DNA of 64,000 nt. Origin: Acetobacteraceae bacterium. Lineage in GTDB: Bacteria; Pseudomonadota; Alphaproteobacteria; Acetobacterales; Acetobacteraceae. The stretch is from NCBI GenBank assembly GCA_003164135.1, contig PLSD01000028.1, forward strand, positions 1-64,000, given 5' to 3'. Position numbers and translations under genes: made by a program. The notes under the pieces are model-generated. The model had not been told where the DNA came from. It saw only the letters and a program-made list of their open reading frames with translations, and ran no database searches. How positions within the stretch are numbered: the first letter of the stretch is position 1; the number at the start of each line of letters is the position of its first letter. Shown here in pieces: positions 1-64,000 of this stretch.

Positions 1-1547
1 TCCCACTCAATCGTGCCCGGCGGCTTGCTGGTAATGTCGTAGGTCACGCGATTAATCCCGCGCACCTCATTCACAATCCGGTTCGAGACCCGCGAGAGGA
101 ACGCCATGTCAAACGGATATATATCCGCCGTCATGCCATCCGTGCTGGTTACGGCCCGCAGCGCGCACACCTGGTCATAGGTCCGCCCATCGCCCATCAC
201 GCCGACGGATTTCACCGGCAGCAGCACGGCAAACGCCTGCCAGATCGCATCATACAGCCCCGCGGCGCGGATTTCCTCCAAATAGATCGCATCGGCCTTC
301 TGCAGAATTTCGATGCTCGGCCGGCTCACCGCGCCGAGAATCCGTATCGCCAGCCCCGGCCCAGGAAACGGATGCCGCCCCACGATATTTTCCGGCAGCC
401 CCAGCTCACGCCCCAGCGCACGCACTTCGTCCTTGAACAACTCACGCAGCGGCTCGACCAGCTTGAGCTTCATGAACTCCGGCAGCCCGCCGACATTATG
501 GTGCGACTTGATGGTCACGCTCGGCCCGCCCAGCGCGCTCACTGACTCAATCACATCCGGATACAGCGTGCCCTGCGCCAAAAAGTTAGCGCCTCCGAGC
601 TTGGTCGCTTCCTCGTCGAACACCTCAATAAACAACCGCCCGATGATCTTGCGCTTCTGCTCCGGGTCCGTAATGCCCTCCAGTTGCCCCAAAAACAGGT
701 CCGAAGCGTCGCGATGGATCAGCTTGATATTAAACTGGTCGCCAAACACCCGCACCACTTCCTCGGCCTCGCCGCCGCGCAGCAGCCCATGGTCGACGAA
801 AATACACGTAAGCTGGTCGCCAATGGCCTCATGGATCAGCGCCGCCGCCACCGAGCTATCCACCCCGCCCGACAACCCGCAGATCACTTTGCCGGTACCC
901 ACCTGGGCGCGGATTTTGGCAATCTCAGCCGCGCGGAACCCCGCCATTGTCCAGTCACCCGAAAGCCCGCAGACCTTATGCGTGAAATTGCGCAGCAACT
1001 GCGCCCCATGCGGCGTATGCACCACCTCCGGGTGGAACATCAGCCCGTAAAAGCGCCGCGCGTCATCGGCGATCATCGCGAACGGCGCACCCTCGGAGAC
1101 GGCAACGGTGCGGAACCCCGGTGGCGGCGCGGAAATATGGTCGCCATGGCTCATCCACACCTGTTCGCGTGCGCCCTTAACCCAGGCACCGTCAAACAGC
1201 GTGCAATCCTCGACCACATCCACATACGCGCGGCCGAATTCGCGGATATCCGCGCCTTTCACTTCGCCGCCAAGCTGCGCGCACATCACCATCTGCCCGT
1301 AGCAGATGCCCAGCACGGGCACCCCGGCGGAAAAGACCTGTTCCGGCGCGCGCGGCGAGCCTTCGTCGGCGACGCTGGAAGGCCCGCCGGAGAGAATGTA
1401 GCCGCTGGCGCCAAATGCCGCGATCCGCGCCGGGCCGGCGTTGAAGGGGAGTATTTCGCAATATACCCCGCTTTCCCGCACCCTGCGGGCGATCAACTGC
1501 GTTACCTGGCTACCGAAATCGAGGATCAGAATCTTTTGTGTGTGCAT
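1..1547 (-). CDS. guaA: GMP synthase (glutamine-hydrolysing), 3' end cut by window edge
   Basis: Converts XMP to GMP with glutamine as nitrogen donor, the last step of GMP synthesis in the cytoplasm. The reading frame starts at ATG 1547 ([14 protein letters not shown]) and stays open to base 1, where it reads ...PPGTIEW, the usual family ending, so only about one residue and the stop are missing. The N-terminal class I glutamine amidotransferase domain has the nucleophile Cys82 in GICYGQ and the HPE motif. The ATP-pyrophosphatase domain has the P-loop SGGVDS. The C-terminal dimerisation domain follows. Length (about 516 aa) is normal for the family. It is the last visible gene of an operon that also contains guaB, so IMP to XMP to GMP is encoded together. 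Confidence 0.97.
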
Positions 1548-1564
1548 GGAGCGGTGCTAACCCA

Positions 1565-2094
1565 TCATGCGTCTACATCCAACAGCGTTTCTATCGGGTC
1601 CCATGCATAGGCGACCTGCGGGATAGCCGAACCGGCGACATATGTGGTGCCGGTGGAAATCCGCTTGCCACCCAGCCGCCCATAGAAAAAAATCGCCGGA
1701 TTGCCGTGCAACACCCAGATAAACACCGAGCGGCACCCCTGCCCCGCCAGATGCTTCGCCGAAGCCCGCAGCAACTGCCCGCCCAGCCCCTGGTTTTGCC
1801 AGTCATCGGCCACATACAGCGTCTCAACCTCGCCATCACCCAGGCTCTGCCCCCGGCTGGGCCGCGCGGTGGCAAAACCCAGGATCAGCGGAAACCCAAG
1901 CCCGCTGTCCCGCGCCGCCACATAAACGCCCACGCCCATGCGAATGCTGCGCTCATACTGCAACGCCAGCCGCTCAACCGAGAGCCGGGCCAGATAGGTT
2001 TCCGGCAATAGCGTCGCGTAGGTATTCCGCCAGGTAGCCACATGCACCGCCGCGATCCCGGGCGCATCGGATGCGCGCGCGCGGCGGATGCTGA

Positions 2095-2098
<4 letters not shown>
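1565..2098 (-). CDS. GNAT-family N-acetyltransferase
   Basis: A 177-aa protein with a GNAT fold. The N-terminus IRRARASDAPGIAAVHVATWRNTY is typical of the alpha1-alpha2 region. The acetyl-CoA site is the VADDWQNQGLGGQLL stretch (Q/R-x-x-G-x-G/A type), followed by a C-terminal GNPAIFFYGRLGGK motif. The substrate cannot be told from sequence. The start is TTG at 2098, overlapping the TGA stop of the preceding methyltransferase gene as TTGA. No later start keeps the conserved N-terminal strand. It lies between that gene and guaA, 17 bases before the guaA start, and is probably cotranscribed with both. Confidence 0.88.
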
Positions 2099-4952
<2,854 letters not shown>

Positions 4953-4960
4953 TTAGCCAG

Positions 4961-5632
4961 CTATTCCGGCCGGAACCCCATCGCCACCACGTACATTTCC
5001 TTGGAATCCTTGCGGCTCGCTGGCGGCTTGGCATGCCGCACCGTCTTGAAACGCAGTTTCAGCGTGTTCAGCATGTCCCGCTCGGCCCCGCCCTGGAACA
5101 ATTTGGCGACAAACGAGCCGCCGGGCACCAGAATCTGCGTGGCAAACGCCAGCGCCGTATCGGCCAGCGCCATAATGCGAATATGGTCGGTCGCGACATG
5201 CCCGGTGGTGTTCGGCGCCATGTCGGAGAGCACCAAATCCGCCTTGCCGCCCAGCATCGCCGTCAGGCGTTCCTCCATGCCATCGGCCATGAAATCGCCC
5301 TCGATGAACTCCGCCCCCTCCACCGGGATAATCGGCAACAGGTCGATCCCCACCACTTTCAAAGCCCCGCGTTGCATCGCCACCTGCGACCAGCCACCCG
5401 GTGCCGCACCCAGATCCACGACGCGGGCGCCTTTTTCAATCAGCTTATATTTGTCATCAAGCTCCACGAGCTTGAACGCCGCGCGCGAGCGATAGCCCTG
5501 CGCCTTGGCGGCCTGCACATAGGGGTCGTTAAGCTGCCGGTTGAGCCAGGCCTGCGACGACGTGCTGTGTTTGCGCGCGTGCTTCAGCCGCACAGCCTCG
5601 CGGCGCGTCGGTACCGATGGATTTTCGGTCAT
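4961..5632 (-). CDS. rlmE: 23S rRNA 2'-O-methyltransferase RlmE (FtsJ)
   Basis: Methylates the 2'-O of U2552 in the A-loop of 23S rRNA in 50S assembly (family knowledge). The chosen start is ATG 5632 (MTENPSVPTRREAVRLK), giving 223 aa. It overlaps the TGA of ppx as ATGA. The frame is open further upstream but that would lie inside ppx. Seen in the sequence are RAAFKLVELDDKY, the SAM motif VVDLGAAPGGWSQVA, the catalytic DMAPNTTG segment and the C-terminal KLFQGG and KPPASRKDSKEMYVV. Together these carry the K-D-K-E set typical of FtsJ enzymes. Confidence 0.95.
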   Translation of the reverse strand: MTENPSVPTRREAVRLKHARKHSTSSQAWLNRQLNDPYVQAAKAQGYRSRAAFKLVELDDKYKLIEKGARVVDLGAAPGGWSQVAMQRGALKVVGIDLLPIIPVEGAEFIEGDFMADGMEERLTAMLGGKADLVLSDMAPNTTGHVATDHIRIMALADTALAFATQILVPGGSFVAKLFQGGAERDMLNTLKLRFKTVRHAKPPASRKDSKEMYVVAMGFRPE

Positions 5633-6693
5633 GCCAAGCCGTAGCCACGCCGTACCGGTTGCACATTCCGCATCAGCCGCATCAACATACCCTCGCGCAA
5701 TCCCCTGTCCGCCACCAACAATTCCGGTATCTGCCACAGTTCGTGGATGGCGGCAAAAATCGCGCAACCCGGCAGCACAAAGTCCACCCGGTCGGCGCCG
5801 ATGCACGGGTGGCGGCTCAACCCTTCGCGCCCAAGTTCCTTGGCCTCGGCCAGAGCCGCTTCCACCGCGGCGCGGTTCATGGAAACCCCATCCACCAGCC
5901 CGCGCCGGTAGCGATCAAGCTTCAGCGACACCCCGGCCAGCGTCGTCACGGTGCCGGAGGTCCCCACCATCAGCACCCCGCCCTGGCGAATTTCCTGGCC
6001 AATCCGGTGCACCGCCTCAAATGGCCGCAGCATCGCCGCCACATCCGCCACCACGGAGGCAAAACCCTCCTCGGTATAGCAGGTGTGGGCGCAGCGCTCC
6101 GAGAGTGTGACGACCCCCACAGGCAACGACAAATAGCCAATCAACTCCGGCGCGGCACCATTACAATTCACCCGCACCCAGGCAATCTCGGTCGAGCCGC
6201 CGCCAATATCGAACAACAGCGCCCGCCGCCCGGCCTGGGAGATCAGCGAGGCACAGCTTTCCACCGCCAGCTCCGCTTCCTCGCGCGGGTTGATAATCTC
6301 CAGCGGCAACCCGGTCCGCTCGCGCGCACGGGCGATAAATTCCGCGCCATTTTCCGCCTGTCGGCAGGCTTCGGTCGCAATCGCGCGCAGCCGCAACGGC
6401 CCGGTCCCTGCATCAGCAGCCCATCGCCGCGTCCGCTCGGCACAGATGTTCAAACTCGCAATCGCCCGCTCCATCGCCACCTCGGAGAGCCGGCCGGTCT
6501 CATAAAGCCCCTCGCCCAGCCGCACGACTCGCGAAAAACTATCCAGCACATGGAACCCCTCCCCCGCCGGTGTTCCCACCAGCATGCGGCAGTTATTCGT
6601 GCCTAAATCGATTCCCCCGAACACAGGCCTCCGCCCCCCCCGCCGGTAAGCGGTGTCGGTCTGCGCGTTCAACAGGGAAGATTGGCTGGCCAT
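5629..6693 (-). CDS. Exopolyphosphatase / guanosine pentaphosphatase (Ppx/GppA family)
   Basis: A 354-aa ASKHA-fold phosphatase. The phosphate-1 loop is FGGIDLGTNNCRMLV, the phosphate-2 segment is LLFDIGGGSTEIAWV and the adenosine-type motif is LMVGTSGTVTTLAG. The catalytic Glu in the REEAELA region is present. The protein has only the core domain (E. coli Ppx and GppA are near 500 aa), as is common in alphaproteobacteria. It removes terminal phosphate from polyphosphate or pppGpp; which one cannot be decided here. It is the first gene of the guanine operon, so a pppGpp-related role fits the neighbours but is inference. Confidence 0.92.
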   Translation of the reverse strand: MASQSSLLNAQTDTAYRRGGRRPVFGGIDLGTNNCRMLVGTPAGEGFHVLDSFSRVVRLGEGLYETGRLSEVAMERAIASLNICAERTRRWAADAGTGPLRLRAIATEACRQAENGAEFIARARERTGLPLEIINPREEAELAVESCASLISQAGRRALLFDIGGGSTEIAWVRVNCNGAAPELIGYLSLPVGVVTLSERCAHTCYTEEGFASVVADVAAMLRPFEAVHRIGQEIRQGGVLMVGTSGTVTTLAGVSLKLDRYRRGLVDGVSMNRAAVEAALAEAKELGREGLSRHPCIGADRVDFVLPGCAIFAAIHELWQIPELLVADRGLREGMLMRLMRNVQPVRRGYGLA

Positions 6694-6795
6694 ATCTCAG
6701 TATAGTCGCGCCATATTAGGCCACTCGGCAAGCGGGAAAGCACGCATGCGGGCTATGATGCCGATAAATTTATGACCGTCCCATGACCCCAGATG

Positions 6796-6824
6796 TTGCA
6801 GCCAGGGCAAGCCGGTGCTAATCG
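6796..6824 (+). promoter_or_regulatory. Predicted sigma-70 promoter of tRNA-Gln
   Basis: TTGCAG (6796-6801) and TAATCG (6819-6824) are separated by 17 bases. Transcription would start around 6831, about 10 bases before the tRNA. A GC-rich stretch after the -10 resembles the discriminator of stable-RNA promoters. Confidence 0.5.
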
Positions 6825-6841
6825 GGCCTCGCTGTGACCGT

Positions 6842-6915
6842 TGGGGGATAGTTTAGCGGTAGAACTCCTGGCTCTGACCCGGGCAGCCTTGGTTCGAATC
6901 CAGGTCCCCCAGCCA
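6842..6915 (+). tRNA. tRNA-Gln (anticodon CTG)
   Basis: The 74-base gene folds as a complete cloverleaf. The acceptor stem is TGGGGGA with TCCCCCA, the D arm is GTTT-AGCGGTA-GAAC, the anticodon stem is CCTGG with CCGGG around loop CTCTGAC (anticodon CTG, reading CAG), and the T arm is CTTGG-TTCGAAT-CCAGG. G73 and CCA are encoded. The start and end resemble bacterial tRNA-Gln. Its last 17 bases are repeated at 13606-13622, so it is the integration site of the adjacent island, and the gene remains intact after insertion. Confidence 0.97.
6899..6915 (+). repeat. attL: 17-bp core of the tRNA-Gln island
   Basis: TCCAGGTCCCCCAGCCA, the T-arm/acceptor 3' end of tRNA-Gln, recurs exactly at 13606-13622. 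Tyrosine integrases commonly use the 3' part of a tRNA as attB and regenerate the gene on insertion, which matches this arrangement. Confidence 0.88.
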
Positions 6916-7000
6916 TCGCTCTAAATTCCTGAGTGATTTCAAAGGCATCAAGTAAATCAAGGGCTTTTCGCTATCCTCTGGTACAGAAGGGTGGTACAAA

Positions 7001-8623
7001 TTGCCGTTGAAGATGTCCGAACCCACAAAGCACTCTCAGAGCGGGCGCTACCGCATCCGCCTCGCAATCCCGAAGGACCTCCGCGCCTCTGCGAAGAGCC
7101 TGTATGGCGTCGGGGCGGAGTTCACCGCTAATCTGGACACCACTGACAAGCGTGTGGCCCTGGCCCGCGCCCCAGCGGCACTTGCTGGCCTTCATGCCAA
7201 ACTGAGGCTGGTCCGGGCGTTCCACCAGGGTAACCTGAAGGTCCTCTCGCAGCGGGAAATTCGGGCGCTGGCGGGTGAATGGTATCGGGAGTCGGTGGCA
7301 AGCAATGAAGACAACCCCGGCTCTTATGGGGGATGGGATGCATATCGGGATGAACTCATGGACGCCCGGACGTTCCCCGATGGCTCGCCAGAAGACGGCC
7401 AGCAGCCTGACTACGAGCCGGACGTAAAGGCCTTGCAAGACGCCCGGACGCTGCTGAGCAGCCGGGGCATTGTCGCCCATGAAGCCTCTGAAGCGGCGCT
7501 GGCAGTGGCACTATGGGAGGCCAAGACGCACTACGCAGCCCTTATGATGCGGCGCGCGGCGGGCGATTACGGGGCGGACCAATTCGCGGGCACCGTCCCT
7601 GCCCTGCCAGCGTCACTGTCCGCCGCTCCGGCTGCGCGTTCCGAGTCTGGCGCAGTGGTGTCCTTTGAAGACATCGTAAGAGGCTGGGCCAGGGATGCGG
7701 GGCACGACCCGGACGCCAAGCCTACGCCCCGTGGCTATTATGACCGGCACCGGACCGCCACCCGCCTTGCAGAGTTCCTGGGGCGCAGTGAGGCGGATAG
7801 CGTGACCAAGGCCGATGCGGTCCGCTGGAAAATGGACATGCAGGACAAGGGAAAAGCAGCCGCAACCGTGGCGAATGACCTGAGCGAGCTAAGCGCCATT
7901 TGGAAATGGGCCATTGCACACGGCAAGGTCGCTGAGAATCCCTTCGCGGGCATCCTGCCCCCAAAGAAGGCCCGCAATCGCAAGGCAACCCGCCGCCCCT
8001 TCACAGATGACGAAGCCGGTAAAATTCTCGCCTCCGCCCGGCGTGAGCGGGGCGCTCTCCGTTGGTTGCCCTGGGTATTGGCTGCTACCGGGGCGCGGCT
8101 CTCTGAAGTGTGCCAGGGCACGAAAGCGGACGTGATAGAGCGGGATGGTCTGCCCTTCCTGCGTATCCATGCGGATGACGAAACGCGGGCATTGGGTGAA
8201 GCTCAGAGGTCCGTTAAGAACGAAGGTTCTGAGCGCATGGTTCCCATTCACTCCCGGCTGACGGCTGAAGGTTTCCTGGCCTATGTCGCGGCGCTCCCCA
8301 CCGGGTCCCCGCTCTTCCCAGACATCCCGCCAGATAAACTTTTTGGCCAGAGAGGCACGTCCGCCCAAAAGCTCATGGGGCGATGGCTGCGGAACAAACT
8401 CAACATCACGGACACGAAAATCAGTCCCAGTCATTCGTGGCGGCACTGGTTCATCGACAAAGCCAGGACCGCTGGAATGCACCCAGAGGTACGCAACGCC
8501 ATAACCGGCCACGCCGATGACGGGAACGAAAGCCACCGCTACGGCCTGGGGTGGAAGGCCATGCCGGGGGCGCTGGCAGAGGCAATGGAGAAGATTGAGT
8601 TGCCGCTATTGCCGGGCGGCTGA
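7001..8623 (+). CDS. int: Tyrosine recombinase / integrase of the tRNA-Gln island
   Basis: A 540-aa phage-type integrase that would insert and excise the island. The N-terminus (SGRYRIRLAIPKDLRASAKSLYG) resembles the DUF6538-like arm-binding segment of long integrases. A SAM-like core-binding domain lies at about residues 220-310 and the catalytic domain follows. Catalytic residues seen are Arg366 (TGARLSEV), His478 and Arg481 (HSWRHWF), His504 (GHADDG) and the nucleophile Tyr514 (ESHRYG). The start is TTG 7001, six bases after AGGGTGG. ATG 7013 (MSEPTKHS) is the alternative. It lies 85 bases after the tRNA in the same direction, so read-through from the tRNA promoter is possible. Confidence 0.95.
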   Translation: MPLKMSEPTKHSQSGRYRIRLAIPKDLRASAKSLYGVGAEFTANLDTTDKRVALARAPAALAGLHAKLRLVRAFHQGNLKVLSQREIRALAGEWYRESVASNEDNPGSYGGWDAYRDELMDARTFPDGSPEDGQQPDYEPDVKALQDARTLLSSRGIVAHEASEAALAVALWEAKTHYAALMMRRAAGDYGADQFAGTVPALPASLSAAPAARSESGAVVSFEDIVRGWARDAGHDPDAKPTPRGYYDRHRTATRLAEFLGRSEADSVTKADAVRWKMDMQDKGKAAATVANDLSELSAIWKWAIAHGKVAENPFAGILPPKKARNRKATRRPFTDDEAGKILASARRERGALRWLPWVLAATGARLSEVCQGTKADVIERDGLPFLRIHADDETRALGEAQRSVKNEGSERMVPIHSRLTAEGFLAYVAALPTGSPLFPDIPPDKLFGQRGTSAQKLMGRWLRNKLNITDTKISPSHSWRHWFIDKARTAGMHPEVRNAITGHADDGNESHRYGLGWKAMPGALAEAMEKIELPLLPGG

Positions 8624-8655
8624 GCACCCCGCCAGCGCCTCAGGTCATCGGCAGG

Positions 8656-9153
8656 TTACGCCCGTCCTTCCCTCAGATCGTTCCGCTTCTGAAGCGCCGC
8701 ACCTCGGTCCAGTTTGCATAAATTTGAACGGCGCAGGTCAAGCGTGTTGCCGTTCCGATACGTCACCACCTCTCGCCAAACCGCCTCCGTTATAAGACGG
8801 CCCAGCGCCACCAACTGTGTCCGGCTTCGCGGCTGCTTCGCCAAGTGGCTTACCGCCTTGCGGCTCGAAACCACATAGCCAAGCCTGTCCGGTCCGCCCC
8901 CCAATATCCAGCACTCTGGCCAGCCTTTACTTTGCCCCAAGTCCCAATCCGCAGCCTCAACGGTCATGGAATGTCCATGGCCCCTGCCGAATAGCGGCAC
9001 CCGGACCAGCTCAACGCCGTCCATGGTAAATCGCTCAACGGCCACAGGTCCATCTTTTGGTTTTGCCGCATACCGGCTGGGCCGACGCGTGCGGCGTACA
9101 GGTAACAGCGGACCATTATTTTCCTCAATGGGGGTTAGCACAGCCGCACTCAC
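8656..9153 (-). CDS. Degenerate HNH/AP2-like protein of the island
   Basis: A 165-aa protein. The C-terminal stretch TYRNGNTLDLRRSNLCKL matches the NG(N)xLDNRRxNLR half of phage HNH homing-type and AP2-like proteins, but the leading catalytic His-His is replaced by Thr-Tyr, so nuclease activity is doubtful. The middle part (LGYVVSSRKAVSHLAKQPRSRTQLVALGRLI) is also of the kind seen before such motifs. The N-terminus is basic (RRTRRPSRYAAK). The start ATG 9153 overlaps the stop of the small upstream gene (ATGA). It is convergent with the integrase gene. It may be a DNA-binding protein; the function is unproved. Confidence 0.6.
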   Translation of the reverse strand: MSAAVLTPIEENNGPLLPVRRTRRPSRYAAKPKDGPVAVERFTMDGVELVRVPLFGRGHGHSMTVEAADWDLGQSKGWPECWILGGGPDRLGYVVSSRKAVSHLAKQPRSRTQLVALGRLITEAVWREVVTYRNGNTLDLRRSNLCKLDRGAALQKRNDLREGRA

Positions 9154-9338
9154 CGTTTGCTGTCCGCTACGAGGCGCGCGGTATCGGCTGCGGCCAGCTT
9201 CAAGCAGAGACGAATTGCGTCGCTGCGCGTGGTGAAAGTCTGCCCTGCATCACGCAACGCATTGGCGATGTGCTCAATGTTGGCGAGGTCTTCCGGGGTT
9301 GAACGAAACGCGAAGCGCGCAATAGTTTTGGTAGACAT
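9150..9338 (-). CDS. Small ribbon-helix-helix-like protein of the island
   Basis: A 62-aa protein from ATG 9338 (MSTKTIARFAFRSTPEDLANIEHIANAL); ATG 9350 adds four residues. The short strand (IARFAFRSTPED) followed by two helices (LANIEHIANALRDAG and TTRSDAIRLCLKLAA) resembles ribbon-helix-helix DNA-binding proteins of the CopG/Arc type. It is translationally coupled to the HNH-like gene. A regulator of the island or an antitoxin-like role is possible. No toxin-like partner is obvious beyond the coupled gene. Confidence 0.55.
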   Translation of the reverse strand: MSTKTIARFAFRSTPEDLANIEHIANALRDAGQTFTTRSDAIRLCLKLAAADTARLVADSKR

Positions 9339-9350
9339 GATGATGTCCAT

Positions 9351-9800
9351 TCCTATAAGTTGATTGTTTGAGTTGACGATGGGGAAGCGGTGCCAAGTTT
9401 GACAAAAAGTCAGGCCCGCTTGGGGCTGCTATCCATCAGTTGCGGCATTTAGCGGCAGCAGTCTGACTGGCATCTTAGGGCTGCTATCCATCAGTTGCGT
9501 CCTTTTTTGACCACACACAGTTTAACCGTACGTTTTCAGATGGTTAGGGAAGATTCGCAGTAGATTGCTGCCCGTATCTTGCGCGCCGGTAGGTGGCCCT
9601 GAAGGTCCGCTAAGCCGACGCACCGGCACATCGTGACCCTGTATCCTGCTCTGATATTGCATATCATGCGTGGGTCATCCTCAAGGAAACATGTTGGAAT
9701 AATCAGGGAGTATCGAATATCAGCCATATAGAACTCGGTTATGTGATATTCGTATCCCCTGCGGGCTTAACAGCTAGCCCGCTAAACGGCCCGTTACGTC
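9351..9800. other. Noncoding region of the island with a 22-bp direct repeat
   Basis: This is 450 bases without a convincing gene, between the small regulator-like gene and the ATPase gene. It holds two exact 22-base copies of a sequence beginning GGGCTGCTATCCATC at 9423 and 9478, plus promoter-like AT-rich stretches. A 63-codon frame at 9536-9727 (minus) has no recognisable features and was not called. Confidence 0.6.
9423..9499. repeat. Two exact 22-bp direct repeats, 55-bp period
   Basis: Copies are at 9423-9444 and 9478-9499, each starting GGGCTGCTATCC and ending AGTTGCG. They are directly repeated with 33 bases between them. They lie next to genes for a small DNA-binding-like protein and a RepA-like ATPase, so they could be iteron-type replication sites or operators. 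Confidence 0.7.
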
Positions 9801-10829
9801 CTAAAAGTCCTGTGTATCGGGCACCGGCCCGGCCAGCCCAGCGCGCCATTCCGCCTCAGAGATTAACCCCTGGCTGACCGCCCGGACCTTCAGCCTGCCA
9901 ACCTGCACCGCAGATAAGCCCAGCTCCGTAGCCACCCGCTGCTGCGTGCTGAACTGCCCGGACCTCACAGCGTCCACTACGGCCAGCATCTCAGCCCCGG
10001 CAGTCGGCTTGGTGCTCCACCCAGTGACACCCTCAGCATCCGCGCCCAGCCGCATTTCGGCATCCCTGGTTACTGCCGTTGGCCTCCCCCGGTATTTCCG
10101 CCAGAGCAACTCAAAGACAGCCCCATCGGTAACGGCTTGTCCATCAGGGCGCACCAGTCCGATGATGACCTCGAATGTTGTGGCCAGCTTGGAACTGCCC
10201 CGGTAGTCATTGCCCGCCTTCCCGGCATGGTGGACCAAGATGCACGCCACGTCCGCCTGCTTCAGCCGCATCAAAAACGAGAGGATGGGTGACATCGCGG
10301 ATGCGTCGTTCTCATCGGCAACCTCCGCCAGGGTGCTGAAGTTGTCCAATATCACCAGCTCCGCGCCGGTCTCTCGGACCTTCGCCATGATGACATCCTG
10401 CCCGCTCTTGGTGCCTGGGTGCGGTGTCATGGTCTCCGCCAAGTCAGGGAAGCGCGCCTCAGAGTCCTGGTCCTGCCGGGAGAGGATAACGAGGTTCTGG
10501 CCCGCAGCCGCCACGTCCAGCCCCTCAACAGCCCCCGCCAGCATCGCCAGCCGTTCCCTCAGGTCCTCAATGTGCATCTCTCCGTCCACCAGCAGCACCT
10601 TGCGTGGCGTTGCAGCGTTCCACCCGGCCACACTGCCACCACCAGCCACAGCCAGCGCCAGCGTGTTCACCAGCATGGACTTGCCGACTCCCGTGGGTGC
10701 CCAAAGCAGGCAGCTCTCCGCCGCCCGCAGCCATGGCGCTATCAGCACGGCGCGGGGCGGAAACTGCCGGTCCAGTAAATCGGCAAGCGTTGTCGTTCGC
10801 AGGCTTGCTGCCTGTTGTCCTATCGTCAT
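9801..10829 (-). CDS. RecA-fold AAA ATPase, RepA/DnaB-helicase-like, of the island
   Basis: A 342-aa protein from ATG 10829 (MTIGQQAASLRTTTLADLLDRQFPPR), with GAGG five bases before it. The frame is open 17 codons further upstream, but that would place a terminator-like hairpin in the coding region. The Walker A motif is APTGVGKS (Lys50). The segment VLLVDGEMHIEDLRERL, the Walker B ELVILDNFSTLAEVADENDA, VACILVHHAGKAGNDYRGSSKL and the final small winged-helix-like part are typical of AAA_25/RepA-type plasmid and satellite ATPases. It probably acts in island replication. No initiator gene is evident beside it. Confidence 0.85.
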   Translation of the reverse strand: MTIGQQAASLRTTTLADLLDRQFPPRAVLIAPWLRAAESCLLWAPTGVGKSMLVNTLALAVAGGGSVAGWNAATPRKVLLVDGEMHIEDLRERLAMLAGAVEGLDVAAAGQNLVILSRQDQDSEARFPDLAETMTPHPGTKSGQDVIMAKVRETGAELVILDNFSTLAEVADENDASAMSPILSFLMRLKQADVACILVHHAGKAGNDYRGSSKLATTFEVIIGLVRPDGQAVTDGAVFELLWRKYRGRPTAVTRDAEMRLGADAEGVTGWSTKPTAGAEMLAVVDAVRSGQFSTQQRVATELGLSAVQVGRLKVRAVSQGLISEAEWRAGLAGPVPDTQDF

Positions 10830-10844
10830 GTTGGCCTCAAAATG

Positions 10845-10876
10845 AAAAAGCCTCCGCAGTGTTTCCACCGGGAGGC
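10845..10876 (-). terminator. Terminator-like hairpin in the leader of the ATPase gene
   Basis: On the minus strand GCCTCC pairs with GGAGGC, extended after a small internal mismatch by GTG/CAC around a GAAA loop, and is followed by five Ts (10845-10849). It ends 15 bases before the ATG at 10829 on the transcript, between the ATPase gene and the gene upstream of it. It could end the upstream transcript or act as an attenuator. Confidence 0.55.
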
Positions 10877-10966
10877 CCAAAATGATCTGTCAGCAGCGTT
10901 CAGCTTGCCGCCGCGCGTCTCTGTTCGTCTCGCTTTAACGGGCGATATTCCGCCGCGCTTCCCGTA

Positions 10967-11296
10967 TCATCCGGCCTGAGCAGGCCAGTCCGCCCCGCGT
11001 TGCTCACGGCAAAACCGTATGGCGTCGTTCAGGTCATCGGTGGTCATCGTCGGGGTTCCGGCTGTCGATAGGTCCTGAACGGTAAAACCGCTGCCATTGG
11101 CATTACACCAGACCATGAATTGCACCGCCGCCCCGGCTCTGCTGTCTCTGGGCGAGACCTCCAGCACCTCCGGGCAACCCTCATGATTGTCCGCGAGGCT
11201 GAGAGGTAGCCCTAAGTCAGCGGCAAGGCTGAGCGCCGCCTCAAGCGCCGTTATGTCGAATGGAATGCCCCATTGTTGTTCTTCAGGTCTCTTCAT
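10967..11296 (-). CDS. Hypothetical protein of the island
   Basis: A 109-aa acidic protein from ATG 11296 (MKRPEEQQWGIPFDITALEAALSLAADLG), preceded by AAGGAG at a seven-base distance. An in-frame start 11 codons earlier lacks such a site. No domain is recognised. There are no membrane segments or cysteine clusters. It lies 137 bases upstream of the ATPase start and in the same direction, downstream of the serine recombinase gene, and may be transcribed with either. Confidence 0.65.
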   Translation of the reverse strand: MKRPEEQQWGIPFDITALEAALSLAADLGLPLSLADNHEGCPEVLEVSPRDSRAGAAVQFMVWCNANGSGFTVQDLSTAGTPTMTTDDLNDAIRFCREQRGADWPAQAG

Positions 11297-11372
11297 GTCT
11301 GCTCTCCTTTTGGTGTTTTGTGTCTTCAATCGTCCGCCGCACGAAACGAGATAACTCTATCGCAATAAAGGG

Positions 11373-12074
11373 TTATGCCGAATTCATCACTTGCCTTCCC
11401 TCAGCCGCACCGTCTGCCCCGGCCTGCACCCTGAGCCACACGGACCGCACTGCCGCCGCCGTCCATTGGCCGCCACGCGGGGTCTTCACCCCTGCCGCTG
11501 TCATTCGCGCCGCCACCTGTCGCAGGCTCTCCCCCGCGTCCATCGCGGTCTTAACCATAGGCCCTACGAGCACAGCGAAGGCCTGGGCGGCCTCTGCGTT
11601 TGCCGCTGCACCAAGACGCCCGTCAGGCGGCACCCCTCTGTAGCCGCCCATGACGACTCCACGGGCCTTGGCAGCGGCCAGCGCCGCCTTGGTGCGCTCA
11701 GATATCAACTCCCGCTCCCTCTGGGCCAACAGCGCCATGAGGCCGATGCTGAAGTTATCCGCATGGGGGACATCCAGGGCCTTGAAGCGCGCACCGGACT
11801 TTTGCAGGCCCAGCAGGAAATGGGCGTCACGACTGAGCCTATCCAGCTTGGCGATAAGGAGCACGGCGCCGGTCCGTTCGCAGCCCAGCAGCGCCTCAGC
11901 CAGCTTTGGCCGGTCGGACTTCTTGCCGCTCTCCACCTCAACCAGCTCACCCAGCAGCGTTCCGCCGCCCCGCAAGAATACCGCAACGGCCTCACGCTGG
12001 CCTTCGAGACCCAGCCCAGACCGGCCCTGCCGCTCGGTGCTCACTCTTAGGTAGGAAATATAACGATCAACCAT
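11373..12074 (-). CDS. Serine recombinase (resolvase/invertase family)
   Basis: A 233-aa protein. The N-terminal catalytic domain has YLRVSTERQ with the nucleophile Ser12, GLGLEGQREAV, the LLIAKLDRLSRDAHF segment with the conserved Arg pair, and ERELISERTKAALAAAKARG on the E helix. A C-terminal helix-turn-helix-like part (GESLRQVAARMTAAGVKTPRGGQWTAAAVRSVWLR) binds DNA. The size fits resolvases and invertases rather than large serine integrases. It starts at ATG 12074 and has palindromic sites just upstream. It is a second, unrelated recombinase in the same island and may resolve island dimers or invert a segment. Confidence 0.93.
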   Translation of the reverse strand: MVDRYISYLRVSTERQGRSGLGLEGQREAVAVFLRGGGTLLGELVEVESGKKSDRPKLAEALLGCERTGAVLLIAKLDRLSRDAHFLLGLQKSGARFKALDVPHADNFSIGLMALLAQRERELISERTKAALAAAKARGVVMGGYRGVPPDGRLGAAANAEAAQAFAVLVGPMVKTAMDAGESLRQVAARMTAAGVKTPRGGQWTAAAVRSVWLRVQAGADGAAEGRQVMNSA

Positions 12075-12580
12075 CGGCGGTACTCCGTCAGCCGTTCGGG
12101 AACAGTCACCGAACGGTGACAGAGTTCAAACACAAAACGACTCTGGGCAGTTGAGTCCATCGGGAATCCCTGCCGAGTCGATGGTGCATGGCTCAGTGGC
12201 ATGTTGCTTGCTGTGCGATGTCTGCGATCATGCAGTCGTTTACATCAGCGATTGCAGATTGATTATGTCGATTAATAACGAAGATCGTTTGATTTCTGCC
12301 AGATTTGCACAAAGCAGACCAGAAGTAGCACCACCGGGTGTCTGTAGGAATGACTTCAAAAAAGCCGGCTTTGTTGGGGTTATTATTCATCGTAGCCGGG
12401 CTTTGAGTGCGACGGAAAGTTCCTCCAGAATCGAGGGTACCGGGGGTAGGCTGGGGTTGGTCTGGCAGGTGACCGGGAAGTCAGTATCGGGTGTCAGGGC
12501 GGGGCTGGTGGGGGCTGCCGCGCTCGACAAAGCTGCGCCTCCAGGTTATTACAGGTATGTAATACTGTATGGGGCACCTG
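12075..12580. other. Largely noncoding stretch of the island
   Basis: About 500 bases between the serine recombinase and the exported-protein gene. Apart from the inverted repeats at 12092-12120 and smaller ones at 12547-12569 (TATTAC/GTAATA and TACAG/CTGTA) I see no supported feature. The stretch is more AT-rich than the flanking chromosome. Frames of 65 codons (minus) and 200 codons (plus, running over the next gene) show no recognisable domain. Confidence 0.45.
12092..12120. promoter_or_regulatory. Overlapping inverted repeats upstream of the serine recombinase
   Basis: CCGTTCGG (12092-12099) and CCGAACGG (12109-12116) form an inverted repeat with a nine-base spacer. GTCACCGAACGGTGAC (12105-12120) is itself a palindrome with 7-bp arms. 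They lie 18-46 bases upstream of the recombinase start, where a res/crossover site or an autoregulatory operator would be expected. Confidence 0.5.
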
Positions 12581-12862
12581 ATGTTTCGCATAGCGATGGG
12601 CTTGGCCTTCCTGTTGGGTGCTGGGGGAGTTTCCCCGGCACTGGCCCAGGTGGGGCCGTCACCGCTGATGGACCAATCCCCCTTAATGGCGCCCAGCCCA
12701 TTCGCATCCCCCGACGATCAGCAAGCGCCTCCACCGAGCTACCAGCAGCCTGAGATTGCCGTGTCGCCACAGGGGGCGCCTATGGGGGTCGTGGTGCCCA
12801 TGGGTGGAGGGAATAGCGTGGTCACGTCACCGGGCGGCCAACCTATCGGGGTGGAGCAGTAG
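12581..12862 (+). CDS. Small exported Pro/Met-rich protein of the island
   Basis: A 93-aa product from ATG 12581 (MFRIAMGLAFLLGAGGVSPALAQ); ATG 12569 in the same frame adds four residues. The N-terminus is a clear Sec signal peptide with a predicted cut after SPALA. The mature part is Pro-, Ser- and Gln-rich with a short internal repeat (PSPLMDQ, SPLMAPSPF) and a Gly-rich end. No domain is recognised. It would be periplasmic or secreted. It is the only gene of the island between the serine recombinase and the Abi-like gene. Confidence 0.55.
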   Translation: MFRIAMGLAFLLGAGGVSPALAQVGPSPLMDQSPLMAPSPFASPDDQQAPPPSYQQPEIAVSPQGAPMGVVVPMGGGNSVVTSPGGQPIGVEQ

Positions 12863-12875
12863 CGCGCTCGTCCCG

Positions 12876-13487
12876 TTATGGCACCTCGCAGGCGGCAAGA
12901 AGCATGCGCGCAAACGGGGTTGTGGTCGGTTCCTGGCCGGGATTTTGAAATGCACACCCCAATTCCACCAAAGTTTTGACGGATACCAACCACTCATCCT
13001 CCCCCAGGCCGATCTCGCTTCGCTTGTCCCTATGAAAGCTCTGCCGCGCATTCGGATGATTAGAATTGGCCGTCGAAGGAAGAGGTAAGCGATAAATATT
13101 GAGCACACTGACATCTACCGGCTCTAATTTTCTCACGACCTCCAGGTACTCGCGTCGCACCTTTCTGCCGCCATCAATCATCGAATTGGCCAGCAAAGCT
13201 GCCCAAAGGTCCTGAAGCTCCTGCCGGTCCTCCTGGCAGGCCGCATCCACCAAGGGGATCAAAATAGACGGTGACGGCTCGGTATGCCGCTCAGGGGGGA
13301 CCTTGTCCCTCAGCTCCTTCGCTTTTTCCGTAACGCGCCGCCAGTTCCTCTCAAATGCTGGGCCAAAATACTTCACCACAGCAGACTGTGCAGCTTTGGA
13401 CGCGCCGCGAATTGTCTGCACGGCTTCAATGAACGCAGCCAGCTCCTCTGCGTCCTTGGGGATCATATTTATCAGGTCGTTTGCCAT
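12876..13487 (-). CDS. Abi-alpha (DUF4393)-like protein, candidate abortive-infection gene
   Basis: A 203-aa protein. The central stretch SILIPLVDAACQEDRQELQDLWAALLANSMIDG matches the core of DUF4393/Abi-alpha proteins (helix, then E/D-rich ELQ-x-LWA-x-LLANA-x-D). It is preceded by a helical N-terminus with FGPAFERNWRRVTEKAKELRDK and followed by VRREYLEVVRKLEPVDVSVL, the usual place where the family continues. Members are linked to abortive phage infection by similarity to lactococcal Abi; the mechanism is not known to me. It starts at ATG 13487. It sits as the last gene before attR, a typical cargo position, and is transcribed inward. Confidence 0.72.
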   Translation of the reverse strand: MANDLINMIPKDAEELAAFIEAVQTIRGASKAAQSAVVKYFGPAFERNWRRVTEKAKELRDKVPPERHTEPSPSILIPLVDAACQEDRQELQDLWAALLANSMIDGGRKVRREYLEVVRKLEPVDVSVLNIYRLPLPSTANSNHPNARQSFHRDKRSEIGLGEDEWLVSVKTLVELGCAFQNPGQEPTTTPFARMLLAACEVP

Positions 13488-13605
13488 GCGCCTGTTTATC
13501 AGGCTACTCTACGCTTGCCGAGTGGCCCGTGGAGTGGTCCAAAGGCGTCTAATTTAGTCGCGTTAAGTCACTGATTCTATTAATGTCTTTGGCGGACTGC
13601 CAGTT

Positions 13606-13622
13606 TCCAGGTCCCCCAGCCA
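13606..13622 (+). repeat. attR: 17-bp core of the tRNA-Gln island
   Basis: TCCAGGTCCCCCAGCCA is an exact copy of the tRNA-Gln 3' end at 6899-6915. The bases before it do not continue the tRNA, so this is only a tRNA fragment. Island length from core to core is 6,707 bases. Confidence 0.88.
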
Positions 13623-13639
13623 CCGCGCTCGCAAAATCT

Positions 13640-13669
13640 AAAGCCGATCAGCCGCTTAACCCGGCTTTT
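13640..13669 (+). terminator. Probable original terminator of tRNA-Gln, now displaced
   Basis: AAAGCCG (13640-13646) pairs with CGGCTTT (13662-13668), followed by T and a pyrimidine. It begins 18 bases after the tRNA-end copy at attR. Before insertion it would have lain right behind tRNA-Gln. The loop is 15 bases, so the structure is modest. Confidence 0.4.
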
Positions 13670-13687
13670 CGTCGTGGCATCCGGGCG

Positions 13688-14326
13688 CTATGCGCCCGGC
13701 CTAACCGCCTCCGGCCCCGCAATTGCCATCGCGCGTTGATACGCCGGCCGCGCTTCAATCCGCTTCACATACGCCACCACGTTGGGCAGATGGTCGATCG
13801 CCGGCCCTCCGAACTTCGGCATCGTGGTCAGCGCAAACATGTTCTGCACATCCGCGGCGGTAAATTCCGGTCCGGCCAGATACTCCGACTCCCCCGTCCG
13901 CAGGTTCAAATGGTTGAAATACAACTTCACCCGGTCGGCCGAGGCTTTGGCGAACATCGCCCGCAGCGGGTCCGTCGAGTCCGGGTCACCCGCCATTTGC
14001 GCCATGACGGAGCCCATCAAGCTGTTGCTGAAGCTCAGCCAGTACAGATAATCGGCGTAATTGGGCGCATCCACCGCCACCCCCAGCCGCCCGCCCGCAT
14101 GCCGGTTCACAATATACTCGACAATCGCCAGCGACTCACAAAACACCTTGTCGCCATCACGGATGGTCGGCGCCGTCGCCACCGGATGCAGCGCCTTATA
14201 CTCCGGCGGCGCGAACATATTGGGCATACGGTCAAACCATTCCAGTTTGTAAGGCAGGCCAAGCTCCTCCATCAGCCAAACAATCCTGTCCGATTGCGAC
14301 ACGCCAAGGTGATAAATGGTAATCAT
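13688..14326 (-). CDS. Glutathione S-transferase family protein
   Basis: A 212-aa two-domain GST from ATG 14326 (MITIYHLGVSQSDRIVWLMEELG), preceded by GAGGGGAAG. The thioredoxin-fold N-terminal domain has the S-x-R active-site region (Ser10-Arg13 area), the cis-Pro segment ATAPTIRDGD and the ES motif (VFCESLAIVEYI) that binds glutathione. The helical C-terminal domain contains YLAGPEFTAADVQNMFAL, the GST N-capping box. It conjugates or reduces unknown electrophiles. The TAG stop lies in the loop of a CCGGGCGC/GCGCCCGG hairpin (13681-13699). It is the first chromosomal gene after the island. Confidence 0.92.
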   Translation of the reverse strand: MITIYHLGVSQSDRIVWLMEELGLPYKLEWFDRMPNMFAPPEYKALHPVATAPTIRDGDKVFCESLAIVEYIVNRHAGGRLGVAVDAPNYADYLYWLSFSNSLMGSVMAQMAGDPDSTDPLRAMFAKASADRVKLYFNHLNLRTGESEYLAGPEFTAADVQNMFALTTMPKFGGPAIDHLPNVVAYVKRIEARPAYQRAMAIAGPEAVRPGA

Positions 14327-14471
14327 ACAACTTCCCCTCAAATTTTATGGTTTCCGGCAGCCTAACCTCAACGCCACAAGCCAGCAATCACGACCGCCCA
14401 ATCGCCGCGCCATTGTAATTCCCGCCTTCCTTGGTATCTCTGTGGCTGAATACGAAACCTAAGGGAGCAAC

Positions 14472-15464
14472 ATGCTGAAAGCCTATGCTTGCGCCCCGGG
14501 CGGCCGGCTTACCTACCTCGACCTCCACACCCAGCCCGGCGCGGTGCCGCAAGCCCTCTGGTTCGACCTGGAAAACCCGCGACCGGAAGACTATGCCTTC
14601 GTCACCCGCGAGACCGGACTGGCGTTGCCCCAGCAGGAAGACATCCTGGAAATCGAGAACTCCTCGCGTCTCTCGGCTGACGGCGAGGTGCTGACCCTGA
14701 CCATGCCGCTCGTCACCCGTACGCCGGACGGCCTGCAATCCAGCGCCTGCGGCTTTGTTCTGGCGCCGGATCGCCTGGTCACCATCCGCTTTGCCACGAG
14801 TCTGGTTTTCGACAACTTTTCTACCCAGCCGCACGAGGCCGGCCCGCCAAATTCGGCGATTATTTTCACGGGCCTGCTGGAAGCCATCGTCGACCGCCAG
14901 GCCGACGCGCTGGAAAACCTGCGCCGCGAACTGGATGAACTCTCGCACCAGATCTTCCACCACCGCTTCAGCACCGCGCCGGAGGAGCGCGCGAACCGCC
15001 GGCGCAATGCCGAGGCCGAGCTACAGGCCACCCTGGTAATTCTCGGGCGCGGCTACGATGCCATCTCCTTCCTGCGGGACAGCCAGCTAGGTGTCGCCCG
15101 CATCGCCCCCTATGTTCTTGGCACGGCGGCTTGGCTGCCAAAACCCGTCAGCCAGCGCCTCAAATCGGTCGCTCAGGATGTCTCCTCGCTCAACGAATTC
15201 AGCACCCATCTCACCGACAAGGTGCAATTCCTGCTCGACGCCACGCTCGGCCTCATTAACATCGCCCAGAACAGCCTCATCAAGGTGCTCACCATCGTCT
15301 CCATCGTTGGTATTCCGCCCACGCTCATCGCGGGCATCTACGGCATGAATTTCCACAACATCCCCGAACTCTCCTGGAAGTATGGCTACGGCTACGCCTG
15401 GGCATTCATGATCCTCTCCGCGGTGCTGCCGCTGGCGTGGTTCCGCAAGAAAGGCTGGCTATGA
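14472..15464 (+). CDS. CorA-family divalent cation transporter
   Basis: A 330-aa inner-membrane protein starting at ATG 14472 after AGGGAG. The large N-terminal cytoplasmic domain ends in a long helix (LTDKVQFLLDATLGLINIAQNSLIKVLTIVSIV), followed by TM1 with the signature YGMNF and a short loop NIPEL in place of the common MPEL, then TM2 (YAWAFMILSAVLPLAWF) and a basic end. It imports Mg2+ or related ions as a pentamer. The stop overlaps the sufE start (ATGA). The pairing with sufE has no obvious functional reason. Confidence 0.93.
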   Translation: MLKAYACAPGGRLTYLDLHTQPGAVPQALWFDLENPRPEDYAFVTRETGLALPQQEDILEIENSSRLSADGEVLTLTMPLVTRTPDGLQSSACGFVLAPDRLVTIRFATSLVFDNFSTQPHEAGPPNSAIIFTGLLEAIVDRQADALENLRRELDELSHQIFHHRFSTAPEERANRRRNAEAELQATLVILGRGYDAISFLRDSQLGVARIAPYVLGTAAWLPKPVSQRLKSVAQDVSSLNEFSTHLTDKVQFLLDATLGLINIAQNSLIKVLTIVSIVGIPPTLIAGIYGMNFHNIPELSWKYGYGYAWAFMILSAVLPLAWFRKKGWL

Positions 15465-15892
15465 CTTCCTTCTACCAACCCGAGGACGCCAGCGCCGCGG
15501 AGGCGATTGCCGCCATCGCCGAGGACCTGGCGCTGTTCGATGATTGGATGGACCGCTACCAGTTCATCATCGAACTGGGCCGCAAACTGCCTCCCTACCC
15601 CGTGGAATGGCAGGACGAGGCACACCGCGTGAAAGGCTGCCAAAGCCAGGTCTGGCTGGCGGCAGAGCAAAGCGGCGACAAATTATATTTCACCGGCGCC
15701 TCGGACGCCGCCATCGTCTCCGGCCTGGTGGCGCTGGTATTACGCGTCTATTCCGGCCGCCCACAGGCTGAAATCCTCGCCACTCCCGCAAAGTTCCTGC
15801 ACGACCTCGGGCTAATCGGCGCGCTATCCACCAATCGCGGCAACGGTGTCGCCGCGATGGTGGAACGTATTCAGGCTATGGCGAAGGGCTGA
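15461..15892 (+). CDS. sufE: SufE-family sulfur acceptor
   Basis: A 143-aa SufE domain protein that takes persulfide sulfur from the cysteine desulfurase SufS for Fe-S cluster assembly. The active-site Cys is in HRVKGCQSQVWL, and LAIFDDWMDRYQFIIELG-type N-terminal helices and RGNGVAAMVERIQ at the end are typical. The ATG at 15461 overlaps the stop of the CorA gene, and the first in-frame alternative lies inside that gene. No other suf genes are in the window. Confidence 0.94.
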   Translation: MTSFYQPEDASAAEAIAAIAEDLALFDDWMDRYQFIIELGRKLPPYPVEWQDEAHRVKGCQSQVWLAAEQSGDKLYFTGASDAAIVSGLVALVLRVYSGRPQAEILATPAKFLHDLGLIGALSTNRGNGVAAMVERIQAMAKG

Positions 15893-15929
15893 ATCATTAC
15901 CCGAAGCGCCTTCTTTCGTCAGGTCACCT

Positions 15930-16295
15930 TTATTGCAGTAACGCGGTCGCGGCCCTGGCCGCGCGGCTGGCAACAACGAACAGCAGACCCAGCTTGATCG
16001 GCTTGTTGGCGATGATGCAGAGTACGGCAGCGTTGCTGGCATGAATGATCAGCACATAGCCTTGTGCGCCGCTGATCAAAACCTGCTCCAGACTGCCAAG
16101 CGAAAGCTCGGCGGCAGTGCGGTCGCCCAATGAGAGCATGGCGGCAACCATGGCACTGATGCGATCATCGTCCATGCCGGCAGTGAGAGCGGAGGAAATA
16201 ACAAGACCATCCGTCGAAATCAGCGCTGATGCTTCTATATCCGCGGAACTACCATTCAGGTCTGTCAAAATGGTTTGTATCTTATCTTCACCCAT
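15930..16295 (-). CDS. Roadblock/LC7 domain protein
   Basis: A 121-aa single-domain protein (MGEDKIQTILTDLNGSSADIEASALISTDGLVISSAL) with the alternating strand pattern of Roadblock/LC7 (MglB-like) proteins, which dimerise and act on small Ras-like GTPases of the MglA type. A GGCAG-like site is weak but GGAGG occurs just before the ATG. It is a clear paralogue of the N-terminal domain of the divergently placed gene at 16786, sharing IxAxxLDxNxxSADIxASALISTDGxVIxSALxxGMDxDRxSAxVAAxLSLGxRT. No GTPase gene is nearby. Confidence 0.9.
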   Translation of the reverse strand: MGEDKIQTILTDLNGSSADIEASALISTDGLVISSALTAGMDDDRISAMVAAMLSLGDRTAAELSLGSLEQVLISGAQGYVLIIHASNAAVLCIIANKPIKLGLLFVVASRAARAATALLQ

Positions 16296-16785
16296 GTGTT
16301 CCTCCAGAAGGATTGGCCGCGCCGCTCAGGCTAAAAGCTTTCTAATTTAGTGCAATACGAATACCTAACGATATTTCCCTAAGCGGACACATCAGTTTTG
16401 CGTGATCAGCCTTGCGCAGTTCCGCGGAACGCATTTTAATCGCTTCAGCGCCTGAAATAGAAACCAAGTTATAGGTCTATTCAATATATTATAATACATA
16501 CCTTACCTTGCATATAAGGATAGACTTTGTGCTGAAACCGTATCAAGCCTACGCAATTGCGCGGCACAAGCCATTCGCTGCGCAGACCAGGCGGCCAGGG
16601 CCGCGCTTTCCCGGATTGTTCCGCAATAAGACACCGCGTGAGATTTTTCCGTGGATCGCAACGAAAGACACTGAAGCTACGGTCAACACAATGTTGCTAT
16701 TTCGCATGAAATCGTGGTGCACGGGCTATCTGTATGCCAAGTTTTGGCTATTCTTGATAACACAGCGACCCTGCTGGAGGTGCAC
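16296..16785. other. Divergent intergenic region of the two Roadblock genes
   Basis: There are 490 bases between divergent genes. An AT-rich block around 16478-16500 contains TATAAT and could serve one or both directions. A 93-codon frame ending at 16789 overlaps the next start and has no recognisable feature. I see no other element. Confidence 0.4.
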
Positions 16786-18027
16786 ATGAACGAAGATGAA
16801 ATTAAGGCCGTCTTGTCGGTCCTGAACAGCCATTCAGCCGATATCCAGGCATCTGCCCTCATATCCACGGATGGCTTCGTTATTGCCTCGGCCCTGGCTG
16901 AGGGCATGGATGAAGATCGCGTCAGCGCACTGGTCGCCGCCACCCTGTCCCTGGGTGAGCGCACTGCGTTGGAGCTCTCGCGGGGCCATCTGGAGCAGGT
17001 CATGATCGGCGGCAAGCAGGGTCTTGTGCTGGTCATCCGTGCCGGCGATGACGCCGTGCTCTGCACCATCGCCAATAAATCGGTCAAACTGGGTTCGCTG
17101 TTCCAGGATGCCAGTATCGCAGCGAAGGCTGTCTTGGCTTACCAGAACGAATTCAACGACATTCTGGAAGCCAACCAAGCGGCGAAAGCCATTCCCGGAC
17201 CCAAGCCTGAGCCCGCATTAGCTCCCCCCCCCAAGTCCGAGCCAGTGGCTCAGTATATCCCAGAACCCGAGCCTGAACCCGTGGCGGAGCCGGTTCCGGC
17301 CCCGCTCCCGGAACCCATCACCCAGCACGCTCCTATCCCCGCCGCCCCGGCAGAGCCAACCCCGCTCCCCGCACCCAGCTTTCAGTCCGCTGACGAGTTT
17401 GACCTATCGGACGAACCTGTTCTGATCCTTGATTCAACCTATGCACTCACCCCCGCGCCGCCGGCACCGCCAGCGGAGACCAGCCCGCAGAAAAACCACG
17501 CCCAGGACACAACCCTGCACGAACTCTGCCTGGATGTCGGCTTTACCTCCGAAGACCAGGGCATCATCAAGTCGCTCCAACCCCTGCTTCGCCCACTCCT
17601 ACCTGGGCTGACCGAGCGTTTCTACAAGGTGCTCCTGGCCGACCCGCAAATGGCCCCCTTCGTGCAAAATCAGCTAGGCACGCTCAAGCCCGCTCACAGC
17701 GCATGGCTGGATAACTTGTTCGAGGGTGATTACGGTCCGGATTTCGTGCGCCGCCAGCAGGAAATCGGCGAAGCCCACGCGCGGGCCAACGTCCCGCCGA
17801 TCTTTTTTGCTGCGAGCATGGCCTTCCTGCGCGCGGCATTCCCGCCTTTGCTGACCGCCAATATAAAAGATCCTCGTGAACAGGGCGCCGCCACCGGCTC
17901 GCTGCTGCGGCTGCTGGACTTATGCCAGTACCTCATCGACCCGAAATATTATCAGGCCCTCATTCGGCTTGGCCAAGTGCAGAAAAAGAACACCTCTGCC
18001 GCATCTAATCGCGAACTTTCCTACTAA
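16786..18027 (+). CDS. Roadblock/LC7 domain fused to a globin-coupled-sensor (protoglobin-like) domain
   Basis: A 413-aa protein from ATG 16786, five bases after GGAGG. Residues 1-120 are a Roadblock/LC7 domain paralogous to the gene at 15930. Residues 130-240 form a linker rich in Pro, Glu and Ala (PEPEPVAEPVPAPLPEP). Residues about 243-400 are an all-helical globin sensor domain: LTERFYKVLLADPQMAPFV, LKPAHSAWLDNLFEGDYGPDFVRRQQEIGEAHARANVPPIFF and a final DPKYYQALIRL helix. The spacing and the IGxAHxxxxVPP motif, with proximal-His candidate His331, match heme globins of globin-coupled sensors. It may let oxygen or another gas control a Roadblock/GTPase switch, which is inference. The fusion is unusual. 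Confidence 0.85.
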   Translation: MNEDEIKAVLSVLNSHSADIQASALISTDGFVIASALAEGMDEDRVSALVAATLSLGERTALELSRGHLEQVMIGGKQGLVLVIRAGDDAVLCTIANKSVKLGSLFQDASIAAKAVLAYQNEFNDILEANQAAKAIPGPKPEPALAPPPKSEPVAQYIPEPEPEPVAEPVPAPLPEPITQHAPIPAAPAEPTPLPAPSFQSADEFDLSDEPVLILDSTYALTPAPPAPPAETSPQKNHAQDTTLHELCLDVGFTSEDQGIIKSLQPLLRPLLPGLTERFYKVLLADPQMAPFVQNQLGTLKPAHSAWLDNLFEGDYGPDFVRRQQEIGEAHARANVPPIFFAASMAFLRAAFPPLLTANIKDPREQGAATGSLLRLLDLCQYLIDPKYYQALIRLGQVQKKNTSAASNRELSY

Positions 18028-18041
18028 GTGAAGGCTTAACC

Positions 18042-18068
18042 GGGCTGAATCATTATCCGATTCAGCCC
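18042..18068. terminator. Bidirectional terminator between the globin gene and parC
   Basis: GGGCTGAATC (18042-18051) pairs perfectly with GATTCAGCCC (18059-18068) around a seven-base loop. It lies between convergent genes and includes the parC stop codon. Confidence 0.6.
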
Positions 18069-20290
18069 GCCTCGCTGCCGAACTTGCCCGATTTTGGGAA
18101 CCCGTTCGGCGGCATGCGGCCAACTTGCGCGCGCACCCCCAGCCATTCAGTCAGCTTCGGCTCGGTCCGGGTCTTATCGCCCAGCCGCCACGTCAGCCCC
18201 TCGGCCAACGCAAACACCTTCACGTCGCTCAACGAGCCATCTTTGTACTTCTGCAAAATTACCCCTGACCCCTTCGGCATCTCGGGCACCTCTACCAGCG
18301 GGAACACCAGCAGCTTGCGGTTGCTGCCAATCACCGCGACATGGTCGCCCTTCACCGGCACGCACGCAGCCCATTCCTCGCCCGGCCGCAGCGTCAAAAT
18401 CGTCTTGCCCGCCCGCCGCTCGGAGGTCAGCTCCACCCCCGGCAGAATAAAGCCGCGCCCGGAGGACGACGCCACCAAGTACTTCGCCGTCAAATCCGGC
18501 AGGAACAGCCGCAGCACGCCATCCTCATTGGCGAGGTCAATCAGCAACCGTATCGCCTGCCCATCCCCCCGTCCGCGCGGAATATCCGAGGCTTTCAGCG
18601 TATAAACCCGCCCATTGGTCGCCAGCAGCGCGATGCGGTCGGTGGACTCACACCGCAGCAGGCAATCCAGCCGGTCGCCTTCCTTGAACTTCAGCTCCGC
18701 ATCGTCGGCCAAATGTCCCTTTTGCGCCCGTATCCAGCCCTTTTGCGACATAATTACCGTAATCGCCTCGCGCTCCACCAGTGCCTCGGCGACAATCTCC
18801 ACCACCGGCGCCGCGGCGCTGATCTTCGTCCGCCGCGCGCCCAGAGGTCCGGCACCAAATTTCTCCCGCACCTCGCCAATTTCGGCGGTAATCTTCTCCC
18901 AGCGCTTGCCCACGTCGCCCAGCAGCGCCTGCAACCCCTTCTGCTCGGCACTCAGCTTCTTATGCTCGGTGCGGATCTCCTGCTCCTCCAGCCGGCGCAA
19001 ACTGCGCAGCCGCATGTTCAAAATCGCCTCGGCCTGCGTATCGGTCAGGCTGAAAGTCGTCATCAGCACCGGCTTGGGCTGGTCCTCGGTACGGATAATC
19101 CGGATCACCTCGTCAATGTTCAAATAAACAATCAGATACCCGTCCAGAATCTCCAACCGGCGCGCAATCGCCTCCAGCCGGTGGTTGGAGCGGCGGACCA
19201 GCACCTCATGCCGGTGGTCCAGCCAGCAACGCAGCAGCGCCTTCAACCCCATCACGCGCGGCGTCCGCCCGCCGTCCAGCACGTTCATGTTCAGCGCAAA
19301 CCGGTTTTCCAGCGTCGTCGCGCGGAACAGCGAGGCCATCAGCATTTCCGGGTCCACCGTGCGCGCCTTCGGCTCCAGCACCAGGCGGATGGTCTCGGCA
19401 CTTTCATCGCGAATATCGCCCAGCAGCGGGAGCTTTTTCTCCTGCAACAGCAGCGCCACCTGCTCGATCAACCGCGACTTCTGCACCTGATACGGAATCT
19501 CCGTCACCACGATCACCCAGGTGCCGTTCTTCTGCGCCTCCTTCACCCAGCGCGCCCGCGTGCGCAGCGAACCGCGCCCGGTCTCATACGCCGCCAGCAG
19601 TGTCGCCTCGTCCTCCACCAGCTCGCCGCCGGTGGGAAAATCCGGTCCACGCAAATGCCGCATCAACTCCTGCGTCGTCGCTTCAGGGTGCTGCACCAGA
19701 TGAATCGCCGCGGCACACACTTCCCCGGCATTATGCGGCGGAATGGAGGTCGCCATGCCCACCGCGATCCCCGCCGCGCCATTGGCCAGCAGGTTGGGGA
19801 ACGCCCCCGGCAGCACCACCGGCTCGCTCTCCTCGCCGTCATAGGTCGGGCGGAAATCCACCGCGTTCTCATCAATCCCGCGCAGCAAAAACTCGGCAAC
19901 CTCGGTCAGCCGCGATTCCGTGTAGCGCATCGCCGCCGCGTTATCGCCGTCGATATTACCGAAATTCCCCTGCCCCTCGATCAGCGGAAACCGCGAGGAA
20001 AACTCCTGCGCCAGCCGCACCAGCGCCTCGTAAATCGAGCTATCGCCATGCGGGTGAAACTTACCCATCACATCACCCACCACACGGGCGCATTTTTTAA
20101 AGCCTGAGCGCGGGTCCAGCTTGAGCTGGTGCATGGCGTAGATCAGCCGGCGATGCACCGGCTTCAGCCCATCGCGCGCATCGGGCAGCGAGCGCGACAT
20201 AATGGTGGACAGCGCATAAGCCAGATACCGCTCCGAGAGCGCACTGCTCAGCGGCGCGTCTTCAATATGGCCCGATACCTCATCCAACAT
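18062..20290 (-). CDS. parC: DNA topoisomerase IV subunit A
   Basis: A 742-aa type II topoisomerase A subunit from ATG 20290 ([31 protein letters not shown]); GTG 20299 is an alternative. The catalytic Tyr123 lies in [11 protein letters not shown]. The quinolone region [14 protein letters not shown] keeps Ser84 and Glu88, the susceptible state. ParC rather than GyrA is indicated by the short C-terminal domain (six-bladed beta-pinwheel region only partly conserved, no GyrA box seen) and by total length. It decatenates chromosomes with ParE, which is not in the window. It overlaps the recO end by 11 bases and is last in a six-gene operon. Confidence 0.95.
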
Positions 20291-21017
20291 TCTTCTCACC
20301 CTCGGCTAGTCTATCAGCGATCAGGTCATAGAGACGCTCCCGCGCCGTTGGAAGAGGGCGATGGCGCGCCCCGAACACGTCGCGGGCAAAGAAGTGGCTG
20401 GTAATGCGCAATCCGGCCAGGCAATCCGCCAAACCCGGCTCGCTGTCATCAACCAGGAATTCCGGCAGCGGGAACAACCTATCCACCCATTCCCCAGCCT
20501 GGCTCAGCGTCACCGCCCGCCCGGTACGCGGCGAGACATACGCCAGCCGGTCATTCCCGCCCGCCTGCGTGGCAAAATCCAGCCCAAACCCAAGTTCCCG
20601 CAGCAGCACAATTTCCCAGCGCACTAGCTCAGGCAACGGCACGCCGGGAATATCGATCCCCGCCAGCAGCCGCGCGAGCCCCGCGAACACCGCAGGACAT
20701 GGCTCCCGCTCCGGCAACGCCCCCGCCGCCAGCGCGCAGGCGGCATTCAGCACCGCCAAAGCCTCCCGCTCCTGCATCGCCAGCGCCGCCGCCGGGTGCA
20801 CCAGCTCCCCGCTCAAAATCCCCAACTGCTCCGCCAGCCGCGCCACCCAGCGCGCCGAAACCAAATTCCCCGGCTGCCAAATCCCCGCAAGCCGGCGCGA
20901 TGCCCCGCCCTTCACCAGCCCGCGCCATGCCCCCTGCGCGGTCAGCACCGTTACCAGCGCATCGCCCTCGCCATAGCCGGTGGTCTCCAGCACAATCGCC
21001 GGCTCCTGCCATTCCAT
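20280..21017 (-). CDS. recO: DNA repair protein RecO
   Basis: A 245-aa recombination mediator that works with RecF and RecR to load RecA. The N-terminal OB fold begins [36 protein letters not shown], with a typical GxGxA/K pattern. The helical C-terminal part follows. The four-Cys zinc motif of some RecO proteins is absent: only isolated cysteines are seen. It starts at ATG 21017, three bases after the M20 gene ends, and overlaps parC. Confidence 0.92.
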
Positions 21018-21020
21018 TGT

Positions 21021-22154
21021 TTACGCCAGCGCCGCCCGCGCCACGGCGGCAAAATACCGCGCCGCCACGGGCAAAATCGCATCGTTATAATCATACGCCT
21101 CGTTATGCAGCCCGGCCGACGCCCCGTTGCCGATCCACGCATACGCCCCAGGAACCAGTTCCAGAAACCGCCCGAAATCCTCCGCCGCCATATCCGAGCG
21201 CATATCCCGGCGCACTTTTAACCCCGCCGCCGTGGCCGCCGCCGCCGCCAGCCCGGCCTCCGCCGTATGATTAACGGTCGCCGCCACATGGTTGGTAATC
21301 TCCACCCGCGCCGTCAGCAGATGCGCCCGCGCCGTATGCTTAGCGACGTCGCGCACGCGCGTCTGCAAATACTGTATCATTTTTGGCGTCAGCGCCCGCA
21401 GCGTGCCGCCCAGCGATGCCTCATGCGGGATCAGATTATGCGCCTCCCCGGCTTTCAGCATGCAGGTGGAAATCACCGCCGCGTCCTGCGGGTCGATATT
21501 GCGCGCCACGATGCTGTTCAGCGCAATAATCAGATGCGCCACCCCCTGCACCGGGTCGGCGCAGGCATGCGGCATGGCGGCATGGCCCGCCAGCCCGCTC
21601 AACGTAATCGAAAAATTGGAAGCCGCCGCCATCACCGGCCCCGGATGCACCATCACCACCCCCGCCTCCAGTCCAGGCCAGTTGTGGTAACCAAAAATCC
21701 GCTCCACCGGAAACTTTTGCAGCAGCCCATCGTCCAGCATGGCCTGGGCCCCGCCAAACCCCTCCTCCGCCGGCTGAAAAATGCACTGCACCGTGCCGGA
21801 CCAGGTTTGATCCTCCAGCAGCAGCTGCGCCGCTCCCAGCAGTGAGACAGTATGCCCATCATGCCCGCAGGCATGCATTACGCCCGGATTCCGCGAGCCA
21901 TATTCGCGCCCCGGTACTTCCCTGATCGGCAGCGCATCCATATCCGCCCGCAACCCCACCGACCGGTTGGAGTGCCCCCGCGTCAGCGTCGCCACCACCC
22001 CATGCCCGCCGATATTGGCCGTATACGCAATCCCCATCTCGCCGAGTTTCTCGCACACGAACGCCGCCGTCGCGCTCTCCTGGCGCGAAAGTTCAGGATG
22101 CGCGTGCAGATGATGCCGCCAATCGGTGAGTTTTTGGGACAGGTCGAATGGCAT
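21021..22154 (-). CDS. M20-family amidohydrolase (hippurate hydrolase/aminoacylase type)
   Basis: A 377-aa metallopeptidase from ATG 22154 (MPFDLSQKLTDWRHHLHAHPELS), with GGAGG 11 bases upstream. Metal ligands and catalytic residues appear in RADMDALPI, HACGHDGHTVSLLGAA, FQPAEEGFGGA and YHNWPGLEAG. The dimerisation (lid) domain is inserted at about residues 180-290. The M20D type removes acyl groups from N-acyl amino acids. It lies between the dapD-dapE genes and recO in the same operon, so a role in an acyl-amino acid step is possible, but the substrate is unknown. Confidence 0.9.
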   Translation of the reverse strand: MPFDLSQKLTDWRHHLHAHPELSRQESATAAFVCEKLGEMGIAYTANIGGHGVVATLTRGHSNRSVGLRADMDALPIREVPGREYGSRNPGVMHACGHDGHTVSLLGAAQLLLEDQTWSGTVQCIFQPAEEGFGGAQAMLDDGLLQKFPVERIFGYHNWPGLEAGVVMVHPGPVMAAASNFSITLSGLAGHAAMPHACADPVQGVAHLIIALNSIVARNIDPQDAAVISTCMLKAGEAHNLIPHEASLGGTLRALTPKMIQYLQTRVRDVAKHTARAHLLTARVEITNHVAATVNHTAEAGLAAAAATAAGLKVRRDMRSDMAAEDFGRFLELVPGAYAWIGNGASAGLHNEAYDYNDAILPVAARYFAAVARAALA

Positions 22155-22225
22155 GGCGGATGACCTCCTGAAGTCCTCAAGATTTAGGGTTGTGCGCCCC
22201 GCCGTCAACACAAATCAGCAGCAGC

Positions 22226-22786
22226 CTAAAATGGCATCGCCTGCTTGTACAACTCGGGAAACACCAGCAGCGGCGCCGCGGAAAAAGCCGCGATCATCAG
22301 ACTGCTGAACAACAGCAACCCACCGGCCTGCCAGCCGTTCAACCCCAGCCCGGCGCGCATGATGAACCAGTGATACCAGAGCAGGTAAATCCCGGCGAAG
22401 CCCAGCGCCAGCATCTCTGCCTGCGCCATGCCCAGGCCAAACTGCACAATCACCGCCGCGATGAACGCCGCCACGAACAGCACCGGCAGCAGCATCCAGA
22501 ACGCCCAGTCCAACGCCGTCGCGGTGCGCAGCCACAGCGCCTCGCGCCCCGTCCGCTGCGCGAACTCATAAACAATCACCGGCAGCACGAGCACCGCGCA
22601 GATACGCGAGAACAGGCTGACCAGCGCGAACGCCCACTGCCCGTTCAGGGCGGAAATCCCAGCCCCCACCAACGGAAACGCAATCAGCGGCGCCAGTGAG
22701 GCGGTGAACCCATCCATGGACGCGCTGAACTCATTGATGCCGGTTTTTTTGCCCCGCGCGAGCATGAACAGGCCGCGCAAAATCAT
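22226..22786 (-). CDS. Hypothetical multi-pass membrane protein
   Basis: A 186-aa protein from ATG 22786, which overlaps the dapE stop as ATGA. About five hydrophobic segments are visible (around SLAPLIAFPLVGAGI, FALVSLFSRICAVLVLPVIV, FWMLLPVLFVAAFIAAVIVQFGL, MLALGFAGIYLLWYHWF and GLLLFSSLMIAAFSAAPLLV). No family is recognised with confidence. Its place in the dap operon suggests co-expression only. Confidence 0.8.
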   Translation of the reverse strand: MILRGLFMLARGKKTGINEFSASMDGFTASLAPLIAFPLVGAGISALNGQWAFALVSLFSRICAVLVLPVIVYEFAQRTGREALWLRTATALDWAFWMLLPVLFVAAFIAAVIVQFGLGMAQAEMLALGFAGIYLLWYHWFIMRAGLGLNGWQAGGLLLFSSLMIAAFSAAPLLVFPELYKQAMPF

Positions 22787-23877
22787 CCGCAAAAATCCTC
22801 GATCAATGTTTTGTAAATATCCGCCAACTGCGTCAGCGCCGCCACTTCCACAGCTTCATCGGTGCGGTGCATGCTCACCCCCACCAGCCCGAATTCCGCC
22901 ACCGGGCAGTAGCGCGCGATAAACCGCGCGTCCGATGTCCCGCCGCCGGTATTCTGCTCCGGCGTAATGCCCGTCACTTTCTCGATCGCCCGTGTCAGCG
23001 CCACGGTATGCTGACCCGCCTGCGTCAAAAACGCCTCGCCGGAAACCTGCACCTGCAAATCCGCTCCCGGCGCAAACTGCTCCAGCACACCGCGCAGCCA
23101 TTCGGTCAACCCGGCGCTGTCGTGCGTGTTGTTGAACCGTATGTTCAACATCGCAGTCGCCGCCGCCGGAATTACATTGGTCGCGGTGTTCCCCACATCC
23201 ACCGAGGTAATCTGTAAACTCGACGGCTCAAACCACGCATTTCCCGCATCCAGCGGCTGCGCCGTCATCGCCGCCAACGCTGGCACCAGCCGGTGGATCG
23301 GGTTGTCCGCCAGATGCGGATACGCCGCATGCCCCTGCCGCCCGGTCACCGTTATCCGCGCATTCATACTCCCGCGACGGCCGATTTTCACCACATCGCC
23401 CAGCACCGCCCGGCTTGTCGGTTCGCCGACCACACAAAAATCCGGAATTTTCCCGTGCGCCGCCATCCATTCCAACACCCGCACCGTGCCGTCGGTCGCC
23501 ACACCCTCTTCATCGCCGGTAATCAGCAGCGAGACATGCCCCGGCACCCGCGCCGCCGCTGCCACGAAAGCGGCAATCGCCCCCTTCATATCCACGGCCC
23601 CGCGCCCATACAGCATCCCGCCGTCGACCACGCCACCAAACGGATCATGCCGCCAGCCCTCGCCGGGCGGCACCACATCGGTATGCCCGGCAAAACACAA
23701 ATGCGCCCCCGCCCCCGGCCGCTCGGCGTAAAAATTCTCGATCTCGCCGAAGCGCAGCCGCGTCACAGCAAACCCCAGCGCCTCCAACTGCGCCATCAGC
23801 ACAGCCTGCGTGCCGCCATCCGCCGGTGTGACGGAGGGGCAACGCAACAGGCTCTGCGCGAGGGCGAGAACGTCCAC
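22783..23877 (-). CDS. dapE: Succinyl-diaminopimelate desuccinylase
   Basis: A 364-aa M20 metallohydrolase that releases LL-diaminopimelate in lysine and peptidoglycan synthesis. The GTG start at 23877 lies four bases after the dapD stop; the open frame further upstream is inside dapD. Zinc-binding and catalytic motifs are CFAGHTDVVPPGEGW, YGRGAVDMKG, LLITGDEEGVATDGT and VVGEPTS. The C-terminal NTGGGTSDARF and SMHRTDEAV segments are diagnostic for DapE. It follows dapD directly, as expected for consecutive steps of the succinylase pathway. Confidence 0.95.
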   Translation of the reverse strand: MDVLALAQSLLRCPSVTPADGGTQAVLMAQLEALGFAVTRLRFGEIENFYAERPGAGAHLCFAGHTDVVPPGEGWRHDPFGGVVDGGMLYGRGAVDMKGAIAAFVAAAARVPGHVSLLITGDEEGVATDGTVRVLEWMAAHGKIPDFCVVGEPTSRAVLGDVVKIGRRGSMNARITVTGRQGHAAYPHLADNPIHRLVPALAAMTAQPLDAGNAWFEPSSLQITSVDVGNTATNVIPAAATAMLNIRFNNTHDSAGLTEWLRGVLEQFAPGADLQVQVSGEAFLTQAGQHTVALTRAIEKVTGITPEQNTGGGTSDARFIARYCPVAEFGLVGVSMHRTDEAVEVAALTQLADIYKTLIEDFCG

Positions 23878-23881
23878 GATT

Positions 23882-24730
23882 TTACGCGCGCAGCAGGTCG
23901 TTAATCGAGGTCTTGCTGCGCGTCTGCGCATCCACGCGCTTGACGATCACCGCGCAGGAAAGCCCCGGCCCCGGCGAGCCGTCCGCCAGCGACTTGCCCG
24001 GCAATGTGCCCGGCACCACCACGGAGTACGGCGGCACGAACCCGGAGAACATCTCCCCCGTCTCGCGGTCGATAATCTTGGTGGACGCCCCCAAAAACAC
24101 ACCCATGGAAAGCACCGCCCCGCGCCCCACAATCACGCCTTCCGCCACTTCCGAGCGCGCGCCGATAAAGCAATCGTCCTCGATCACCACCGGATTGGCC
24201 TGCAACGGCTCCAGCACGCCGCCGATGCCCACGCCGCCGCTGATATGGCAGTTCTTGCCGATCTGCGCGCAGGACCCTACGGTCGACCAGGTGTCGATCA
24301 TCGTGCCCTCATCCACCCGCGCGCCGACGTTCACAAAACACGGCATCAGCACCACGCCTGGCGCGATATAGGCCGAGCGCCGCACCACGGCGCCGGGCAC
24401 CGCGCGCACGCCGGATTTGGCGAACGCATCGGCGTCCCACCCGGCGAACTTCATCGGTACCTTATCAAACACATCCGCCCCGCCGGCCCCGCCCATCGGC
24501 GCGTTGGCGTTTAAGCGGAAGGAGAGCAGCACCGCCTGCTTGAGCCATTGATGCACCATCCAGCCATCCGTCCCCGGCTCGGCCACGCGCACCGCGCCCG
24601 CGTCCAGCAGGCCCAGCACCGTCTCCACCGCGTCCCGGTCCGGGCCTGTGGTGGCGGGCGAAAGCTCCGCGCGCCGCTCCCATGCGGCAGCAATGATCTG
24701 TTGTAATTCGTCGTAGGAAGCGGCGCTCAT
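23882..24730 (-). CDS. dapD: Tetrahydrodipicolinate N-succinyltransferase
   Basis: A 282-aa enzyme that succinylates tetrahydrodipicolinate with succinyl-CoA in lysine/DAP synthesis. The N-terminal helical domain ([19 protein letters not shown]) is followed by a left-handed beta-helix with hexapeptide repeats ([51 protein letters not shown]). It is the first gene of a minus-strand operon (dapD, dapE, membrane protein, M20, recO, parC). A divergent gene starts 143 bases away. Confidence 0.96.
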
Positions 24731-24873
24731 ATCGTATCCCTATTGGAGTCTGTACCTGCGGCGGACCATCGTGGGGTGCCGCCGCGATGTCAACGCGGCC
24801 CCTTTAAGCCGCGCCCTAGTTAACGGGCCCCTGTTAAGCTTCTGTTCAGCCTCCCCCCGCTATTCTTGCTCCC

Positions 24874-25824
24874 ATGACATCCATGCAAATCTCCAGCACC
24901 GAGCCCCTCAGTGTCGCCCCCGGCACCAGCTGGCTCGCCGTCTGCGCCATGCTCACCGACCTCGCCTTCGAGACCGACCCGCTCGGCCGCTTCACCGCCT
25001 TCGGTCCGGGCAAGGTTCTAGGCCAACCGGCGGCGCAACTGCTGGGCGTGGAAATGGCGACCCTGCTCACCGGCCCCGCTGGCGAGGAAGGCCTCAGCGC
25101 CGCGCAATTCCGCTCCATCATCACCACCATCTGCATGGAATGCGTGGCCTGGCACGGCAAGGTGCAACTCCCCCGCCCGGACGGCACCCGTAGCGTCTTC
25201 CGCCTCTCCCTCGCCCCCCGCCTCACCGGCGCCACCGTCACCGGCACCTACGGCATCCTGTTCGACCTCGGCACGCCAGAGCTTACCCTGCCCGACAGCC
25301 ACGCCGGCCGCTCCGACGACCCCGCTTTGCGCCACAACACCATGCTGGACGCTGAAACCGGCCTCTGGTCGCAGCGCACCTTCGCCGAGGAAATGGCCCG
25401 CCGGTTCGACCGTCTGGACGTTGAAGGCCAGCCGGGCACGCTCCTCTACCTCGGCTTCTCCCGCGCCCCCGCCGCCCTGCAAAGTGCCGTCGCCATGCGC
25501 ATGGCCGAGGAACTGCGCGACATCGTCCGCCCCACCGACCTTTTGGGCCGCATCGACGCCACCACCATCGCGCTGTGGTGCGACAACATGGACCACCTTA
25601 CCGGCGGGGAGCGCGCGGCCAAATTCTGCACCCAGTTCCCCGCCCTGCTGCCTGACCACACCCCCATCACCGTCGGCGTCGCCGGGCGCTGGTCCGGCAG
25701 CGGGGACGACACCACTCAGGTCGCCGAACACGCCGCCGTGGCCCTGCGCCTGGCTGATCTCGCCACACAGCGCAGCAACGGCCCCGAGACCGCCGGCGCC
25801 TGGCGCGTCTGGCAGCGCGATTGA
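24874..25824 (+). CDS. PAS-like sensor protein with a degenerate GGDEF domain
   Basis: A 316-aa soluble protein. Residues about 20-145 resemble a PAS domain (AMLTDLAFETDPLGRFTAFGPG, then GTYGILFDL). Residues about 160-310 follow the GGDEF plan: MLDAETGLWSQRTFAEEMARR corresponds to the DxLTGLxNRRxF start and RPTDLLGRIDATTIALW to the R-x-D-xxxRxGGDEF position. The GGDEF motif itself is replaced by GRIDATT, so cyclase activity is very unlikely. It could act as a receptor or partner protein. It starts at ATG 24874 (ATG 24883 possible) and is followed 38 bases later by grpE. Confidence 0.7.
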   Translation: MTSMQISSTEPLSVAPGTSWLAVCAMLTDLAFETDPLGRFTAFGPGKVLGQPAAQLLGVEMATLLTGPAGEEGLSAAQFRSIITTICMECVAWHGKVQLPRPDGTRSVFRLSLAPRLTGATVTGTYGILFDLGTPELTLPDSHAGRSDDPALRHNTMLDAETGLWSQRTFAEEMARRFDRLDVEGQPGTLLYLGFSRAPAALQSAVAMRMAEELRDIVRPTDLLGRIDATTIALWCDNMDHLTGGERAAKFCTQFPALLPDHTPITVGVAGRWSGSGDDTTQVAEHAAVALRLADLATQRSNGPETAGAWRVWQRD

Positions 25825-25862
25825 GCCTTGTTTCCAGCCGCCGCATCGCCTAATTCCACACC

Positions 25863-26456
25863 ATGACCAAGCATCAAACCCAAGCCGAGCCGGCTGCACC
25901 CGCCGAACCCGTCACCCCAGCCGAGGTTCAACCGCCGGAGGATCCGGCAACCCGCATCGCCGAGCTTGAAGCGGCCTTGCAGGAAATGAAGGACAAATGG
26001 CTGCGCTCGGAGGCCGAAATGGCCAATTTGCGCGCCCGCACCAAGCGCGAGGTCGAGGACGCTCGCCTCTACGCCGTGCAGAAATTCGCCAAGGACGTGG
26101 TGGAAGCCGCCGAAAACCTCAAACGTGGCATCGATAGCCTGCCCAAGCGCCAGGAAGGCGAAGCCGAAATCGTCACCAAAATGCGCGAAGGCTTCGAGGG
26201 CATCGAGCGCTCTTTCCTTTCCCTGCTGGAACGCAACGGCATCACCCGCCACGACCCCACCGGCTCCACCTTCGATGCCAACATGCATCAGGCGATGGCC
26301 GAACAGGAAACCACCGAGCACCCGCCCGGCACCATCCTGCAAGCCTGGACTCAAACCTGGCAGCTACACGGCCGCCTGCTCCGCCCCGGCATGGTGGTCG
26401 TCGGCAAACTCCCCGCCCCCTCCGGCCCCGGCGTCAAAATCGACGAAACGGCCTGA
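25863..26456 (+). CDS. grpE: Nucleotide exchange factor GrpE
   Basis: A 197-aa co-chaperone that promotes ADP release from DnaK. It has an acidic, Pro-rich N-terminus, a long coiled-coil helix (ATRIAELEAALQEMKDKWLRSEAEMANLRARTKREVEDARLYA) and the C-terminal beta domain with FDANMHQAM and RPGMVVVGK. dnaK and dnaJ are not adjacent in the window. The start ATG 25863 is the only reasonable one. Confidence 0.95.
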   Translation: MTKHQTQAEPAAPAEPVTPAEVQPPEDPATRIAELEAALQEMKDKWLRSEAEMANLRARTKREVEDARLYAVQKFAKDVVEAAENLKRGIDSLPKRQEGEAEIVTKMREGFEGIERSFLSLLERNGITRHDPTGSTFDANMHQAMAEQETTEHPPGTILQAWTQTWQLHGRLLRPGMVVVGKLPAPSGPGVKIDETA

Positions 26457-26470
26457 GCTCACGCTACACT

Positions 26471-26509
26471 GTCATTGCGCCCCCCGCGTAGGCGGGGGGA
26501 AGCAATCCA
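26471..26509. repeat. REP-like palindromic element, copy 1
   Basis: GTCATTGCG ... GCAATCCA with ATTGC/GCAAT outer arms and a perfect CCCCCCGC/GCGGGGGG inner stem around GTAG. It lies just after grpE. A related element is at 35037. Confidence 0.6.
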
Positions 26510-26526
26510 TCTTTCCGGCGATTCAG

Positions 26527-26823
26527 TTAGTTCGATTTCAGGAGCAATTTCGCCACCCCGCGTTCGGCGGCACCGATTATTTTGTGGTGCCGCACCTGCT
26601 GTGCGTTCTCTTGCGACAGAAACATCCAAAACAAGGCAGAGACTACGACCAGACTTAATAGCAGAGCCACGGTCCCACGCAGCAAAAGCCACCACTTAAC
26701 CAGCGCGTTCGTCCTGGCATACTCCGCATTGATTTTTTTGCGGTACGATGAAGATAGCGCATAGCGCCAGGGTTTAACGCACGCGACCAGAATCTCCGTG
26801 CATATATCAAACATGATGATCAT
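26527..26823 (-). CDS. Hypothetical small membrane protein
   Basis: A 98-aa protein (MIIMFDICTEILVACVKPWRYALSS) with a basic middle (SYRKKINAEYAR) and one clear membrane helix (WWLLLRGTVALLLSLVVVSALFWMFL), followed by a polar, basic tail. No domain is recognised. Base composition is less GC-rich than its neighbours. It lies between grpE and the AsmA-like gene. It may not be expressed, since no strong ribosome site is evident. Confidence 0.45.
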   Translation of the reverse strand: MIIMFDICTEILVACVKPWRYALSSSYRKKINAEYARTNALVKWWLLLRGTVALLLSLVVVSALFWMFLSQENAQQVRHHKIIGAAERGVAKLLLKSN

Positions 26824-26864
26824 TCCGTTCCCAAGAATGCCGTCAATCCTCCCGCACTACCCCT

Positions 26865-29561
26865 CTACTTCTCATCCTCCCCAATCCCGAAAATCCCCCG
26901 CAACGCCCCGGGCGTAATCGCCGAGAACGGGTTCATCGAGACCTTCGGGTCATCGAACGTACCAGTCATCTTCACCCGCACGGCTATCAATCCCCCGCCC
27001 TTTTCCGCCGTGAACAAGTGCCCCAGCAGCGGGATTTCCCCCAGCAGTGCATTGAACTCGTAAGCGGGAATGATGGTCGTATCGACATTCAAACGATTAT
27101 CATCCAGCCCAATGCTGCCTGTTGCTGTGAAGCCCAGCGATGACGAAAACGCCCGGGCGCCGTGCAGATATAAAGCCTGGTTATCCAGGCTGAACGGCAC
27201 CACCGCCTCGTCAAAAGACAATCCAGGGCCGGAAGCCGCCGCCGGCACGCCGTAAACGGTGAGCGCCTGCATGATTTTGGTGAAAGCCGGCGCGCGCTCC
27301 AGCCTGAAATCCTTCAGCGTCAGCCTGCCCGTAGCCGGTGCGTCACCGCCATAATCGGCCTCCAGCGTCAGCGCCCCGTTATCCAGTTCGGTATAGGCGT
27401 TCATCGCCCGCAACAGCATCCCGGCATCCGGCGTCTGCACATGCAAATGCCGCCGCAGCGGGCTAACCGGCGCGATGCTTATGGCAATATCCCCGGCAGC
27501 AGCTTGCCCGCGCAACAGCGTGCCCCCCTGCCCGTCACCATTAAACGTGAATCCCGTAAGCACCGGCGCGGGGCTGGCGGCCAGGGCAAGCTGTTGGAAG
27601 CTCAACCCCGCGCGCCATACCGGACCGCTGGGCGGCGCGTTGTCTTCAACCTGGGTTGCAGCCTGCACCCCGTTGGCCGTTCCGTTACCGCGCGCCCGCA
27701 GGTCGAGCATCGGGCCGGAAAAACTCGCCACCCAGGCAGCACCCGGCCCCGCGGGCGCCGTTAACACACCATGCGCCACGGTCCTGCCGATATTCGCGGC
27801 GGAAAATACCATCTGCCCGCCGTGCCCAAGCCCCTGAATATCCAGCCCTGGCGCACTGGCATCGATGCCGTCCAGGGACGCAAAATTACCGTCATTCAGT
27901 GTTGCGCTCAGCAGCAGGTGACCCGCCGCCCCGGCCGGCTTGCTCCAGCCGAAATGCGGGGCGGTCAGCGCCGCCGGGGTCAAATCCGCCTGCAACCGGG
28001 CTGTCTGCATCCCAGCGGCATCGCCGGTGATCCGCAAGCTATAGGGCGCGGCCCCCCCGGCGACCCCTGAGGCCGCATCCAGCCCGTAACGGCGCAGCAG
28101 CACCGGCCCGGCCACACTGCTCAGGGTCATGTCCTCCGTCCCAGCCACCCCGGCAAAAGCAACCTGCACGTTCAGCTGTGCCGGCTCCCCGGCAAATTGC
28201 AGGCTGGATTTTGCGGTCAACCCCTGCGTCGTGACCTCCAGCCGTCCCTCCCCCGCGGAAAGCCGCAGCCCCGCCACGCCTGAGTCGAACGCCGCCTGGT
28301 GCAGTTCCGCGATGACATGCAGCCCGGTCTGTTCAAACAGCAGGTTGTTGATGAGAGGTATCCGCGCCGTCACCGTGGCGGCCACATTGCCCGTGGCCCG
28401 CGCCAGTTGCGGCGGAGCGTGGCGCAGCAGGCTTAGCGGCGGTGCATTCAGCACCGCAATGGCATCCTGGATCGTCCCAGCCGCGGTCACATCCAACTGC
28501 CCAATCGTCGGCACTGGCACACCCATGTTGGAGAGCTGCATCTGGCCGCTGGTCAGTACCAACCCGCCCAGCCTTCCGGCGCTGGCTGTAATCAACGCAC
28601 GGTTCAGGTCCTGGAATACCATGGTGCCGTTCAGCTCGGTAATCGGCGTGGCCCCGTCAATCCAGCTCAACGTGAGGCCCTCGGCAGTGAAGCTGCCGGT
28701 TACATCGGCCAGTTGCAGAGTCCCGAGGTTACGCGGCGCGACCAGGCTGAAGGTGAACTTAGCGTCTCGCGCGATTCCGGCGGTGATGTTTTTTATTACC
28801 CAGTCATGCGTCGGCGGAATCAGCGCCGGCGGCCAATAGGCACCCAGGTCGCCGGCCTGCACCTCATCCGCGGTGGCGGTGACGCTGGCATTCCACTGGC
28901 TCGTCAGCTGCGCATTGCCGCTAAAAGTCATGTGCGGCTTGCTGGCGCCGGTCTTGGTTAGCTCCAGAGACCCGTCAGAAAGCTCAGCCGCCCCTTGCGT
29001 CACTTTCAATGTAAAGCCGCCGGAATCAACCGGCACCCTGTTCGCCCCCACGCCCAGATGCCCCGCACCCAGCGTCACGTGCACATCCGCGCCGGCAAAT
29101 TTGAAACCAGGGCCGGGCCAGATCGACGCCTGCAGCGACACCGGCACGCTCGACCCCGCAAACTGCGCCTGTGCCGCTTCCACCAGCAGCGGCGCGCTGG
29201 CCCCTATCAGGGCGGATGGCATTACCTCCAGCCGCGCCGTGGGAATGCTCACCAGCATCACCCCCAGCCCGTTGCGCACCGCAATGTCCCCGAGCTGTAA
29301 ATAAATCGGCTCGCCGCCGCCCTGCTGGTATCCGGCCCAGGTCAGTTTGGCCTGCTGCATCTGTATGCTTATGCCCTGGCCGGAGGCGGCGGTCGCCAGC
29401 CTGGAAGCCAGCTCGGGCAACAGAATCGGCCCCTGCGACAGCCGGTATCCCAGCATGCAAACGCTCACCAACAGCAGCACCAGCGCCAACATGGCGATGC
29501 GCCCCAGTTGATGCAGCGCCTCCGCTAAAATCCGTCCTGCTTGACCTGCGCGCCGTTTCAT
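26865..29561 (-). CDS. AsmA/DUF3971-type envelope protein (YhdP/TamB-like)
   Basis: An 898-aa protein from ATG 29561 (MKRRAGQAGRILAEALHQLGR). A single N-terminal membrane anchor (IAMLALVLLLVSVCMLGYRL) is followed by a long beta-rich periplasmic region of repeated short strands, as in AsmA-like proteins thought to carry phospholipids to the outer membrane. The C-terminal part (LTLKDFRLERAPAFTKIMQALTVYGVP ... NVDTTIIPAYEFNALLGEIPLLGHLFTAEKGGGLIAVRVKMTGTFDDPKVSMNPFSAITPGALRGIFG) is the AsmA-like C-terminal signature. Divergent glnE starts only 17 bases away. Confidence 0.88.
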   Translation of the reverse strand: MKRRAGQAGRILAEALHQLGRIAMLALVLLLVSVCMLGYRLSQGPILLPELASRLATAASGQGISIQMQQAKLTWAGYQQGGGEPIYLQLGDIAVRNGLGVMLVSIPTARLEVMPSALIGASAPLLVEAAQAQFAGSSVPVSLQASIWPGPGFKFAGADVHVTLGAGHLGVGANRVPVDSGGFTLKVTQGAAELSDGSLELTKTGASKPHMTFSGNAQLTSQWNASVTATADEVQAGDLGAYWPPALIPPTHDWVIKNITAGIARDAKFTFSLVAPRNLGTLQLADVTGSFTAEGLTLSWIDGATPITELNGTMVFQDLNRALITASAGRLGGLVLTSGQMQLSNMGVPVPTIGQLDVTAAGTIQDAIAVLNAPPLSLLRHAPPQLARATGNVAATVTARIPLINNLLFEQTGLHVIAELHQAAFDSGVAGLRLSAGEGRLEVTTQGLTAKSSLQFAGEPAQLNVQVAFAGVAGTEDMTLSSVAGPVLLRRYGLDAASGVAGGAAPYSLRITGDAAGMQTARLQADLTPAALTAPHFGWSKPAGAAGHLLLSATLNDGNFASLDGIDASAPGLDIQGLGHGGQMVFSAANIGRTVAHGVLTAPAGPGAAWVASFSGPMLDLRARGNGTANGVQAATQVEDNAPPSGPVWRAGLSFQQLALAASPAPVLTGFTFNGDGQGGTLLRGQAAAGDIAISIAPVSPLRRHLHVQTPDAGMLLRAMNAYTELDNGALTLEADYGGDAPATGRLTLKDFRLERAPAFTKIMQALTVYGVPAAASGPGLSFDEAVVPFSLDNQALYLHGARAFSSSLGFTATGSIGLDDNRLNVDTTIIPAYEFNALLGEIPLLGHLFTAEKGGGLIAVRVKMTGTFDDPKVSMNPFSAITPGALRGIFGIGEDEK

Positions 29562-29578
29562 CTTGTCCTGCTTGCCAG

Positions 29579-32431
29579 ATGCACGCCGTGCCCCACAACC
29601 CACAATTTCCCGCGCCCGCTGATCCAGCCGCCGCCGCGCGCCTGCGCGAGGATTTTGCTGCCCTCGGCGCCGCCCAGCGCCGCTTTGCTGCCACTCCCAC
29701 GGGCCGCGCGGCGCTGGACTGCCTGGGCGGCAACGCACCTTACCTGGCTGATCTCGCCTGCCGCGAGTCGGACTGCCTGATGCAGACGCTGAGCGCCGGA
29801 CCCGACGCCGCCCTGGCCGCCGCGCTGGACAAATTGCGCGCCCTGCCGCTCACCACCAGCCGCCGCCAGCTTGCCGCCCAACTGCGCGAAGCCAAACGCC
29901 GCGCCGCCCTGGCCATCGCCATTGCCGACATCGGCGGCCTCTGGCGCCTGCCCAAAATCACCGGCGCCCTCTCGGACCTCGCGGAGGCCGCCTGCCGCGC
30001 CGCCACCCGGCACCTGCTGCTCGGTTTGCACGAGGCCGGTCAGATCACCCTGCCCCACCCGGAAGAGCCGGAACGCGACTCCGGCTTTACCGTCCTGGCC
30101 CTGGGCAAACTCGGCGCGCGGGAGCTGAACTACTCGTCGGACATCGACCTGGTGCTGTTCTTCGACCCGCAATCCCCGGTGTATGATGAAGACGCGCAGC
30201 AAATCATGGCCCGCCTCGCGCGCGACTTCATCAACCTACTCGCCACCCGCGACGCCGACGGCTACGTCTTCCGCGTGGACCTGCGGCTGCGCCCAGACCC
30301 TTCCGCCACCCCGCCGGTCGTCGCGCTGCCCACGGCACTTTCCTATTACGAGAGCCACGGCCGCACCTGGGAGCGCGCCGCCTTCTCCAAAGCCCGCACC
30401 ATCGCCGGCGACTTCGCGATGGGCGACGCCTTCCTCGCCGCCATCCGCCCCTTCATCTGGCGCAAGAACCTGGATTTCGCCGCCATCGCGGATATCCACG
30501 ACATGAAACGCCAGATCGATGCCGGGGCCAACGGCACCGGCCTGCTTGGGCGCGACGTAAAACGCGGCCAGGGCGGCATCCGCGAAATCGAGTTCATCGT
30601 GCAGACCCTCAGCCTCGTTTGGGGCGGGCAGGACAAGCAATTGCGCATCCTCGCCACGCTGGACGCCCTGCCCGCGCTGGTGAAAGCCGGGCACCTTCCC
30701 GCCGCCGCCGCCCGCACCCTGGCCGCCGACTACCGCCAGCTCCGCCGCGTGGAACACCGGTTGCAAATGATCGCCGACCGCCAGACCCATTCTTTACCGG
30801 CGAACGAAGCCGCTCTGGCTTCCTTCATCACCTTCCTCGGCGACAAAGACTTCCGCCGCGACTTCCCCAAACTCCTCGCCCGCGTACATCGCTATTTCCT
30901 CGCGTTTTTCGACGCCGGCGAGGATGCTGCGGACAACCGCATCGACCCCGGCCCCGAAGGCCCGCCCCTCGCCGCCTTCACCGAACGCCTCCACGCCCTC
31001 GGCTTCACCGGCGATAAACACATCGCCGAACGCTTGCGCGCCTGGTCCAGCGGCCAAGTGCCCGCCCTGCGCTCGGAACGCGCCCGCACCCTGCTGGAAG
31101 GCATTCTCCCCAACCTCCTCACCGTGCTCGGCCAGACACCGGAACCGGACAAAGCCTTCGCGCATTTTGACACACTCCTCTCGCGCCAGCGCGCCGGAGT
31201 GCAACTGCTCTCCTTATTCCAGCGCAACCCTGCGGTCCTGCGCCGCATGGCCGCCGTGTTGGGCGCCGCCCCCGCCCTGGCCGAGCATCTCGCCGAGGAC
31301 GCACACGCGCTGGAAGCCCTGCTCTCCCCCAGCGCCCGCTTCGCCGCCCCCAAACCCTTGCTCCGCCACCTGCTGCGCGACGCCGATTCGCTGGAGGACG
31401 CAGTCGCCCTCACCCGCCACTTCGTCCGCCGCGAGGAATTTCACCTCTCCGTCGCCACGCTGGAAGGCCGGTTGGACATTAACGAGGTCGGCCGCCTGCG
31501 CAGCAACCTCGCCGCCGCCGCCCTTTCCGCCCTGCTCCCCCGCGTACTCGCCCAGCACCAGGCGCGCTACGGCAAAGTCCCGCGCGGCGCCTTCGCCGTG
31601 GTCGCCATGGGCAAGGCTGGCAGCGGCGAAATGCTCGCCGGCTCCGACCTCGACCTCATGCTGATCTACGATCACGCCCCGATGGAGACCGCGCCGACGC
31701 CCTATTTCGTCCGCCTCGCCAACGCGCTCACCGCGGCACTCACCGCCCAGGGACCGGAAGGTGCGCTGTATAAAGTGGACATGCGCCTGCGCCCCTCGGG
31801 CAACCACGGCCCGGTCGCTGTGTCGCTCACCGCCTTCCGCCGCTACCAGGCCGCCGACGCCTGGACCTGGGAGCGTCTGGCCCTCACCCGGGCGCGCGTC
31901 CTCGCCGCCACGCCTGGCTTCGCCGCCATCGTCTCCGCAGCCATCCTCACCGCCCTCACCCGCGCGGACCCCCCGGCCAAAATCCGCGCCGACAGCGTTG
32001 CCATGCGCAACCGGATAGAAGCCGAACTCCCCTCCCGCGGCCCCTTCGACATCAAAACCCAGCCCGGCGGGATGCTGGAACTCAGCTTCATCGCCGCCGC
32101 CCTGCAACTCATCCACGGCCCCGCACAGCCCGCACTATTCCACACCAACACCGCCGACGCCCTGCGAGCCCTGGCCGATGCCGGCCACCTGCCGCACGCC
32201 GACGCGCAAGCGCTGCTGCACGCGGATTTCCTCTGGCGCAGCATCCAAGGCATCAACCGCATCACCGGCCTCTCGGACCGCGCCCACACAGTGCCCCCCG
32301 CCATGCTCACCCCGCTGCTGCGCGCCACCGGCACGGCGGACTGGGAGGATCTGCAAGCTGCCATGGCGCACGCCAAGCAGAACGTGCGAGACTGTTTTGA
32401 ACGTCACATCCATACGGAGCCACCACAATGA
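29579..32431 (+). CDS. glnE: Bifunctional glutamine synthetase adenylyltransferase/deadenylyltransferase
   Basis: A 950-aa enzyme that adds and removes AMP on glutamine synthetase according to nitrogen status. From ATG 29579 (MHAVPHNPQFPAPADP) the length equals the usual one. Two nucleotidyltransferase domains are seen: the N-terminal (deadenylylating) GKLGARELNYSSDIDLVLFFD at about residues 177-196 and the C-terminal (adenylylating) GKAGSGEMLAGSDLDLMLIYDH near residue 690. Each is followed by its helical domain. The last codons overlap the bcp start (ATGA). Its 5' neighbour is divergent and very close, so the promoter must lie within that gene. Confidence 0.96.
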   Translation: MHAVPHNPQFPAPADPAAAARLREDFAALGAAQRRFAATPTGRAALDCLGGNAPYLADLACRESDCLMQTLSAGPDAALAAALDKLRALPLTTSRRQLAAQLREAKRRAALAIAIADIGGLWRLPKITGALSDLAEAACRAATRHLLLGLHEAGQITLPHPEEPERDSGFTVLALGKLGARELNYSSDIDLVLFFDPQSPVYDEDAQQIMARLARDFINLLATRDADGYVFRVDLRLRPDPSATPPVVALPTALSYYESHGRTWERAAFSKARTIAGDFAMGDAFLAAIRPFIWRKNLDFAAIADIHDMKRQIDAGANGTGLLGRDVKRGQGGIREIEFIVQTLSLVWGGQDKQLRILATLDALPALVKAGHLPAAAARTLAADYRQLRRVEHRLQMIADRQTHSLPANEAALASFITFLGDKDFRRDFPKLLARVHRYFLAFFDAGEDAADNRIDPGPEGPPLAAFTERLHALGFTGDKHIAERLRAWSSGQVPALRSERARTLLEGILPNLLTVLGQTPEPDKAFAHFDTLLSRQRAGVQLLSLFQRNPAVLRRMAAVLGAAPALAEHLAEDAHALEALLSPSARFAAPKPLLRHLLRDADSLEDAVALTRHFVRREEFHLSVATLEGRLDINEVGRLRSNLAAAALSALLPRVLAQHQARYGKVPRGAFAVVAMGKAGSGEMLAGSDLDLMLIYDHAPMETAPTPYFVRLANALTAALTAQGPEGALYKVDMRLRPSGNHGPVAVSLTAFRRYQAADAWTWERLALTRARVLAATPGFAAIVSAAILTALTRADPPAKIRADSVAMRNRIEAELPSRGPFDIKTQPGGMLELSFIAAALQLIHGPAQPALFHTNTADALRALADAGHLPHADAQALLHADFLWRSIQGINRITGLSDRAHTVPPAMLTPLLRATGTADWEDLQAAMAHAKQNVRDCFERHIHTEPPQ

Positions 32432-32895
32432 CCCTTGCCATCGGCGATGCCGCCCCGGATTTCTCCCTCCCCGCCTCTGGCGGCCGCACGGTCAGTCTGG
32501 CCGGCCTCAAGGGCAAACCCTTCGTGCTGTATTTCTACCCCCGCGCCGACACGCCGGGCTGCACCAAGGAGGCATGCGCCTTCGAGGAAGCATTGCCCCA
32601 GCTCGGCAAAACCGGCGTCACCGTCATCGGCGTCTCCAAGGACAGCATGAAGGCAATCGACAAATTCGCCGAGAAATATAACCTCACTTTCCCGCTCGCA
32701 TCAGACCCCGCCACCACCACCATCGCCGCCTATGGCGCCTGGCTGGAAAAATCCATGTACGGCAAAAAATACATGGGTATCGAGCGCTCAACCGTGCTGG
32801 TCGATGCCAAGGGCAAAATCGCGCATATCTGGCCTAAGGTGAAAGTCCCGGGCCACGCCGATGAGGTTTTAAAGACCGTGCAAGCCCTCAAATAA
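32428..32895 (+). CDS. bcp: Thiol peroxidase of the Bcp/PrxQ family
   Basis: A 155-aa thioredoxin-dependent peroxiredoxin. The peroxidatic Cys is in FYPRADTPGCTKEACAFEE, with a second Cys five residues later, the classic Bcp arrangement for an intramolecular disulfide. GVSKDSMKAIDKFAEKYNLTFPLASD and GIERSTVLVDAKGKI are typical. It starts inside the end of glnE (ATGA) and ends in TAATG shared with the next start. Confidence 0.95.
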   Translation: MTLAIGDAAPDFSLPASGGRTVSLAGLKGKPFVLYFYPRADTPGCTKEACAFEEALPQLGKTGVTVIGVSKDSMKAIDKFAEKYNLTFPLASDPATTTIAAYGAWLEKSMYGKKYMGIERSTVLVDAKGKIAHIWPKVKVPGHADEVLKTVQALK

Positions 32896-33782
32896 TGCGC
32901 TGGTATTTTGCCATCGACGAAGCAGGCGGCCTGGGCGAAACCGGCAGTCTTGCCCGCCTCGCGGTGCTGAGCGCCCGCGCCGTTGGCGGGCTGGAGCCGG
33001 TGCTGCTGTATTTCGGCGCGCGCACCGCGTTCACCGCATGGATGGAACACCACGGTGTCCGCGTGGTGGACATTCAACCACGGTTCCTCCCGATGTTTAC
33101 CCAGGCGCAGGCGGCGGGCACGTTTCAACCCCATTCCATCGGCCATTGGCTACGCCTGGAAATTCCCGCGGTCGAGCAGGAGCATGAATTCGTGCTCTAC
33201 ACCGACTGCGATATGATTTTCTTGCGCCGGTTCGACCTTTCGCATCTGCGCCCGAAGGTGTTTGCCGCGGCACCGGAAATGCAGCCGGACAACTGGAATA
33301 ATTTCAATTCGGGCGTGATGCTGCTGAACGTTCCGGCGATGCGAGCCACTTATCCGGCCCTGGAAGAGCAGATAAAATTCCGCATCAACGCTGGAGATTT
33401 TTTGCGGTACAATGACCAGTTCGCCCTGAACGAGGCCTATCGCGGGCTATGGGACCGGCTCGACCCTCTCTATAACTACAAGCCCTACTGGCCGTTTACC
33501 AGCCGCGCGCCAATTCTGCACTTCCACGGCCCCAAACCGGGAGTTCTTGAGGCCATCGCCACCGGCCATTGGCATGACCGGGACGAGACGGCAGTGTTTT
33601 TCAGCAAAATGCTGAACGCCCGTTCGCGGTATTATCTGGACTGGTGTAGCTGGCTGGGTGATTGGCTACAGACCGTGGATTTTCCTGAAGCTATTCGTTT
33701 CGCTAAACTGGCCTCGGCATTAACCCGCTACCGGCGGGACGTGCCGCAGAGCACGGACACAATTTTCCCCGCCGAAGGATAG
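32895..33782 (+). CDS. Glycosyltransferase family 8-like protein
   Basis: A 295-aa protein with the GT8 (LgtC/glycogenin-like) motifs: the DxD-type VLYTDCDMIFLRRF, the FNSGVMLLNV strand, NDQFALNEAY and the C-terminal ILHFHGPKPGV. It would transfer a sugar from a nucleotide sugar; acceptor unknown, perhaps lipopolysaccharide or a surface glycan. The ATG overlaps the bcp stop by one base (TAATG). It is the last gene of the glnE-bcp run. No signal peptide or membrane segment is seen. Confidence 0.82.
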   Translation: MRWYFAIDEAGGLGETGSLARLAVLSARAVGGLEPVLLYFGARTAFTAWMEHHGVRVVDIQPRFLPMFTQAQAAGTFQPHSIGHWLRLEIPAVEQEHEFVLYTDCDMIFLRRFDLSHLRPKVFAAAPEMQPDNWNNFNSGVMLLNVPAMRATYPALEEQIKFRINAGDFLRYNDQFALNEAYRGLWDRLDPLYNYKPYWPFTSRAPILHFHGPKPGVLEAIATGHWHDRDETAVFFSKMLNARSRYYLDWCSWLGDWLQTVDFPEAIRFAKLASALTRYRRDVPQSTDTIFPAEG

Positions 33783-33896
33783 AATGACGCCGCCGCCGGG
33801 GTTTCATTAAGATTAACAACAACCCTCCCGCATTTTTACAGTTGCTTAACCTTTCCGCGCCTAACATCGGGCTCTCCAAGAGAAAGGTTTAATGCC

Positions 33897-34994
33897 GTGA
33901 ACGAAATTCTGACATTGCGGCGTCCGTCGCCCTCCACGAGCCAGAACCACGCGCCGTTCATGGACAGCGATGAAGCAGCCCGCTTACACACACTTGAAGC
34001 CTACGAAATTCTCGATAGCGCCGGGGAAAAATCGTACGACGACATCACCCGGCTCGCCGCCTTCATCTGCGGCACGCCGGTGGCGCTGGTTTCGTTTTTT
34101 GACCGTGATCGGCAATGGATCAAGGCGCGCTTCAGCAGCAGCACTTTCGTGGAAACATCCCGGGATCTGCCGCGCACCCATTCATTCTGCGACCTCACCA
34201 TCAAGCAGTCCGATTCCATTATTACGGTGGCGGACATGCATCAGGACCCGCGCTTTGCCGACCACGCCCGCGTCACCGGCCCCACAAAACTGCGCTTTTA
34301 TGCGGCGGTGCCACTCATCTCCCCCACCGGCGCGGTGCTGGGCAGTTTAAGCGTGCTGGACAAACGCAGCCGCACCCTCTTGCCCGAGCAGAGCAGCGCG
34401 CTTGAGACGCTGGCCCGCCAGATCATGGAGCTTCTGGAAATGCGCCGCACACTCATCGGCCTTTCGGAAGCCAACGCGCGCCTTGGGCAGCAGAGCATCA
34501 CCGACGCCCTCACCGGCATCCCCAACCGCCGTGCCTACGACCAGAAACTCACCGAGGAATTCTCCCGCGCCCGGCGCACCGGCGCACCGCTTTCGCTGCT
34601 GCTGATCGACATTGATACGTTCAAGCAATACAACGACACGTTCGGCCATCTGGCGGGAGATTCCGCATTGCAGTCGGTCGCCCGCGTATTGCTGGCCAGC
34701 CTGCGCCCATATGATTTCCTGGCCCGCTACGGCGGCGAGGAATTCGTCATCGTGCTGCCCGCCACTGACCTTTCGGCTGCCATCCTGGTCGCCGAGCGCG
34801 TGCGCGGCCTGGTCGCAAGCTCGGAGTTCCCCCACCGCAAATTAACCATCAGCATCGGCGTCGCCCGCCTGGACCCGGAAGCCGGCACGAAAGCCCTGGT
34901 CCAAACCGCCGACAACGGCCTCTACCGCGCCAAAGCCAGCGGCCGCAACAAAGTGGTGGTCGGCAATTTGGAAAAAATCATGGCGGCGGAGTAA
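33897..34994 (+). CDS. Diguanylate cyclase with GAF sensor domain
   Basis: A 365-aa soluble enzyme making c-di-GMP. Residues about 25-190 are a GAF domain (RLHTLEAYEILDSAGEKSYDDITRLAAFICGTPVALVSFFDRDRQWIKA). The cyclase domain starts at SITDALTGIPNRRAYDQ and has an intact active site GGEEF at residues 279-283. The product-inhibition site RxxD is present at 270-273, five residues before it, so feedback control is expected. The GTG start at 33897 follows AGAAAGG. ATG 33961 (MDSDEAARLH) is an alternative. Confidence 0.94.
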   Translation: MNEILTLRRPSPSTSQNHAPFMDSDEAARLHTLEAYEILDSAGEKSYDDITRLAAFICGTPVALVSFFDRDRQWIKARFSSSTFVETSRDLPRTHSFCDLTIKQSDSIITVADMHQDPRFADHARVTGPTKLRFYAAVPLISPTGAVLGSLSVLDKRSRTLLPEQSSALETLARQIMELLEMRRTLIGLSEANARLGQQSITDALTGIPNRRAYDQKLTEEFSRARRTGAPLSLLLIDIDTFKQYNDTFGHLAGDSALQSVARVLLASLRPYDFLARYGGEEFVIVLPATDLSAAILVAERVRGLVASSEFPHRKLTISIGVARLDPEAGTKALVQTADNGLYRAKASGRNKVVVGNLEKIMAAE

Positions 34995-35036
34995 TCCGCC
35001 GCAACTATCAATTTAACCCAAGCTCCTCTCAAATCC

Positions 35037-35070
35037 GTCATTGCGGGCCGTGAAGCGGCATGGCAATCCA
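35037..35070. repeat. REP-like palindromic element, copy 2
   Basis: GTCATTGCG ... GGCAATCCA with ATTGC/GCAAT outer arms and GCCG/CGGC inner arms. It shares the outer halves with the element at 26471. It lies between the diguanylate cyclase gene and a low-GC gene. Confidence 0.55.
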
Positions 35071-35127
35071 GAATCAGAATTTTTAGATTCTGAAACGGCA
35101 CCTATCATGCCGTAATGGAGACGATTT

Positions 35128-35703
35128 ATGTGGTGGATTTTGGTTCTCATTGGCGTTCTGATCGCCATAGGCATGATTAAAGGTTGGATCGAAGGAAAAA
35201 AGCCGTCGCGGTACGAACAGAACCTCAAAGAGATCATCGCCGAAAGGGAAGCTCGTGAGCGTGGCGAGCCAATCCCACAAGCTCCAATCGTGAAAACAAT
35301 ACCAGATAAGGGGCGGACAATATATGAGCGGATGGCGTTGGAACACGTGGCAAAAGCTCCGACCACTGATTCTGACCTTGAGGGGTGGACAAGCTTTGGC
35401 CGCCAACTCAAGGTAAAAAAGCCCTTTCCAGTCGCAATACGTTATCAATCCGGAGAAGGAAAAACAACTTGCCGAATAGTTGATGTCACCTATGTCAGTG
35501 CCAATGTCCACAAAGACGGAACGATGAACCTGATTTCATTTTTAGGATTCTGCCACACAAAGCAGGCTGAGCGAACTTTCTATTTCAACAATGTTGAAGC
35601 CGCCGCCGATGCCAAAACCGGCAAACTGATAGATCACTTTGGAATTTTCGTTGTCCGAGCAATGGGCCGCAGCGAGTTGGTAAGACGCAGCCACGGAGGA
35701 TGA
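35128..35703 (+). CDS. Membrane-anchored protein with a WYL-like C-terminal domain
   Basis: A 191-aa protein starting at ATG 35128, eight bases after GGAG. Residues 1-18 form a membrane helix (WWILVLIGVLIAIGMIKGWI), then a charged coiled segment (YEQNLKEIIAEREARERG). The C-terminal part (PFPVAIRYQSGEGKTTCRIVDVTYVSANVHKDGTMNLISFLGFCHTKQAERTFYFNNVEAAADAKTG) resembles a WYL-type ligand-sensing fold (Y-x-s/d-xxG-xxtxR ... L-x-a-xCxxr-xxRxFxldrI). A membrane-tethered form without a DNA-binding domain is uncommon. GC content is clearly below its neighbours, which hints at transfer. Confidence 0.6.
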   Translation: MWWILVLIGVLIAIGMIKGWIEGKKPSRYEQNLKEIIAEREARERGEPIPQAPIVKTIPDKGRTIYERMALEHVAKAPTTDSDLEGWTSFGRQLKVKKPFPVAIRYQSGEGKTTCRIVDVTYVSANVHKDGTMNLISFLGFCHTKQAERTFYFNNVEAAADAKTGKLIDHFGIFVVRAMGRSELVRRSHGG

Positions 35704-35730
35704 TCCGCCACACTTCCTTAAAAATGGCCC

Positions 35731-36558
35731 CTACTTCTGCGTCCGCTCACAATAAAACGTACTCCGCCCCGCCTGCACCATCTGCTTAATCCCCGAACAT
35801 TCGGGCGGCCCAGGACACCGCTCGCAAAGCTCCCCGGCGCGGCCATAAACTTTCCACGCATGCTGAAAATACCCCAGCTCGCCGCTCGGCTGCACATAGT
35901 CGCGCAAGGACGACCCCCCTGCGGCAATCGCCTCGCGCAACGTGTCCTTTATCGCCCCCACCAGCCGTTCCACCGCCGGCTTGCTCAAACTCCCCGCCAG
36001 CCGGCGTGGCGAAATCCTGGCGCGGAACAGCGCCTCGCTGGCATAAATATTCCCGATCCCCGCGACCACGCTTTGGTCCAGCAACGCGGCTTTTATCGTC
36101 GTCGCCTTGCCCTTCAGCGCCGCCGCCAGCACCGGCCCGGAAAACTCGTTGCCTAGCGGCTCCGGCCCCATGCCGGCGAGCAACTTGTGGGTATCCTCCA
36201 AGCTCGTCGCAATCAGGTCCAGCGCGCCAAACCGCCGTGGGTCAACGAAGCCCAGCCGCGTGCCGTCATCCATCTCCAGGGTCAAATGCTCATGCTTGGC
36301 CGGCGGCGCGTCGAACAGCATCCGGCCGGACATGCCCAGATGGACGAGCACCGAAACCCCACGGTCCAGCCGCATCAGCAAAAACTTACCCCGCCGCCGG
36401 AAGCCCAGCACTTTCGCTCCGGTCAGCGTGGCGGCAAATTCCGGCGGAATCGGCCAGCGCAAATCAGGCCGGTGCAGGCTCGCGCGGCGTATCACATGCC
36501 CGGTCAACCTGGCGTCCAGGCCGCGCATCACGGTTTCTACTTCGGGGAGTTCCGGCAT
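35731..36558 (-). CDS. mutM: Formamidopyrimidine-DNA glycosylase
   Basis: A 275-aa base-excision repair enzyme that removes 8-oxoguanine and nicks the strand. The N-terminus [14 protein letters not shown] supplies the catalytic Pro2 and Glu3. The helix-two-turn-helix part with [12 protein letters not shown] and the C-terminal zinc finger ([30 protein letters not shown]) are complete. It is divergent from ubiE with 25 bases between the starts, so the two promoters overlap the opposite genes or each other. Confidence 0.97.
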
Positions 36559-36583
36559 TTGGAAACATGGCTATACTAGGATC

Positions 36584-37333
36584 ATGACAAGCGACACCCC
36601 AGAGACCGTAGATTTTGGCTTCACCACCGTGGACCGCGAAAAAAAGCGCGAACTGGTGCGCGAGGTGTTCGATTCCGTGGCCGGCAAGTACGACATCATG
36701 AATGATCTGATGTCGCTCGGTGTACACCGGTTGTGGAAGCGTGAATTCATCCAGGCGCTGGACCCGCGCCCCAACCGCACCCTGCTGGACCTCGCCGGCG
36801 GCACCGGGGATATCACCTTCGGCTGGCTGAAAAAGGGCGGCGGCCCGGCGATTTTGTCGGATATCAACGCCGCCATGCTGAGCGTCGGCCGCGACCGCGC
36901 CACCGCGAACGGGCTGCTGGGCGATATCACCTTTCTGGTGACCGACGCGGAGGCGATTCCCCTGCCCGACTCGTCTGTGGACCGGGTTTCCATGGCCTTT
37001 GGCCTGCGCAACTGTACCAATAAGGACAAGGTGATCGCCGAGGCGCGGCGGGTGCTGAAGCCCGGGGGCAAATTTCTGGTGCTGGAGTTCTCTAAACTCC
37101 AAATCGCCGGGCTGGAGAAACTCTACGACGCCTGGTCGTTCAAAGCGCTGCCGAAAATCGGCCAGATCGTGGCCAATGACGCGCATAGCTACCAATATCT
37201 GGCGGAAAGCATCCGCATGTTCCCGGACCAGGAGACCTTAAAAGCCATGATGGAAACCGCCGGGCTGGAGCGCGTGACCTACCGCAATCTCTCCGGCGGC
37301 ATCGCCGCCATTCACCAGGGCTGGCGGCTGTGA
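36584..37333 (+). CDS. ubiE: Demethylmenaquinone/ubiquinone C-methyltransferase
   Basis: A 249-aa SAM-dependent methyltransferase in ubiquinone synthesis. From ATG 36584 (MTSDTPETVDFGFTTVDREKKRELVREVFDSVAGKYDIMNDLMSLGVHRLWK) with AGGA before it. The SAM motif is LLDLAGGTGDITF. DSSVDRVSMAFGLRN and AEARRVLKPGGKFLVLEFSK are UbiE signatures. It ends in GTGA shared with the coaBC start. ubiB, often between these two genes in alphaproteobacteria, is absent here. Confidence 0.95.
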   Translation: MTSDTPETVDFGFTTVDREKKRELVREVFDSVAGKYDIMNDLMSLGVHRLWKREFIQALDPRPNRTLLDLAGGTGDITFGWLKKGGGPAILSDINAAMLSVGRDRATANGLLGDITFLVTDAEAIPLPDSSVDRVSMAFGLRNCTNKDKVIAEARRVLKPGGKFLVLEFSKLQIAGLEKLYDAWSFKALPKIGQIVANDAHSYQYLAESIRMFPDQETLKAMMETAGLERVTYRNLSGGIAAIHQGWRL

Positions 37334-38514
37334 AGCGCGTCCTGCTGATCGTCAGCGGCGGGATCGCGGCGTATAAGGCGCTGGAACTGGTGCGGCTGCT
37401 GACCAAAGCCGGGTACGGGGTGACCAGCGTGTTGACCCAGGCCGGGGCGCAGTTTGTTACGCCGCTGTCGTTGCAGGCGCTCACCGGCAACAAGGTTTAC
37501 ACGGAGTTATTTTCACTCACTGATGAGAGCGAGATGGGGCATATCGAGCTGTCCCGCTCGGCTGACCTCGTGGTGGTGGCGCCGGCGAGTGCGGATATTC
37601 TGGCGAAAATGGCCGCCGGGCTGGCGGGGGATCTGGCCAGCACGTTGCTGCTGGCGACCGACAAGCGGGTGCTGGTGGCGCCGGCGATGAATGTGCGGAT
37701 GTGGGAACATGCGGCGACGCAGGCGAACATGGCGCTGCTGCAAACGCGCGGCGTGCTGGTGGTGCCGCCGGATGCCGGGCCGATGGCCTGCGGCGAGTTT
37801 GGGCCGGGGCGGCTGGCGGAACCGCCGGTGATTCTGGCCGCTATCGAGGCGGCGCTGGGGGTTGGCGGGCCGCTTACGGGTAAACACGCGATTGTGACCT
37901 CCGGGCCGACGCATGAGCCGATTGACCCGGTGCGCTATATTGCCAACCGCAGTTCCGGCAAGCAGGGCCACGCCATTGCCGCGGCGCTGGCGGCACTTGG
38001 CGCGCGGGTGACGCTGGTGAGCGGGCCGGTGGAGATTGGCGACCCAGCGGGTGTGCAGACCGTGCATGTGGAGACCGCGGCGCAGATGCTGGCGGCGGTG
38101 GAGGCCGCGTTGCCGGCGGATATCGCGGTGTGCGCGGCGGCGGTGGGCGACTGGCGGGTGGCCGATGAAGCGCCGCACAAGATGAAAAAGGATGGTGGCG
38201 TGCCGCCTGCCCTGCATCTGATGGAGAACCCGGATATTCTGGCGCGCCTCTCCGCCCCTGGGCCGCAACGGCCTAAACTGGTGGTGGGGTTCGCCGCCGA
38301 AACGGAACGGCTGGAGGAGTATGCGGCGGCGAAGCGGGCACGCAAAGGCTGTGATTGGATTGTGGCGAATAACGTTGGCGGCACCGGGATTATGGGTGGC
38401 GAGGAGAACGAGGTTTTGCTGTTGAGCGCGGACGGCGCGCGGGCTTGGCCGAAGGCGGGCAAGATTGAAGTCGCGGCGAAACTCGCGGCTAAAATAGGAG
38501 AATTTTTTGCATGA
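37330..38514 (+). CDS. coaBC: Bifunctional phosphopantothenoylcysteine synthetase/decarboxylase
   Basis: A 394-aa enzyme for two steps of coenzyme A synthesis. GTG start at 37330 overlapping the ubiE stop. The N-terminal flavodoxin-like CoaC domain has [15 protein letters not shown], the [17 protein letters not shown] motif and AMNVRMWEH. The C-terminal CoaB domain has [28 protein letters not shown] and the CTP-binding region to KMKK. It is coupled to dut by ATGA. Confidence 0.97.
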
Positions 38515-38963
38515 GTGCCGAGCATAAAGTTAAAATCCGCCGCTTGCCGCATGGTCAGGGTTTGGCGCTGCCCGAATATGCGACCAAGGGTGCGGCCGGC
38601 ATGGATTTGCTGGCGGCGGTGGATAAACCGGTGAATATTCGCCCGGCGGGGCGTGCGTTGATACCCACGGGATTTTCCATTGCGCTGCCGCCGGGGTTTG
38701 AGTTGCAGGTGAGGCCGCGCTCGGGCCTGGCGCTGAAGCATGGCATTGTGATTCCGAATTCTCCTGGGACCATCGACGAGGATTATCGCGGCGAGGTTTG
38801 CGTGATTGTGCTCAATGCCTCCGAGGAGCATTTTTTGGTGACGCGCGGGATGCGGATTGCGCAGGCCGTGCTGGCGCCGGTGCATCGGGTGGTGTGGGAT
38901 GAGGTTGAGGATTTGGATGAGACGGCGCGCGGTACCGGCGGGTTTGGCAGCACCGGACATTAG
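38511..38963 (+). CDS. dut: Deoxyuridine 5'-triphosphate nucleotidohydrolase
   Basis: A 150-aa trimeric dUTPase that keeps uracil out of DNA. The five motifs are [45 protein letters not shown] and [10 protein letters not shown]. It starts within the coaBC end (ATGA). Its stop lies in a short direct repeat that leads to the parS site. Confidence 0.97.
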
Positions 38964-38997
38964 GGGTGTTCCACACCAGGCATTAGGGGTGTTTCAC
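38958..38997. repeat. Near-perfect 17-base direct repeat overlapping parS
   Basis: CATTAGGGGTGTTCCAC (38958-38974) is repeated as CATTAGGGGTGTTTCAC (38981-38997), one base different, period 23. The second copy runs into parS; the first carries a degenerate parS half. Confidence 0.7.
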
Positions 38998-39005
38998 GTG
39001 AAACA
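38990..39005. promoter_or_regulatory. parS chromosome partition site
   Basis: TGTTTCACGTGAAACA is a perfect 16-base palindrome (extended to GTG..CAC at 38989-39006) and equals the conserved bacterial ParB-binding site. parS sites normally lie close to the replication origin, so this region is likely origin-proximal. parA/parB are not in the window. Confidence 0.88.
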
Positions 39006-39135
39006 CTTGTGAGGAACGCGTTATAACATGCTGTTAGTACGGCTTAATTTTTTACTTGCACCCCAATTTGTGCGGGTTTGTGTCGGAAAAGGAATGAGTT
39101 GAGGGTTGGGAGGTGGTTTACGCCCCAAAACAGTC

Positions 39136-39161
39136 TTCCTCGGGGGCTTCCCCCGGAGGAA
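39136..39161 (-). terminator. Terminator of katG
   Basis: TTCCTCGGGGG and CCCCCGGAGGAA form a strong hairpin with one unpaired base, 26 bases past the katG stop. On the minus strand it is followed by GACTGTTTT. Confidence 0.55.
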
Positions 39162-39187
39162 GGTCTTACAGATTAGACCAAGTGAGA

Positions 39188-41753
<2,566 letters not shown>

Positions 41754-41942
41754 ATGAACAAAAACGTTGGCGGGATCGACCGGATATTGCGCATTGTGGT
41801 GGGGCTGGGGCTGATCGGCGCGACGCTGTTGCACTATCTGCCGGTGTGGGGCTGGATTGGCGTGGTGCCCTTGGCTACCGGCGCGATTGGCTGGTGCCCG
41901 GCGTATCTGCCGTTTGGGATCAAGACCTGCAAGTCGGCTTAA
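41754..41942 (+). CDS. DUF2892 small inner-membrane protein
   Basis: A 62-aa protein (MNKNVGGIDRILRIVVGLGLIGATLLHYLPVWGWIGVVPLATGAIGWCPAYLPFGIKTCKSA). The NVGxxDRxxRxxxGL start, two membrane helices and the GWCPAYxxxGIxTC end are the DUF2892 signature, also found fused to rhodanese (YgaP). Function is not established; the Cys pair at the end is conserved in the family. It is probably transcribed alone. Confidence 0.9.
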   Translation: MNKNVGGIDRILRIVVGLGLIGATLLHYLPVWGWIGVVPLATGAIGWCPAYLPFGIKTCKSA

Positions 41943-42094
41943 GGCTGGCGTTTGTGCCGCCGGGTGGTTGTGCCGCCCGGTGGGGTTGAGGCGGTTTGCG
42001 TCATCAAACCGCAACCTTACCCCCCGGTGACAAAAGGCCGTGACGTGGTTATGGGGGATGCAGCGGAATAACCCCTAAAGCGCCAGGCGGCACC

Positions 42095-43822
42095 ATGACC
42101 AATTTTACCCCCCCTGCCCTGGCTGGACGCCGGTTGCCCAACCGGTGGGATGGGGTGGCGCTGCTGCTGGTGATGGGGCTGTTGATCGGCCTGGTGGACG
42201 TGGGGCGCGGCACCATCGCGACGCCGATTGCCGCGATCCAGAACACGCCAATCCACCTCGACCCTTCGTATTTGCCGTTTTACGCGCTGCGCTCGACGGC
42301 GCGGATGTTCGCGGCGCTGTTTTTCTCCTTTGTGTTCACCTTTACCTACGCCACGCTGGCGGCCAAAAGCCGGCGCGCGGGCATGGTGCTGATCCCGATC
42401 CTGGACATTCTGCAATCCGTGCCGATCCTGGGGTTTTTGACCTTCACGGTGGTGTTTTTCATGGCGCTGTTCCCCGGCCAGGTTATGGGCGCGGAACTGG
42501 CCTCGGTGTTCGTGATTTTCACCAGCCAGGCGTGGAACATGGCGTTCAGCTTCTACCAGTCGCTGACCACGCTGCCGAATGATCTGCAGGAGGTGGCGCG
42601 CAGCTTCCGGCTGTCCTCCTGGCAAAAATTCTGGCGGCTGGATGTGCCATTTGCCATGCCGGGGCTGATCTGGAACACCATGCTTTCCATGTCCGGCGGC
42701 TGGTTCTTCGTGGTGGCCTCCGAAGCGGTGACTGTGGGCCATACGAATTTTGCGCTCCCTGGAATTGGCTCCTACGTGGCGACGGCGCTGGCGCAGAAGG
42801 ATATCAAGGCAATCGGCTACGCCATTGCCGCCATGCTTGTGGTGATTTTGTTGTATGACCAGCTGATTTTCCGGCCGCTGGTGGCGTGGTCGGGCAAGTT
42901 CCGGTTTGAGACGACGGCGAGCGTGTCGGCGCCGGAGCCGTGGATGCTTAAAGTGCTGCGCCGGACCCAGGTGTTCCGGGCGATTGGCGATACCCTTGAC
43001 GTTGGCCTGCGCGCGGTGTTCCGCTTGCGGTTAGGGGCCGGGGTGCGGGTGCAGGTGGATGAGAACCGCACGCCGTCAAAGATTATTGACGCGATCTGGT
43101 ACACGGTGATTGCGCTGGTGGCTGGATTTTGCGCGTGGAAGATCGTGGGGTTCATCTCGGGCACGCTGCATTGGAGCGATTTGGCAACCGCGGTGCTGAT
43201 GGGCGCCTATACGATGACGCGGGTGGTTGTGCTGATGACGATCGCGGCGCTGATCTGGGTGCCGATTGGCGTATGGTTAGGACTGCGGCCGAAGGCGACG
43301 CGGATTGCGCAGCCGATTGCGCAGTTTCTGGCGGCGTTCCCGGCCAATCTGCTGTTTCCGCCGGTGGTGATCGCTATTGTGTATTTTCATGTGAACGCGA
43401 GCATCTGGCTCTCGCCACTGATGCTGATCGGCACGCAATGGTATGTGCTGTTTAACGTGATTGCGGGAGCGGCGGCGTTTCCGGGCGATATGAAGGAAGC
43501 GGTGGCGAATTTCCGCGTGCGCGGCTGGTTGTGGTGGCGCAAGGTGATGATTCCGGGGATTTTGCCGTATTTCATTACGGGCGCAATTACGGCTTCCGGC
43601 GGCGCGTGGAACGCCTCGATTGTGGCCGAGGTGGCGAGCTGGGGCAGCAATAAGCTCGTGGCGCAGGGGCTGGGCGCGTACATTGCGCAGGCGACAAGTA
43701 GCGGCGACACGGCGCGCGTGGTGCTGGGTGTGGCCGTGATGTCCGGCTTTGTTATCACCTTCAACCGGATTTTATGGCGGCCGTTGTATGCTTACGCGAC
43801 GCGCCGGACCACCTTGGGGTAA
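42095..43822 (+). CDS. ABC transporter permease with two fused transmembrane domains
   Basis: A 575-aa inner-membrane protein of the nitrate/sulfonate/taurine (NitT/TauT) permease type. Two copies of the permease domain are seen. The first has its EAA-type loop near LPNDLQEVARSFRLSSWQKFWRLDVPFAMPGLIW, the second near FPGDMKEAVANFRVRGWLWWRKVMIPGILPYF. The ATPase gene follows after six bases. No substrate-binding protein gene is nearby, so the substrate is unknown. Confidence 0.9.
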   Translation: MTNFTPPALAGRRLPNRWDGVALLLVMGLLIGLVDVGRGTIATPIAAIQNTPIHLDPSYLPFYALRSTARMFAALFFSFVFTFTYATLAAKSRRAGMVLIPILDILQSVPILGFLTFTVVFFMALFPGQVMGAELASVFVIFTSQAWNMAFSFYQSLTTLPNDLQEVARSFRLSSWQKFWRLDVPFAMPGLIWNTMLSMSGGWFFVVASEAVTVGHTNFALPGIGSYVATALAQKDIKAIGYAIAAMLVVILLYDQLIFRPLVAWSGKFRFETTASVSAPEPWMLKVLRRTQVFRAIGDTLDVGLRAVFRLRLGAGVRVQVDENRTPSKIIDAIWYTVIALVAGFCAWKIVGFISGTLHWSDLATAVLMGAYTMTRVVVLMTIAALIWVPIGVWLGLRPKATRIAQPIAQFLAAFPANLLFPPVVIAIVYFHVNASIWLSPLMLIGTQWYVLFNVIAGAAAFPGDMKEAVANFRVRGWLWWRKVMIPGILPYFITGAITASGGAWNASIVAEVASWGSNKLVAQGLGAYIAQATSSGDTARVVLGVAVMSGFVITFNRILWRPLYAYATRRTTLG

Positions 43823-43828
43823 CGCATC

Positions 43829-45148
43829 ATGGACCAGAATTTTGAAGGCCCGCTGCTGACCGTGCGTAACTGCCGGCAGTCCTACCACAAGGAGGCCAGT
43901 GCCGACCTGGTGGTGCTGGACGATGTGGAGCTGACGTTGCAGGAGGGGGAGATTGTGGGCCTGCTGGGGCGGTCTGGCTCGGGCAAGTCCACGTTGTTGC
44001 GCATTGTCTCGGGGCTGCTGAAGCCGACCGCCGGTGAGGTGAAGTGGCGGGGCAAGGTGCTGAACGGGCCGGCCGAGGGCGTCGCCATGGTGTTCCAGAG
44101 CTTTGCGCTATTCCCATGGCTGACGGTGCAGGAAAACGTGGAGCTGGGGCTGGAAGCGCTTGGCGTGAAGAAGGACGAGCGCGAGTCGCGGACGGAAGAT
44201 GCGATCGATCTGATCGGGCTGGGTGGGTATGACACGGCGTACCCGAAGGAGCTTTCCGGTGGCATGCGCCAGCGGGTGGGGCTGGCGCGCGCGCTGGTGG
44301 TGCATCCGGATTTGTTGCTGATGGATGAGCCGTTCTCGGCGCTGGATGTGCTGACGGCGGAGACGCTGCGTACCGACTTGATCGATTTGTGGGTGGACAA
44401 GAAGCTGCCGGTGAAATCCATTATGATTGTGACGCATAATATTGAGGAAGCGGTGCTGCTGTGCGACCGTATTCTGGTGTTTTCCTCCAACCCTGGGCGG
44501 GTGGCGCATGAGCTGCGGGTGCCGTTCGCGCATCCGCGTAACCGGTTTGACCCCGCGTTCCGGCAGATGGTGGATGATATCTACGGGATTATGACGCGCC
44601 GGGTGGTGAAGGAAGTGGCGGCAGTGCCGGCCGCGGCGCCAACCGGCTTTGCCACGCCGCTGCACCCGGTGGGCACCAACGTGATGGCGGGTTTGCTGGA
44701 GACGCTGATCAGCGCGCCATACGACGGCCGGGCCGATTTGCCCGCCCTGGCGGCGGCGCTGCAATACGAGGTCGACGAACTGCTGCCACTGGGCGAAACG
44801 CTGGGACTGCTGGGCTTTGCCGAGCTGGAGGAAGGCGATCTGATTGTCACCGACATCGGCCGCAAGTTTGCCGATGCCGAGACCGAGGACCGCAAGGTGA
44901 TTTTTGCCGAGCAGTTGCGCGCCCATGTGCCGCTGATTTCGGCGATTACCACGGTGATCGACCAGCGCTCCAACCACCGGGCCTCGGCGGTGCGCTTCCG
45001 CGACCAGCTGGAGGACCATATGTCCCCCGAATATGCCGAGGAGACGCTGCGCACGGTGATCGCCTGGGGACGGTATGCGGAGTTGTTTGAGTACGACGAG
45101 GAAGCGCAACAATTCGGGCTGGAGGAAGAGGACGAGGAGGAGGGGTGA
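43829..45148 (+). CDS. ABC transporter ATP-binding protein with C-terminal AAA-associated domain
   Basis: A 439-aa ATPase. The NBD (about residues 8-260) has Walker A GRSGSGKSTLL, signature LSGGMRQRVGLARAL, Walker B LLLMDEPFSALD and the H-loop (IVTHNIEEA). Residues about 280-435 are an extra domain of the AAA-associated type (GTNVMAGLLETLISAPYDGRADLPALAAALQYEVDELLPLGETLGLLGFAEL) found with this transporter class. It ends in a run of acidic residues. It pairs with the preceding permease. Confidence 0.92.
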   Translation: MDQNFEGPLLTVRNCRQSYHKEASADLVVLDDVELTLQEGEIVGLLGRSGSGKSTLLRIVSGLLKPTAGEVKWRGKVLNGPAEGVAMVFQSFALFPWLTVQENVELGLEALGVKKDERESRTEDAIDLIGLGGYDTAYPKELSGGMRQRVGLARALVVHPDLLLMDEPFSALDVLTAETLRTDLIDLWVDKKLPVKSIMIVTHNIEEAVLLCDRILVFSSNPGRVAHELRVPFAHPRNRFDPAFRQMVDDIYGIMTRRVVKEVAAVPAAAPTGFATPLHPVGTNVMAGLLETLISAPYDGRADLPALAAALQYEVDELLPLGETLGLLGFAELEEGDLIVTDIGRKFADAETEDRKVIFAEQLRAHVPLISAITTVIDQRSNHRASAVRFRDQLEDHMSPEYAEETLRTVIAWGRYAELFEYDEEAQQFGLEEEDEEEG

Positions 45149-45161
45149 GAAGCAAACGCCG

Positions 45162-46646
45162 TTACGGCGTGGCGGAAGTATCCCCTTCCCAGCCGCCGCC
45201 CAGCGCTTGGTACAGCGACACCAGATCGGTGCCGAGGGTTTCCACCGCCACTGCCTGGCCCTGCTGCGCCGCCAGATAGGCCTGCTGAGCGTTGAGCACG
45301 GTGAGGTAGTCGACGAGGCCTTCTTTGTACTGGTCCTCGGCGAGGCCGAGGGCGATCTGGCTTTGTTGCGCGTCCACGGTCAGCGCGGCGAGCGTTATGT
45401 GTTCCTGGGTGTAGGCACTGAGTGCCGTGTCCACCTGGTAGAACGCGGTGAGCACGGTTTTGGCGTAGCTGATGGCCGCTTCCTGCTGCTGCGCCTTGCG
45501 CAGTTTGAGCTGGCCGTGGAGCTGGCCGCCTTCGAATAGCGGGATATTCAAAGTTGGCCCGAACGCGTAGGTGAGCGCGCGCATCTCGTTCAGGTTTTTG
45601 AACTGCAAGGCCTGGAGGGATACTGAGCCGGTGAGCGAGATATCCGGGAAGAACTGCGCCACGGCGACGCCGACCTCGGCGGTGGCGGTGTGCAGGGTGT
45701 CCTCGGCCTCGCGCACGTCCGGCCGGCGGCGCAACAGGTCTGCCGGCAGGCCAACGGGCACGGTGGGCGGGGTGAGCGGCACGGGCGCCGTGGTGACCAG
45801 CTCAGCCGGCAGGGCGTCGGGGGTTTGCCCGAGCAGCAGGCCGAGCTGGTTGATCAGGGCGTCGCGCTGGGCCGTGAGGGTAGGAATTTGCGACTGGATT
45901 TGCGCGGCGGTGGCACGGGCGTTGGCGACGTCCAGCGAGGTGGTGAGGCCGGCCTGCTGGCGCTCGACGGTGAGATTGACCAGCTGATTGGCGGAATTCA
46001 GGTTCTTTTGCGTGATCGCGAGCACGGCCTCGGTGCCACGCAGTTGGATGTAGTTGCTGGCAACCTGGGTTTCGACGTTCAGCAGCGCGGCGCGGCGTGC
46101 CTCGACCGAGCCGGCGGCGGCGGCGACGGCGGCTTCGACGGTGCGGCGGTTCTTGCCCCACAAATCCAGGTCGTAGGATGCCTGGAGACCGTATTGGTAG
46201 ACGTCAAACGGGGGGATGCTGACAGAAACCGGTATCCCGGCACCACCACCACCGCCGAAGGCCTGAATAATACCCACTTTGCTTAAGCCCTGGCGCGAGT
46301 AGGAGGCGTTACCGCCGAGGGTGGGGTAGAGCACGGCGCCGTCGATCTGGGCCTGCGCCGCGGCTTCGAGCATGCGCTGGGTGGCGATTTGCAGGTCGAG
46401 GTTCTGCGCCACGGCCTGGGCTTCCAGCTTGGTCAGTTCCGGGTCGTTAAAGCTGTTCCACCATTGCGGGTCCACCGCATCGCCAGAAACATAGGGAGCG
46501 GCCCGGCTGGCTGGGGCATCGGCGATATAGCCGGTGGGCACCGCCGGATGGGGGCTGGTAAAATTGGGCCCCACCATGCAGCCGGAGAGAGCCAGCAGCG
46601 ATACCGCGCCAAGTAATTTCTGGTGAAGCCGGGTGGTGGATATCAC
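45162..46646 (-). CDS. Outer-membrane efflux lipoprotein, NodT/TolC type
   Basis: A 494-aa outer-membrane factor. A GTG start at 46646 follows GGAG by eight bases. The signal peptide ends in the lipobox LSGC, followed by MVGPNF, characteristic of the NodT family. Two repeats of long helices with beta-barrel strands are typical, for example ANQLVNLTVERQQAGLTTSLDVANARATAAQ and VALGLAEDQYKEGLVDYLTVLNAQQAYL-like segments. No pump or adaptor gene lies beside it, unlike the other copy at 60474. It converges with the ABC transporter. Confidence 0.92.
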   Translation of the reverse strand: MISTTRLHQKLLGAVSLLALSGCMVGPNFTSPHPAVPTGYIADAPASRAAPYVSGDAVDPQWWNSFNDPELTKLEAQAVAQNLDLQIATQRMLEAAAQAQIDGAVLYPTLGGNASYSRQGLSKVGIIQAFGGGGGAGIPVSVSIPPFDVYQYGLQASYDLDLWGKNRRTVEAAVAAAAGSVEARRAALLNVETQVASNYIQLRGTEAVLAITQKNLNSANQLVNLTVERQQAGLTTSLDVANARATAAQIQSQIPTLTAQRDALINQLGLLLGQTPDALPAELVTTAPVPLTPPTVPVGLPADLLRRRPDVREAEDTLHTATAEVGVAVAQFFPDISLTGSVSLQALQFKNLNEMRALTYAFGPTLNIPLFEGGQLHGQLKLRKAQQQEAAISYAKTVLTAFYQVDTALSAYTQEHITLAALTVDAQQSQIALGLAEDQYKEGLVDYLTVLNAQQAYLAAQQGQAVAVETLGTDLVSLYQALGGGWEGDTSATP

Positions 46647-47081
46647 GTACGCAAACTCCTTATTCGGCCTAACCGGCCTTTCCTAGAAAGACATAGCATA
46701 ACGGGCCACAACACAAGAAGCTTTGTCGCCGCGGTTGAAAACACCAAGAGGGCTGTTGAAACAGTTGCTTATCAATCATCCCTCGCAGGTGAGTTAGCCG
46801 CATTCCGTGCGATCTGCCATACGGCACTGGCAACGCCACCTCATCTTGAAACGGGACGGCACCTCCGCCAACGCATCACAGGGCCACGGGAGCTACCTAT
46901 AGTTGTGTTATCACGAGATCGTGTGTCCGCAAATGGTTGGTTCATGGTTAATTTATGCAGTAATATCATAAAAAACAGCGTTAATGTTCTGTTTATGCGA
47001 ATTACACCTTGCATCCGAGTCGTTTTTGGTCAGTATTCTACCTTAGATTGTTTTTAATTACCTAAGATGAGGAAGATGTTG
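46647..47081. other. Intergenic region between the orphan efflux factor and an unknown gene
   Basis: This is 435 bases between divergent genes, AT-rich from about 46920 to 47065, where promoters for the gene at 47082 are likely. A 144-codon frame covering most of it has no recognisable features and was not called. I see no other element. Confidence 0.4.
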
Positions 47082-47732
47082 ATGGTTGCCGCGACGACAC
47101 TTGACCAACTGGTCCGCCAGAAACTGCGGACCTGGCCGCAGCATCCGCCTGGCCTTGCCGACAATGACATGGGCGCCCGTGGAGCTTGGCTGCGCGCACG
47201 GCCTGGGACAGTGCATGATCTGGATCAGCCCCTGCTCAAACTGCCCGGCTCCAACCGGCTGCGTACCATGCCGGATGGGCTTTGGCTGTGTTTCGGCGGC
47301 ACCGAGCGCGATCCGTTTGTGGATATTTTTGCAATCGAGGCCTGCGGTTCGTTTCAGAACCTGTTGGATAAACGCTCGCGCTTTGCGCCATCCATGCATT
47401 CGCTGCTGGCGGTTTGCCCGGTGGAATGGCTGACCAGCCCGGTTTCTGAGAACAACAGCATGATGCGCTGGCGCTATACTGGACTGATGCGTAACGAACC
47501 CACGGGCTCACTGACTTTGCCGGTACGCGATATACGGGTGATGTATGCGCTGCGGCCGCGCCATTATGAGGGGTTTTCCTCCAGCCAGATTCCGCATGCG
47601 CACGAATTTTTCGCGCCAATGAGCGCGTTGATCGGCCCCGAGGGTTGGCAGCATCCGAATTTACGGACGTTTATTGCCCGGACATCGCCGCGCGCGAATT
47701 TCTGGGAGTTCGCGGGGGCGACGGCGGCTTAA
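47082..47732 (+). CDS. Hypothetical protein
   Basis: A 216-aa soluble protein from ATG 47082 (MVAATTLDQLVRQKLRTWPQHP), eight or nine bases after GAGGA; in-frame ATGs at 47067 and 47076 are alternatives. The region DPFVDIFAIEACGSFQNLLDKRSRFAPSMHSLLAVCP looks conserved and catalytic in style (acidic, polar and aromatic residues in strand-loop spacing) but I cannot assign a family. No signal peptide or membrane helix. The stop TTAA is shared with the convergent cheW gene. Confidence 0.7.
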   Translation: MVAATTLDQLVRQKLRTWPQHPPGLADNDMGARGAWLRARPGTVHDLDQPLLKLPGSNRLRTMPDGLWLCFGGTERDPFVDIFAIEACGSFQNLLDKRSRFAPSMHSLLAVCPVEWLTSPVSENNSMMRWRYTGLMRNEPTGSLTLPVRDIRVMYALRPRHYEGFSSSQIPHAHEFFAPMSALIGPEGWQHPNLRTFIARTSPRANFWEFAGATAA

Positions 47733-48226
47733 ACCAGTTCCACGTCTGGGATTTGTTCCAACGTGGTGGCGTCGGGCATGATAGCCGGGATGGAGATGGT
47801 GCTGATGATGCGGCTGTCCAGCATGATCAGGTCTTCGATGAACGCGCGCGGGCCGTTGCTGCCGGTCTCGGGCGTGTCCTGGCGCATGTCGTCGGTAACG
47901 GTGATGATGTCGCAGACCGCATCCACCAGCAGCCCGGCGGTTTTGTCGCCGCATTCCACCACCACGACCACCGAGGCGGCGTTGGGCTCCTGTGCCGGCA
48001 GGCCGAGGCGTTCGGCGAGGTCGATGACCACCAGCACGGTGCCGCGCAGGTTTATCATGCCCTTGATGTAGGAGGGCGCGTGCGCCAGGTGGGTGGAGGC
48101 GATCCAGCCGCGAATTTCACGGATGGAGCGAATGTCCATGGCGAACTCCTGGGCGCCGATGCGCACCGAGAGAAGTTCGTTGCGCCGGTCTGCCTGCGTG
48201 GAATTGGGTTGATATGCCTGATTCAT
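47729..48226 (-). CDS. cheW: Chemotaxis coupling protein CheW (second copy)
   Basis: A 165-aa CheW domain protein linking receptors to CheA. From ATG 48226 (MNQAYQPNSTQADRRNELLSVRIGAQEFAMDIRSIREIRGW), with GGAGGAG before it. INLRGTVLVVIDLAERLGLP and GLLVDAVCDII are the typical coupling-surface motifs. It follows the MCP at 48229 after two bases and ends the chemotaxis operon. The other copy is at 53134. Confidence 0.95.
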   Translation of the reverse strand: MNQAYQPNSTQADRRNELLSVRIGAQEFAMDIRSIREIRGWIASTHLAHAPSYIKGMINLRGTVLVVIDLAERLGLPAQEPNAASVVVVVECGDKTAGLLVDAVCDIITVTDDMRQDTPETGSNGPRAFIEDLIMLDSRIISTISIPAIMPDATTLEQIPDVELV

Positions 48227-48228
48227 GC

Positions 48229-50142
48229 TTAGAACTCCTCCATATCCGCATCCGCCAGGGCCCATTGCGGCGAAGGAGCTGAACGGGACAGTGGAATAAA
48301 CTTGTTTGCTGGCCTGTAACTTTCCGTTTTACGCACTGGCGCGCGCACTTCGGCCTGACCGGTTTGGAACTGTGCGACGAGCTGGGAAAGCTCCTCGGCC
48401 TCGGCGACCAGGCTGTGGCTGGCGGCGGTGGTCTGTTCCACCATGGCCGCGTTCTGTTGTGTCACCTGGTCCATCTGGTTTACCGCCGTATTCACCTCGG
48501 CAAGGCCCGTTGCCTGTTCCTGCGCGGAGGCGGCGATTTCATTGACCAGGCTGTTCAGGCGTTCCACCTGTTCCACGATCCGGCCCAGCGCTTTGCCGGT
48601 TTCACCCACCAGACGCACCCCGGTGGCGACCTGCTGGCCAGAGGCGGAAATCAGCGACTTGATCTCCTTTGCAGCGTCGGCGGAGCGTTGCGCCAGGGCA
48701 CGAACCTCGGTTGCCACCACCGCGAAACCACGTCCGGCATCGCCTGCCCGAGCGGCTTCCACCCCGGCGTTGAGTGCCAGCAAATTAGTCTGGAACGCAA
48801 TTTCATCGATCACGCCTATGATGTTGCCAATCTGCTTGGAAGATATCTCAATCCCGGACATGGCACTCACAGTGTCACGCACCACCGCGCCCGAGCGTTC
48901 AGCATCGGTCTTAGCCGTGCTCACTACGTCGCGCGCGGCATTTGCGCCCTCGGCGGTTTTACGGACGGTGGCGGTAATCTGGTCCAACGCGGCGGCGGTT
49001 TCTTCCAGGCTGGCCGCCTGTTGCTCGGTGCGTTTGGAAAGATCGTCCGACGCCTGGCGGATCTCCCCTGCCCCGGCCCGTACCCCTTGCGTGTTCTGCG
49101 CAATGGAACCCATGGTCTCCTGCAGTTTTGCCATCGCGTTGTTGAAGTCGACCTTCAGGGTCTCGTAAGCGGGCGCCACCTGTTGCTGGAACCGCGCCGT
49201 AAGATCGCCACCGGCGAGGCTGGAAAGTGCGCCGGCCAGACCGTCCACCACCAGTTTCTGGTCCTGGCCGGAGGCGGCAAACGCGGCTTCCATCTCTGTT
49301 AATTTGCGGTCCAACTGGCTCTGAAATTCCTTGGCTTGAGCTTCCAGCTTCAGGCGCTCCTGCGCATTTTCCTTGAAGACCTGCACCGCCCCGGCCATGG
49401 CGCCGATTTCATCCTTGCGGCCAATGCCGGGGATAATGGCATCCAGGTCATGCTCTGCCAGCCGGCGCATGGCCGCGGTCATCTGGCTGATTGGCGTGGA
49501 AACCCCTTTGGTGATCAGCGCGCCGATAAGCAATGTGCCGAGCGACATGAGCCCCAACACGGTGCCGATGAGGATGGTGCTGGTTCTTGCTGCATGATTG
49601 GCGGCGGCGGTGAGTTGCGCGGCTTGGGCATCGTTATAGGCGATGTCGTCGTTCATGTTGACCGTGAAGTCACGCAGCTCGGTTTTGATGTCGTTGTTCA
49701 GCAGGCCGGTGACGGCGGCGTGGTTGCCAGTTTGATACGCTTCCGACATCTGCTGGATCGAGGCTTCAAGCTGCGTGAAATCGGTGTAGAAATTATTGCC
49801 GTCGCCGGCCTCACGGCCTGGGTCCATGGTCGGCTGGTATTTCGCCCACTGACTCTTGAAATCCAGCTCAACCTGATCGGTCTGGTTGAAAATTGTGATG
49901 CCGAGGCCAGAATCGCTCTGGTCGGCGGCAATGGCAGCGATGGCGACAAGCTGGCGTGCATCCTTGGACATGACGCCGAGGGGCTGAATTTGTGCGGTGT
50001 TGGCCGCCAGCGCATCGGCTTCATCGTTCAACAGCCGCACGCGGGTGATGGAGAACACACCGAGGATGATGGTGAACATGAGAATTGCCGCGAACGCGGC
50101 GAGAACTTTGTTCCGAATTGAAAAGTTATTGAAAAGCGTCAT
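48229..50142 (-). CDS. Methyl-accepting chemotaxis protein 1
   Basis: A 637-aa inner-membrane receptor. TM1 is VLAAFAAILMFTIILGVFSI, then a helical periplasmic domain (about residues 40-185), TM2 ILIGTVLGLMSLGTLLIGALI, a HAMP domain and the long coiled-coil signalling domain with the hairpin tip IDEIAFQTNLLALNAGVEAARAGDAGRGFAVVATEVRALAQRSADAAKEIKSLI. It ends in DMEEF, close to the xWxxF tail that docks CheR/CheB but with Met for Trp. It is almost identical to MCP 2 (56434) over the signalling half. Confidence 0.95.
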   Translation of the reverse strand: MTLFNNFSIRNKVLAAFAAILMFTIILGVFSITRVRLLNDEADALAANTAQIQPLGVMSKDARQLVAIAAIAADQSDSGLGITIFNQTDQVELDFKSQWAKYQPTMDPGREAGDGNNFYTDFTQLEASIQQMSEAYQTGNHAAVTGLLNNDIKTELRDFTVNMNDDIAYNDAQAAQLTAAANHAARTSTILIGTVLGLMSLGTLLIGALITKGVSTPISQMTAAMRRLAEHDLDAIIPGIGRKDEIGAMAGAVQVFKENAQERLKLEAQAKEFQSQLDRKLTEMEAAFAASGQDQKLVVDGLAGALSSLAGGDLTARFQQQVAPAYETLKVDFNNAMAKLQETMGSIAQNTQGVRAGAGEIRQASDDLSKRTEQQAASLEETAAALDQITATVRKTAEGANAARDVVSTAKTDAERSGAVVRDTVSAMSGIEISSKQIGNIIGVIDEIAFQTNLLALNAGVEAARAGDAGRGFAVVATEVRALAQRSADAAKEIKSLISASGQQVATGVRLVGETGKALGRIVEQVERLNSLVNEIAASAQEQATGLAEVNTAVNQMDQVTQQNAAMVEQTTAASHSLVAEAEELSQLVAQFQTGQAEVRAPVRKTESYRPANKFIPLSRSAPSPQWALADADMEEF

Positions 50143-50240
50143 TCCCTGCGGCTCCGTGAACGGATGTATCTGGACTGGTTGCTGCGTAATCTGGCGGTTC
50201 TAGCAGGCACAGATTTAGGTTTGCTTAATTGCGGTGGCGG

Positions 50241-50618
50241 TTAGAACAGTTCCAGCTCGCCGGATTGCATTTCCATCTGCTCGGGCACCGGGGCGCCTTG
50301 CAGGCGGTATGCGAGGTCCGACAAAGTGATGTGATGCAGTGCGGTTTGTGAGTTCACGCGCCAGTCCTGCGGCAGCAGGCGGCCGATGGTGAGCACGTAT
50401 TTGGACAACGCCGCGAGGCGCTGCGAGAGCAGGTCCAGCGTCTGCACATTGCGGTGGCAATCCGGGTCGTTCGCTACACGCAACAAGGCAGGGCTGAGCG
50501 AGGTCTGGAACTGTTCGGTAAAGCGCCCGAGTTCGTGGAACTCGTCGCCCAACGCCTCCAGAATTTCCGCCAACGGTGCATGATGTCTCTCATCTTCACA
50601 GGTTCGGCCTTCAACCAT
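50241..50618 (-). CDS. Short CheZ-like protein of the chemotaxis operon (candidate CheY-P phosphatase)
   Basis: A 125-aa, all-helical protein from ATG 50618 (MVEGRTCEDERHHAPLAEILEALGDEFHELGRF), preceded by GGAGAGACAG. It lies 13 bases after cheD. A long helix pair contains TLDLLSQRLAALSKYV, where Asp62-x-x-x-Gln66 equals the spacing and context of the CheZ catalytic pair (DLTGQ in E. coli). The C-terminus is GELELF, and E. coli CheZ also uses a C-terminal tail ending in Phe to bind CheY. Apart from these features the similarity is low and the protein is much shorter than CheZ, so the function is inferred. It could instead be another operon accessory protein. Confidence 0.5.
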   Translation of the reverse strand: MVEGRTCEDERHHAPLAEILEALGDEFHELGRFTEQFQTSLSPALLRVANDPDCHRNVQTLDLLSQRLAALSKYVLTIGRLLPQDWRVNSQTALHHITLSDLAYRLQGAPVPEQMEMQSGELELF

Positions 50619-50631
50619 TCTGTCTCTCCAG

Positions 50632-51213
50632 CTAAAATAGTTCCACCGCCCCTTGGCTGGGCGGGGTGGATGGTACCGGACGGATGCGCTCAGCCCGTAA
50701 GATGGATTCGGTTTCCTTGGCCAGCAGCACCTGCCGCGCTCGGCCGGTGACTGGCCAGAACTGGATGCGCCGCCCTTGCTCACCGCGCAGGCTGCCGCCG
50801 GCGATGGCGATGCCTTCGGCGTTGAGAAAACGTTCGGCGAAGGTGGCGTTCAACTCACCAATATCGGTGAGGCCCTTGATCATGCGGGCGCCGCCAAACA
50901 GCTTGGCTTGCAGACGGTTGCGCTGCGCGCCGCGGCGGAGCAGGCCGTTGACCAGAAGCTCCATGGCATGCACGCCAAAGCGCATCGCGTCGCCTTCCAA
51001 CTGGCGTTGTTTGGAGCCGGCGTCGGTGCCCGGCAGCAGGAAGTGGTTCATGCCCCCCAGGCCGAGCGTATTGTCCCAGATGCAGGCGGCGATGCACGAG
51101 CCGAGGATGGTGGTGAGCACGGTGTTTGGGTTGTCGTCGACATATTGCTCGCCTTGCACGATGTTGATTTTTTTTTCGGTGGCCTCGCGGGCATGTTGCA
51201 GCAGCTCGCTCAT
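50632..51213 (-). CDS. cheD: Chemoreceptor glutamine deamidase CheD
   Basis: A 193-aa enzyme that deamidates Gln residues in receptors. Catalytic Cys40 ([12 protein letters not shown]) and His57 (GGMNHFLLP) are present, and [11 protein letters not shown] and [21 protein letters not shown] are family motifs. The start overlaps the cheB stop (ATGA). The C-terminus is GAVELF, like that of the next gene's product. Confidence 0.95.
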
Positions 51214-52241
51214 AGCGCTTTTTCCTTGCGGGTGGCGTTGGTGCTGAGCAGCACGCTTTCGGCGATGCGTTCGAGCGGCAATTGCCTGGTTACGGCGCCT
51301 AGCTCGTAGGCGGCCTTGGGCATGCCGTAGACGACGCAGCTGGCTTCGTCCTGGCCGATGGTCTCGCAGCCGGCTTGGCGCATTGCCAGCAGCCCCTCCG
51401 CGCCGTCGCGCCCCAGGCCGGTGAGGATGACGCCGATGGCGCGGCTGCCAAGGCAGCGGCAGACGGATTGAAACATCACATCCACCGAGGGGCGGTGGCC
51501 GTTGACGCGATCGCCCTCGTTCAAGGCGATGCGCGGGGCGGTGGGGCCGAGCAGTTCCAGATGCGCGCTGCCGGCGGCGAGGTAGACCTGGCCGGATTTC
51601 AGCGGCGCGCCGTTTACCGCCTCGGTCACCTCCGGCGCGCAGATTTTATTCAGTCGCGCGGCGAAGCTTTTGGTGAAGGCTGGGGGCATGTGCTGGCTGA
51701 TGATGGTGGGCGGGCAGTTGGCGGGGAATTTTTGCAGGATGGCCATAAGCGCCTCCACCCCGCCGGTGGAGGAGCCGATGGCGATGAGTTTGCCGTCGGG
51801 CACATAGGCGGCGGTGGATGGGCGCGGGGTGGCGGACACCAGCCTTGGCTGGCGGCGGGATTTGGCCGCCGCTTTCACTTTTTCCGCCAGTTGTTCGAAA
51901 CTATGCTGGTTGAAGGAGGAAGGTTTGGCGACACAGTCGAACGCGCCGATCTCCAGCGCGCGCAAATTCACATCTGCCCCGGCCTGGGTGAGGGTGGAGA
52001 CCATGATGACCGGCGTGGGGCGCAGGCGCATGATCTTTTCCAAAAACTCCAGCCCGTTCATGTTGGGCATTTCGATGTCGAGCGTAATGACATCGGGCGC
52101 CAGCGCCTTGATGGCCTGGCGCGCCTCGTGCGGGTCAGCTGCCTGGCCGACGACCTCGATCTGCGGATCGGCACGCAAGGTGGCGGTGATGAGGCCGCGC
52201 ATGGTGGCGGAATCATCGACGACGAGAACACGCACGGTCAT
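51210..52241 (-). CDS. cheB: Protein-glutamate methylesterase CheB
   Basis: A 343-aa response-regulator methylesterase that removes receptor methyl groups. The receiver domain has the acidic pair DDSATM and phospho-Asp55 in [10 protein letters not shown]. The esterase domain has the Ser-His-Asp triad in [26 protein letters not shown] and [10 protein letters not shown]. It overlaps cheR upstream and cheD downstream by ATGA. Confidence 0.97.
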
Positions 52242-53137
52242 GTGAAATTCGCCCAGGCGGCGCGGGGGCGGTAGATGGTGATGCCGTCGCTGCGCAGACC
52301 CGCTTCCGCGGTGCCGGTGACACGCTCGGAGTGGCCGATGTAGAGGGCGGCGTCCGGTGCCAGCAGGGGCAGGATGCGCGCCCAGATCATCTCCTGCGTG
52401 TCGTTTTCGAAATAAATCACCACATTGCGGCAGAAGATGGCGTCGAACTTGCCGCGCATCGGCCAGTTGCCGATGAGGTTGAGCTTGCGGAATTTGACCA
52501 GTGCGCGGGCCTCTTCGGCAATTTGCTGATGGCCGGTTTTCGGCGTGGCGAACCAGCGGTTGCGCAATGCTTCAGGCACGGCCTCCACCAACGAGGTTTC
52601 GTAGTTCCCCGCCGCGCCAACGGCCAGCACATTCGGGTCGATGTCGGTGGCGAGGATGCGGATATCGTATTTTCCGGCATCCGGCATGAGGGAAAGCAAA
52701 GTGAGCGCCATGGAATAAGGTTCCTGCCCGCTGGAGGCGGCGGCCGACCACAGCCGCACGACGTGGCCTTGTTTTGCCTTGGCGATGAGTGGCGGGAGAA
52801 TATGGGTTTTTAGATGCTCGAAATGATGCGGCTCGCGGAAGAAGCGGGTGACGTTGGTGGTGAGCGACGCAACCATCTGCTGGCGCTCGGCCTCGCCGGC
52901 GGGGCTGGCGACCAGGGCACAGTATTCCGCGAAATTGTTCAAACCGAGCAGGCGCAGCCGTTTGGCAAGACGGGAATAGACCAGATTGGCTTTGTTCTCG
53001 GCCAGCGAAATGCCGGCCTCGGCGATCAGCATCGCGGCGATTACGCCAAAGTCGCGCTGCGTCATAGGGAACTCGCCCGACTCAGTCAGCCCCACCGCGG
53101 GTTTCGTGCCGCTGGACATGCCCATGGTCTGGCTCAT
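52238..53137 (-). CDS. cheR: Chemotaxis protein methyltransferase CheR
   Basis: A 299-aa SAM-dependent methyltransferase for receptor glutamates. An N-terminal helical domain ([38 protein letters not shown]) is followed by the SAM domain with [21 protein letters not shown] and [14 protein letters not shown]. The beta-subdomain that binds xWxxF receptor tails is expected in this family. It is coupled by ATGA to cheW and to cheB. Confidence 0.97.
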
Positions 53138-53598
53138 GCGGCTTCCAGCTCACTTGGCGGGAGCACATGGTCGAGCGAAATGAGGCTGATCATGCGACCT
53201 TCCACCGGGAGCAGACCTTTGACGAAGGTTTTCACGAGGTCGGAGGCGACGTCCGGCGTGGGTTGGATGCTGGCGTCGCTGGCGGTGAGGATGTCCGACA
53301 CCGCATCAACCAAAAGGCCGATCTGCTGGTGCGCGATCTGCACGACGATGATGACGTTGCGCGCGCTTGGCTCGTTGCTCGGCAGGCCGAGGCGCACGGC
53401 AAGTTCCACGATCGGTAGCACCGCGCCGCGCAGGTTGATGACGCCGCGCACATAATGCGGCGCGCGGGGCAGCGCGGTGGCGGCGGTCCAGCCCCGGATT
53501 TCGCGCACGGCCATGACGTTGATGCAAAATTCCTGGCGCCCGACACGGAAGGCGATCAGCTCGCGGGTGTTGGCATCGCCACTCACAGATTTAGCCAT
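53134..53598 (-). CDS. cheW: Chemotaxis coupling protein CheW
   Basis: A 154-aa CheW protein ([56 protein letters not shown]). It lies three bases after cheA and overlaps cheR. It is the operon's central copy; the second is at 47729. Confidence 0.96.
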
Positions 53599-53601
53599 GA
53601 T

Positions 53602-55719
53602 TCAACGGGCCTCCGCTAAGGATAATTCAGAACGGCCCGGCTCGCCGCGCGTGGATTCGTTGCGTGCCGTTTTCACCACCGCGTCCACGTCGAGAATTAG
53701 CGCCACGCGGCCGTCGCCCATGACGGTGGCGGCGGCGATGCCTGGCACGGCGCGGTAGTTGGCTTCCAGGCTCTTGATGACGACCTGACGCTGGCCGTGG
53801 ATGGCATCCACCAGCAGCACGGCGCGCACACCGCCCTCGCCTTCCACCAGCAATGCCACGGACTGGTCAGGCTCGACAAACTCCTCGCAATAACCAAGGG
53901 AGGCTGCGACATCGACCATCGGCACATAGCCGCCGCGCAGGCGGATGACGTTGATTTCGCCGTCCAGGGGGAACACGTCAGCGGCTTTGGGTTTGAGCGT
54001 TTCCACGATGGCGCCGAGCGGGATGATGAGCGTGTGGCCGTGTGCGGAGACGACCATGCCGTCCAGCACCGCCAAGGTGAGCGGCAGGCTGAGGGTGAAG
54101 GTGGAGCCGTGGCCGGGACGCGAGGCGATGGAAATTCGCCCGCCCAGTGCGGCCACGGACTGGCGCACCACATCCATGCCGACACCCCTGCCGGAAATGT
54201 CCGACACCGTGCTGGCCGTGGAAAACCCCGGCAGGAAGATGAGGTTATCGATTTCATCGTCAGTGAGCGTGGCGTCCGGTGCGACCAGGCCGTTTTCCAC
54301 CGCTTTTTGTTTGACGCGCTCGCGGTTGATGCCCGCACCGTCGTCGGCGACTTCCAGCACGATGCGCCCGGAGCGGTGCAGTGCGGTGAGGCGCACCACG
54401 CCTTCAGCCGGTTTGCCGGCGGCATGGCGTTTTTCCGGGGATTCCAGCCCGTGGTCGATGGCGTTGCGGATCATGTGGGTGAGCGGGTCGGCGATGCGCT
54501 CGATGACGGTTTTGTCGACCTCGGTGCCCTCGCCTTCCGTGAGCAGGCGCACCTGCTTGCCGGTTTGCGCCGCGACCTCACGCACCAGACGCGGCATGCG
54601 CTGGAACACCGAGCGTACCGGCTGGGCGCGGATGGCCATCACACTGTCCTGGATTTCCCGCGTTAAATGCTCCAACTCTTCCAACGCCATGGCGACGCCG
54701 GAGGCACGCGCGATGCCGGCTTCCAGTACGCGCTGGCTCAGCATGGCCTCGTTGATGACGAGCTCGCCGACGAGGTCGATCAGGCGGTCCACACGGTCGA
54801 GGTCGACACGGATGGTGGCGCTGACAGCGGCGGCACTTTCCGCCTTGGCCGCCATGGCTTCCACCGGGTTGGATTTTTGCGCCGCTATTTGCGGGGCTTC
54901 GTGGTGTTCCGGTTCGGCCGCGACGACTTCTTCGTCCTCCGGCATGGACGGCGGAAAGAATTCGAAGGAGAAGCCGTTGTCGCCTGTAATCACGTCACCG
55001 GGCTTTAATACCGGCTCGGCGGCGGCGGCGGAAATTTCCAAAACGCAATCGTCTTCAACGAATTCAAAGACATTACGGACCGCCTGCTCGGGGCAATCAG
55101 CTTCCAGCGTGATGTTCCAGGTGAGATAGGCGCCTTCCGGGTCCAGTTCGCTCAGTTCGGGCAGGCCGGTTACATCGAGCGCCACCTGAACCGGGCCGAG
55201 ACGGCGCAGTTCGCGCAGCAGCAGGGCGGTCTCATTGGCTTTGGCATAGAGCGCGGGCGTGGGGGTGAAGGCGATGTTCCAGACCGGCACCTTGGGCGTG
55301 GCTTTGGGCTTGGGTGCTGGCGGGGGTTCGTGTCCGAGGTTGCTGATCTGGATGAATTCCACCACCAGCGCCGCGGTGCGCGCCTCATCCACCGTGCCGT
55401 TTTCGCGTGCCGCACGCACGAGGTCCGCCAACACATCAGCCGCGCGCAGCAGCAGGTTGAGTACCGCGGGGCCGGCGGCGAGTGTGCCGGAGCGCACCTG
55501 GTCCAGCGCAGTTTCGAACACATGGGCGAAGCGCACCAGCGCATCCAGGGCAAAAATCCCCGCACCTCCCTTAATGGAATGTACCGCGCGAAACACGGCA
55601 TTCACCGTCTCCGCCTCTGCGGTGCCGCTTTCCATCAGGATCAGCCCGGCCTCAAGCTCGGCAAGCTGCTCCTCGCATTCCTGAAAAAACGTTTCGCGGA
55701 TGGCTGCCATCGGGTCCAA
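53602..55719 (-). CDS. cheA: Chemotaxis histidine kinase CheA
   Basis: A 705-aa kinase. The TTG start at 55719 has GGAG eight bases upstream; ATG 55710 would drop three residues. P1 has the phospho-His47 (AVHSIKGGAG). A P2-like region precedes the dimerisation helices (TIRVDLDRVDRLIDLVGELVINEAM). The ATP-binding domain has NAIDHGLESPEKR, DDGAGINRERV and FLPGFSTASTVSDISGRGVGMDVV. The last about 150 residues are a CheW-like domain. It phosphorylates CheY and CheB. Confidence 0.97.
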   Translation of the reverse strand: MDPMAAIRETFFQECEEQLAELEAGLILMESGTAEAETVNAVFRAVHSIKGGAGIFALDALVRFAHVFETALDQVRSGTLAAGPAVLNLLLRAADVLADLVRAARENGTVDEARTAALVVEFIQISNLGHEPPPAPKPKATPKVPVWNIAFTPTPALYAKANETALLLRELRRLGPVQVALDVTGLPELSELDPEGAYLTWNITLEADCPEQAVRNVFEFVEDDCVLEISAAAAEPVLKPGDVITGDNGFSFEFFPPSMPEDEEVVAAEPEHHEAPQIAAQKSNPVEAMAAKAESAAAVSATIRVDLDRVDRLIDLVGELVINEAMLSQRVLEAGIARASGVAMALEELEHLTREIQDSVMAIRAQPVRSVFQRMPRLVREVAAQTGKQVRLLTEGEGTEVDKTVIERIADPLTHMIRNAIDHGLESPEKRHAAGKPAEGVVRLTALHRSGRIVLEVADDGAGINRERVKQKAVENGLVAPDATLTDDEIDNLIFLPGFSTASTVSDISGRGVGMDVVRQSVAALGGRISIASRPGHGSTFTLSLPLTLAVLDGMVVSAHGHTLIIPLGAIVETLKPKAADVFPLDGEINVIRLRGGYVPMVDVAASLGYCEEFVEPDQSVALLVEGEGGVRAVLLVDAIHGQRQVVIKSLEANYRAVPGIAAATVMGDGRVALILDVDAVVKTARNESTRGEPGRSELSLAEAR

Positions 55720-55736
55720 TGGATTAACTCCTGCGC

Positions 55737-56102
55737 TCAGGCCGCAACGCGGCGAATGGCTTCAACAAGCTTGATGGGATCGAAAGGCTTGACGATCCAT
55801 CCGGTTGCACCCGCAGCGCGGGCGCGGTTTTTTTTCTCGATGTCGACCTCGGTGGTGAGCACCAGGACCGGCATCGAACGCCGCGTTTCATCGCGCCGCA
55901 CGGCTTCGATAAAGCCGAACCCATCCATGCGCGGCATGTTGATGTCGGTGACGATTACGTCGGGACGCTCGGTTTCCAGAACCTCCAGACCATGCAGACC
56001 ATCCTCGGCCTGCAACACGCGAAACCCGGCGGCCAGCAGCGAATGCCGAAGCATGTCGCGCATGGCCCGCGAATCATCGACGGTGAGTACGGTCGTGATC
56101 AT
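55737..56102 (-). CDS. cheY: Chemotaxis response regulator CheY
   Basis: A 121-aa single receiver domain: acidic pair DDSRAM, phospho-Asp53 (VIVTDINMPRMDG), conserved Thr in VLVLTTE and Lys in GWIVKPFDP. It would bind the flagellar switch when phosphorylated. ATGA overlap with the STAS gene before it; 17 bases before cheA. Confidence 0.96.
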   Translation of the reverse strand: MITTVLTVDDSRAMRDMLRHSLLAAGFRVLQAEDGLHGLEVLETERPDVIVTDINMPRMDGFGFIEAVRRDETRRSMPVLVLTTEVDIEKKNRARAAGATGWIVKPFDPIKLVEAIRRVAA

Positions 56103-56401
56103 TCAGACAGTTCCTTGCAATATGTTAGAGTTTTTGGGGCGACGCCGAGCAGGTCGAGTGTTGCCAGAAAGTCCTCGGAGCAATTTGTTAAGCGCAGTTC
56201 GCAATCGTCCACCACCCAGGCAGCGCGTGCCGCGAGTAGAACCTGCAGGCATTGTCCGCCTAGCCGCTGCACACCGGCGGCATCCACGTCGAGCGCGCGC
56301 CCACGCCGAACCAGAAATTCTTCCAGCAGGGTTGAGGCGGCTACCAGGTCCAACACTGCTGGCAGGGCCAGAACGCACGTCTCTTCTTGAGATTGTTCCA
56401 T
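56099..56401 (-). CDS. STAS-domain protein
   Basis: A 100-aa STAS domain (CVLALPAVLDLVAASTLLEEFLVRRGRALDVDAAGVQRLGGQCLQVLLAARAAW), the type found in anti-sigma antagonists. No Ser stands at the usual phosphorylation site after DAAGV (V-Q-R-L-G), so regulation by phosphorylation is uncertain. It precedes cheY with an ATGA overlap. A STAS gene at this place is common in alphaproteobacterial che operons; its role there is not established. Confidence 0.88.
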   Translation of the reverse strand: MEQSQEETCVLALPAVLDLVAASTLLEEFLVRRGRALDVDAAGVQRLGGQCLQVLLAARAAWVVDDCELRLTNCSEDFLATLDLLGVAPKTLTYCKELSE

Positions 56402-56433
56402 GACTTATACGAACTTTCCTTAAGGTGCGGATA

Positions 56434-58374
56434 TTAGAATTCGTCCCAGTCTTCCGTCGCCGAACCACTAGGTTCGCTACTGCGGGATACCGCAACGAAC
56501 TTTCCGGTTGGGGCATGGACCGGGATGCGCGGTTTTTTTGCCGGCGCAATGGTTCGTGTCACTGGCGGCATCACTTCGACTTGGCCGGTCTGGAATTGCG
56601 CGACGAGGCGGGAAAGCTTCTCGGCCTCGGCGACCAGACTGTGGCTGGCGGCGGTGGTTTGTTCCACCATGGCCGCGTTCTGTTGTGTCACCTGGTCCAT
56701 CTGGTTTATCGCCGAATTCACCTCGGCGAGACCCGTGGCTTGCTCTTGCGCGGAGGCGGCAATTTCATTCACCAGACTGTTCAGGCGTTCCACCTGTTCC
56801 ACGATCCGGCCCAACGCCTTGCCGGTTTCACCCACCAGGCGCACGCCGGTGGCGACCTGCTGACCGGAGGCCGATATCAGCGACTTGATCTCTTTCGCCG
56901 CATCGGCGGAGCGCTGCGCCAGGGCGCGAACCTCGGTTGCCACCACCGCGAAACCACGTCCGGCATCCCCTGCCCGAGCGGCTTCCACCCCGGCGTTGAG
57001 CGCCAGCAAATTGGTTTGGAACGCGATTTCGTCGATCACGCCAATGATGTTGCCGATCTGCTTGGAAGAGGTCTCAATCCCCGACATCGCACTCACAGTG
57101 TCACGCACCACCGCGCCGGAGCGTTCGGCATCGGTCTTGGCTGTGCTCACCACGTCGCGCGCGGCATTTGCACCGTCGGCGGTTTTACGGACGGTGGCGG
57201 TAATTTCATCCAGCGCCGCGGCGGTTTCTTCCAGGCTTGCCGCCTGCTGTTCGGTGCGTTTGGAGAGATCATCCGACGCCTGGCGGATCTCCCCTGCCCC
57301 GGCCCGCACCACCTTTGTGTCCAAAGCGATGGAACCTAAAGTCTCATGCAGTTTTTCCATGGCGTGATTGAAATCGCCGCGTAGTTTTTCATACTCACTG
57401 GAAAATTTTGTGGCCAGCCGGAATTGTAGATCGCCGCTGGCAAGCTGCTCCAATCCGGCCGCCAAGGAGTCGACAACGAATTTTTGCTGTTCCTGCAAGA
57501 TAGCACGCGCCCGCTCAGCCTCGACCCGCTCCCGTTCCGCCCGTTGCGCCATGTCTTTGGCTTTTTCTTCAAGATTCAGTTTTTGCAGCGATGCATCCTT
57601 GAATATCTGCACGGTGCGGGCCATGCGCCCGACCTCATCCTTGCGCTCGCGTCCCAGGACGTTCACCTGCAAATTACCACTCGCCAGACGTTCCATGACG
57701 CTTTGCAAATTCGTCAACGGATTGATGATCCACGCACTGATTGCGAAAAATGATGCGGCGACAACAAACATTAGCCCGCCTATGATAATCAGGAAGGTCA
57801 ACATGATCGTGGTGCTGGCGTTCTGGTCCAGCGCGGTTGACGCTGCATCGGCCTGGGTCTGAACCTTAACGCGCTCTGCCGTCATGCCCGCGACCATGGG
57901 GGGAAAGGACTCTACGCAGGAATCCAAAAACTCCTGCTGCGCGGCCATACTTTCATCAGTGGTCGAGGAGGCGGTGGCATCGGTTATGGTCTTGCCGCAA
58001 TCAGAATTGATGAGTTGGTCGCCCTGTGTCTGCAGGTTTTGGATGGTGGCATCCTCTGCCGGCATGAGCCGCGCGGCATCGCCCATGTTCTTGTCGAATA
58101 ATGATTGATCCGCAGTCAACGCGCTGGCGGCGGCTTTGGTACGTTCCCCGGTATTGGCCACCAGCAGCATGCCTATATCCGCCTGAACCGCGTTCATTTC
58201 CTGGTTTGCCTGGGTAATCAGCTCAGCGGCGGCAACGGAATTTTTCATCACCTGCTGGTAGCCATCCGCGATGGTGCGTATCTGGCCTGTCGCGTAGAAC
58301 GCGCCGCCGACGCCAAAAATGCCCAGAACTCCCAGGATACTCAGGAATTTGGCGATAATTGGAAGGTTCTTCAC
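56434..58374 (-). CDS. Methyl-accepting chemotaxis protein 2
   Basis: A 646-aa receptor, first gene of the che operon. The GTG start at 58374 (VKNLPIIAKFLSILG) has AAGGAG seven bases upstream. TM1 follows directly (LSILGVLGIFGVGGAFYATGQI), then a periplasmic helical domain with a Cys pair (NSDCGKTITD and FLDSCVESFPP) that could form a disulfide, TM2 (TTIMLTFLIIIGGLMFVVAASFFAI), HAMP and the signalling domain. It ends in DWDEF, a perfect xWxxF tail for CheR/CheB docking. The signalling half is nearly identical to MCP 1. Confidence 0.95.
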   Translation of the reverse strand: MKNLPIIAKFLSILGVLGIFGVGGAFYATGQIRTIADGYQQVMKNSVAAAELITQANQEMNAVQADIGMLLVANTGERTKAAASALTADQSLFDKNMGDAARLMPAEDATIQNLQTQGDQLINSDCGKTITDATASSTTDESMAAQQEFLDSCVESFPPMVAGMTAERVKVQTQADAASTALDQNASTTIMLTFLIIIGGLMFVVAASFFAISAWIINPLTNLQSVMERLASGNLQVNVLGRERKDEVGRMARTVQIFKDASLQKLNLEEKAKDMAQRAERERVEAERARAILQEQQKFVVDSLAAGLEQLASGDLQFRLATKFSSEYEKLRGDFNHAMEKLHETLGSIALDTKVVRAGAGEIRQASDDLSKRTEQQAASLEETAAALDEITATVRKTADGANAARDVVSTAKTDAERSGAVVRDTVSAMSGIETSSKQIGNIIGVIDEIAFQTNLLALNAGVEAARAGDAGRGFAVVATEVRALAQRSADAAKEIKSLISASGQQVATGVRLVGETGKALGRIVEQVERLNSLVNEIAASAQEQATGLAEVNSAINQMDQVTQQNAAMVEQTTAASHSLVAEAEKLSRLVAQFQTGQVEVMPPVTRTIAPAKKPRIPVHAPTGKFVAVSRSSEPSGSATEDWDEF

Positions 58375-58560
58375 TCCGCAGCTCCTTGCTGGTTTTTCCG
58401 CAATTAAGTGCATGCCGCCGCAACGGGCGGGCGCAGGTCGTGGAGCCAGTATGACCGGGGAGGTTTAACTTTTCGTATCCAAGTTGGATTTCATCGGCTG
58501 CCCTGGCCGGGAAAATGCGCGGCTATTGGGGGCGTTGAACCGGGTAAATACCGGCGCGCA

Positions 58561-58604
58561 AAAAGCGCCAGCGGGCTTGCAGCGTCTGTGCGGCAAGCCC
58601 GCTG
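58561..58604 (-). terminator. Terminator of the CpaE/TadZ-like gene
   Basis: CAGCGGGCTTGC (58569-58580) and GCAAGCCCGCTG (58593-58604) form a perfect 12-bp stem. On the minus strand it is followed by GCGCTTTTT. It begins 36 bases past the gene's stop. Confidence 0.75.
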
Positions 58605-58639
58605 GTTAGGTGGATTGAGATATTACGGCGCGGCGGGTC

Positions 58640-59851
58640 TCAATTGCTGAACATACGCTTCCAGACCGAACCCGGCTGCTCTTCCTGTTTCGCGCCGCCG
58701 CCGGTGATATCGGTGGCGATCTCAAGCACGGCCTTGCCGTAGGCAGCGGGCAGGAATTCCTGTGGCCGGCCCAGGTTCTGGCTCTTGGTGAGTCCGATGG
58801 TGTAGGGCAAGGTATGATCGATGCCGCGGCCGAGAGCGGCTTCCATGGCGCCCGTGGTCAAGGTTTCCGGCGTCTTTGGCGCCAGATTATTGATCACCAG
58901 GACGGTGCGCTGGGTTGTGTTGGCGGTGTCGCGGGTGCGCGAAATCCGGGCGACATTGCGCACGGCGAGGATGGTCGGGTCGGCGACAAGGACGACGTAA
59001 TCGCTCCGGTCCATCAGGGTGTTGAGGATATCGCCGCTACGGGTCGGCACGTCCAGCACGACGTAGTGGAAATGGTCGACCAGCGCGGCCAGGAGTTCGT
59101 TTAAGGTATCAGGGGTCAACGGGTCCGCGGCTTTGGGGTCGATATCCGCGGTCAGCGTGAACAGGCGCGGACCTTTGAGGGTAAGCACTTTCTCCAGCGC
59201 CGCATGGTCCAGCCCGGCGATGTTCTGCAGCGCGGTCACGAGACCCTGGCTGGGCGGCAGGTTGAATACGAGGTTCACGGCACCGTTGTAGACATCCAGA
59301 TCAAGCACCACGGTGCGGCGGGAGTGCCCGTGCGCCAGTTGCCACGCGAGCCCGCAGGCAACAGTGGTGGTGCCCACACCGCCCCGCGAGCCGACCACGG
59401 CAATGATTTTACCCGCGCGCGGCGGACGGGGGGTTTCTGAAGCAAGGGCGCCGAAATTCAAACTGCGGCGCAGCATGGCCTGGGTGAAAGGTTTTACCAG
59501 ATAGTCGGCCACGCCAAGCTGGATGAGGTCACGGAACAAACCAACGTCGTTACGGTCGCCCACCACGATGATGCGGGTGCTGGGCTCGGCAATGTCGGCG
59601 ACACGTTTCATGTCGCTCAGCGGCAGGGGGGAATCGGCGATGTCCAGCAACAGCTGATGCGGCCAGGATGGTAGGGTCTTGATGAAATCGAGCGCGTCAT
59701 CAACGCTACCCTGGCGGACAACGGCATTCTTCAGTTCAAGATCGAAGACCAGGGATTGTACAAGGTCGCGGCTGTCCGGGTCGATGAGAAAGGCCACCAG
59801 TTCCAGTGCCCGGGTGGCATCGTTATGGTCTTGTACTTGGCTCATATCCAA
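58640..59851 (-). CDS. CpaE/TadZ-like pilus-assembly ATPase
   Basis: A 403-aa protein. Residues 15-135 form a receiver-like domain without a normal acidic cluster (VAFLIDPDSRDLVQSLVFD, RIIVVGDRNDVG, YLVKPFTQ). Residues about 145-390 are a MinD/ParA-type ATPase with the altered Walker A GSRGGVGTTTV, where the usual signature Lys is Arg, and VVLDLDVYNGAVNL and VVLDVPTRSGD. This is the CpaE/TadZ arrangement that positions Tad pili. No other tad/cpa genes lie in the window, so it is an orphan here. Confidence 0.85.
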   Translation of the reverse strand: MDMSQVQDHNDATRALELVAFLIDPDSRDLVQSLVFDLELKNAVVRQGSVDDALDFIKTLPSWPHQLLLDIADSPLPLSDMKRVADIAEPSTRIIVVGDRNDVGLFRDLIQLGVADYLVKPFTQAMLRRSLNFGALASETPRPPRAGKIIAVVGSRGGVGTTTVACGLAWQLAHGHSRRTVVLDLDVYNGAVNLVFNLPPSQGLVTALQNIAGLDHAALEKVLTLKGPRLFTLTADIDPKAADPLTPDTLNELLAALVDHFHYVVLDVPTRSGDILNTLMDRSDYVVLVADPTILAVRNVARISRTRDTANTTQRTVLVINNLAPKTPETLTTGAMEAALGRGIDHTLPYTIGLTKSQNLGRPQEFLPAAYGKAVLEIATDITGGGAKQEEQPGSVWKRMFSN

Positions 59852-60047
59852 TTCCCCTGCACCAGAATTCCGCTACCGAGCATTAATGGCCGCGGGTTTG
59901 ATCAGCAATGACATGCATCAACCAGCCAAACGCACTATGCCCGTGACTCGCCTGGAATCCTTCAAAAAAACCAAAGGTAACAGCAAGAAGCATAATATGG
60001 ATACTTCTGGTTGAAAAGCCTGTTGGTCAAAAAGCCCTGCCCCGGAC

Positions 60048-60082
60048 AAAAAAAAGGGGCGGCACTTGCGCGCCGCCCCTTT
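60048..60082 (-). terminator. Terminator of the cold-shock gene
   Basis: GGGGCGGC (60056-60063) pairs with GCCGCCCC (60072-60079), with a run of eight As on the plus strand (60048-60055) that reads as eight Ts on the minus strand. It is 19 bases past the cspA stop. Confidence 0.9.
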
Positions 60083-60100
60083 CCTTCAACAATCCGGCAA

Positions 60101-60307
60101 TTAAGCGGACTGCAGATTTTCCGCCGAGAGCTTGCCCTGCTGGCCAGCCTGAATCTCGTAACGAATCTTCTGACCCTCGTTGAGGGTGCCAAGGCTCGAA
60201 CGCTCAACAGCCGAAATATGCACGAACACATCTTTCGAACCATCGTCGGGCTGGATGAAACCATAACCCTTCTGAGCGTTAAACCACTTCACTGTACCTG
60301 ATGCCAT
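60101..60307 (-). CDS. Cold-shock protein (CspA family)
   Basis: A 68-aa single OB-fold RNA chaperone from ATG 60307 ([51 protein letters not shown]), with AGGAG before it. RNP1 KGYGFI and RNP2 DVFVHI are intact. It has a 166-base leader after the efflux gene, of the sort that holds cold-shock 5' UTR structure. It is monocistronic and ends in a strong terminator. Confidence 0.96.
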
Positions 60308-60473
60308 GTCGCATCTCCTAACAAACAGCAACCCGCAACATGCAGGCCAAAATACTCTTCAGATTGTTGGGGAAGCGTCGAACCGCAAAAGCAGAGAAAA
60401 CACGCAACAACAAGAAACGAAAAGCGCCGTAGCCACCCTATACGCCAGTTTCGCGCGGACCACAAACAATCAT

Positions 60474-61940
60474 TTAGGGCGCAAACGGCAGTTTGGCCTG
60501 GATTGCCTCCGTGGAGGGCAGGTCAGACGCCTGAAATCCGCCACCCAGGTCCTGGAACAGCGCCACGCTCGCCAGCAGGCGGTTTTGCTGCACCGCAAGC
60601 TGGGCTTGCTGGTCGCCGAGCAGGGTCACCTGCGCGCTGACCACCGTGGTGTAGGGCACGGTGCCGGCCTCGTACTCATTCAAGGTGATCTGCACCGCGC
60701 GGCTCGCATCGGCCACGGCCTGGGCTTCCACCTGCGCCTGTTCGCCCAGGATTTGCAGGTTGGAGAGGTCATTTTCCACGTTCTGAAAGGCACTTAGTAC
60801 TGTTTGCCGGTAGGTCTGCACGCTGGCATCGTAGCCGTACCGGGCTGCTTGCACGGTGGCGCTGCGCGTGCCGCCTGCGAACAAGCTGGCCGACAGGTTC
60901 GCCCCCAGCGACCACAGGGTGTTGCTCGCCGAAAACAGCCCGCCAATGGGGCTCGCCGCGAAGCCGCCCAGGGCCGAAAGGCTGATGTCGGGGTAGTAGG
61001 TGCCCTCGGCGATGCCAATCTGCGCGTTTGCTTCAGCCATCGCGCGCTCAGCCGCCGCTATGTCCGGCCTGCGTTGCAGCAATGTGCTGGGCACACCGGG
61101 CGGCGCCACCGGCACCACGGCAATCAGCGTTCCCGGCGGCAGGCTCATATCCTCCGGCGCCTGCCCGGCCAGGACCGCGATGGCGTGTTCATACTGCGCC
61201 CGCGCCGCTCCGGCGTTGATGAGCTGCGCCTGCGCGCCCTCCAGCTGAGTGCGGGCGGTAATCACATCGGCTGGCGCGGCAACCCCGGCCGCCGCCTGAT
61301 TCTCCGTGATCCGCAAACTCCGGGTATCCGCCGCCACGGTTGCCCGGTACAGCGCAATCGCCGCGTCGGAGGTCCGCAGGTTAACGTAATCCGCCGCCAG
61401 CGCCGCCTGCGCGCTTAACGTGGCGTTGGCGAGGTCGGCCGCACTCACCTGCGCGGCCGCCACATCCCCCTGCACCTGGCGGCGTATCTTGCCCCAGATG
61501 TCAGGCGTCCACGCCGCATTGCCCTCAAACGTGCCAGATGTGCTCTGGCCGGAACCTGCCCCGCCGGTGCCCTGATGGGCCCGCGTCGCGCTGCCGGTGA
61601 GGCCCACGCTGGGGAACAGCCCGCCACGGACCTCCTGCACAATCTCCAGCGACTGCTCATAGGAGGCATAATCCGCCTGTAAACTCGCATTGTTCACCGC
61701 AACCAGGGGCTCCAGCCGGTCCAGCTCGGCATCGCCGAACGCCTGCCACCATGCGCCCTTCACCGCACCATCCGCCGGTGCCGCCTTCACCCAGCCTGGC
61801 GCGGACTTGTAGTCAGCCGGCACGGCCAGCTGGGGCTGGTGGTAGTCTGGCCCCACCATGCATCCGGCCAAGCTGAACAGGCAGAGGGAACCGGCGGTCC
61901 ATTTCGCGGGTTTGGTGAAAAGTAAGCTCATGGGTTTCAT
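60474..61940 (-). CDS. Outer-membrane efflux lipoprotein, NodT type, of the RND pump
   Basis: A 488-aa TolC-like channel. The signal peptide ends in the lipobox LAGC followed by MVGPDYHQP. Both helical repeats are present (VDYASYEQSLEIVQEVRGGLFPSVGLTGSATRA-like and TLNEYEAGTVPYTTVVSAQVTLLGDQQAQLAVQQNRLLASVALFQDLGGGF). The start overlaps the stop of the pump gene (ATGA). It is similar to but clearly different from the orphan copy at 45162. Confidence 0.94.
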   Translation of the reverse strand: MKPMSLLFTKPAKWTAGSLCLFSLAGCMVGPDYHQPQLAVPADYKSAPGWVKAAPADGAVKGAWWQAFGDAELDRLEPLVAVNNASLQADYASYEQSLEIVQEVRGGLFPSVGLTGSATRAHQGTGGAGSGQSTSGTFEGNAAWTPDIWGKIRRQVQGDVAAAQVSAADLANATLSAQAALAADYVNLRTSDAAIALYRATVAADTRSLRITENQAAAGVAAPADVITARTQLEGAQAQLINAGAARAQYEHAIAVLAGQAPEDMSLPPGTLIAVVPVAPPGVPSTLLQRRPDIAAAERAMAEANAQIGIAEGTYYPDISLSALGGFAASPIGGLFSASNTLWSLGANLSASLFAGGTRSATVQAARYGYDASVQTYRQTVLSAFQNVENDLSNLQILGEQAQVEAQAVADASRAVQITLNEYEAGTVPYTTVVSAQVTLLGDQQAQLAVQQNRLLASVALFQDLGGGFQASDLPSTEAIQAKLPFAP

Positions 61941-64000
61941 TGTGCCTCCACAATACTGCCGGCGCGAGGGGTCGCGGTGTCTGGGCGTCCGCGCAGGCGG
62001 GTGGCGAGCCGGTCGAGCCAGAGGTAGACGACGGGGGTGGTGTAAAGCGTGAGTGCCTGGCTGACGATGAGGCCACCGATGATGGTAATGCCAAGCGGCT
62101 GGCGCAGCGAAGCGCCCTGGCCGATGCCGATGGCGAGCGGCAGGGCGCCCAGGGCGGCGGCGAAGGTTGTCATCATGATCGGGCGAAAACGCAAGGTCGC
62201 GGCTTGGTAGATGGCATCCTCGGGGGACAGGCCCTGGCCGCGTTCCAGTTGCAGAGCAAAATCGATCATCAGAATGGCGTTTTTCTTCACGATGCCGATG
62301 AGCAGGATGACGCCGATGAGGGCGATGATGGTGAGCGGGATGTTGAGGATGAGGAGCAAGAGCGTGGCGCCCACGCCGGCCGAGGGAATGGTGGAGATGA
62401 TGGTGAGCGGATGCACTGTGCTTTCGTAGAGGATTCCAAGCACGATATACACAGCGGCCAGAGCGGCGAGGATGAGCATTGGTTCGGTCCCGAGCGAGGA
62501 CTGGAAGGCGGCGGCAGTGCCGGCGAAGTTGCCGGTGATGGTCAGCGGCACGTCCAGGTTGCTCATGGTGGTTTGGATGGTGGCGGCGGCCGTGCCGAGC
62601 GCCACGCCGGCGGGCAGGTTGAAGGAGATTGTGGCGGCGACCCGGCCGCTGTCGTGGTTCACTGAGATGGGCGTGGTGCCCGTGGCGTAACTGGCGAAGG
62701 CGGACAGCGGCACCATCGTTTCCGCCTGGGTGCTGACCGCGGAGCCGGAGGAAGCCCCGGATTTACCGCTGGCGGCGATGGAGTTGATGGCTGCATTGGT
62801 GGCGGAATCTAGCGCCACGGTGGCGACGGTGCTGGCCGTATTGGTGGTTTTGGTGCTGGCGAGCACCGTGCCGGCGGGGGCGTTGGTTTGCGAGGTGCCG
62901 CTGGCCTTGCCGCCGGAGGTGCTGACGTAGATGCGGCTCAGGTCCACCGGCGTGCGCTGGTATTGTTGCGCCAGCTCCATCACCACCTCATACTGGTTCA
63001 ACTCGTTATAAATGGTGGAGACGGTGCGCTGGCCAAAGGCGTCGTAGAGCGTGCTGTCGATTTCGCTGGGGGTGATGTTGAGGCGCGCCGCCTGGGTGCG
63101 GTTGATGGTGATGTTGGTTTCCAGCCCGCCTTGTTGCAGGTCGGAGCTGACATCAGCCAGGGTGTGCTGCAGTTTCAACGCGGCGACAATTTTGGGAATC
63201 CAGATGTTCAGCGCCTCTGGGTCATCGCTTTGCAGCGTGTATTGGTATTCGGCGTTGCTCTGGCGTCCGCCGACGCGCAAATCCTGTGCCGGAACCAGGA
63301 AGGTTTGCGCGCCGGCGATTTGCGCGAGCGGCTTGCGCAGGCGCGCGACGATGGCGGTGGCGGAAACGCCGCGCTGGGCCAGGGGTTTTAGCGTGATGAA
63401 GAGAAAGCCGCTGTTGGTGGAGCGCCCGCCGGTGAAGCCCGCGACCGAGGCGACGCCGGGGTCGTCCTGCACGGCGGTTTGCAACTGCGCAAGCTTCTGC
63501 TTCATCAGATCGAAGGAGATGCTCTGGTCAGCCTGGATGGTGCCGATGATTAACCCGGTGTCCTGTTCCGGGAAAAACCCCTTGGGTACCACGATAAAGA
63601 GAAACACGTTGAGGATGATGGTAAGCACCAGGCCGAAGCCGACCAGCTTGGCGTGGCGCAGTGCCCAGCGCAGCGAGCGGGCGTAGCCGTCCAGCGTGGC
63701 GTTGAAACCTTGTTCCAACCAGCCCAAAAAACGATTCGGCTTGGCTTTGGGCGGCTCAAGGCGGAGGAACATGGCGCAGAGCATCGGCGTGGCGGTGAGC
63801 GAGACGAGCAGCGAAATGAGAATGGTGATCGACAAGGTTTCCGCGAATTCCTGGAACAGGCGGCCAAGAATCCCCGGCATCAGCAAAATGGGCGTGAACA
63901 CCGCGATCAAGGACAAGCTCATGGAGAGCACGGTGAAGCTGACCTCCGAGCCGCCGCGCAGGGCCGCCGCCATGGGGTCCATGCCTTCTTCCAGGTGGCG
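61937..64000 (-). CDS. RND multidrug efflux pump, C-terminal 687 aa (5' end beyond the window)
   Basis: The inner-membrane transporter of a tripartite pump (AcrB/MdtBC type), open to the right edge where it reads RHLEEGMDPMAAALRGG, the usual region before TM4. Seen are LMPGILGRLFQEFAETLSI, VPKGFFPEQDTG, the docking domains and the second membrane half (LTIISTIPSAGVGATLLLLI, GIVKKNAILMIDFAL, RFRPIMMTTFAAALGALPLA). A Ser/Thr/Ala-rich insertion of about 68 residues (62722-62925) sits in a periplasmic part. The MdtC-like style is judged by eye. Coupled to the NodT gene by ATGA. Confidence 0.93.
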   Translation of the reverse strand, partial: RHLEEGMDPMAAALRGGSEVSFTVLSMSLSLIAVFTPILLMPGILGRLFQEFAETLSITILISLLVSLTATPMLCAMFLRLEPPKAKPNRFLGWLEQGFNATLDGYARSLRWALRHAKLVGFGLVLTIILNVFLFIVVPKGFFPEQDTGLIIGTIQADQSISFDLMKQKLAQLQTAVQDDPGVASVAGFTGGRSTNSGFLFITLKPLAQRGVSATAIVARLRKPLAQIAGAQTFLVPAQDLRVGGRQSNAEYQYTLQSDDPEALNIWIPKIVAALKLQHTLADVSSDLQQGGLETNITINRTQAARLNITPSEIDSTLYDAFGQRTVSTIYNELNQYEVVMELAQQYQRTPVDLSRIYVSTSGGKASGTSQTNAPAGTVLASTKTTNTASTVATVALDSATNAAINSIAASGKSGASSGSAVSTQAETMVPLSAFASYATGTTPISVNHDSGRVAATISFNLPAGVALGTAAATIQTTMSNLDVPLTITGNFAGTAAAFQSSLGTEPMLILAALAAVYIVLGILYESTVHPLTIISTIPSAGVGATLLLLILNIPLTIIALIGVILLIGIVKKNAILMIDFALQLERGQGLSPEDAIYQAATLRFRPIMMTTFAAALGALPLAIGIGQGASLRQPLGITIIGGLIVSQALTLYTTPVVYLWLDRLATRLRGRPDTATPRAGSIVEAQ

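Follow-up and report, generated by a model that had tools for sequence, protein, structure and literature searches.

We identified a gene for a 413-residue protein in which an N-terminal Roadblock/LC7 domain is joined to a C-terminal protoglobin domain. The gene lies at 16786..18027 on the forward strand of the window, by which we mean the whole 64,000-nucleotide stretch of Acetobacteraceae DNA analysed here, from an organism whose genus is taken to be Acidocella. It was called from an open frame and two Pfam domains above cut-off. We consider it fairly likely, on sequence grounds, that the protein is a soluble dimeric heme-based sensor of O2 or redox state that would signal through a Roadblock dimer.

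Domains and heme pocket of the fusion protein

Pfam places Roadblock/LC7 at residues 18-96 (E 6.5e-14) and protoglobin at residues 243-388 (E 1.9e-24) of the fusion protein, and PF11563 was the sole globin family that it matched. A chance domain match as the source of the fusion call was rejected, since both scores are well above the curated Pfam cut-offs. Structure prediction and fold comparison agree with both assignments: the Roadblock domain has the MglB fold, and the best structural matches of the globin are 2w31 and 1or4. An earlier note, made from the letters alone, had read a Roadblock/LC7 domain, a Pro/Glu-rich linker and a globin sensor domain in one protein, and the profile search and structure prediction that it suggested bear this out. 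We delimit the Roadblock domain as residues 1-119 (16786..17142, forward strand, as for all features of this gene), the linker as residues 120-240 (17143..17505, from pLDDT and orthologue length variation) and the protoglobin domain as residues 241-392 (17506..17961).

The linker is modelled as a helix up to residue 134 and then mostly with pLDDT <50, and its length differs in an alignment of six orthologous sequences. A short motif within it, at residues 210-221 (17413..17448), is invariant in the six orthologues though the surrounding Pro/Glu-rich sequence varies, with E210, P211, L213, L215, D216, T218 and Y219 identical in 6/6. It is possible that this motif could serve as a docking peptide or docking site.

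Three residues of the globin domain align with heme-pocket positions of known sensors. We take F8 and B10 to be the labels of the HemAT positions used in the alignment, and residue numbers of GsGCS and HemAT were counted off the alignments. His331 (codon 17776..17778), already singled out by the earlier note, aligns with GsGCS His93 and with the proximal His123 of HemAT, and holds its place as candidate proximal ligand HisF8. Tyr280 (17623..17625), at B10, aligns with the FY motif of HemAT and pairs with its Tyr70, while His304 (17695..17697) aligns with GsGCS His66 and is the candidate distal ligand HisE11. All three are unchanged in 6/6 orthologues. One paper names His66(E11) of GsGCS as a heme ligand (PMC4476040). 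His was found at E11 in 30/31 Roadblock-associated globins (19 fused, seven stand-alone from Acidocella and five from the f188 lineage), with Tyr in the remaining one, against 1/17 other globins in the same alignment (13 from fetched loci and four from solved structures), the one being GsGCS itself; this enrichment has a Fisher p of 1.2e-10 when kinship is ignored. Two long-branch sequences, L024 and L050, had been removed from the globin set beforehand; L050, one of the fused paralogues, carries the E11 His together with Phe in the F8 position. The globin domain of the window protein probably binds heme, as far as its sequence can tell.

In the mechanism that we favour, the protoglobin domain would hold heme through His331 (F8), with His304 (E11) probably filling the sixth coordination site from within. 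His304 would be displaced by O2 or a different diatomic ligand, or on a change of redox state, and the movement would be relayed via the globin dimer and linker to the paired Roadblock domains at the N-terminal end, which would then win or lose a partner at their surface. The Roadblock domain would work together with the stand-alone Roadblock encoded divergently from it.

Not all members of the family keep the proximal ligand. Among the 20 fused ORFs covering the F8 position, one of which is truncated by a contig end behind it, the F8 His is missing in six: it is Lys in four (G006, G010, G018 and G032), Tyr in a paralogue of G017 and Phe in one of G035. Some fused globins may therefore not bind heme, and these replacements are a point against the sensor reading. 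They speak instead for a globin half that lacks heme and has a structural role or senses some other signal, as described for RsbR of Bacillus subtilis, within a family that is losing heme. RsbR, a globin-STAS protein of the stressosome, resembles the six fused paralogues in having a globin able to lose its heme ligand, but its output is STAS, and in the window protein the ligand residues are still present. F8, B10 and E11 are likewise retained in the five orthologues of the window protein and in all seven stand-alone Acidocella globins, and each of the four Lys-bearing fusions has next to it a Roadblock gene as well as a globin gene whose F8 His is intact. We judge a heme-free role improbable.

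Locus, distribution and origin

A stand-alone Roadblock paralogue of 121 residues (Robl_LC7, E 1.6e-13) is encoded divergently from the fusion gene at 15930..16295 on the reverse strand, as the earlier note had seen, and putative heterodimers of the two products are plausible. The 490-bp intergenic region between them (16296..16785; alignment of six species) holds a block conserved in five relatives, which spans about 16331-16379 and lies upstream of the stand-alone Roadblock gene. A sigma-54 reading of this block was dropped because its GG is lost in two relatives, as judged by eye. Sigma-70-like sites numbered four against 1.2 expected, none of them convincing, and an Rfam search of 14000-20500 gave no match.

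The module sits between sufE and a convergent gene of 745 aa, read as ParC/GyrA-like, and judging from ORF starts it does so likewise in G009, G016 and G023. Pfam recognised sufE and corA among the window neighbours. No output partner of the fusion was found among these two and the 745-aa gene, which also counts against the sensor reading. In G009, G011 and G016 a stand-alone globin gene comes after the divergent Roadblock gene; there is no such globin in the window, G002 or G023. A 19-bp direct repeat (15886-15904 and 18042-18060, 18/19 identical) flanks the whole module; at <=3 mismatches these are its only two matches in the window (0.00 expected), and none of the fetched loci from other genomes has an exact match. 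By eye, the second copy makes up one half of a hairpin of 11 bp that lies between convergent genes. Near the module, 12876-13487 on the reverse strand encodes a 203-aa candidate defence protein (Abi_alpha, E 6.2e-16; PADLOC PDC-S47, E 2.8e-10). A conventional globin-coupled receptor with Protoglobin and MCPsignal domains is encoded on the same contig (G000 C31, about 140.5 kb; L101:4451-5971).

Orthologues of the fusion with 63-68% identity are present in G002, G009, G011, G016 and G023. With an alignment as the query, eight related loci were found, six of them from Acidocella (including A. aquatica NBRC 112502, A. aromatica DSM 27026 and Acidocella sp. KAb 2-4) and two from entries named "Proteobacteria bacterium", while the window protein (P0001) as a single query found no relative. 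Counting any ORF with both domains, a survey of the architecture, also suggested by the earlier note, found the fusion in 17/38 genomes of the genus. Besides the window genome these are 15 others and G030, in which the contig end truncates the gene. A plasmid search with P0001 returned 10 records, each matching one domain and none a fusion.

Robl_LC7 was found in 3/150 sampled Acetobacteraceae, all belonging to Acidocella, in 1/385 sampled Alphaproteobacteria, namely the window genome, and in 55/398 sampled Pseudomonadota. Because of this sparse distribution, we suggest that the Roadblock was probably gained by transfer and then multiplied within the genus. In the Roadblock tree, built from 76 distinct rows out of 96 matches, 38 rows from elsewhere split off from the Acidocella rows with support 95/96. 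In L053, a stand-alone Acidocella Roadblock gene is followed by genes for an SCP2-family and a phosphonate-binding-like protein, and ORFs in L052 and L054 begin similarly; in L109 (G839) the Roadblock is followed by PAS and a phosphonate-binding-like protein. Such neighbours offer a hint as to the source of the Acidocella Roadblock. A Roadblock-like stretch (35-178, 54% identity over 48 aa) also stands at the start of 3.9-kb ssRNA phage records, NC_074098.1 and BK014183.1, perhaps through chimeric assembly.

The Roadblock-associated globins of Acidocella and f188 form one clade (support 95/89), apart from the MCP-type globins of Acidocella and four solved sensors, in a tree of 48 rows with long branches. 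On account of these separate clades we rejected the idea that the fused globin arose from the MCP-type globin of Acidocella itself. A first globin tree, built without the solved sensors, had placed the MCP-length long-branch row L024, later dropped, inside the Acidocella group. The Roadblocks of f188 and Acidocella are not sisters in the Roadblock tree, so the trees do not establish that f188 donated the two genes as one unit.

Globin-Roadblock pairing in f188 and the GTPase question

In f188, another family, globin and Roadblock are encoded by separate genes. A search with one f188 globin found six close copies in 5/74 genomes, a scarcity that is a further point against the sensor reading; in three more genomes the query matches nothing but frames of 516-530 aa. 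A Roadblock gene adjoins five of the six close copies (two in G586 and one each in G594, G627 and G656, thus 4/5 genomes), and the copy in G660 has none within 1.5 kb on either side. The five copies that were scanned match Protoglobin in Pfam. Conversely, the globin is missing from 8/12 widely read f188 Roadblock loci. ODP is a di-iron O2-binding domain, and in G627 a 249-aa protein preceding the Roadblock matches it (PF19583); ORFs with the same start precede the Roadblock in G586, G656 and G594, as seen by eye. An MglA-type GTPase belongs to the same cluster as globin and Roadblock in G586, G627 and G656 and was not seen across the 16 kb read in G594. The clusters L113, L117, L119 and L102 combine Roadblock, protoglobin, an ODP-type protein (Pfam-tested in L117) and small Roadblock-like genes; the first three include the GTPase, and Roadblock and globin alternate in tandem in L113. 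A plasmid search with the f188 globin and its 209-aa neighbour found no match. This Roadblock/ODP/globin/GTPase cluster may be an O2-sensing MglAB system.

The repeated pairing of globin and Roadblock supports a working relation between the two, though not its output. It also bears on the idea of a globin that serves to detoxify or store a ligand such as NO or O2, with a Roadblock that just anchors or dimerises it. Single-domain globins of the same clade in Acidocella and f188 would suit such a role, but pairing of this kind points to signalling; moreover, Pfam finds no reductase domain in the fusion protein, and we recognised none in the neighbouring genes that were examined. We consider detoxification or storage very unlikely.

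The earlier note had pointed to control of a Ras-like GTPase as the usual work of a Roadblock. If the fusion controlled an MglA-type GTPase, its heme state would set the GAP activity of the Roadblock. The window protein resembles MglB, the Roadblock/LC7 GAP of MglA, in the sequence and fold of its Roadblock, and the f188 clusters lend this idea indirect support. It differs from MglB in being fused to a globin and in that no MglA-type GTPase was detected elsewhere in its genome with PF00025, PF03029 or a Deinococcus MglA-like query (a protein annotated as ATP/GTP-binding that adjoins a Roadblock gene). The assembly comprises 137 contigs with 5.43% contamination, so absence of the GTPase is not proven. 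PF00025 gave 30 matches in the genus, all within frames of 688-1009 aa that are taken to be IF-2-like, and is a weak test, having failed to pick up the small GTPases encoded in G007, G017 and G021. PF03029 and the Deinococcus query found a small GTPase in these three of the 38 genomes only. All three carry fusions and encode the GTPase elsewhere, which favours the idea, but neither search detected one in the other 14/17 fusion-bearing genomes, and the GTPase of G007 adjoins an ORF of 541 aa whose C-terminus matches Roadblock weakly, below the cut-off. GTPase control by the fusion thus appears unlikely to us. As the searches revealed no such GTPase in the window genome, we regard its Roadblocks as apparent orphans, and the Roadblock of the proposed sensor would best be read as a ligand-controlled dimerisation or adaptor module, derived from an imported MglB-type protein.

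A more elaborate scheme may be put forward tentatively, as a possibility that we hold rather doubtful. Here heme-competent and heme-ligand-less Roadblock-globins and stand-alone Roadblocks would form mixed dimers that report O2 or redox state by their make-up or shape. This would be a GTPase-free, heme-controlled dimer switch, its Roadblock an imported MglB-type protein, related to a putative O2-sensing Roadblock/ODP/globin/MglA system of separate genes in f188.

Relation to known proteins and significance

Known globin-coupled sensors have an N-terminal globin followed by an MCP, GGDEF or kinase output. The window protein shares with HemAT, AfGcHK, DosC and GsGCS a protoglobin-family domain with HisF8 and TyrB10, but its output is a Roadblock, placed N-terminal of the globin, and no transmitter follows an N-terminal globin.

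A closer precedent is HGbRL of Methylacidiphilum infernorum, a heme globin fused to Roadblock/LC7 that was published in 2015 (PMC4476040). Because HGbRL already joins the two domains, this kind of protein is known, and the "new heme-based switch class" of the earlier note was too strong a claim. The paper calls HGbRL unique to Methylacidiphilum (PMC4476040). Both proteins carry globin and Roadblock in one chain, and a hexacoordinated heme form is known for HGbRL and predicted for the window protein. In HGbRL, however, the globin is N-terminal and the Roadblock C-terminal, the reverse of the order seen here (18-96, then 243-388). As described there, HGbRL has 274 residues, swapped sites, Lys(E10)-His and a globin related to HGbI, whereas the window globin matches the protoglobin family and has a HisE11 candidate, a contrast drawn with the description of HGbRL rather than with its sequence. 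The Acidocella form is different in being Roadblock-first and of protoglobin lineage, in its genus-wide radiation with heme-ligand-less paralogues, in HisE11 and in the existence of a second family with globin beside Roadblock. No paper on a Roadblock-first, protoglobin-type fusion was found in the open-licence literature.

According to another source, 328 MglB homologues without a coupled GTPase have been counted, and none of these orphans had been characterised as of 2014 (PMC4316618). One orphan Roadblock kind here carries a testable predicted ligand-binding domain, so its role could be followed by heme spectrum and binding assay. The two domains are combined here in an order, and with an apparent globin lineage, other than those of HGbRL, and the f188 cluster of Roadblock, ODP, globin and GTPase may represent a wider O2-sensing system. 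The arrangement is uncommon, and it may let the cell sense oxygen or redox state via a Roadblock dimer.
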